Shown here piece after piece: positions 1 to 36,935 of a DNA stretch of 36,935 nt. The DNA is from Dehalococcoidaceae bacterium (lineage in GTDB: Bacteria; Chloroflexota; Dehalococcoidia; Dehalococcoidales; CSSed11-197): NCBI GenBank assembly GCA_016928015.1, contig JAFGLQ010000020.1:1-36935 (forward strand). Reading direction: 5' to 3'. Both the position numbers and the translations under genes were made by a program. Positions within the stretch are counted from its first letter, which is position 1, and each line of letters opens with the position of its first letter. Below the pieces are notes generated by a model that had not been told where the DNA came from, made no database searches, and worked only from the letters and a program-made list of their open reading frames with translations.

Positions 1-1
1 T

Positions 2-637
2 ATCGGCGCCAAGGGTCCGGGCTTGTTTTTCATCATCCCCTTTGTCGACCGGATGGTAAAAGTCGACCTCAGGGTCGTAACCATGGATGTGCCTTCCCAG
101 GATGTTATCACCAAGGATAACGTTACTGTGAGAGTCAATGCCGTGGTTTATTTCCGGGTGGTGAACCCGAATGACGTGGTAGTCAAAGTCCTTGACCACA
201 TCAAGGCTACTTCCCAGATCTCCCAAACCACTCTGCGCAACGTGCTGGGCCAGTCCGAACTGGACGAACTGCTTAGCAAAAGAGAGCAGCTCAACCAGAC
301 TCTGCAGGAAATTATCGATGAACACACCGACCCCTGGGGTGTGAAAGTGAGCACGGTTGAAATCAAGGATGTCGAACTGCCTGAATCCATGCGCCGTTCA
401 ATGGCACGCCAGGCGGAAGCCGAACGGGAAAGAAGAGCCAAGGTTATCCATGCCGATGGTGAGTTCCAGGCTTCGGCCAGGCTCGCCGATGCTGCCAATA
501 TTATCGCCAAAGAACCGGTAACCCTGCAGCTTCGTTATCTGCAGACTCTTACTGAAATCGCCACCGAAAAAAGCAGCACCATCGTTTTCCCGCTTCCCAT
601 AGATATACTCAGCGTTTTCGCTAAAAAAACGGAATAA
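2..637 (+). CDS. SPFH/Band 7 (stomatin/slipin-like) membrane protease-associated protein, 5' truncated by window edge
   Basis: Frame is open to the window start ([53 protein letters not shown]), a typical slipin core, with [24 protein letters not shown] downstream. The TTG at 23 is probably internal. Confidence 0.88.
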
Positions 638-648
638 CTCTTGACCCG

Positions 649-682
649 AGCCGCTGCTCCTGGTCCGAAGGGAGCAGCGGCT
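649..682. terminator. Perfect 12-bp inverted repeat between convergent genes (possible bidirectional terminator)
   Basis: AGCCGCTGCTCC-tggtccgaag-GGAGCAGCGGCT. It has no immediate poly-T tract and touches the birA stop codon. Confidence 0.45.
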
Positions 683-1427
683 ATCCGGAACGCAGGCTTA
701 TATCGCCCGCTGCGACCAGTCGCACCTCCCCGGTACTCAAGCGAAGTTTCAAACGCCCTTCAGGCGTGACATCTTCCGCTGTGGCGCAAATAATGCCTTC
801 AGGTCCGGTGGCTTCCACTTGATCGCCCAGCATAAGCATGTGCCGGCGCCACAGCGGATACACGGACTCCCCTTTTTTCAAGCGGGTATAAAGAACATCG
901 GCCGTGTGTAAAAGCTGATGTAAAAACGTTTCCCGGGAAACGTTTTTACCGGCAACACCGGATATATTTCCTGGTGGCAGGGGCAGGCTCCCCAGTCTTT
1001 TTAAATCCACATCAATGTTCACGCCGATTCCGAGGATGGCGTAAATCAGTTCCTGTTTTACTACCCGGCTTTCGATAAGCACCCCGGCTGTCTTTTTACC
1101 GTCTATCAGCACGTCGTTAGGCCATTTAATCCCGGCGCCGCTTAATCCTAATACTTCGGCAGTCAATACCACCGCTACCGCTCCCAGCATAAACAGTTCA
1201 TGTAAATATTTCAACTCGGGGTAAAGAAGCACCGATACTGCCAGTCCCCCTTCGGGAGTTTGCCATGCCCGGCCGAGCCTGCCCCGGCCGTGGGCCTGGT
1301 GAAAGCTCACCACCACGAGTCCTTCTCCGGCTTTCTTGAGAGCATATTCCCGGAGCGTGTCCATGGTAGAGTCAAGGGTCGGGAAATAGAGTATCTCCCT
1401 GCCGATTACCGGGGGTTTCGTTTCCAT
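681..1427 (-). CDS. birA: Biotin--[acetyl-CoA-carboxylase] ligase without N-terminal HTH
   Basis: LDSTMDTLREYA, HQAHGRGRLGRAWQTPEGGLAVSVLL, GAGIKWPNDVLIDGKKTAGVLIES, GIGVNI: biotin protein ligase motifs. The start overlaps the pilT stop (TGATG). Confidence 0.93.
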   Translation of the reverse strand: METKPPVIGREILYFPTLDSTMDTLREYALKKAGEGLVVVSFHQAHGRGRLGRAWQTPEGGLAVSVLLYPELKYLHELFMLGAVAVVLTAEVLGLSGAGIKWPNDVLIDGKKTAGVLIESRVVKQELIYAILGIGVNIDVDLKRLGSLPLPPGNISGVAGKNVSRETFLHQLLHTADVLYTRLKKGESVYPLWRRHMLMLGDQVEATGPEGIICATAEDVTPEGRLKLRLSTGEVRLVAAGDISLRSG

Positions 1428-2509
1428 CAGTAAGATCTGCCGCCGCTGGCGTTGAAATCAAACATTTTCTGCAGACGTTCCGGATTGGAACTCTTGGAGA
1501 TGGCCTCCTCTTTTGAAACCAGGTTTCTTTTAACCAGGTCGGCCAGGGACTGGTCAAGGGTCTGCATACCGTCTTTGTTGTTGAGTTGAATTACGTTGGG
1601 AAGTTCGTACGTCCGCCCATCTCGTATAAGGTTTCTCACGGCCGCGTTGGCCAGCATTATTTCAAAGGCACCAACCCGGCCCTTATCGGATGCCCGGGGC
1701 AACAACGCCTGTGAAAGGATGCCTTCGATACTCTGAGAAACTTGCAGTCTTATCTGGGGCTGCTGTCCAGGTGGGAACATGTCTATAATCCGGTCGACGG
1801 TCTGGGCGGCGTCCCGTGTGTGCAGTGTGCCCATTACCAGGTGCCCTGTTTCAGCCGCCCGTATGGCTATTGACATGGTTTCGGTATCCCGCATCTCACC
1901 GACTACAATTACATCAGGGTCCTGTCGCAGAGAATGCTTCAAGGCCGCATCGAATGAATGGGTATCATCTCCGAGGTCCCGCTGGGCGATAAGGCATTTT
2001 TTATTTCGATGCAGGTATTCAATAGGGTCTTCAATCGTAATTACGTTACACGCCCTGGTTTCGTTAAGATAGTCCAGCATCGCCGCCATCGTGGTAGATT
2101 TACCACTGCCGGTTGGCCCGGTTACCAGGATCATGCCTCTGGGTTTTAATATCAGCTGCTTACACACCTGCGGCAAACCCAGTTCTTCAATGGTAAGTAT
2201 TTTGAACGGAACCATCCTGAAAGCCATACTCAATGTTCCCCGCTGCTGCATTACGTTGACCCTGTACCTGGCAAGACCGGAAACGGAATAGGCAAAATCA
2301 AGCTCCCTCTCCCTTTCGAAAACCTGGCGCTGTTCGGAAGAAGTGATGTGTTCAAACAGTTTTTCCAGGATTTCCTGGGTCATAGCGGGAAATTCCGTCT
2401 GAACTACCAGGTTTCCATCAATCCGGAAAACCGGCGGGCTGGGAACGCGTAAATGCACGTCCGAAGCCTTGAACTCGACCATGCGCCGTAAAATGTCGTC
2501 TATATGCAC
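1427..2509 (-). CDS. pilT: PilT-type twitching motility / type IV pilus retraction ATPase
   Basis: Walker A GPTGSGKST, Asp box ITIEDPIEYLH, VGEMRDTETMSIAIRAAETGHLVMGTLHT. PilT-like N-terminus MHIDDILRRMVEFKASDVHLR. Confidence 0.92.
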   Translation of the reverse strand: MHIDDILRRMVEFKASDVHLRVPSPPVFRIDGNLVVQTEFPAMTQEILEKLFEHITSSEQRQVFERERELDFAYSVSGLARYRVNVMQQRGTLSMAFRMVPFKILTIEELGLPQVCKQLILKPRGMILVTGPTGSGKSTTMAAMLDYLNETRACNVITIEDPIEYLHRNKKCLIAQRDLGDDTHSFDAALKHSLRQDPDVIVVGEMRDTETMSIAIRAAETGHLVMGTLHTRDAAQTVDRIIDMFPPGQQPQIRLQVSQSIEGILSQALLPRASDKGRVGAFEIMLANAAVRNLIRDGRTYELPNVIQLNNKDGMQTLDQSLADLVKRNLVSKEEAISKSSNPERLQKMFDFNASGGRSY

Positions 2510-2645
2510 TTGTACTCCCCCTGCATGCTTTATAATCCTGGTTCCCGGCAGCCGTAACAGTTATCATCGCCGCGACTGAAACAAACCGGCATATATTTTA
2601 CCATGATTTCAACCTGCGGGCTTGTGCCAGCAGGCAAGCCCATAA

Positions 2646-2674
2646 TTGACAGTTGCAAGCCGGAATATTATCAT
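2646..2674 (+). promoter_or_regulatory. Sigma70-like promoter for the homocysteine cassette
   Basis: TTGACA (2646-2651), 17-nt spacer, TATCAT (2669-2674), 33 nt upstream of the ATG at 2708. Confidence 0.55.
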
Positions 2675-2707
2675 TTAGGTTCAGTTGAATATGGCTGGTT
2701 GATAATT

Positions 2708-3928
2708 ATGCCTAAGACTATCGAAGAAATAAACGCTAAAATCAAGGCCGGCAAGGCTGTGGTGGTCAATGCCGAAGAAGTCATCGGCATTGTCCGTGAA
2801 AAGGGTATCGCCCGCTCAGCCGTTGATATCGATGTGGTAACTACCGGAACATTCGCCCCCATGTGTTCTTCCGGGATTTATTTTAATATCGGCCACTCCA
2901 AGCCGCGCATCAAACTCGAAGCCGCCCGAACTTACCTGAACGATGTGCCCGCTTATTCAGGGTTTGCCGCTATCGACATCATGCTCGGGGCTACCGCCCT
3001 GCCGGAAAGCGATCCGAGAAATAAAATACACCCGGGAGATTTCAATTACGGCGGCGGCCATGTAATCGAAGAACTGGTATCCGGCAAGGATGTATGCCTT
3101 TCGGCTGCCACTTATGGAACTGATTGCTACCCGCGTAAAAAACTGGAAACGTGGATAAACATCCGCGACTTAAACGATGCCGTTCTTTACAACTTCAGAA
3201 ATGCTTACCAGAACTACAACGTAGCGGTCAACGTTTCCGACAAGACTATCTATACCTACCTGGGTATATTGAAACCCCGTATGGGGAATGCTGTATACTG
3301 CTGCGCCGGCCAGCTGTCTCCACTGCTTAACGACCCCTGGTATAAAACTATTGGCATCGGCACCAGGGTCTTTTTAGGCGGAGGCTCAGGGTATATAGCG
3401 TGGCCGGGAACTCAATTCAACCCGTCGGTTCCGCGCACTGAAGCCGGCATTCCCAAACGGGGAGCGGCAACTCTTTCTCTTATAGGTGATCTTAAAAACA
3501 TGCAACCGCGCTGGCTGAGAGGGGTTAGTATGCAGGGTTACGGAGTTTCACTTTCGGTAGGTGTCGGTATCCCCATTCCAGTCCTGAACGAGGAAATTCT
3601 TGCACATACCGCCGTTACCGATGACGATATACCTGCCACGATAATTGATTATTCAAGGGATTACCCCCAGAACCTGCCCGATGTTCTGGGTGAAGTAACC
3701 TATGCCCAGCTGCGCAGCGGCAGGATTCGGTTTAATAACAGAGATATCCCCACGGCTTCGCTCTCGAGCTATTCCAGGGCGCTGGAAATTGCCAATATTT
3801 TAAAGGAGTGGATGAATCAGGGCGCGTTTCTGCTTTCCCAGCCGGTAACCCCGCTTCCGGGAATCGAAAGCGGTTTGGCCTTCAAGCCCCTTAACTACCG
3901 TCCGGTCGAGAGGAACAATTCCAGCTAA
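2708..3928 (+). CDS. COG1900/DUF39 homocysteine biosynthesis protein (no C-terminal CBS pair evident)
   Basis: MPKTIEEINAKIKAGKAVVVNAEEVIGIVREKGIARSAVDIDVVTTGTFAPMCSSGIYFNIGHSKPRIK: DUF39 family. The start is reassigned from 2603 because a promoter lies in the extension. Confidence 0.85.
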   Translation: MPKTIEEINAKIKAGKAVVVNAEEVIGIVREKGIARSAVDIDVVTTGTFAPMCSSGIYFNIGHSKPRIKLEAARTYLNDVPAYSGFAAIDIMLGATALPESDPRNKIHPGDFNYGGGHVIEELVSGKDVCLSAATYGTDCYPRKKLETWINIRDLNDAVLYNFRNAYQNYNVAVNVSDKTIYTYLGILKPRMGNAVYCCAGQLSPLLNDPWYKTIGIGTRVFLGGGSGYIAWPGTQFNPSVPRTEAGIPKRGAATLSLIGDLKNMQPRWLRGVSMQGYGVSLSVGVGIPIPVLNEEILAHTAVTDDDIPATIIDYSRDYPQNLPDVLGEVTYAQLRSGRIRFNNRDIPTASLSSYSRALEIANILKEWMNQGAFLLSQPVTPLPGIESGLAFKPLNYRPVERNNSS

Positions 3929-3945
3929 CTGCCCGATGTAAATAT

Positions 3946-4356
3946 ATGAAAGTTTCACGAAAAATCGTTCTGCACTTTCCCGCCCGGCTGGTCGAAGAAG
4001 CTATTGCCTACCGCCTGGTCAAGGAATACAACCTCCAGTTCAACATTTTAAAGGCCTCGATTATACCCGACAGTGAAGGTTTCATTGTCCTTGAACTCAC
4101 CGGTGAGCAGGAGGATTATGACCGGGGTGTCCGTTTTTTAACCAAAATCGGAGTCAATATCGAAGCGCTCAGCCAGAATGTGGTAAGAAATGAAGACAAA
4201 TGCACCCATTGCGGCGCCTGTCTGACGGTATGTCCTACCGGGGCATTCGAAATTGAACCGGGTACCCGGCGTGTCCTTTTTATGCATGACAGGTGCATAG
4301 CCTGTTCCATGTGTCTGAAAGCCTGTCCACCCAGAGCCATGGAACTTCACTTTTAA
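3946..4356 (+). CDS. NIL domain + 2x[4Fe-4S] ferredoxin protein (homocysteine biosynthesis partner)
   Basis: N-terminal NIL-like domain (MKVSRKIVLHFPARLVEEAIAYRLVKEYNLQFNILKASI), then CTHCGACLTVCP and CIACSMCLKACP. Confidence 0.88.
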   Translation: MKVSRKIVLHFPARLVEEAIAYRLVKEYNLQFNILKASIIPDSEGFIVLELTGEQEDYDRGVRFLTKIGVNIEALSQNVVRNEDKCTHCGACLTVCPTGAFEIEPGTRRVLFMHDRCIACSMCLKACPPRAMELHF

Positions 4357-5082
4357 ATGTATGAGCCTAGAAACTACCGCCACCATGTTCAAGCCCGCGG
4401 TCTGATATCCTTCCAGGTTGGTATGCAGGAAAGCGATCTTTTCATTCTGGCAGGCACGGACCTCTCGCGCGAAGCCATTGTTTTCCTGGAGGAATGCCGT
4501 TCCGTTATTTCCGGCTATATCCGGACAAACCCTGAATTCGGCTCGTCTCTTTCGCCCCTGCCTCTGGACCAGCAGGCACATGCAATAGTTCGCGAAATGT
4601 ATTCGGCTTCCCTGAAAGCAGGAGTAGGCCCCATGGCCGGCGTAGCCGGCGCCATCGCCGAATTTATCGGCCGCCGCCTGTTGGCAATGACTCCGGAAAT
4701 AATAATAGAAAACGGCGGCGATATTTTTATAAAAACTGCTATATCCCGCCGGATAGGCATATATGCCGGAAACTCTCCGCTTTCGGGTAAAATCGGACTG
4801 GCGATCTCGCCTGAAGCAACGCCCGCAGGAATTTGCACTTCATCCGGTACGGTCGGCCCTTCCCTGAGCTTTGGAAAGGCCGATGCCGCTGTAGTCCTCA
4901 GCCATTCCTGCACGCTGGCGGATGCGGCTGCTACCGCTATCGGCAACACGGTTACCTGTCCTGATGCAATTGCAGGCGGCCTTGACCTGGCGAAAAACAT
5001 AGAAGGCATCAGTGGCGCGGTTATTATTATTGGTGACAGCATGGGCGCCTGGGGCGACATAGAACTGGTAAGACTTGATTAG
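4357..5082 (+). CDS. UPF0280/COG2122 (ApbE-like) family protein
   Basis: GVGPMAGVAGAIAEFIGRRLL, IIIENGGDIFIKT, GICTSSGTVGPSLSFGKADAAVVLS, LADAAATAIGN: COG2122 signature. Directly abuts the NIL-ferredoxin gene. Confidence 0.87.
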   Translation: MYEPRNYRHHVQARGLISFQVGMQESDLFILAGTDLSREAIVFLEECRSVISGYIRTNPEFGSSLSPLPLDQQAHAIVREMYSASLKAGVGPMAGVAGAIAEFIGRRLLAMTPEIIIENGGDIFIKTAISRRIGIYAGNSPLSGKIGLAISPEATPAGICTSSGTVGPSLSFGKADAAVVLSHSCTLADAAATAIGNTVTCPDAIAGGLDLAKNIEGISGAVIIIGDSMGAWGDIELVRLD

Positions 5083-5113
5083 TGCATTTCGATGCATCTA
5101 TAATTCCAACCAT

Positions 5114-5776
5114 ATGAGAAGTGAAACACTAATTGTACCGGCTGTTCTCACTGATGAGCCGGCTAAACTCGCTTCGATGGTTGAAAGTTCACGCCAGTTT
5201 ACCGACTGGGTACAAATAGACCTGATGGACGGGCAGTTTGTCTCCTCAGTGAGCGTCACACCGGGTGACATTGAAATGTTATGCCCTGAAATCGGCTGGG
5301 AAGCCCACATCATGGCGATGCACCCGGAACAAATGTTCGAACAGATAAACCGGGCTGGTGCCAAAAGGGTTATTTTTCATCACGAAGCCACCACCAGGCA
5401 TGCTGATGTGATCCGCAAAGCTCGTGAATTCAATTTAAGAGTTGGTGTAGCCCTTAATCCCGAAACGCCTGTTGAGGCCATGAAGGAATATGCCCCGGGC
5501 ATTGATTGCGTTCTTCTCATGACGGTCAACCCCGGTTATTACGGAGCGCCTTTTATACCTGGCGTCCTGGATAAAATCAGCCGGATAAGAAAACGTTTTC
5601 CCGGTGTTGATATCGGTATAGACGGTGGCATTAAACCGGGTAACATAACTCTGGTCGCCCGGCACGGGGTAGATTTTATCTGCGTCGGCAGCGCCATATT
5701 TTTAAGCCCCGAACCGGCACGCAGTTACCTGGAACTTTACCAACAGGTTAACAGTCCCCAGCAGGGAACATCTTAA
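5114..5776 (+). CDS. rpe: Ribulose-phosphate 3-epimerase
   Basis: [61 protein letters not shown]. Start chosen at the internal Met ([11 protein letters not shown]). Confidence 0.9.
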
Positions 5777-7754
5777 GGGCTGCTTTTACAATATTGTCCA
5801 CATTTATCCCCAGAGATTGATACACCTGCTCCCAAGGGGCTGATGCTCCGAACTTATCCACAGCAATATTAACGCCTTCGGTTCCGGTATATCGCTGCCA
5901 GCCCAGGCTGCGGCCGGCTTCAACAGAGATACGCCTGGTGATGCCCGGAGGGAGCACGCTGTCTCGGTAATCTTGCGGCTGGATGTTAAAAAGTTCCCAT
6001 GAAGGCATCGAAATCACGCTGGACTCTATGCCCTTGTCTTTCAACTGCCTGCCCGCTTCCAGCGCCAGGTTTACTTCAGAACCGGAAGCCATAATTAATA
6101 ATTCCGGTTCTTTTCCGGATTGCCAGAGTACATAGGCGCCTTTATCAACCGCCCTTTTTTCACCTGTGGCAGTATCGATAACGGGCAGTTTCTGCCGCGT
6201 GAGCACCAGAGCCGTGGGACCATGCCGCCGTTTAAGGGCCACTTTCCAGGCTTCCAGCGTTTCAAAGCCATCCGCCGGTCTGAGCGTTACCACGCCCGGA
6301 ACCAGCCTCAATCCCATCAACTGTTCAACTGGTTGATGAGTAGGACCGTCTTCACCCAGCCCGATGGAATCGTGGGTATATACATAAATTACACCAAGCC
6401 CCATCAAAGCAGCCAGCCTTACCGGCGGGCGCATGTAGTCGTAAAATATCAAAAAAGTGCCCACGTAGGGGATAACTCCGCCGTGCAGGCACATACCGTT
6501 GGCGATCGCCCCCATGGCGTGTTCTCTGACCCCGAAATGAAGATTGCGCCCGTTGTAGTCCTGCCGGTTGAAATCCCCTGCACCTTTCATAATCGTTTTG
6601 TTGGATGGTGCCAGGTCAGCCGAACCTCCCATCAGGTTATCCACAGTTTGAGCCAGGGCGTTGAGAACAACTCCGGAAGCTTCCCGGGTGGCCATCGGCT
6701 TTACCAGGTCCTTCTCAATGTTTTCCAGGCTTTCTTCCCATCCCTGGGGTAAGTTTCCCTCAATTTGCCGGAAATAACGGCCGGCATCATCCGGATACTG
6801 CATGGCATAGTCTTCGATCATTGCTTGCCATTGTTTCCGGGCCAGCCTGCCCTGTTCTTTAACCAGGGAAAACTGGTCTCTGGCTTCCGGCGGCACTTCG
6901 AAAGGTCCCCATTTCCAACCCAGGTTGTGCCGGGTCAGCGTGACTTCTTCCGGGCCCAGAGGCTCACCGTGAGCCGAAGCCGTTCCGGCCTTGCCGGGAC
7001 TGCCATAACCGATGCAGGTGGTACAAACAATCAGGACGGGCTTATCTTTGATACTCTTCGCCCGGTTCAATGCCATATCGACCGAATCTGCGTCGAGCCC
7101 GTCGATCGGACCGATGACGTGCCAGCCGTAGGCTCTGAACCTGGCGCCGACGTCCTCGGTGAAAGTAACATCGGTAGAACCCTCTATGCTTATGTTGTTG
7201 TCGTCATACAGGCAGATAAGGTTATTCAAACCCAGGCTGCCGGCCAGCGAAGCCGCTTCGGAAGTTACGCCTTCCATCATGTCCCCATCCGAGGCCATAA
7301 CGTAAGTATAATGATCAACAATATTGAAACCGGGTTTGTTAAACCTGGCAGCCAGCCATCTCTCAACGATTGCCATTCCGACCGCGTTGGCAAATCCCTG
7401 CCCGAGCGGCCCGGTCGTGGTTTCTACACCGGTATCCGGGTCGTATTCAGGATGGCCGGGAGTCATACTGCCAAGCTGGCGAAATTTCTGCAGTTCTTCG
7501 AGGGGCATAGGGTAACCATAAAGATGAAGCAATGAGTAAAGCAAAGCCGATGCGTGGCCTGCGGACAGAACGAATCTGTCCCGGTCGGGCCAGCCGGGTT
7601 CGTGGGGATCATGCCTGAGATGTTTATGCCACAGGGTATAGGCCATGACAGCCATACCCATCGGCGCCCCGGGATGGCCCGAACGGGCTTTTTCCACGGC
7701 ATCAATAGAAAGAAATCTCAGCGCGTTGATGCATAATTCGTCTAAATTCGTCAT
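5748..7754 (-). CDS. tkt: Transketolase
   Basis: [61 protein letters not shown]-like ThDP motif ([18 protein letters not shown]), [19 protein letters not shown]. Confidence 0.96.
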
Positions 7755-7908
7755 AACGGTAAAAATTCTATACTACTGGACCGGTCATTTCAAATCAGTA
7801 TGCACTCAATAACCGGCGCTCCAGGTCTGTATATTAATAAGGCTTGTGAGTTTATTTTGAATGGTTTAAAATTACGATAAGATTATTTTATATTACCGGG
7901 GGAACGAA

Positions 7909-8838
7909 ATGAATCTCGACTACCTGGAAACCTTCAGGGAACTCGTCAGGCTGGGCAGTTTTTCAGCGGTAGCCAAATACCTTTCCATCAGCCAGCCGGC
8001 CGTGTCCTTTCAGATACAGAAAATGGAAGCCGACCTTGGCACAACCCTTATTGACAGAAGCCAGAAAAAACTGAAGCTGACTGATTCAGGGCACCGCGTA
8101 CTTGATTTTGCCGAAAATGTTCACCATGAATACGCTGCTCTTGGAAGCGATCTGGATAAATTCAGGACCGATATCGTGGGAGAATTGAAAATTGCCGCCA
8201 GCACTATCCCCGGAGAATTTCTGGTGCCCCCGCTGTTGGGAGAATTCATGTCGTTTCATGCAGATACTACCGCACACGTGGATATCATGGATTCGATTAC
8301 CGTCATAGACAGCGTAAAATACGGCGACTACAAACTGGGTTTCTGCGGCACCACTCCGCCGGAAAAAGACGGGATGTCAGGCTTTAAAATTGCTTCTGAC
8401 GAGATCATCCTCATCGCCTCGCCCTCTCACCCGCTGGCACGGGACGTATCGGTAGAGTTTGCCCGGCTTAAAAATGAGTCGTTTATCGGCCGAGAAGTTA
8501 CCTCCGGCACCCGTCAAAGCCTGGAACATGCGCTGCAGAGCCGTGGCATGAGCATAAACAGTCTTGGGTTTCGCCTGATTTTATCGCACACTCATTCGGT
8601 TATTTCTGCAGTCGAGGCGGGCAGCGGTTTAGCATTCGTTTCCAGCCTTGGGGCGCAAAAAAGCTTGATGCTGGGCACCGTCAAAAGGCTGAACGTAGCT
8701 GGTTTGAACATAAAACGGGATTTTTATTGCATCTATTACTCGTCGGGAGATGACCTCAGGCTGATCGAGGAATTTCTATCTTTTATTAAACTTAAGTCAT
8801 CCAGCCCTGACTGGTACATAAGCCGCCGCGCAGCTTAA
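7909..8838 (+). CDS. LysR-family transcriptional regulator
   Basis: N-terminal LysR HTH (MNLDYLETFRELVRLGSFSAVAKYLSISQPAVSFQIQKMEADLGTTLIDRSQKKLKLTDSG) plus a substrate-binding domain. Confidence 0.93.
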   Translation: MNLDYLETFRELVRLGSFSAVAKYLSISQPAVSFQIQKMEADLGTTLIDRSQKKLKLTDSGHRVLDFAENVHHEYAALGSDLDKFRTDIVGELKIAASTIPGEFLVPPLLGEFMSFHADTTAHVDIMDSITVIDSVKYGDYKLGFCGTTPPEKDGMSGFKIASDEIILIASPSHPLARDVSVEFARLKNESFIGREVTSGTRQSLEHALQSRGMSINSLGFRLILSHTHSVISAVEAGSGLAFVSSLGAQKSLMLGTVKRLNVAGLNIKRDFYCIYYSSGDDLRLIEEFLSFIKLKSSSPDWYISRRAA

Positions 8839-8858
8839 TCCGGTGCTTACATCCGGTT

Positions 8859-11366
8859 TTATGCCGGATAATGTTCGCGATGCGACGTTCGAATAATTTC
8901 GCAGAATACTGTGACCAGAGCGGGATCGAACTGGGTGCCGGCATGTTTCTCCAGTTCGCCAAGAGCCTGTTCAAAATCCATCCGGCCTCGATAAGGCCTG
9001 GGGGTCGTCATGGCATCATAAGCATCCGCAATGGCCATAATACGCGCACCCAGCGGTATGCTTTCTCCGCTGAGCCCCGCCGGGTAGCCCCTGCCGTCAT
9101 AGCGTTCGTGATGATGCAGAATCAGAGGCAGGCAGTCGGCAAGCTCGCTGACATGCCGGAGTATCTCTGCTCCTATTTCGGGGTGTGTTTTGATGGGGCC
9201 CCATTCAGCCAAAGTCAAGGGTGACTGTTTATTCAGTATAGTGTCCGGAACTCCTATTTTACCAATGTCGTGCAGCAACCCGGCAGCACGTATGGTGTTG
9301 ATCTGTTGCTCGGGCAGATTCATCTTTTCGGCAATGGATACGGCATATTCGCTGACTTTTCTTGAGTGACCGTAGGTATAACTGTCCTTGGCATCCACGG
9401 TTGCTGCCAGGGCATAAATAATGCTTATTGACCGCGATTGACCGGTCGAGTCAATCGGCAAAGCCGGGGAGCGGGTTCCCGATATTTCACACGAAAGGCT
9501 GGTACGATTGCGCCCGTTGTTCTTGGCATGGTAGAGGGCAATATCGGCTGCGCCGATTATCTCTTCCCGCATTACTCCGTCGCCGGGCCAGTTAGCTACC
9601 CCGATGCTGACAGTAATGGGCATGGCCCGCGAACTGGTTTTGGCTTCGATTGTCTTGCGGATACGCTCGGCAACCTTGTGAGCATCCTGCAACCCGGCTT
9701 CGGGCAGAATGATGGCAAATTCTTCACCCCCGTAACGAAAGGCCAGGTCGATATTGCGGATGGAGGTTTCGATATACTTGGCAGTTTTTCTCAGAACCTG
9801 GTCGCCGGCAAGATGTCCGTATATGTCATTGTAGACCTTGAAAAGGTCGATATCCAGCATTATCATCGAAAAAGTGCCGCCGAACCGGGAGCCGCGGGCT
9901 ATTTCCTGTTCCAGGCGCTCATGAAAATGGCGATGGTTGTAAAGCCCGGTGAGCTCATCGGTGTTGGCTTTGATCATGGCAAAGCTGTACAGCTGGGCGT
10001 TTTCCAGTATAACACCCACCTGCCTGGCGATGCCGTCCACAATGGAAATATCCTCTGCCAGGTAATACTTTCTCTTATGCTTTTCTCCCAGGCTGAGAAT
10101 AGCTACCAGCTTGTCCCGGCTTTTAACCGGAAAAAGCATCCTTATACCCATTTTATCCAGTTGTTCCCGCTCGTCCTTCCAGAGTGCTTTGAACTGCGGC
10201 AACCTGTCGATATTATCCAAACTCAGGGGGGTATTGTGTTTATCCAGCCAGTTTACAATAGGAGAATCGGGGTCGAAAGTGATCTGGCTTGAATCATCGA
10301 CATTGTCAGACCTGGGATAATGATAGCGGTGCTTGAACTCACCCGAATCTGAATCTCTTAATATTAAATAGCTTCGCGAAATGTTTATAGCGTTGGTAAT
10401 CATGGGCAACAGTTCGCGGGCAAGCTCGTCCAAATTCAGATTTCCGCCCATTTTACTGCAAAAATCGTTGAGCGCCTGGCGGTAATCGTAGGTATGCCGG
10501 TAAAACAACCTGTCTATGCTGGTTTCAACCAGTTTCCTCAAAGGCCGGGCGGCAATCGACATTGCTATGACAATAATAGATACGGCTGTATATACTACTA
10601 TTTGCGGGATATCCGGCAGGAATCTCAAACCGGCAAATATCAAGCCGGCATATACCCCGGCGAAAGCCAGCAATAGGATAAACCAGCCGAGTCCCCGCCG
10701 GGCAACCAGGCGCACATCCAGCAGGTCATACTTGGTGATAGCGTAAGCAATAATGGCCACATTGATGAAACTGCCGACATGGTCCAGCGGCAGGCCTTTT
10801 AATACCGGCAGCAGGTTGGTATAGGCCATGGGCGCCATAACACCCCAACCGGCTAAAAGGTAAGCGGTCCGGTTACGCTCAATGGGGTCGTGTGAAGAGC
10901 GATATTTATGCCATAGCAAATACAGAACGGAAAAAGTATAAAAAAGACTCAGCGCTCCTATGACATAGATGGCAGGGCCGAGGTTGTGGTACAACGTTCC
11001 GTCATGTACATAAGATGATTCGATTACCCATGGGGTGGTTATGGATACGATCGCCAGAATCGGCAGAGAGATATAGCCGGCGACAACCCCGGGTCCGGGT
11101 TTTCTCCCGGTATACAGGCGCACAAAATGAAAGTAGGCAACCAGGGCGGCAATAAGAGCGGTTGCCAGCAGGCGGTTCCAGAACAGGGCCAGTTCGGGGC
11201 TGTTTTGCAGCCGCAGCATGAACGAAGTAAAGCTCCAGAAAGCCGCCAGGGCCAGGTAGTACACGAATGCCCGGTTGACCCGTTTTTCTATTCGCTGAAT
11301 TGCGAATAGAAAAACCAATGCATACGCTATACATGTGCCCAGAGGAATAGCGGCCCAGATACTCAC
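8859..11366 (-). CDS. 7TM sensor - GAF - GGDEF - HD-GYP c-di-GMP turnover protein
   Basis: N-terminal ~7 hydrophobic helices, GAF-like region, RYGGEEF with upstream RNID I-site (RxxD), HDIGKIGVPDTILNK and HHERYDGRGYPAGL HD-GYP motifs. GTG start. Confidence 0.92.
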   Translation of the reverse strand: MSIWAAIPLGTCIAYALVFLFAIQRIEKRVNRAFVYYLALAAFWSFTSFMLRLQNSPELALFWNRLLATALIAALVAYFHFVRLYTGRKPGPGVVAGYISLPILAIVSITTPWVIESSYVHDGTLYHNLGPAIYVIGALSLFYTFSVLYLLWHKYRSSHDPIERNRTAYLLAGWGVMAPMAYTNLLPVLKGLPLDHVGSFINVAIIAYAITKYDLLDVRLVARRGLGWFILLLAFAGVYAGLIFAGLRFLPDIPQIVVYTAVSIIVIAMSIAARPLRKLVETSIDRLFYRHTYDYRQALNDFCSKMGGNLNLDELARELLPMITNAINISRSYLILRDSDSGEFKHRYHYPRSDNVDDSSQITFDPDSPIVNWLDKHNTPLSLDNIDRLPQFKALWKDEREQLDKMGIRMLFPVKSRDKLVAILSLGEKHKRKYYLAEDISIVDGIARQVGVILENAQLYSFAMIKANTDELTGLYNHRHFHERLEQEIARGSRFGGTFSMIMLDIDLFKVYNDIYGHLAGDQVLRKTAKYIETSIRNIDLAFRYGGEEFAIILPEAGLQDAHKVAERIRKTIEAKTSSRAMPITVSIGVANWPGDGVMREEIIGAADIALYHAKNNGRNRTSLSCEISGTRSPALPIDSTGQSRSISIIYALAATVDAKDSYTYGHSRKVSEYAVSIAEKMNLPEQQINTIRAAGLLHDIGKIGVPDTILNKQSPLTLAEWGPIKTHPEIGAEILRHVSELADCLPLILHHHERYDGRGYPAGLSGESIPLGARIMAIADAYDAMTTPRPYRGRMDFEQALGELEKHAGTQFDPALVTVFCEIIRTSHREHYPA

Positions 11367-11486
11367 GGCTAAAACACCCCTGCAGGTGAAGGTAAACTAA
11401 AGTAACCTTCACTGATGTTATTTCCAGACATTATCCCCTGTGTGCAGTGGCTTGTCAATGAGAATTCCGTTCAAACCCGATTCACA

Positions 11487-11518
11487 ATTTAAGGCCGGGC
11501 AAATGCCCGGCCTTAATT
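11487..11518 (-). terminator. Hairpin downstream of the GH3-domain gene
   Basis: TTAAGGCCGGGC-aaat-GCCCGGCCTTAA perfect 12-bp stem, followed on the minus strand by an A/T-rich tail. Confidence 0.65.
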
Positions 11519-11542
11519 ACCCGAGTTACTGACTCTGATTGC

Positions 11543-13780
11543 CTACACTTTGACGGCTTCTCCGGTAACAACCGGCACTTCAGCTGGCTGTATCAATACG
11601 GCAATCATATCATCGGTCGGATTGAGATGCGGTGGTTTGAGCCTGGTGATGTCTGCCCCCTGTGCCACCTGGTGCTGCTTGTAGGCGGCGAATGCCCCGC
11701 GGGGCAGTAATGTAACCGTCAACGGATTGAGGCCGGTAAAGGTTTCCAGCTCTGAATAAGGCACATCCAGCTTCTTGAGCTGCTTGTGTATCAACATCGC
11801 AGCCTGCTGTGCCGAAAGCCCGGTTCCACCTTTTAGTTCGAGGTAAATATTGAGTACCGGCTTCTCCTCAATTTCTTTCCTGGCCGTCCAGCCCACGTAT
11901 TCGATTCCAGTTTTTTCCACCGCCTGCCAGATGACTTTCTCCGATAAACGGGTAAAACCTGCAATGTCTATCTGGTCGTCGATCCTGCCTATAAAAGACA
12001 TTTGCGGTATATCAATATCCAGCTTTTCATTGCGAATTGAATGGATTTTAATCAGATGCCCCAGCCGGTATCTTATAAATGGGCCTCCATGAAAGCTGGT
12101 GATAACCAGTTCGTAATTACCGGGTTTGATTTCACTCAACAGATAGGTCGGCGGCACGAAATCCGGATCTTGACTTGATCTTATGCTGTCCTGTTCGGTG
12201 ATGAATTCAAAAAAGTTCAGGTTGGGAACAAATGTCATGCCTTCATAATCCCAGGTCTGCGTGGCGATAACGACCGCCTCGGTACAGCCGTGAAAATCCA
12301 GTGGGTAGCGCCCCCACATTTCCTTGATTTTTTCCCGGTAAACCTCCCCATCCAGCCCGAAGGTTATCATGCCTTTCAGGTTCCACACATCCCTGGGCAG
12401 CATTTTCCGCTTCTCCATTTTGCTTTTTATCATTCCACGCAGCAGGCGCACCGCCATTCCCGGGTGGGCCATCAGGTATTTCCGGTTAAGGGTTGACGAA
12501 CTGCCGCCGCCACTGAAGCGATTTCCAATGGCAACCGCCACGCTTGACATGGCAAAACACAGGTCGAGCCCGTCCTCCAAAGCCATTTTGAAGCCTACTT
12601 TGGTTCGTTCTTCGAAACTGACCTGCTCAGACATCTCTACCGGCGGCAGGAATTCGAATATTTCATGCGGCAGCACCCGGGTCATGGTTCCGGTTGCATA
12701 CGGTGGCGGTGCCATGCCGTAAAAAACCTTATCGCCTTCCTTAAATTTGATCTCTCCGCGGTTCTGGCAGCTTGAAAAGAAAATCAGGGCAAATATCAGC
12801 GGTTCGATCTCATCGAGCTGACGGGATGTTACCGGAACCCATCTGAAGGTGGATTCTCCCGATTTACCGGATGTACACTGCCACAGTATGGGCTTGCGGG
12901 GTAGACCTTCCATACGCCGTTTCAGCAAATGCGGGGCATAATCGGCATAGGTGGTTAATGGTACGGTGCGGCGAAATTCCTCAAGGGTTTCCGGGTTGGT
13001 CCCGCCAAGGATTTTTTGTCCCAACTCGCATTTTTTTACCATTTCCAGTTGTTCCAGCAACAGGCGTTTCTGTATCAGCATGAATTCTTCGATGCTAAGG
13101 TCGATAAAACCACAGCATCTTTGCCACATTTCCTGGTGCTCGCCTTTTTTGAAAAGTTCTACGTTTCTGCTCATGTTCCCGCTCCTTATATAGGTTTTGT
13201 TTTTATCTAATTGGATGAATGCCAATCTTTTTTGAATGAGTATCTTCAACACCGCAATAGACGGAACCAGCATGGGAGTTTCGGCCTGGTAGTGCCGGTA
13301 GCCGGCAAACATGCGCGGAAAAACAAATTTGTCCTGAATCCAGATCAAGCCCAGGTCGGCCAGCAGCCATATTCCGGCCGCCATCAGCATATCGGCAGAA
13401 GGGAACAGTATTACCATGGAAAACGTCACCCCGGCATAAGGATAAATCCCCGGATGGCGCACCAGACCGTACAAACCGGTCGTTACCAGGTCCTGCCCGA
13501 TTCCCGCATCCAGATAAGTTTGGCGAAAGGGTAAATTACCGAATAAGGCATACGCCAGTGTTGCCAGCGAGACCGCCATCAGCAGATACCCCGCTCCGGT
13601 TAACCAAACGGGCAGGTCAATATGGTCCGCGTTAACTGCGATACCGTAAGCGGCAAAAACCAGCAGCCCGGTGCCGGTTATCCACATAAGCGGTTTCAAA
13701 TATCTAACCCGGCAGATAGCCACCAAGTCAAACAGGTGGATAATACCGAATCCCATAATGCCGATCAAAATGTATGTCAT
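11543..13780 (-). CDS. Fusion: isoprenylcysteine carboxyl methyltransferase (ICMT)-like membrane domain + GH3-family acyl-adenylate-forming domain
   Basis: N-term multi-TM with DLVTTGLYGLVRHPGIYPYAG...FPRMFAGYRHYQAETPMLVPS. C-term has QCTSGKSGESTFRWVPVTSRQ, YGCTEA-like FHGCTEAVVIATQ, FIRYRLGHLIKI, FIGRIDDQIDIAGFTRLSE. An internal ATG with Shine-Dalgarno lies at 13174. Confidence 0.8.
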   Translation of the reverse strand: MTYILIGIMGFGIIHLFDLVAICRVRYLKPLMWITGTGLLVFAAYGIAVNADHIDLPVWLTGAGYLLMAVSLATLAYALFGNLPFRQTYLDAGIGQDLVTTGLYGLVRHPGIYPYAGVTFSMVILFPSADMLMAAGIWLLADLGLIWIQDKFVFPRMFAGYRHYQAETPMLVPSIAVLKILIQKRLAFIQLDKNKTYIRSGNMSRNVELFKKGEHQEMWQRCCGFIDLSIEEFMLIQKRLLLEQLEMVKKCELGQKILGGTNPETLEEFRRTVPLTTYADYAPHLLKRRMEGLPRKPILWQCTSGKSGESTFRWVPVTSRQLDEIEPLIFALIFFSSCQNRGEIKFKEGDKVFYGMAPPPYATGTMTRVLPHEIFEFLPPVEMSEQVSFEERTKVGFKMALEDGLDLCFAMSSVAVAIGNRFSGGGSSSTLNRKYLMAHPGMAVRLLRGMIKSKMEKRKMLPRDVWNLKGMITFGLDGEVYREKIKEMWGRYPLDFHGCTEAVVIATQTWDYEGMTFVPNLNFFEFITEQDSIRSSQDPDFVPPTYLLSEIKPGNYELVITSFHGGPFIRYRLGHLIKIHSIRNEKLDIDIPQMSFIGRIDDQIDIAGFTRLSEKVIWQAVEKTGIEYVGWTARKEIEEKPVLNIYLELKGGTGLSAQQAAMLIHKQLKKLDVPYSELETFTGLNPLTVTLLPRGAFAAYKQHQVAQGADITRLKPPHLNPTDDMIAVLIQPAEVPVVTGEAVKV

Positions 13781-13835
13781 ATTTTTCCTGCCAGCCAATA
13801 TGACACATGTCCCGGGCATTGGGAAGGTTTTGTAT

Positions 13836-13854
13836 ACTAGAACAATGTTCTAGT
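13836..13854. promoter_or_regulatory. Perfect 19-bp palindromic operator-like site upstream of the ICMT-GH3 gene
   Basis: ACTAGAACA-a-TGTTCTAGT (9-bp arms, 1-nt centre), about 56 nt upstream of the ATG at 13780. Confidence 0.5.
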
Positions 13855-13871
13855 GAAGCTGAAGTGGTATT

Positions 13872-13900
13872 AAAAAAGCCCCTCCTTGCCGGAGGGGCTT
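13872..13900 (-). terminator. Rho-independent terminator of the wHTH/RHH-like operon
   Basis: Minus strand AAGCCCCTCC-ggcaa-GGAGGGGCTTTTTTA: perfect 10-bp stem plus T-tract. Confidence 0.85.
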
Positions 13901-13925
13901 ATCTGCAGACCGTTTTAAGGCTGTT

Positions 13926-14354
13926 TTACTGCGTTTTCTTCCACTTGATTTTCACCTGGTTGCCTTCCCCGCTGTCATCCTCAAGTTTATCCAGGGTTGA
14001 AGAAAGGTCCTTTAAATCACCGCTCAGAGAATGGCTGCCCAGTTCCAGGCCGTAACCGACGAAAAAATCCAGAAAACTTTTCAGCAGTTTGCGGGTATCT
14101 TCCTGGAAAGCGAGAACCTCTTCCTTGGTTGCGGCTTTCTTCTCGTTGAGCTCCAGCTTGCCTTTCACCTCTCCCAGCAGCTGTTTCAGGCTTTCGATTT
14201 CCTGGCGGTCGATGCCGGTTCCGGCCTCTTTTTCAGCCTGAAAATGGCTTTCGATAAGGAAGTCGATAAACTCGCCCTGCGCAAGGTCTCCCCGGTTTTC
14301 GTTGATTTTCCTGATGACCTCTGCATCCAGGATAAGCATTCTTTTATCGCTCAT
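13926..14354 (-). CDS. Small ribbon-helix-helix-like protein with C-terminal coiled coil, function unknown
   Basis: N-term LILDAEVIRKINENRGDLAQGEFIDFLIESHF resembles RHH/CopG. The rest is charged helix. It overlaps the upstream wHTH gene by 11 nt. Confidence 0.6.
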   Translation of the reverse strand: MSDKRMLILDAEVIRKINENRGDLAQGEFIDFLIESHFQAEKEAGTGIDRQEIESLKQLLGEVKGKLELNEKKAATKEEVLAFQEDTRKLLKSFLDFFVGYGLELGSHSLSGDLKDLSSTLDKLEDDSGEGNQVKIKWKKTQ

Positions 14355-14649
14355 TATTCTCCTCGCTACTGTGGGGCTCCAAAGTTTCTTTCAGTTCCAG
14401 GGCTTCCAAAACACCATCAATGCTTCTGAGCACGCCCAAACCCTTCTTGGTTACCCTGTAGGTCACCGAAGGGTTGCCTAATGCTACCCTATCGATAAGT
14501 CCGCGTTCAAGTAAAAAGTTGAGATATTTTTGCAACTGGAAATAGCTCATGTTGACACTGTACATTATCTCCGTCTTGCCTGCCTCGCCCAAACGGAGCA
14601 TGTCAGCTATGATTTCCAGGCTTGATCTTCTTTTATCGAGTTTTTCCAT
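14344..14649 (-). CDS. Winged-helix DNA-binding protein of archaeal-like type
   Basis: KRRSSLEIIADMLRLGEAGKTEIMYSVNMSYFQLQKYLNFLLERGLIDRV...YRVTKKGLGVLRSIDGV: typical of small archaeal-style wHTH regulators. Confidence 0.78.
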   Translation of the reverse strand: MEKLDKRRSSLEIIADMLRLGEAGKTEIMYSVNMSYFQLQKYLNFLLERGLIDRVALGNPSVTYRVTKKGLGVLRSIDGVLEALELKETLEPHSSEENNER

Positions 14650-14659
14650 GCTTCAATAC

Positions 14660-14690
14660 AGTACTTACGTAATAGTACTTTATCATTATA
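14660..14690 (-). promoter_or_regulatory. -10 TATAAT and two AGTACT boxes ahead of the wHTH gene
   Basis: Minus-strand TATAAT at 14685-14690. AGTACT at 14660-14665 and 14674-14679 separated by 8 nt (tacgtaat). Confidence 0.5.
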
Positions 14691-14712
14691 CCTTAGCTGT
14701 CAATACTTACAA

Positions 14713-14741
14713 AGAGCCCTCTCATTGAAAGAGAGGGCTCA
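14713..14741 (-). terminator. Hairpin terminator upstream of the wHTH promoter / downstream of usp
   Basis: GAGCCCTCTC-attgaaa-GAGAGGGCTC perfect 10-bp stem in the usp 3' region. Confidence 0.6.
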
Positions 14742-14773
14742 AAATATAGGCTGATATGGAATACGGGTAAAAT

Positions 14774-15664
14774 TTACTTTGTTCTTACCAGGAGAATGGG
14801 GGTCGTCACGCCCATCAAAACCTTTTCGGCAACACTGCCAAAAGCCCAGCGGCTGAAACCGCTCCGGCCGTGGGTTGCCATGACAATAAGACTGAAATTA
14901 TTCCGGTTGGCATAATCGACAATTTCAACTGCCGGATTGCCCATCAACACTTCGTATGAGGCTTTAATACCTTTTTGTTCCAGCTGGACGGCAGTTTCTT
15001 TAAGGTAGTTGGAGGTGTCCAGCTGGCATCTCTCCTGTTCGGCTGCAACGTGTTCGTCCCAGCTCATGGGCATATCCGAAGGGTAGTCGGAGGCAACTTC
15101 CGGCTGGCTGCAAACGCTTACCAGTACAACATCGGTAAATTCCGGACCCAGTTGTTTGGCCAGTTCTTCGACATGCGGTAACGAAGCTTCAGCCTTTTTC
15201 GAGCCGTCCAGCAGCAGCATAACCCTGCCTTCCCTGGAAGTATCCTTGACCTTTTTTTCCGGGATACCGGCACGAATCAGCCAAATGGGTATCCGTGATT
15301 CCCTGAGCAGGGCATCGGCCACACTGCCCATTACAATCCGTGAAAATCCGCTTCTGCCGTGAGTAGCCATGAGGACGAAATCGATATTGTTTTTCCTGGC
15401 AAACTTTTTAATGGAATCTACCGGGCTGCCGATAACGACTTCTCCCCAGGCTTTCACCGGCCTGTCACCGGAGGCAGCGACGATTTTTTCGGCAGCTCGT
15501 TCAACGTATGCCTGGTGCAAAGGCAGCAGGGCTTTTTCCTCCGGTCCAAGCACATTCAAAACAATAGTCTCTATCCCCATAACAGATGTGAGCTTAACTG
15601 CGTATTCCATGAGAACTTCGGCCAGAGTCGAGCCGTCCAGCGGCACAAGCATTCTTTTATACAA
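14774..15664 (-). CDS. Tandem-domain universal stress protein (UspA family)
   Basis: Two Usp domains, MYKRMLVPLDGSTLAEV and GRVMLLLDGSKKAEAS. ATP-loop motifs ATHGRSGFSRIVMGS and ATHGRSGFSRWAFGS. Confidence 0.94.
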   Translation of the reverse strand: MYKRMLVPLDGSTLAEVLMEYAVKLTSVMGIETIVLNVLGPEEKALLPLHQAYVERAAEKIVAASGDRPVKAWGEVVIGSPVDSIKKFARKNNIDFVLMATHGRSGFSRIVMGSVADALLRESRIPIWLIRAGIPEKKVKDTSREGRVMLLLDGSKKAEASLPHVEELAKQLGPEFTDVVLVSVCSQPEVASDYPSDMPMSWDEHVAAEQERCQLDTSNYLKETAVQLEQKGIKASYEVLMGNPAVEIVDYANRNNFSLIVMATHGRSGFSRWAFGSVAEKVLMGVTTPILLVRTK

Positions 15665-15775
15665 AATCCTACCTCCTGAAACAATAATAATAGTATACAG
15701 TTACAGCTATAAAATGCAAGAGTAACCCGGCATGATTTGGCACTTTCCTAAGCGTAGGTTATAATTACCGCGGGG

Positions 15776-16288
15776 GTGCAGTATATGGGGTACCACGACC
15801 ACAAAGAAGCTTCACCGGTTGTCGTTTCGGCCGGTGTTCTGGTTATATCCGACAGCCGTACCGAATACAGTGATGAATCCGGCAAACTTATCTGCCGTCT
15901 TCTGGAATCAAACGGCCATGACCTTGGGGGGTTCGAACTACTAAAGAACGAACCATTAAGCATCACTGCCTCGGTTAATAAACTCATTGAATCCGCCCAT
16001 GTACAGGCGATAATTATCAGCGGTGGCACCGGCCTCAGTGCCCGGGATGTAACCGTTGAAACGGTCGCCCCGATGCTGGATAAAAAACTCGACGGCTTCG
16101 GCGAACTCTTCCGGAGCTTGAGCTACCGTGAAATCGGTTCGGGCTGCATCATGAGCCGCGCCATGGCGGGTGTCTGTCGGAAAAAGGTAATAATTTGTCT
16201 GCCGGGTTCCTTAAAAGCAGTGCGTCTTGCCATGGAAAATATCATTCTGCCTGAACTCGGCCATATGGTCAGGGAAGCCACCCGGTGA
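15776..16288 (+). CDS. moaB: Molybdenum cofactor biosynthesis protein MoaB/MogA
   Basis: AGVLVISDSRTEYSDESGKLI, AIIISGGTGLSARDVTVETVAPM, LPGSLKAVRLAMENIILPEL. Confidence 0.92.
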   Translation: MQYMGYHDHKEASPVVVSAGVLVISDSRTEYSDESGKLICRLLESNGHDLGGFELLKNEPLSITASVNKLIESAHVQAIIISGGTGLSARDVTVETVAPMLDKKLDGFGELFRSLSYREIGSGCIMSRAMAGVCRKKVIICLPGSLKAVRLAMENIILPELGHMVREATR

Positions 16289-17484
16289 AATGGCTCGACG
16301 AACTCCTGCCGCTTGAGCAAGCCCTGGATCGCATCCTGAAACACGTCCTCCCGGTTGACAGGCAGGAAAATGTAACCCCGGATAAAGCCATCAACCGTGT
16401 GCTTGCCGAAGACCTCACAGCCATGTTGAACGTACCCCCGTTCAACCGCGCTTCAATGGACGGCTATGCTGTCTTGTCCGGTGAAACCACCGGTGCGGGC
16501 CGGTTAAAACCGGTCAGGCTCACACTTGCCGGAAGTATTTATGCCGGTATGGCTCCGTTATTTTCCGTACACGCCGGAGAGTGTGTGTATGTTGCCACCG
16601 GAGCAGCCATTCCTGCCGGTGCGGATGCTGTCGTCAGAATAGAAGACTGCCGGCGAGAGGAAGCGGATATAGATGTATACGCCCCGGTCAAACCCGGAGA
16701 CAATATCGCCCCCGCCGGTGAAGATATACGTTGCGGCTCTACGGTTCTTGAACAAGGCGCGCTGTTAAATCCGGCCCGGATGGGAGTAATTGCGTCCCAG
16801 GGAATCAATGAGGTCAAGGTTTATGCAAAGCCGGAAGTAGCCATTGTCACTACCGGTGAAGAGCTGGCTCAACCGGGAGCGCTGCTGCAACCGGGCCAGA
16901 TATACGATGTAAATGCTGCTACGCTCAGTGCTCTTTCTGTCCGGTCAGGAGCGACCGCCAAAGCCTTCCTTTCGGTGAATGATTGCCTCGAAGACCTTGA
17001 AGAATCACTGTTTGAGGCCCTCAGGTCGGATATCGTAGTTGTTTCCGGCGGTTCTTCAGTGGGCGAAAGAGACCATATGTACGAATTGCTCTCTTCCACA
17101 GGCAAGGTATGGTTTCATGGCATCAACATAAAGCCCGGCAAGCCGACCCTGTTTGCCACGATCAAGGGAAAGCCGGTACTCGCTCTGCCCGGCTACCCGA
17201 CATCCTGCCTGATAAATGCCTACCTGCTTTTGAAACCTGCTTTGGAAAAACTGGCTCGACTGCCTCGATTAAAAGCCCGGACGGAAAATGCCAAAATATC
17301 CTGCGATATCTCCGCCAGCAAACGCCGGCAGTTTGTTCCGGTACGCGTAGATGACCATGAAGCCGTTCCAATTGGCAAGGAATCAGGCGCAATAACGGCA
17401 ACCGCTTATGCATCAGGTTACGTTATTATCATGGAGAATTCAGCTCTCAGCCGTGGTTCGAATGTCGAGGTAGTGTTGTTTTAA
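16285..17484 (+). CDS. moeA: Molybdopterin molybdenumtransferase
   Basis: LNVPPFNRASMDGYAV, VYVATGAAIPAGADAVVRIED, IVTTGEEL, VVSGGSSVGERDHM, FHGINIKPGKPTLFA, LPGYPTSCLI. Confidence 0.95.
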   Translation: MKWLDELLPLEQALDRILKHVLPVDRQENVTPDKAINRVLAEDLTAMLNVPPFNRASMDGYAVLSGETTGAGRLKPVRLTLAGSIYAGMAPLFSVHAGECVYVATGAAIPAGADAVVRIEDCRREEADIDVYAPVKPGDNIAPAGEDIRCGSTVLEQGALLNPARMGVIASQGINEVKVYAKPEVAIVTTGEELAQPGALLQPGQIYDVNAATLSALSVRSGATAKAFLSVNDCLEDLEESLFEALRSDIVVVSGGSSVGERDHMYELLSSTGKVWFHGINIKPGKPTLFATIKGKPVLALPGYPTSCLINAYLLLKPALEKLARLPRLKARTENAKISCDISASKRRQFVPVRVDDHEAVPIGKESGAITATAYASGYVIIMENSALSRGSNVEVVLF

Positions 17485-17915
17485 CAGCGCAATACGCTGT
17501 TGCCGGCCCTTAAGCGCCCGCCTCTGATAACCCGGGCGAATACGCCTTCCAGTGGCATGATACAGGTCCCTACCTGTTTAAAGATGGCGCACCGGTCATG
17601 GCACTCTTTGCCTATCTGGGTAATCTCGAGTTCCACATCATCCCCCAGTTTGAGATGCGTACCCAGAGGCAGATGGCACACATCCATCCCCTCAACGGTA
17701 ATATTTTCGGCAAAATCACCCGGCTTGACGTCAAGTCCAAGCTTTTTCATCTTATCTATACTGGAAACAGCCAGCAGGCTGACCTGCCGGTGGGTTTGCG
17801 AATCAGCATGCCCATCTCCCTGTATGCCGTAATTTGCCACCAGGTCAACGTGCTCAACCGGGTGTTTTTTGGCACCCTTTTTTTGAGATGTGCATACCGC
17901 TTTGATTTCTGCCAA
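17481..17915 (-). CDS. MOSC domain-containing protein
   Basis: YGIQGDGHAD, VSLLAVSSIDKMKKLGLDVKPGDFAENITVEGMD, LPLGTHLKLGDDVELEITQIGKECHDRCAIF. Confidence 0.9.
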   Translation of the reverse strand: MAEIKAVCTSQKKGAKKHPVEHVDLVANYGIQGDGHADSQTHRQVSLLAVSSIDKMKKLGLDVKPGDFAENITVEGMDVCHLPLGTHLKLGDDVELEITQIGKECHDRCAIFKQVGTCIMPLEGVFARVIRGGRLRAGNSVLRC

Positions 17916-17916
17916 A

Positions 17917-18399
17917 TTATTCTCCGTCCTGCCGAATAAACGTACCGCTTTTGCCGCCGGATTTTTTTTGCAGGCAAATGTCGGTTATCGACATGGCCCT
18001 GTCGACCGCCTTGCACATATCGTATATGGTAAGGGCACACACGGCTACTGCGGTAAGGGCTTCCATCTCCACCCCTGTCTTGCCGCTGCATTTTACCCTG
18101 GCTTCTATATTAACCGTATCCGGCCCGGAGAAAGAAAACTCGATATTGACCTGGTCGAGCATTAAAGTATGACACAGGGGAATCAAGCCGGGTGTGTGTT
18201 TGGCAGCCATGATACCGGCAACCCGTGCTACGCTGAGCACATCCCCTTTTTTAAGTTCCTGGTTTCTTATCAGTTCAAGGGTAGCCGGTTTCATTACAAC
18301 CCTACCGCTGGCAACAGCTTCACGCGGGGTATCGGCTTTGGGGGAGACATCAACCATATGAGCTTCGCCCTTGTAATTCAGGTGGGTCAATTCATCCAT
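17917..18399 (-). CDS. moaC: Cyclic pyranopterin monophosphate synthase
   Basis: [71 protein letters not shown]. Confidence 0.95.
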
Positions 18400-18402
18400 A
18401 TA

Positions 18403-19401
18403 TCAACCGCCAATCTGCCACATCTGCCGGGCTGCCGGTAAAACATGTTCACCTAAACGATGCTTTTCGTGTTTGATATCGGCCGCCTGTGACATTAGTT
18501 TTCTTAACTCTTCGTCGCTCATGCCTCTACGCATAGGCGTTTTTATATCTATTTCTTCATCGTCCAGCAGGCAGGGCCGCAACCGGCCATCGGCTGTCAG
18601 GCGCATACGGTTGCATTTGGAGCAAAAACAATCCGTTACCGCCCCTATAAATCCAATAGTGCCTGTGGCGTTTTCCAACTGGTAGTATTTGGCCGGACCG
18701 TAACCCTTTGACGGCATAACCGGGGTAAGCTCACCCATGTTACCGGCGATTATGTCCTTTATCTCGGCATCGGAAACGGTCTGGTTGTGAGCAAAAGTCG
18801 ACCCCTGGCTGCCATCGCAAGCAAAAGGCATATACTCAATGAAACGAACATGCCAGCCGTCGGTTACAGTTTTGGCGGCGAAATCCAGTATCTCTGAATC
18901 ATTAATGCCTTTGAGCAGGACTGTATTGATTTTAACCGGGTTGAGGCCGGCTTTACGGGCAGCCTCGATGCCTTCTAAAACAGTCGACAGCTTGCCGCGC
19001 CCGGTCATGTAATGAAATTTTTCTGCATTAAGGCTGTCCAGGCTTATATTAACCCTGTCCAGTCCGGCAGCCGCCAAATTTTCGGCATGCCTGGCAAGTA
19101 CGGTGGCATTGGTGGTCATGGAAATATCATCAATTCCGTCGATATTTTTCAGCATACCGACCAGCACCTCGAGGTGCGGCCGCATCAAAGGCTCTCCACC
19201 TGTTAGCCTTAAACTGGTAATGCCCATTTGTGCTCCCGCGCGCACAATACGCTCTATTTCTTCGTAGCGCAGGATATCGTCATGGCTGAGGCGTGGTACC
19301 TGGTGAGCAGTGCAATAGATACACCTGAGGTCGCAATGGTCGGTAACTGAAATGCGCAGATAATTAATGCGCCTCTGAAAATTGTCAACTAAACAGGTCA
19401 T
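18403..19401 (-). CDS. moaA: GTP 3',8-cyclase (radical SAM)
   Basis: LRISVTDHCDLRCIYC radical SAM motif, TSLRLTGGEPLMRPH, VNISLDSL, CFCSKCNRMRLTADGRLRPCL C-terminal cluster, although the terminal GG is in QIGG. Confidence 0.94.
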   Translation of the reverse strand: MTCLVDNFQRRINYLRISVTDHCDLRCIYCTAHQVPRLSHDDILRYEEIERIVRAGAQMGITSLRLTGGEPLMRPHLEVLVGMLKNIDGIDDISMTTNATVLARHAENLAAAGLDRVNISLDSLNAEKFHYMTGRGKLSTVLEGIEAARKAGLNPVKINTVLLKGINDSEILDFAAKTVTDGWHVRFIEYMPFACDGSQGSTFAHNQTVSDAEIKDIIAGNMGELTPVMPSKGYGPAKYYQLENATGTIGFIGAVTDCFCSKCNRMRLTADGRLRPCLLDDEEIDIKTPMRRGMSDEELRKLMSQAADIKHEKHRLGEHVLPAARQMWQIGG

Positions 19402-19442
19402 TATATTCTATTCTATCTCAATCGAACCAAAGCGGCAAGAAA

Positions 19443-20615
19443 CTACAGAAGTGATGGCACGTCTCTGCCAGCTTCTTCGGTCAGGTCGGTTTTTACCCGC
19501 CTGTCTTCAGCCCGCTTTTCCTGCACTTTGGGCAATTTACTGGCCTTAGCATATATCTGACTGACACGCGGGACACAGGCAATCTTGGAAAGAATCACGG
19601 TAATATCGATGGATGCCTTGTTCCTCGGGTAGTCCCCATTGCGTATTACCGCCTGCGGAGCAAAAGCCCTCAGGTGGTCCCCGAGTTCTTTTACGAGATC
19701 CATGTTGAGTTCCCGGTGAGGTGCAGATATAAGGAATAGGCCGTTATAGGCTTCCTCCGGATTGAAGTCGATGCTCATTTCACTCAAAGCCTGGTCCATT
19801 GCTTCTATGCCCCGGTGGACGGAAGAACCCCGTTTTCTGAAATTTGGGCTGTAATCCCATGGCAGAGGAATAAACGGTATTTTTACAACCCCGTAACTTA
19901 ACGCCGACCAGCCTTCGAGTGTCTGGATTATATCACCGGCATCCAGCAGCCTGGCGCCGATATTTCCCCGGCGCTTCTCTTCCCCGGCGGACAGCGGGTT
20001 TAAGAACGGCTCGGCAATTAAACGGTTGATGCCTGAAATGTTGCCCTTAAGCGAATGGTCCTTGCGCACAAACCTTTGATTGTCTACCAGAAATACGGCG
20101 TCGGCTATGGAACTGGTAGCCTTCAAGCACAATGCCGAATTGTATACAGCCCTTTCTTCGGTATTTTCTTCATGTTCAAAGGGCAGTACCAGCAAAGAAT
20201 AAACGGGTTTGTCGAAACGCTTTTTCAGTTCCTGTACCAGTACCGGCGTACCGCCGCTTCCGGTTCCTCCGGCAGTGCCGGCGACCACCATGAATGCATC
20301 GGCTTCGAAAAATCGTGATGTTGAGCGCATGGCATCTATTATCTTATCGGCATCGTCACGAATAATTTCAGCCCCCATTTCGCCTATCTTGGCGACGCCG
20401 TGGCCCCGGGTTTTACCGGCTCCGGCCAGTATCATATGCTGATAATCGTTGCGTATACTTCTGATGGATGCCATATCGGCTGCATCAGTATTTACCGCAA
20501 ATGTATCAAGAATAATTTCAAGCCGGCGAAACTCCATTGCCCTGTCCTGAACACGGGCAAATTCATCGGCTATACGCCCGCCGCACTGGCCTATCCCTAT
20601 GACTACCAGCTTCAT
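19443..20615 (-). CDS. CetZ-like / noncanonical tubulin-FtsZ superfamily GTPase
   Basis: N-term MKLVVIGIGQCGGRIADEF, tubulin signature AGGTGSG (TAGGTGSGGTPVLVQEL), and INRLIAEPFLNPLSAGEEKRRGNIGARLLDAGDIIQTLEGWSALSYG at the T7-loop position, unlike FtsZ NVDFADV. Confidence 0.8.
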   Translation of the reverse strand: MKLVVIGIGQCGGRIADEFARVQDRAMEFRRLEIILDTFAVNTDAADMASIRSIRNDYQHMILAGAGKTRGHGVAKIGEMGAEIIRDDADKIIDAMRSTSRFFEADAFMVVAGTAGGTGSGGTPVLVQELKKRFDKPVYSLLVLPFEHEENTEERAVYNSALCLKATSSIADAVFLVDNQRFVRKDHSLKGNISGINRLIAEPFLNPLSAGEEKRRGNIGARLLDAGDIIQTLEGWSALSYGVVKIPFIPLPWDYSPNFRKRGSSVHRGIEAMDQALSEMSIDFNPEEAYNGLFLISAPHRELNMDLVKELGDHLRAFAPQAVIRNGDYPRNKASIDITVILSKIACVPRVSQIYAKASKLPKVQEKRAEDRRVKTDLTEEAGRDVPSLL

Positions 20616-20732
20616 GGCAAACCTCCTGGATTTTCTTTCTGAAGTCTAGGGCTAATCGCATTCTTTGTCAACCGCTTTAACGCCTTTTCAGGCGTATTTG
20701 TTGGCAAAACGGCTGGACGGCAATTTCTTCAC

Positions 20733-20762
20733 TTGAAACCCGCCTATCAAAAGTGATATACT
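20733..20762 (+). promoter_or_regulatory. Sigma70-like promoter for the nuo operon
   Basis: TTGAAA (20733-20738), 18-nt spacer, TATACT (20757-20762), about 50 nt upstream of nuoA. Confidence 0.55.
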
Positions 20763-20811
20763 AGCCCACTTTTTCCACTCCTGAAGCTAAAACCTCTAAA
20801 CCGGAGGACAA

Positions 20812-21183
20812 ATGCTCTCAGAATTCAGCTTGATAGCCTTGTTTATTTTAATAGTTCTGGGTTTTGCTACCAGCCTGGTGCTTATTCCGGTGGCTCTCAG
20901 AAAACTGGGCATAGTTCCCAGCCAGCCGAGTGCGGTTAAATCCGAACCATACGAATGCGGCCTCGAAACTACCGGACCTACATGGATTCAGTTTAAAATC
21001 CGCTACTATTTTTATGCGCTGCTGTTGATCAGCCTGGATATCACGGTCGTCTTTTTATATCCATGGGCGGTTGAACTGACGAGCCTGGGGCCGGCCGGCC
21101 TGATAACGATTTTTATTTTCCTGGGAATCCTGGCGGTTGGATATCTTTACGCCTGGCGCAAAGGGGCACTGGAATGGAAATAG
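20812..21183 (+). CDS. nuoA: NADH-quinone oxidoreductase subunit A
   Basis: [42 protein letters not shown]. First gene of the nuo operon. Confidence 0.95.
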
Positions 21184-21761
21184 GCTCGGGGATAAACAGC
21201 ATGGATTTAGACCTGCATGAGGGCCATGTTATCGAGGATCTCAAGAATTCGGCTGCCAGCGCACTGCCTGAGCCTTCCAGGTGGCTGGACGAAGAAATAG
21301 AACGCAATATAATAACGACTACTGTGGACAAGCTCCTGAACTGGGGCAGAAAAACTTCCCTGTGGACCGAGACTTCCTTCACCGCCTGCTGCACGTTCGA
21401 ATTCATCAGTACTTCTTCCTCTCGTTTCGACATCGCCCGTTTCGGTATGGAAGTCCTCAGGAGTTCACCCCGGCATGCCGACCTGATGATAACCGCCGGA
21501 ACATTGACCTGGAAAATGGCTCCCCAGATAAAAAGGGTATACGAGCAGATGGCCGAGCCCAAGTGGGTCATTGCCATGGGAGCCTGCGGCATCAGCGGCG
21601 GGATTTTTGCCGATTCTTATGCGGTAGTCCCCGGTTATAACCGTATTCTGCCGGTCGATGTATATATCCCGGGTTGCCCCCCGCGTCCCGAGGCACTTCT
21701 GGCCGGGATCGAACTCCTAAGAAAAAAGATTGAAAAACGAAGTATCGCAAAGGGTAATTAG
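21174..21761 (+). CDS. nuoB: NADH-quinone oxidoreductase subunit B
   Basis: [74 protein letters not shown] (N2 cluster ligands). The start could also be 21201. Confidence 0.95.
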
Positions 21762-21770
21762 CTTTCAATA

Positions 21771-22220
21771 ATGACTGTCCAACTTGAATACAACCGAATA
21801 GTTGAAGCTCTGCCTCAGAACCTGGCATCCAGCGTAATCGCTATCGAAGACCATGGTCTGATTATCCAGCCGGAGCGCTTAACCGATATCGCCGCATTTC
21901 TCAAGGTTGAACCCGGCATGGAACTGGACTATCTGTGTTCCATTACCGGCGTCGACTGCATTAATTATTTTGAGATCGATTATCTTTTGTACTCAATTAA
22001 ATTAAACCATCGCTGCACGCTTAAGGTCCGGCTGGCTGACAAATCTGAACCCGCAGTCCCTTCTCTTGCCGGGTTGTGGCTGGGTGCCGAACTTCAGGAA
22101 AGGGAGATTTTCGACCTTCTGGGCATCAATTTTTCCGGGCACCCCGACATGAAAAGGATATTCCTCTGGGAAGGTTTCCCCGGACATCCCCTGCGAAAGG
22201 ACTACGGCCATGGCTGTTAA
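21771..22220 (+). CDS. nuoC: NADH-quinone oxidoreductase subunit C
   Basis: VDYLL-like core, PSLAGLWLGAELQEREIFDLLGINFSGHPDMKRIFLWEGFPGHPLRKDY. Confidence 0.93.
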   Translation: MTVQLEYNRIVEALPQNLASSVIAIEDHGLIIQPERLTDIAAFLKVEPGMELDYLCSITGVDCINYFEIDYLLYSIKLNHRCTLKVRLADKSEPAVPSLAGLWLGAELQEREIFDLLGINFSGHPDMKRIFLWEGFPGHPLRKDYGHGC

Positions 22221-23313
22221 AACCGAACCCTTGTTTTTGAACCTGGGTCCGGTTCACCCCAGCACGCACGGCGTTTTCCGGATGCGTGCCCTGGTCGATG
22301 GCGAGGTTATAACCGACATCGAGCCCGTATTCGGCTACCTGCACCGTGGAATCGAGAAACTGGCCGAAAGCAAGAGCTACCGCCAGTTCCTGCCGCTTAC
22401 CGACCGGCTGGACTATGTATCCTCGATGAACAACAACATGGCCTACGTCATGGCGGTTGAAAAGCTCGCCGGCATAGAAGTGCCCCAGCGGGCTGAATAT
22501 ATACGGGTAATTATGGCCGAGCTTCAGCGAATCATCGCCCATCTCCTGGCCATTGGCTCATTTTTCAACGACATGGGCACCTTTTTTACCCCGTTTTTCT
22601 ATATGTTTATCCAAAAAGAAAAAATCACCGATCTTTTCGAAATGGTTTGCGGACAGCGGCTGCTCTACAACTACATGCGCTTCGGAGGAGTCAGTCACGA
22701 TTTGCCTCCTGAATTCATACCGGCGCTTACCCGGTTTCTGGACGAAATGCCGGCTGAAATCAAGAAATATGAACGCCTGCTGGCGGAAAATGAAATCGTT
22801 CTTGCCAGGAGCAAAAATGTCGGTGTCCTCACACGCGAGATGGCCGTCAATGCCTCAGCAGCCGGGCCGGTACTCCGGGCTTCAGGCGTAGACTGGGATA
22901 TCCGCAAGGTTGACCCTTATTCCATTTATGACCGTTTTGATTTCGACGTGCCCACCGGCGCCAATGGTGACTGCTACGACCGCTACCGGGTCAGGGTGGA
23001 AGAACTGACCCAGAGCCTAAATATTATAAGACAAGCCGTGAACGGCCTGCCTAAAGGCAAGGTCCTGAACCCGGTACCTTTAAGATTCCGCCCGCCGGCA
23101 GGTGAGGTTTACAGCCATATCGAAGGCAACAAGGGCGAGCTCGGTTTCCATGTAATTTCGGATGGTTCGGATAAACCTTACCGTATCCATGTCAGGGCTC
23201 CTTCTTTTATAAACCTGACGGCTCTGAAGAATATGCTGATCGGCTGGAAACTGGCTGATGCCATCATAATATTCGGCAGCATCGATATCTGCCTGGGAGA
23301 GGTCGACAGGTAA
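22210..23313 (+). CDS. nuoD: NADH-quinone oxidoreductase subunit D
   Basis: LNLGPVHPSTHGVFRMRALVDGEVI, GYLHRGIEKLAE, PPAGEVYSHIEGNKGELGFHVISDGSDKPYRIHVRAPSF, C-term IIIFGSIDICLGEVDR. Confidence 0.96.
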   Translation: MAVKTEPLFLNLGPVHPSTHGVFRMRALVDGEVITDIEPVFGYLHRGIEKLAESKSYRQFLPLTDRLDYVSSMNNNMAYVMAVEKLAGIEVPQRAEYIRVIMAELQRIIAHLLAIGSFFNDMGTFFTPFFYMFIQKEKITDLFEMVCGQRLLYNYMRFGGVSHDLPPEFIPALTRFLDEMPAEIKKYERLLAENEIVLARSKNVGVLTREMAVNASAAGPVLRASGVDWDIRKVDPYSIYDRFDFDVPTGANGDCYDRYRVRVEELTQSLNIIRQAVNGLPKGKVLNPVPLRFRPPAGEVYSHIEGNKGELGFHVISDGSDKPYRIHVRAPSFINLTALKNMLIGWKLADAIIIFGSIDICLGEVDR

Positions 23314-24416
23314 TGGTGGAGCTGTTATTGCTACCGGCCAGTATACGCTCTGAACTACCCTTCGGTTACTGGTTGCATTTGCTGATTTTCGGACTGGGTA
23401 TAATTACCCTGTTGCTGACCAGCGTTATTATATTTATCTGGCTGGAACGCCGGCTGGTGGGCCGTTTCCAGCTCAGGCATGGCCCTAACCGCGCCGGCCC
23501 ATTCGGCCTTCTACAGTCGGTGGCTGATGTTATTAAAATTCTTACCAAGGAAGACATCATCCCGTCCCGTGCCGACAAACTGGTCTTCTGGATGGCACCC
23601 GTCATCGCCTTCACACCGGTGGTTCTTATGCTGGGTGTAGTCCCGGTTGCCGACGGCGCTTTGCTTGCCGACCTGAATATAGGCATATTGTTTGTAGTTG
23701 CTATTAGTTCCGTCACCTCCCTGGGTGTTTTCATGGCCGGCTGGTCTTCATATAACAAGTATTCCCTTTTAAGCGCCATGCGGACCGTAGCCCAGCTGGT
23801 AAGCTATGAAATGCCGCTTATCCTTTCCATGGTGGGTGTGGTTATCCTGACCGGCTCATTATCTCTCAATGAGATGGTTAAAGCCCAGTCTATTCCGTTT
23901 ATCCTGCTGCAGCCGGCCGGGTTTTTCATTTTCTTTACCGCGTCCCTGGCCGAAATAAACCGGACCCCGTTCGACCTGCTGGAGGCCGATTCCGAACTGG
24001 TAGCCGGATATAATATCGAGTATTCCGGTATGAAGTTCGCCACTTTCTATCTCACCGAGTACTGCGAAGCCATAGTCCTTTCCACGCTGACCGCCACCCT
24101 GTTTCTGGGCGGCTGGCAGGGACCCTGGCTGCCACCGATGATATGGCTTCTTTTAAAAATAGGCCTGGTATTTTGTGTCATCGTCTGGATAAGGGCTACT
24201 CTTCCCAGGTTGAGAATAGACCAGGTGATGAACTTCGCCTGGAAATTCCTGTTGCCGCTGGCCATCCTGAACCTGCTGCTTACCAGCCTGAGCGTAATCT
24301 TCTGGCCGACAGCTCCGGCATGGGCATCCGGCCTTATCAACCTTTCCATGCTGGCGGTGTTTATTCTTGTTTACTCCAAGTTTTTCAAACCGGGAGGCAA
24401 AACAGTTGCCGTTTAA
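23313..24416 (+). CDS. nuoH: NADH-quinone oxidoreductase subunit H
   Basis: ERRLVGRFQLRHGPNRAGPFGLLQSVADVIKILTKEDIIP, AEINRTPFDLLEADSELVAGYNIEYSGMKFATFYLTEY. Confidence 0.96.
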   Translation: MVELLLLPASIRSELPFGYWLHLLIFGLGIITLLLTSVIIFIWLERRLVGRFQLRHGPNRAGPFGLLQSVADVIKILTKEDIIPSRADKLVFWMAPVIAFTPVVLMLGVVPVADGALLADLNIGILFVVAISSVTSLGVFMAGWSSYNKYSLLSAMRTVAQLVSYEMPLILSMVGVVILTGSLSLNEMVKAQSIPFILLQPAGFFIFFTASLAEINRTPFDLLEADSELVAGYNIEYSGMKFATFYLTEYCEAIVLSTLTATLFLGGWQGPWLPPMIWLLLKIGLVFCVIVWIRATLPRLRIDQVMNFAWKFLLPLAILNLLLTSLSVIFWPTAPAWASGLINLSMLAVFILVYSKFFKPGGKTVAV

Positions 24417-26286
24417 GAGATATGGAAACGGTATAGCCAGAGGTATGGCCATCACCCTGAGCCATGTTGTCAAAAAACCGGTTACCACCCAGTATCCGGA
24501 CGAAAGACTGAGCACATCGAAGCGAATCCGCGGTACCGAACTGGGCTGGTCGGCACATGAATGCTCGGCGTGCCTGTTGTGCCAGGACAGCTGCCCTCAT
24601 GGCTGTATAGAAATCAAAACTTCCGGATGCCGGAGCGAAACCATGCCGGCGCCCTGCTCCAGTAAATGCCCGGCCAACGTAGACGCGGCCAGATATATCA
24701 ACCTGCTGTCGCAGGGCAAACCCGGTGAAGCGGTCGCGGTCATCAGGGAGAGAATACCTTTCCCGGTGGTATGCGCCTATGTATGCGCCCACCCGTGTGA
24801 AGCAGCCTGCACCCGCGGGCATCTTGACGAACCTATAGCCATCCGCATGCTGAAGCGTTATGCGGTGGACAATGACAACGGCGTCTGGAAAAGCCGGACT
24901 GCACCCGCACCTCCCAGCGGTAAAAAGGTGGCCGTAATAGGCTCCGGGCCTGCCGGGCTTACTGCCGCCTATTACCTTGCCAAAAAAGGCGGCCATTCGA
25001 TTACCGTTTTTGACGATTTGCCCCAACCGGGCGGCATGGTGCGCGTAGGGATTCCGGATTACCGCCTGCCCAAGCATTTACTCGATAGAGACATTGATGA
25101 AATCAAGGCTCTGGGGGTAGTGTTTAAAATGAACACATCCATCGATTCTGCCCATGAGCTCTTAAAACAAGGCTTCGATGCCGTGTTTGTCAGCATCGGA
25201 GCCCATCAGAGTTCCCGCATGAAAGTACCCGGAGACGATGATCCCAGAGTTCTGGGCGGAGTAGAATTTTTAAGGCCGGTCAATTCAGGTCAAAAGGTAG
25301 AAATCGGCAAGCGGGTAGTGGTTGTCGGCGGCGGTAATACCGCCATGGATGCCGCCCGGACCGCCGTAAGGCTGGGCGCAAAGGAAGTAAGTATCGTATA
25401 CCGCCGCTCCAGGACTGAAATGCCGGCAGCCAACGAAGAAATCGAGGATGCCGAGGCCGAAGGGGTCAAAATGATGCTCCTGGCCAACCCTTCCAGGATA
25501 TTCGATGACAACGGCCAGCTTAAGGTCGAATGCCTCAAGATGCGCCTGGGCGCTCCCGATGAGAGCGGCAGGAGGAAACCCGAGCCTGTTGAAGGCAGCG
25601 AATTCATTGTCGAAGTTGACAATGTCATCGCCGCAATCGGCCAGAAACCGGTTATCCCCAAAGCTTTCGATTTCGAACTCGAGTGGGGAAATATCAAGGT
25701 AGGCTCCGACATGGCAACCTCCGTACCCGGCATCTTTTCAGCCGGTGATTGCGCTACCGGCCCGGCAACCATTATTGAAGGAATTGCCGGCGCCAGAACA
25801 GCGGCTGAATCGATCGATAAATTCCTTGGCGGTACCGGTGATATTTCCGAAAAGCTGGCTGAGGACCAGTCATGCCCGGCAGGAGATAACGCCTCGGTAA
25901 CCTGGGGCACCCGCCCGGCTTTTCCCATGATTGACATTACCCTGCGCCGCACCACCTTCGAAGGCGCCGAAAAGAGCTGGGATAGGGATACGGCAGGTTT
26001 CGAGACCTCCCGGTGTTTGAAATGCGGCCAGTTCGAAGTTGCCCATTACCAGCTGGATGCCGGGCGATGTATTTTTTGCGGTTTATGCGTTGAATCCTGT
26101 AATTTCCACGCCCTGTTTATGGGCAGGGGATATGAGAGAACCGGCTACCTGCTCGAAGAAACTGTCCTGCAAAAAGAAGACCTCGCAGTTGACCGGCTCG
26201 TAACACCCAGCGCGTATTATCATACCGAGCTTGAAGAGGGCCTACCGGCACAAACTCTGCTAGTAGAAGGAAAGCTGAAGGCATAA
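24406..26286 (+). CDS. nuoI: NuoI (complex I 2x[4Fe-4S] subunit) with an inserted GltD/NfnB-like Fe-S, FAD and NAD(P)-binding oxidoreductase module
   Basis: NuoI N-term (GIARGMAITLSHVVKKPVTTQYPDERLSTSKRIRGTELGWSAHECSACLLCQDSCPHGCIEI), then a GltD-type module (FAD GSGPAGLTAAYYLAKKGG; NAD(P) VVGGGNTAMDAARTAVRLGAKEVSIVYRR), then NuoI C-half (CIFCGLCVESCNFHALFMGRGYERTGYLLEETVLQKEDL). The TTG at 24406 or ATG at 24445 is the likely start. Confidence 0.9.
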   Translation: MPFKRYGNGIARGMAITLSHVVKKPVTTQYPDERLSTSKRIRGTELGWSAHECSACLLCQDSCPHGCIEIKTSGCRSETMPAPCSSKCPANVDAARYINLLSQGKPGEAVAVIRERIPFPVVCAYVCAHPCEAACTRGHLDEPIAIRMLKRYAVDNDNGVWKSRTAPAPPSGKKVAVIGSGPAGLTAAYYLAKKGGHSITVFDDLPQPGGMVRVGIPDYRLPKHLLDRDIDEIKALGVVFKMNTSIDSAHELLKQGFDAVFVSIGAHQSSRMKVPGDDDPRVLGGVEFLRPVNSGQKVEIGKRVVVVGGGNTAMDAARTAVRLGAKEVSIVYRRSRTEMPAANEEIEDAEAEGVKMMLLANPSRIFDDNGQLKVECLKMRLGAPDESGRRKPEPVEGSEFIVEVDNVIAAIGQKPVIPKAFDFELEWGNIKVGSDMATSVPGIFSAGDCATGPATIIEGIAGARTAAESIDKFLGGTGDISEKLAEDQSCPAGDNASVTWGTRPAFPMIDITLRRTTFEGAEKSWDRDTAGFETSRCLKCGQFEVAHYQLDAGRCIFCGLCVESCNFHALFMGRGYERTGYLLEETVLQKEDLAVDRLVTPSAYYHTELEEGLPAQTLLVEGKLKA

Positions 26287-26288
26287 AT

Positions 26289-26780
26289 ATGGGACTGCAA
26301 ATCGCATTCTGGATGCTGTCTGCTGCCGCCGTTATTGCTGCAGCTGGCGTAGTATGGCAAAAGAACCTCTTCAGAGCGGCTCTGCTGCTGGTTGTCTGCT
26401 TCCTGGCAACCGCCGGTATTTTCGTAACGCTGAGCGCCGACTTTCTGGCAGCCGCCCAGGTTATAATCAATGTCGGGGCGGTAGCCATTCTTATTATCAT
26501 GTCTATCATGCTTACCCGCGAGGTCACCCGCGGCAGCCCGGCCAACCGTCTGGGTGTTCCCGCTTTTTTCCTGACGGGCATCGTTGCCGCGGCTATTATT
26601 TTTGCCGTCTTTAAAACCAGCTGGCCCCTTTCCGGGGATTTGCCGGCCGAGCCCACTTCCAGTGCTTTGGCTCACCTGCTGCTGGGGGCGGAAGGTTTTG
26701 AACTGGTTATACAAATGGGAGCACTGTTATTACTGGCCACCATAATCGGAGCCATAGTACTTTTAAAGGAGAATAAATAG
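26289..26780 (+). CDS. nuoJ: NADH-quinone oxidoreductase subunit J
   Basis: NLFRAALLLVVCFLATAGIFVTLSADFLAAAQVIINVGAVAILIIMSIML. Confidence 0.95.
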   Translation: MGLQIAFWMLSAAAVIAAAGVVWQKNLFRAALLLVVCFLATAGIFVTLSADFLAAAQVIINVGAVAILIIMSIMLTREVTRGSPANRLGVPAFFLTGIVAAAIIFAVFKTSWPLSGDLPAEPTSSALAHLLLGAEGFELVIQMGALLLLATIIGAIVLLKENK

Positions 26781-26781
26781 C

Positions 26782-27093
26782 ATGGTACCCGGCCTGGAAC
26801 AGTATCTGATATTATCCGCTTTTATCTTCTCCATCGGTTTATTCGGCGCGGTCACCAAAAGAAGCGCCGTGGTAATCCTTATTTGCATTGAAATCATGCT
26901 CGCCGGAGTTAATATTGCCCTGGTGGCCTTTTCCAGGTTTATCACTCCGGTTGAACTTACCGGTCAGTCCTTCAGCGTCTTTGTCATCGTAGTTGCCGCC
27001 GCGGAAGTCGCCGTGGGCCTGGCTATAATTCTGGCTTTGTACCGGCAGAGGCATACGATAGATACCGATAAAATTGATTTGCTCAAGTGGTAA
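26782..27093 (+). CDS. nuoK: NADH-quinone oxidoreductase subunit K
   Basis: YLILSAFIFSIGLFGAVTKRSAVVILICIEIMLAGVNIALVAFS, FVIVVAAAEVAVGLAIILALYR. Confidence 0.96.
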   Translation: MVPGLEQYLILSAFIFSIGLFGAVTKRSAVVILICIEIMLAGVNIALVAFSRFITPVELTGQSFSVFVIVVAAAEVAVGLAIILALYRQRHTIDTDKIDLLKW

Positions 27094-27096
27094 ACT

Positions 27097-28980
27097 ATGA
27101 ATAACATACCTGAACAATTAATCTGGATGATACCGGGCCTGCCCCTGGCAGCCTTTGTGGCGCTTTTTATCCTGGTGCGTTCTTTGAAAATACGTTCCAA
27201 CCTGAACGGATACCTGGCAATTGCAGCCACAGCGGCATCCTTCGCCTTGTCACTTTGGGTAGCCGCCGGCTTGTTCAATGCTCCGGCCGAACACGGCATA
27301 ACAGGGTTTGAATGGCTCAACCTGGGCGGCATCCTGGTTATAGAGCTTGGTCTTACTATCAATCCGCTGACGGGTATAATGCTGGTGGTGGTAACACTGG
27401 TAAGCCTTCTGGTTCAAATCTACTCACTCGGATACATGCACGGCTCAAAAAGCCTGAACCGTTATTTCGCCTTCATCTCTCTATTCACCTTCGCCATGCT
27501 GGGCCTGGTAATGGCGGATAATCTCTTGATAATGTTCATGTGCTGGGAACTGGTAGGTTTGTGTTCTTACCTGCTTATCGGTTTCTGGTATCACCGCCCG
27601 GCGGCTGCACAGGCTGCAAGGAAAGCTTTTTTCATTACCCGTATCGGCGATTTCGGTTTTTTGGCAGCTATCCTCCTGCTTTTCACCTCTGCCGGTACCC
27701 TTAATGTTAACGATATTCACGCGGCCGCCATAGCCGGCGCCGTTTCCTCCACAGTCATAACATGGGCAGCTCTGGGTATATTTATGGGCGCCATGGGCAA
27801 ATCAGCCCAGTTTCCTCTTCATACCTGGCTTCCGGATGCCATGGAAGGCCCTACACCTGTCAGCGCCCTGATACACGCCGCTACAATGGTAGCCTCCGGG
27901 GTGTTTCTGGTTGGACGCATGTACCCGCTATTCGAACTGTCCCCAACCGCGCTGAGCACAGTGGCCACAATCGGGGCGGTTACTGCCCTGTTTGCCGGTA
28001 CCATCGCTTTGGTAATGCACGATATTAAAAAGGTACTTGCCTATTCCACCATAAGCCAACTGGGTTATATGATGCTCGGCCTGGGACTGGGCGATGTAGC
28101 CATTGCCCTGTTCCACCTGTTTACCCACGCTTTTTTCAAAGCTCTCCTTTTTATGGGGGCCGGTTCGGTAAACCACTCCACAGGAACTTTCGATATGCGC
28201 AAAATGGGCGGCCTCGCCCGGCTTATGCCCTGGACCTGTGCCACATTTGTAATCGGGTCTCTCAGCCTGTCCGGCATCTGGCCCCTGGCCGGGTTCTTCT
28301 CCAAGGAAGAAATACTTAACAGCGCCCTGTCAAACCAGCCCGTGCTGTTTGCCATGGCTCTTCTTACCGCGTTTATGACGGCTTTTTATATGTTCCGGGT
28401 GGTGTTCCTAACTTTCGGAGGTGAATACCAGAGCCGCCTCAAACCCCATGAATCCGGCAAAGTAATGATTATCCCCATGCTGGTGCTGGCGGTGCTGGCC
28501 GTGTCAGCCGGATGGCTTAACCTTACCGGCAGGTTGACAACCATACTGGGGCACGGCCATGAACAGAGCTGGATATACGGTTTTCTGGGTATCTTTACCC
28601 ATCCGCTGGCATGGATATCACTGGCAGTGGCCGGCAGCGGGATTTTCCTGGCATGGGCGATGTACCAAAAGCGCTGGTTATCAGCCAGGAAAGTCGCCTG
28701 GACTTTCCGTTCCGCTTACACGGTGTTTTTCCACAAATACTGGATCGATGAATTGTACGAAAAATATATCGGAGCAAGGCTTTTCAATAACGGCCTGTTC
28801 AACCTGTTTAACAGATTCGATGCAGTGGTTATCGACGGCACCGTGAACGACGTTGCCGGTTTGAATTTAAAATCAAGCAAAGCCATTCGAACACTACAGA
28901 ACGGCAGGCTTACCCAGTACGGGCTCGTTTTCCTGTTCGGGATAGCCGCCATTGCATTACTGGTCATATTTACAGGCTAA
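27097..28980 (+). CDS. nuoL: NADH-quinone oxidoreductase subunit L
   Basis: CWELVGLCSYLLIGFWYHRPAAAQAARKAFFITRIGDFGFL, GKSAQFPLHTWLPDAMEGPTPVSALIHAATMVASGVFL, KKVLAYSTISQLGYMMLGLG. Confidence 0.96.
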   Translation: MNNIPEQLIWMIPGLPLAAFVALFILVRSLKIRSNLNGYLAIAATAASFALSLWVAAGLFNAPAEHGITGFEWLNLGGILVIELGLTINPLTGIMLVVVTLVSLLVQIYSLGYMHGSKSLNRYFAFISLFTFAMLGLVMADNLLIMFMCWELVGLCSYLLIGFWYHRPAAAQAARKAFFITRIGDFGFLAAILLLFTSAGTLNVNDIHAAAIAGAVSSTVITWAALGIFMGAMGKSAQFPLHTWLPDAMEGPTPVSALIHAATMVASGVFLVGRMYPLFELSPTALSTVATIGAVTALFAGTIALVMHDIKKVLAYSTISQLGYMMLGLGLGDVAIALFHLFTHAFFKALLFMGAGSVNHSTGTFDMRKMGGLARLMPWTCATFVIGSLSLSGIWPLAGFFSKEEILNSALSNQPVLFAMALLTAFMTAFYMFRVVFLTFGGEYQSRLKPHESGKVMIIPMLVLAVLAVSAGWLNLTGRLTTILGHGHEQSWIYGFLGIFTHPLAWISLAVAGSGIFLAWAMYQKRWLSARKVAWTFRSAYTVFFHKYWIDELYEKYIGARLFNNGLFNLFNRFDAVVIDGTVNDVAGLNLKSSKAIRTLQNGRLTQYGLVFLFGIAAIALLVIFTG

Positions 28981-28995
28981 AGGAAAGGGGTAGAT

Positions 28996-30474
28996 TTGGG
29001 AATTCTTTCATTGACAATATTTCTACCGGCTCTCGGAGCTCTGGCTATCGGGGCAATACCCGGCCTTAGCGCCCGTTTCAGCCGCCTTATAGCCCTGGCA
29101 GCCGCCACGGTATCTCTTTGCCTGAGTTTTTACATGTTTGCTGTATATGACTCCGCAGCCGGTGGATTTCAATTCGAAGACTCGTTTCAGTGGATTCCCT
29201 CCATCAACGCCGGCTACCATGTAGGCATTGATGGCCTGAGCCTTCTGCTGGTCCTGCTAACCAGCCTTCTGGGTTTTATATCGGTGCTGGTTTCTTATAA
29301 AACCGAACTCCGTCCACGGGCTTTCTTTGCCTGGCTGCTGCTGCTTGAAACAAGCATTCTGGGCGTATTTTCTTCTCTTGACCTGCTGCTCTTTTTCGTC
29401 TTCTGGGAAATCGAAGTGATTCCCATGTACTTTTTAATCTCCAACTGGGGCAGCGGTCGCAAGGAGTATTCAGCCTTTAAATACGTTCTGTATACACTAT
29501 TCGGCAGCGCATTTATGCTTGCCGGCATAATGGGCCTTTATTTTACCGCCGGTACGTTCAACCTGCCGGAGCTTTACCAGACAGAACTTAGCCTGGTGGC
29601 CGGATCCCTGCCGATGGCCGCCATGTTCTTCCTGCTGATAATCGGTTTTGCAGTTAAACTGCCGGTATTCCCTTTGCATACATGGCTGCCGGATGCCCAC
29701 ACAGATGCGCCTACCGCAGCCAGTATCATGCTTGCCGGTTCGCTCATCAAGATGGGAGGATACGGTATTTTCAGAATCTGCCTGGGGCTTTTCCCCGGCG
29801 AAGCCCAGCACTTTGCGCCTCTTTTTATGGGGCTGGCTATGGTCAGCATCGTTTACGGCGGAGCAATCACCTTAAGGCAAACCGATATAAAGCGCTTGAT
29901 TGCATATTCTTCAGTCAGCCATATGGGTTTCGTCTTGCTGGGCCTTTTTTCGCTTCACTATATCGGGCTTACCGGAGCCTGCCTACAGTTGGTAAGCCAC
30001 GGCCTTATCACGGGTTTGCTCTTTGCCGGCGCCGGAATACTGATGCACAATACTCACGAGCGCCATATAAAGAAACTCGGCGGCCTGGCCCGCCAGATGC
30101 CGGTTCTGGCAGGCGTATTTACCATTGCCAGTATCGGCGCCATGGGGGTGCCCGGTACCAGTGGTTTTATCGCTGAAGTGAGCGTTTTCCTGGGGGCTTT
30201 TTCGGCCAGTTCGATTGCCGGGTCTGCGGTATTTACCATCATTTCCCTTACCGGCATTCTGCTGGCAGCCGCTTACATGCTGACTACGCTGCTCAAGGTT
30301 TTCTTCGGGCCGGCCAAGCCCTCTTTCGACAGCGTCGCCGACCTGACCCGGCTGGAGAAATTCTATTGCGGCCTATTAATCGCCGGGATTTTTCTTATCG
30401 GCCTGTACCCGGCAATAGCTACTGATGTTCTTGAGCCGGCAATTGCCCCGCTGGCTTCATTGTGGGGAGGTTAA
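28996..30474 (+). CDS. nuoM: NADH-quinone oxidoreductase subunit M
   Basis: FFVFWEIEVIPMYFLISNWG, AVKLPVFPLHTWLPDAHTDAPTAASIMLAGSLIKMGGYGI, DIKRLIAYSSVSHMGFVLLG. TTG start. Confidence 0.96.
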   Translation: MGILSLTIFLPALGALAIGAIPGLSARFSRLIALAAATVSLCLSFYMFAVYDSAAGGFQFEDSFQWIPSINAGYHVGIDGLSLLLVLLTSLLGFISVLVSYKTELRPRAFFAWLLLLETSILGVFSSLDLLLFFVFWEIEVIPMYFLISNWGSGRKEYSAFKYVLYTLFGSAFMLAGIMGLYFTAGTFNLPELYQTELSLVAGSLPMAAMFFLLIIGFAVKLPVFPLHTWLPDAHTDAPTAASIMLAGSLIKMGGYGIFRICLGLFPGEAQHFAPLFMGLAMVSIVYGGAITLRQTDIKRLIAYSSVSHMGFVLLGLFSLHYIGLTGACLQLVSHGLITGLLFAGAGILMHNTHERHIKKLGGLARQMPVLAGVFTIASIGAMGVPGTSGFIAEVSVFLGAFSASSIAGSAVFTIISLTGILLAAAYMLTTLLKVFFGPAKPSFDSVADLTRLEKFYCGLLIAGIFLIGLYPAIATDVLEPAIAPLASLWGG

Positions 30475-30480
30475 GCAGAT

Positions 30481-31920
30481 TTGAACTGGCCTTTTATACT
30501 ACCGGAAATCATCATAGCCGTTTCTGCCGTTATTATAATTTTAGCAGACCTGGCCAAGCCCAACCGATGGCTGAGCAGTGTTCTGGCTCTGGCCGGAATT
30601 ACTGCGGCGGCGGTTTTTACCTTTGCCGGTGATTATTCGCAACCCGCGAGTGTTTTTAACGGCATGCTGACCATCGACGGCTGGAGCCAGTTTTTGCGCC
30701 TGCTGCTGCTGGCGGTGAGTCTCGGCGTTCTGGCTGTTTCGATCGAATATTACCGCAAACTTGAATACACCTGGGCGGAATTCCATGCGCTGTCTCTTTT
30801 CGCGCTGGCCGGAATGATGCTTATGTCCAGTGCGGCAGACCTTGTTTCTGCCTTTATAGCCATAGAAATCACCGCTATTTCCTTCTTTGTAATGGTCGGG
30901 ATGTTGAAAGATGCCCGTTCCAGCGAAGCGTCTCTGAAAATGATGCTCATCGGCGGTATTGCCTCCGCGATAATGCTTTATGGTATGGCGCTGGTATTCG
31001 GTTCTACCGCAGGTACCCGGTTAAATGAAATCAGCCTGGCAATCGGTGGTATGTCGAACCCGTCCGCCGGGTTATTACTGGGCATGCTGCTCTTGCTGGC
31101 CGGTTTATTGTTTGAAGCAGCAGCAGTTCCCTTTCACATGTGGGCACCCGATGCTTATGAGGGAGCACCTACACCGATTACGCTGTACCTCTCCGCAGCC
31201 TCAAAGATAGCCGGCATAGCCATTATCGCCCGCGTGTTTACCACTGCCTTCAGCCAGCCTCAGAACCTGAGCGCCGACTGGGGCGTGGTGGCAGCGGTGA
31301 TAAGCGCCCTGACCATGACCCTGGGAAATATCTTGGCGCTTTCTCAAACCAACATCAAGCGCCTGCTTGCATATTCCGGCATTGCTCATACCGGTTATAT
31401 GCTGATAGGTATTTCGGTTATAGGTCTGAGCCAGGGGTCGGCCGGCCAGGCCAACCTGCTTTTTTACATGGCGGCTTTTGCACTGGCGGAGTTGAGCGTA
31501 TTTTCCATGGTTATCGTGATTACCAGGTACCTGAAGACGGATGAAATTTCCGGTTTCGCCGGTCTCTCCCGTCGTTCTCCACGAATGTTTGCCTTGCTTT
31601 GCGTGGGCTTGTTTTCTCTCACCGGCCTGCCGCCGACAGCCGGTTTTATGGCCAAGCTTTTTATCTTCACCGGCGCCGTTAACCACGGGTTGCTGTGGCT
31701 TATAATCATCGCCGTGCTCAACACGGTTATATCAGCCTATTACTACCTTAAGATAATTAAGGTAATGTGGATGGATGAACCAGCAGGCTCTGGCGAAATA
31801 AGGCCGGGTACCCCTGCCGGTATGGTGGCTTTTATCAGCGCTGCCGGTATCATACTGCTTGGCATCGCCCCCTATATGTTGTTAAAACTGGCCGAAGGCT
31901 CGCTGTTAAGCCTGCCTTAG
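30481..31920 (+). CDS. nuoN: NADH-quinone oxidoreductase subunit N
   Basis: AAAVPFHMWAPDAYEGAPTPITLYLSAASKIAGIAI, TNIKRLLAYSGIAHTGYMLIG, FSLTGLPPTAGFMAKLFIF. TTG start. Confidence 0.95.
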   Translation: MNWPFILPEIIIAVSAVIIILADLAKPNRWLSSVLALAGITAAAVFTFAGDYSQPASVFNGMLTIDGWSQFLRLLLLAVSLGVLAVSIEYYRKLEYTWAEFHALSLFALAGMMLMSSAADLVSAFIAIEITAISFFVMVGMLKDARSSEASLKMMLIGGIASAIMLYGMALVFGSTAGTRLNEISLAIGGMSNPSAGLLLGMLLLLAGLLFEAAAVPFHMWAPDAYEGAPTPITLYLSAASKIAGIAIIARVFTTAFSQPQNLSADWGVVAAVISALTMTLGNILALSQTNIKRLLAYSGIAHTGYMLIGISVIGLSQGSAGQANLLFYMAAFALAELSVFSMVIVITRYLKTDEISGFAGLSRRSPRMFALLCVGLFSLTGLPPTAGFMAKLFIFTGAVNHGLLWLIIIAVLNTVISAYYYLKIIKVMWMDEPAGSGEIRPGTPAGMVAFISAAGIILLGIAPYMLLKLAEGSLLSLP

Positions 31921-31942
31921 CGGCTGTATATTAGAGCGGAAT

Positions 31943-32734
31943 ATGCTGACAGACTGCCACGCCCATTTATATCTAAAAGAGTTCGACCACGACTTTTCAC
32001 AGGTGCTTGACCGGGCCGCGCACGCGGGCATAGATCGTATGGTCAATGCGGCGATAGACATTGCTTCTTCCAGGAAAGTAATAGACATGGCTACCGCTTT
32101 TCCACCGCTCTATGCTGCTATCGGGATTCACCCTAATTCGTTAGATGCTTTACCTGCCGGGTATATGGACAGGCTGGAACAGATGGCTGCGGAGCCTGAA
32201 GTAGTTGCTATAGGTGAAATAGGCCTGGACTACTACCTCGGCGCCGAGCACAAAGAAGCTCAAATGGCTCTTTTTAAAAATCAGCTGGACCTGGCCGGTT
32301 CAATGGGACTGCCGGTAATACTGCACTGCCGCGATGCTGAAGATGACATGCAGGCGCTGCTTGCTGATTGGATCAGCCGTACTCCCCCCTGCCGGGGCAA
32401 ATGGAGAGGCATCAGGCACTGCTTTAACGCTGATTTGCCGACTGCCGGTTTTTATATCGATGCAGGTTTCATGCTTTCCTTCGGGGGTTACATCGGATAC
32501 CCTTCGTCTACCGGGTTGCGCAGGACCGTCGAACAGATTCCGATTGAAGCAATTCTGCTGGAAACCGACTGCCCCTACCTGCCGCCGCAGGAGTTCCGGA
32601 GGAAAAGAAATGAGCCGGCATACCTTGCCTTTACCGCCCGGGTAATGGCCGAAGTCAAGGGAATGGCCTACCGGGATACTGCCAGAATCACCACCGCCAA
32701 TGCCGGTATATTATTTAATTTCGAGCCTGCCTGA
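31943..32734 (+). CDS. tatD: TatD family deoxyribonuclease
   Basis: TDCHAHLYL metal motif, YAAIGIHPN, VVAIGEIGLDYY, LPVILHCRDAEDD, ILLETDCPYLPPQEFRRKRNEPAYL. Confidence 0.94.
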   Translation: MLTDCHAHLYLKEFDHDFSQVLDRAAHAGIDRMVNAAIDIASSRKVIDMATAFPPLYAAIGIHPNSLDALPAGYMDRLEQMAAEPEVVAIGEIGLDYYLGAEHKEAQMALFKNQLDLAGSMGLPVILHCRDAEDDMQALLADWISRTPPCRGKWRGIRHCFNADLPTAGFYIDAGFMLSFGGYIGYPSSTGLRRTVEQIPIEAILLETDCPYLPPQEFRRKRNEPAYLAFTARVMAEVKGMAYRDTARITTANAGILFNFEPA

Positions 32735-33362
32735 TAACTGTATATGCCGAAGGGCACAAGGCAGCCAGGATACAGCGCTCACACTGCGGCCGCCTGGCTA
32801 TGCAGACCCGCCGCCCGTGCTCTATGAGTAAATATGTTATATGCCCCCAGTGCTCCCGGGGCACAATTTCCATCAGATCATTTTCTATCTTTTCAGGGTC
32901 GTTGTGCCGGCTCAGTCCCAGCAGACGGCTCAGCCTTTTTACATGCGTATCGACAGCTATTCCCTCCCTAACCCCGTAGCCGTTATACAGCACGACATTG
33001 GCGGTTTTACGGGCAACTCCCGGCAGAGTTACCAGTTCGGCCATGGTTTGGGGAACCCTGCCCTGATATTTATCGTATATAATCCCGGCCGCCCCGATAA
33101 TGCTGCGGGCTTTGGCATGATAGAAACCACATGGTTTTATTATCTGCTCCAGCTCTTCGATCTCAGCCCCGGCGTATTGTCCGGCATCGTGGTAGCGGGC
33201 AAAAAGGCGCGGGGTTATCTTGTTTACGGTAACATCGGTGCACTGGGCTGAGAGAATGGTAGCGATTAAAAGCTCCAGGGTATTGGAATAATTGAGGGCT
33301 ATGCGGGCATCGGGGTACTCCTGGTCCAAAAGGATTATTATCCGGCTGATTCGGTTTTTCAT
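32715..33362 (-). CDS. nth: Endonuclease III
   Basis: LLIATILSAQCTDVTVNKITPRLFARY, LVTLPGVARKTANVVLYNGYGVREGIAVDTHVKRLSRLLGL, Fe-S loop CIARRPQCERCILAALCP. Confidence 0.96.
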   Translation of the reverse strand: MKNRISRIIILLDQEYPDARIALNYSNTLELLIATILSAQCTDVTVNKITPRLFARYHDAGQYAGAEIEELEQIIKPCGFYHAKARSIIGAAGIIYDKYQGRVPQTMAELVTLPGVARKTANVVLYNGYGVREGIAVDTHVKRLSRLLGLSRHNDPEKIENDLMEIVPREHWGHITYLLIEHGRRVCIARRPQCERCILAALCPSAYTVIRQARN

Positions 33363-33389
33363 ATTTACCTCAAAATTGCCCGGATAATA

Positions 33390-33422
33390 TTATAGCAGGC
33401 AAAAGCATCTTGCCTGCTATAA
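33390..33422. terminator. Perfect 13-bp hairpin downstream of the zinc-ribbon gene
   Basis: TTATAGCAGGCAA-aagcatc-TTGCCTGCTATAA. A/T-rich flanks on both sides. Confidence 0.6.
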
Positions 33423-33444
33423 TAAACCCCTTTGTAAATCTGGT

Positions 33445-33585
33445 TCAGGCTTTTCCAATCTTAAACATCTTGGTACCACATACCGGGCAAACCCCTTGCG
33501 TGGCGGGACGCCCGTTCTTCATGGTGATACTCCGGGCATCTTTCATTTCCCTCTTGGCACGGCATTTGACGCAGTAACCCTGCAT
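33445..33585 (-). CDS. 46-aa two-CxxC zinc-ribbon protein (DUF5679-like), absent from the supplied ORF track
   Basis: Minus-strand translation MQGYCVKCRAKREMKDARSITMKNGRPATQGVCPVCGTKMFKIGKA*. Strong SD (GGAGGTGAGCA-ATG) and CVKC/CPVC motifs. Confidence 0.85.
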   Translation of the reverse strand: MQGYCVKCRAKREMKDARSITMKNGRPATQGVCPVCGTKMFKIGKA

Positions 33586-33667
33586 TGCTCACCTCCGTAT
33601 GTTTGCTAGATAGCAAGCATAAACCAATTACCCTGCAGTGTCAATAGTTTTTATGTGTAATTTAAAC

Positions 33668-34246
33668 TTATTTTAAACGCTTGCCGACAGCCGCCCAATC
33701 GATGCATCCGAAGAAGGCGTCTATGTAATCAGCCCGTTTGAGGCCATAGTCGGTAATGTAGGCATGCTCGAACACATCCATTACCAGCAGAGGCTCGCAG
33801 CCGGCCAGGTGGCCTGTTTCGTGCTCGTTTATCCACTGGTTGAACAACCAGTTGGAGACAGAGTCCCGGTACAATATGACCCAGCCGATGCCCCTCATCT
33901 TGCCCGTAGCCTTGAAGTCGCTTTCCCACTGCTCGTAACTGCCGAAAGCCTGTTCGAGTAAACGGCCGGCTCCCGAACCGGTGTCCAGGTTCCCGTGTCC
34001 GCCCAGGTTGGTAAAGTACAGTTCATGCAGTCTCATTCCGTTAAACTCAAAACCAAAACGCCGCTTCATTTCAGCATACTCCGGAGAACCGCTACCTCCC
34101 GCACTGGAAAGGGCAGCGATGTTTTCGGCAAGCTTGTTGGTCCCGGCCACGTATCCCTGGTACAGTGTGAAGTGGTTGGAAAGCAATACCTGGCTGAAAC
34201 CCGGCATGCCCTGAAGATGGGAAAAGTCTTTTGCCGTATACGTCAT
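33668..34246 (-). CDS. Fe/Mn superoxide dismutase
   Basis: LSNHFTLYQGYVAGTNKL, MRLHELYFTNLGG, GWVILYRD, MDVFEHAYITDYGLKRADYIDAFFGCIDW. SD AGGAGG before the ATG at 34246. Confidence 0.92.
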   Translation of the reverse strand: MTYTAKDFSHLQGMPGFSQVLLSNHFTLYQGYVAGTNKLAENIAALSSAGGSGSPEYAEMKRRFGFEFNGMRLHELYFTNLGGHGNLDTGSGAGRLLEQAFGSYEQWESDFKATGKMRGIGWVILYRDSVSNWLFNQWINEHETGHLAGCEPLLVMDVFEHAYITDYGLKRADYIDAFFGCIDWAAVGKRLK

Positions 34247-34278
34247 TTCAGGCCTCCTTGATGTATTATCTTCTAATA

Positions 34279-34809
34279 TCACGCACCATCGAGAGAATGA
34301 TGCTCCTTTTGCGCAAACCATCCGGCGGGGTCTTTCAGGTACTCCCGGTAATCGTTAAGCAGCAGATAATGCTCCCTTTCTTCTGCCATTATTTTTTCAA
34401 AAAAACCGCGTTCCAGGTCTGACCCGGCATCATCGGCCAAACTGCTGTAAAGCTCATAGGATTCATTTTCCATCTGCATGGCTTTATCGACGGCTTGTAA
34501 TTCGGTAGCGGCTACCTCTTTGCCGGCTTTCAAATCTGCCAGGCAATCGGCAAAAAAGGTACCCGAGGCGTGTTTTGGACCGGTTTCGGGAATAATGTCA
34601 GCCGGCCAGCCCTGGTTGTCCATAACCCGCTGGTAAATAATCTGAAAGCGCCTGGCATGTTCAGTTTCATCATTTGCCAGAGTTTCAAAGAGCTTCCGGC
34701 CGGCCATACCGGCGCTTTGCCGGGCGGCCTGCTGGTAATACTCTTTACCTTCAGCCTCCATTTTTAACGCATTCTGTAAAGCGACTGCCAACTTTTCTTT
34801 TTCGTTCAT
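34279..34809 (-). CDS. Ferritin-like/rubrerythrin-type diiron protein
   Basis: ALKMEAEGKEYYQQAARQSAGMAGRKLFETLANDETEHARRF and MQMENESYELYSSLADDAGSDLERGFFEKIMAEEREHYLLL: paired ExxH-type motifs. SD AGGAGG before the ATG. Confidence 0.88.
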   Translation of the reverse strand: MNEKEKLAVALQNALKMEAEGKEYYQQAARQSAGMAGRKLFETLANDETEHARRFQIIYQRVMDNQGWPADIIPETGPKHASGTFFADCLADLKAGKEVAATELQAVDKAMQMENESYELYSSLADDAGSDLERGFFEKIMAEEREHYLLLNDYREYLKDPAGWFAQKEHHSLDGA

Positions 34810-34915
34810 CCGGATCCTCCTCAGCAACTTGAATGTTCTGCCTTATTATATGTTATTACCGGCTGGATTTAATGCTACGGATCATAATTCGGGCTGGCCT
34901 CAGTTACGGCTTTCA

Positions 34916-35926
34916 TTATACAATAGACCGAAAATCAACCAGTTCCGAGTACTCGATCAGGCCACTCATCGCTTTTGATGTAATGCCCAGGCCTGCTTCA
35001 ACCGCTGCGGCAACCGGGTTCAATCCGCCGATTAGAACAAGCCCCACTTTTCCCAGACCGACGGGAACCCCGCATACGGGTTTGCCAGCGTCTCCGGTAA
35101 TCAGCGGGGGATTTATGCCAGCGTTTGCCAGGTTCTCGAATACCGAGTTGACGTCATCCATGCAAATGGAGGGCACCTCCCTGAAATTTGCCAGTATCTT
35201 GCCATCACCCCGGTTGAGCACTTCCTGTACGCTGGTCATCTGGCCTGATATGAATATCTCGGACGGGTCCAACGAGGAGCCGCTGTATTCGATAAGGTCA
35301 GTAAACCTGAGCGGCACTTTATTCTTAAACTGCAAGATTCCCCCAAAACGTGAATCTATAGGTATACCGGCCTTCAGCAACACGCCGTTTATGACCAGGC
35401 TGCATACCGTTGCAAATGCCACTTTTGCTTCGGGCACAATCATCTCACCCAGTTTTTCTCCTTCCCGGGCGACTGCTACCAGGTTGGAAGCGCTTAACTT
35501 AACCTTTAACGCCGCCGACATCACTTTCAAAGCCGATTGAAAGTCCTCGATTGACACCAGAGATATGTTAATCGGCAATTTACCCGTTTGAGTAGAGGGA
35601 TTGAAGGTAACCTGATACGATAGCAGTTCGATGCGGTCGATAACGAAGCCTACTTTGTCAGCCACCATGGCGTCTTCAATTTCGGCAAGCCCCTGCGGGG
35701 TAATGACCCTGCCATCCCGGCGGCTTACCTTTGCAGTCAGTTCTCTTTCGTCCATAAGATTGAGATGGTAGCGTACACCGCGTTCGGATAACACGATGCC
35801 GTAATTTTCATTCAGCAGGCGCGCTATGACCTTGCTGCCTACCGCTCGGCGAGAATTGGCAATAATCTTGAGGATGGCCATCCTCTGGCGCTCTACCTCG
35901 ACCCCCTCCTGGTTGACAAGTCTCAT
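34916..35926 (-). CDS. NrpR-type (DUF128) transcriptional regulator, wHTH + one NrpR domain
   Basis: wHTH ILKIIANSRRAVGSKVIARLLNENYGIVLSERGVRYHLNLMDERELTAKVSRRDGRVITPQGLAEI, then a DUF128-like domain (VGKVGLVLIGGLNPVAAAVEAG-type region). Confidence 0.85.
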   Translation of the reverse strand: MRLVNQEGVEVERQRMAILKIIANSRRAVGSKVIARLLNENYGIVLSERGVRYHLNLMDERELTAKVSRRDGRVITPQGLAEIEDAMVADKVGFVIDRIELLSYQVTFNPSTQTGKLPINISLVSIEDFQSALKVMSAALKVKLSASNLVAVAREGEKLGEMIVPEAKVAFATVCSLVINGVLLKAGIPIDSRFGGILQFKNKVPLRFTDLIEYSGSSLDPSEIFISGQMTSVQEVLNRGDGKILANFREVPSICMDDVNSVFENLANAGINPPLITGDAGKPVCGVPVGLGKVGLVLIGGLNPVAAAVEAGLGITSKAMSGLIEYSELVDFRSIV

Positions 35927-35971
35927 CGATTCCTCCCGCTGCCTGTTGCCCTGATGCCGGCTCTGCGCCGG

Positions 35972-36742
35972 TTAGATTGTCTCAATTCCTTGGCTCTGCA
36001 AGTATTCTTTCACGCTACGAGGGGTAAGCTTGCCCGATATAAATACCGAGGCGGCCGCTACTCCGCTGGCTCCGGCATTAACGACTGCAGCAGCAAAATC
36101 GGCCAGCTTTCCGGCTCCGCCACAGGCGATAACCGGAATGGATACAGCGGCAGTCACCGCCTTTAACAACTCGATATCGTATCCAACCCCCGTTCCCGCC
36201 TTTTCCTGGCTGTTGAGGATAACAGAGCCGGCTCCCAGCATTTGGGCCATTTTAATCCATTCAACCAGGTTAAGCCCTGTGGCCACTTCCCCCGTGCGAT
36301 GCAGTATTTCAAACCGAGGGAGGCCGGTATCAGGTGCGTTCTTCCTGGCGTTAAGTGCAACCACAACTCTTTTACTGCCATAAGTTCTGGAAAGCCGGTC
36401 TATGATCGATGGATCGGTATCGGTATATACATCGACAGCAACCTTATCTGCTCCTGCTTTCAATATCTTTTCACAGTCTTCGAATGTGTTCATGCTGTTG
36501 CCAAAGATAACCGGAATACCGGCATTTTCAGCTGCTTTTGCGACAACAGGTGCCCACTTTTCAAATCGTTCCCGCGGTGAGTCAATATCGAAAAAAGCAA
36601 TTTGCGAAGCGCCGTTCTTGCCAAAATATCCGGCTAAGCTTATCGAATCGTCGCCGGTTCCGCCAGCGATCTGTCTGGAAAACCCCGTCAATTTCATGTT
36701 TTGCAGGTTAAAACAGGGTATGACTTGAACTTTTAAGGGCAT
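35972..36742 (-). CDS. HisF-like TIM-barrel protein lacking canonical catalytic Asp residues
   Basis: HisF-like throughout (VQVIPCFNLQN, LAGYFGKNGASQIAFFDID, ILKAGADKVAVD, TGLNLVEWIKMAQMLGAGSVILNSQEKAGT, IPVIACGGAGKLADF). IPCLDV is IPCFNL and VVAIDAK is VVALNAR. SD GGAGG places the start at 36742. Confidence 0.85.
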   Translation of the reverse strand: MPLKVQVIPCFNLQNMKLTGFSRQIAGGTGDDSISLAGYFGKNGASQIAFFDIDSPRERFEKWAPVVAKAAENAGIPVIFGNSMNTFEDCEKILKAGADKVAVDVYTDTDPSIIDRLSRTYGSKRVVVALNARKNAPDTGLPRFEILHRTGEVATGLNLVEWIKMAQMLGAGSVILNSQEKAGTGVGYDIELLKAVTAAVSIPVIACGGAGKLADFAAAVVNAGASGVAAASVFISGKLTPRSVKEYLQSQGIETI

Positions 36743-36834
36743 TGTTTCCTCCATGCGGGCGGCTAATATTGAACCACGATCGACATATTAAAGCACAACA
36801 AAATAGCAGTGTAAAGCCGTTTATTCAGGCTTAA

Positions 36835-36864
36835 TTGAAACATACGCCTATGATTGGCTATAAT
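36835..36864 (+). promoter_or_regulatory. Sigma70-like promoter for tRNA-His
   Basis: TTGAAA (36835-36840), 18-nt spacer, TATAAT (36859-36864), 11 nt upstream of the tRNA. Confidence 0.65.
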
Positions 36865-36875
36865 AACACAGGCAT

Positions 36876-36935
36876 GGTGAGTGTAGCCCAGTGGTCTAAG
36901 GCGCCAGGTTGTGGCCCTGGAGATCGAGGGTTCAA
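36876..36935 (+). tRNA. tRNA-His (GTG), 3' truncated by window end
   Basis: G-GTGAGTG-TA-GCCCAGTGGTCTAAGGC, anticodon arm CCAGG-TTGTGGC-CCTGG with GTG anticodon, start of T-arm GAGGGTTCAA. Encoded extra 5' G typical of tRNA-His. Confidence 0.92.

Follow-up and report, generated by a model that had tools for sequence, protein, structure and literature searches.

A tubulin-like GTPase gene placed back to back with the nuo operon of a bacterium raises the question of which family of the tubulin superfamily it belongs to and what its product could do in such a cell. The stretch of DNA analyzed here (the window; 36,935 nucleotides) is contig C43 of a 1.61-Mb MAG (G000) that is 92% complete. An earlier note on this DNA had taken the product for a CetZ-type tubulin rather than FtsZ in a bacterial-looking genome, citing the motifs GQCGGRIADEF (T1 loop) and AGGTGSG (T4), both of which are present in the open reading frame. 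The host is indeed a bacterium, of the Dehalococcoidales (Chloroflexota). The gene and its principal elements are as follows.

19443..20615, minus strand: cetZ, the nuo-type paralog, ATG start, 390 aa
20577..20591, minus strand: T1 loop GQCGG, GTP binding (aa 9-13)
20253..20270, minus strand: T4 tubulin signature GGTGSG (aa 116-121)
19932..19943, minus strand: T7 synergy loop DAGD, acting on the GTP of the next subunit (aa 225-228)
19446..19463, minus strand: C-terminal peptide DVPSLL, proposed to bind a membrane adaptor (aa 385-390)

The window protein is a CetZ, not an FtsZ, as the earlier note had held. The product matched the Pfam families Tubulin (PF00091; 105.7 bits, cut-off 33) and CetZ_C (PF21011; 45.7 bits, cut-off 21.6), and in a control run on 14 genomes PF21011 rose above its cut-off in Haloferax volcanii only. 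The closest solved structures by sequence were H. volcanii CetZ1 (4b46) and CetZ2 (4b45) and the CetZ of Methanosaeta (3zid); the family profile aligned with 4b46 over the full length (228 bits). We modeled the protein with AlphaFold, using 16 relatives as input (mean pLDDT 83.4, pTM 0.84). The top four matches of this model in a Foldseek search of the PDB were CetZ chains, with 4b46, 4b45, and 3zid ahead of any FtsZ. With Haloferax CetZ1 and CetZ2, the protein shares CetZ_C, the best fold match in the PDB (TM 0.92 on target), and an acidic T7 loop; its homology to a Halorussus CetZ is full length, at about 30% identity over 391 aa. The published description of the family includes an archaeal host, and here the host belongs to the Dehalococcoidales, but this is a trait of the description and not of the protein. 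Nearly all named relatives come from Dehalococcoidia or Dehalococcoidales MAGs, and the nearest of them are 86-89% identical. Against these nearest orthologs, dN was 0.07-0.09 and dS was saturated, which indicates purifying selection on the gene.

There is next to no chance that the protein is of the plasmid or phage TubZ/PhuZ type, which shares the superfamily and gives a weak family-profile score (4xcq), but viral contigs gave no match, plasmid matches were haloarchaeal only (about 30% identical or less), and the neighbors are chromosomal housekeeping genes; archaeal contamination is refuted by the bacterial neighbors (nuo, moa), whose order recurs in independent MAGs, by bacterial synteny in many MAGs and in single-contig genomes, and by the conservation of the gene in tens of families within a single bacterial order.

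It is also very improbable that we are dealing with a divergent FtsZ or with the only division protein of the cell. The FtsZ/tubulin fold is common to both families, and the FtsZ equivalog TIGR00065 (NCBIfam) gave a partial match, but its 55.9 bits lie far under the 295.2 required, and the protein scored only 20 bits against its own genome's FtsZ versus 129 bits against a haloarchaeal CetZ. A careful tree separated FtsZ from CetZ with support of 100/100 and left the window protein outside FtsZ, and an AU test rejected its grouping with FtsZ (p = 0.02). The earlier note had proposed looking for a canonical ftsZ elsewhere. Two canonical FtsZs are encoded elsewhere in the same genome, each preceded by an ftsA, so the window protein is not the sole division FtsZ. 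Together, the TIGR00065 score, the tree with its AU test, and the two canonical FtsZs refute an FtsZ identity. The ftsA-ftsZ pairs lie on contigs C20 and C114 (L047:2641-5047 and L048:6493-8885), and one of them belongs to a reduced cluster, mraZ-rsmH-ftsA-ftsZ, the order that loss of the intervening murein genes would leave; gene names in these clusters were assigned from sequence and size.

The prediction of one additional, noncanonical tubulin was right in that a CetZ exists beside FtsZ and too low in its count, as the genome carries two FtsZs and four CetZs: that of the window and those of contigs C76 (54% identical), C37 (46%), and C66 (40%). These four copies represent four lineages in the tree, three of which also occur in complete genomes of family f9. 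The window CetZ clustered with the nuo-type CetZ of the Dehalogenimonas-like genome G085, and in the careful tree the nuo-type paralog of the genus sits on a long stem (0.48).

Nor, in a second correction to the earlier note, is CetZ an oddity of one genome. It is widespread in the Dehalococcoidales, including cultured Dehalococcoides: CetZ_C was above the cut-off in 50 of 61 relatives within the order. When 301 Chloroflexota genomes were sampled evenly, 22 of the 39 Dehalococcoidia had CetZ, as against none of the 262 other Chloroflexota. The genomes of family f9, mostly single contigs, contain 18-50 reductive-dehalogenase matches. Within genus g9 (Dehalococcoides), where a 16S primer that we take to be Dehalococcoides-specific matched exactly, genomes have 19-28 rdhA matches, and each of three genomes encodes two CetZs. 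The other genus of this family, g46, we assign to Dehalogenimonas on its rdhA content among other features. The source genome itself has seven reductive dehalogenase family matches (best E value, 6e-19), which may mean that it belongs to an organohalide respirer or encodes RdhA-like proteins. Three loci titled "Deltaproteobacteria bacterium" (L072, L074, and L082) have the same cetZ locus and CetZs that group with those of Dehalococcoidia, and they probably come from mislabeled MAGs.

The GTPase loops are conserved throughout this set. T1 residues G9, Q10, and G12 were present in 132 of 133 Dehalococcoidia CetZs, with a gap in the remaining one, while GGTG and the final G of T4 and D225, G227, and D228 of T7 were kept in all 133. 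All paralogs thus look able to bind and hydrolyze GTP. The segment that the earlier note had equated with NVDFADV of FtsZ, LDAGDIIQTLEGW, does align with the T7 loop (VVDSSEIINTL in CetZ1; NLDFADVK in FtsZ). Its DAGD corresponds to D..E of CetZ1 and D..D of FtsZ, the catalytic T7 position being D in Dehalococcoidia CetZ and E in CetZ1. From the intact loops and the fold, the window CetZ would be expected to polymerize head to tail; GTP would lie between subunits, and the following subunit would supply the T7 loop that hydrolyzes it.

The last residues of the protein are also constrained. P387 and L389 were invariant in alignment A1, the pattern x-[ILV]-P-x-L was found in 132 of 133 Dehalococcoidia CetZs, and almost all of them end in D-I/V-P-S/T-L-L, mostly DIPSLL. 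The FtsZs of the same genome have ELDVPSFLRK and ELEVPSFQR near their C-terminal ends, and that of E. coli FtsZ reads LDIPAFLRKQAD. Haloarchaeal CetZs likewise end in acidic peptides (ELxxLF or EIESLF). Judged by this likeness to the C-terminal anchor peptide of FtsZ, DVPSLL is probably a membrane-adaptor peptide, through which filaments would be held at the cytoplasmic membrane. SepF, which tethers FtsZ in archaea, was sought in 77 genomes and was absent from all of them, which rules it out as the membrane anchor of CetZ and leaves FtsA as the best candidate for the adaptor, a guess at present.

The surroundings of the gene bear on whether CetZ is linked to respiration. The elements next to cetZ are listed below.

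20643..20671, minus strand: sigma-70-like promoter of cetZ, TTGACA-17-TAGACT
20733..20762, plus strand: divergent promoter of nuoA, TTGAAA-18-TATACT with a TG extension, a neighbor outside cetZ
18403..19401, minus strand: moaA, 41 bp downstream of cetZ

The spacer between cetZ and the divergent nuoA (20812, plus strand) is exactly 196 bp, the length given in the earlier note, where it was called notable. It contains two separate sigma-70-like promoters that face opposite ways, where 0.5 would be expected by chance, and most of the aligned relatives have them conserved. TTGTCAA (plus strand) was found in 6 of 6 orthologous spacers, and TGAAGTcTA is nearly invariant. The spacer is conserved in part of the group, but it contains two independent promoters and argues only weakly for a functional link to complex I. 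On the other side, moaA is followed by moaC and then a MOSC-domain-like gene. Cotranscription of cetZ, moaA, moaC, and the MOSC gene is possible, and the cetZ-moa order is the same in L050, L051, and L092. Across 80 named loci, the commonest order, full or partial, was enolase ... gapA > cetZ > [ORF8 < ORF7 <] > cetZ > dnaX > ybaB > recR. In a second type, which comprises nine loci including the window, nuoABCD and cetZ point away from each other, and moaA often comes after cetZ; in G085 the nuo-type cetZ is also near nuo, in another arrangement.

It could be supposed from these loci that CetZ filaments position membrane enzymes, such as complex I and other respiratory complexes, and have no part in shape. 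In agreement with this idea, DET0589 of D. mccartyi 195, which is annotated as FtsZ, is linked by its transcripts to hup, fdh-like, and nuo genes (PMC5102406); from its gene position, DET0589 may be the gapA-type CetZ. Against it, only one of the four paralogs is near nuo, the others lying near gapA/dnaX, recN, or a two-component system, and cetZ and nuoA each have their own promoter. We therefore regard a respiratory role as improbable. Within the nuo operon of the window, a 639-aa gene at 24367-26286 joins a GltD-like oxidoreductase (Fer4_20/Pyr_redox_2) to a 4Fe-4S domain at the C terminus. It occupies the NuoI position, and L051 has a gene of the same cluster. Among the open reading frames of this operon, we recognized no separate nuoE, F, or G.

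Of the two further genes in the gapA-type loci, ORF7 proved to be closely tied to cetZ. This previously undescribed gene (425-900 aa) has no Pfam match. Its hydrophobic period of 3.58 residues and its repeat unit of 25 residues are typical of a long coiled coil, as far as the sequence tells, and the motif RLEFLARMY is conserved in its tail. A profile of this tail, run on 77 genomes, gave 22 matches at E <= 1e-3, and all 22 were within 1.5 kb of a cetZ and in CetZ-positive genomes. The ORF7 copy of the source genome adjoins the C37 cetZ, outside the window; another example is L045:9966-11684, which like others accompanies cetZ loci, and ORF7 is often paired with ORF8. ORF8 (about 170 aa) also has no Pfam match and was modeled as a single helix of 130 residues. 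The nuo-type paralog is without coiled-coil neighbors and, given also its long stem, may have diverged in role. We propose that the four paralogs are specialized, as a gapA-linked, a coiled-coil-linked, a nuo-linked (the window gene), and a deep-branching form, and their specialization may have come about partly through coiled-coil partners.

Outside the order, in the same class, cetZ has other companions. The same-strand genes upstream of it at L151:6907-8547, L152:8511-9992, L156:13456-15357, and L157:6925-10348 encode surface proteins in which a signal peptide and TIG/Ig-like repeats are combined with a membrane helix at the C terminus; this points to the envelope.

We then compared CetZ with the cell wall genes, searching for FtsW/RodA and MreB in 74 Dehalococcoidia and three outgroups. 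MreB was counted only at E < 1e-100, as matches at about 1e-12 were frames of FtsA or DnaK size. None of the 47 CetZ-positive genomes had a true MreB, and FtsW/RodA was found in one of them (G039), on a 3,434-bp contig that may be a binning error. Conversely, CetZ was absent from all seven Dehalococcoidia with both FtsW and MreB. The association of CetZ with the lack of murein was significant in the even sample (Fisher's exact p = 0.0013), a test that ignores shared ancestry, so the correlation may reflect one or a few evolutionary events. CetZ is not strictly required in such cells, since it was not detected in 10 of the 32 murein-less Dehalococcoidia of that sample. Previous work showed that the ancestor of Dehalococcoidales and SAR202 lost its murein synthesis genes (PMC10608941) and described an archaea-like S-layer in place of murein (PMC10608941, PMC4959651, PMC11994032). 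Within the Chloroflexota, CetZ was found only in lineages without peptidoglycan and MreB, reportedly with an archaea-like S-layer. Haloferax is an S-layer cell too. These observations suggest a rule that would hold in two domains, in which the absence of murein and an S-layer envelope go together with a CetZ cytoskeleton. In Haloferax, CetZ1 has a part in producing the rod shape (PMC11621097).

According to our model, CetZ filaments tethered to the membrane serve as a scaffold that organizes shape and envelope in cells that have neither murein nor MreB. We put the chances of this model at about even. The earlier note had likewise suggested that the protein could set cell shape or organize membranes. 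The separate provision for division, in the form of two ftsA-ftsZ pairs, counts in favor of a distinct shape role. A more specific version, in which the CetZ paralogs, ORF7, and ORF8, tethered by the FtsZ-like peptide, make up a cytoskeleton that replaced MreB and murein when the ancestor of the Dehalococcoidales lost its wall, is offered more tentatively, and we would sooner bet against it than for it. The chief competitor is that CetZ is an accessory division filament that cooperates with both FtsZs in a divisome free of murein and shares FtsA with them through its peptide. The resemblance of DVPSLL to DVPSFL of the same genome's FtsZ argues for this, and two ftsA-ftsZ pairs suggest an elaborate divisome. 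However, at the loci examined cetZ was never inside the mraZ-rsmH-ftsA-ftsZ cluster, several CetZ-less genomes of the order must still divide, and archaeal CetZ1 has been described for shape and motility (PMC11621097). A division role is accordingly unlikely, yet clearly the strongest of the alternatives to a shape and envelope scaffold.

The Dehalococcoidia proteins share with haloarchaeal CetZ a short acidic C-terminal peptide and differ in their bacterial host, the D-I/V-P-S/T-L-L tail, the gene neighbors, the presence of up to five paralogs, and the coiled-coil partner genes. With canonical FtsZ they share the superfamily fold, the T4 motif, and a DxPxxL-like C-terminal peptide, but there is no equivalog match, they form a separate clade, and the gene lies outside the dcw cluster and coexists with two FtsZs. 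BtubA/B, TubZ, and FtsZl1/FtsZl2 (PMC2875224) are other non-FtsZ members of the tubulin superfamily in bacteria; the similarity to these is weaker and limited to the GTPase domain, and Tubulin_2 scored below its cut-off. MreB, the shape cytoskeleton for which CetZ may stand in, has an actin fold, unlike CetZ, and within the Dehalococcoidia it occurs only in murein-bearing members, those without CetZ.

CetZ has been called archaea-specific (PMC9856176, PMC11621097). However, CetZ-like proteins were noted in 2023 by Santana-Molina et al. within the Dehalococcoidia, where they formed sparse paraphyletic groups (PMC9871819), so the existence of CetZ in this class is not in itself new. Those sequences very probably belong to the same family; they occupy one or two sentences of that report, the main text of which does not cover paralogs, distribution, context, tail, partners, or a link to wall loss. 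As the literature searched contained nothing on them, the breadth, the multi-paralog organization, the FtsZ-like tail, the coiled-coil partners, and the correlation with loss of murein and MreB appear to be new. A supposedly archaeal family is thus widespread and multicopy in a large bacterial order that includes Dehalococcoides, an organism of bioremediation. This offers a cultivable bacterial system, with new partner genes, for the tethering of tubulin-like filaments and for shape without a wall.

Finally, we considered the origin of the bacterial proteins. Two trees joined the bacterial CetZs into one clade apart from the haloarchaeal ones (support of 98 and 83), a grouping that is tentative, as in the careful tree the haloarchaeal clade is attached by a very long branch with weak support; a transfer between archaea and bacteria may have run in either direction. 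A second CetZ in genome G184 of the same class (L149:5495-6553; also seen in L129) is far closer to the archaeal type: it has 352 aa, is 39% identical to Halorussus CetZ, lacks the C-terminal peptide, and is on a contig with apparent aromatic amino acid genes; it may have been acquired from archaea independently. In Natronorubrum, a gene annotated as "coiled-coil protein" (L142:4717-5598) follows a CetZ2-type gene at a distance of about 630 bp, downstream of it, and is possibly an archaeal parallel to ORF7.
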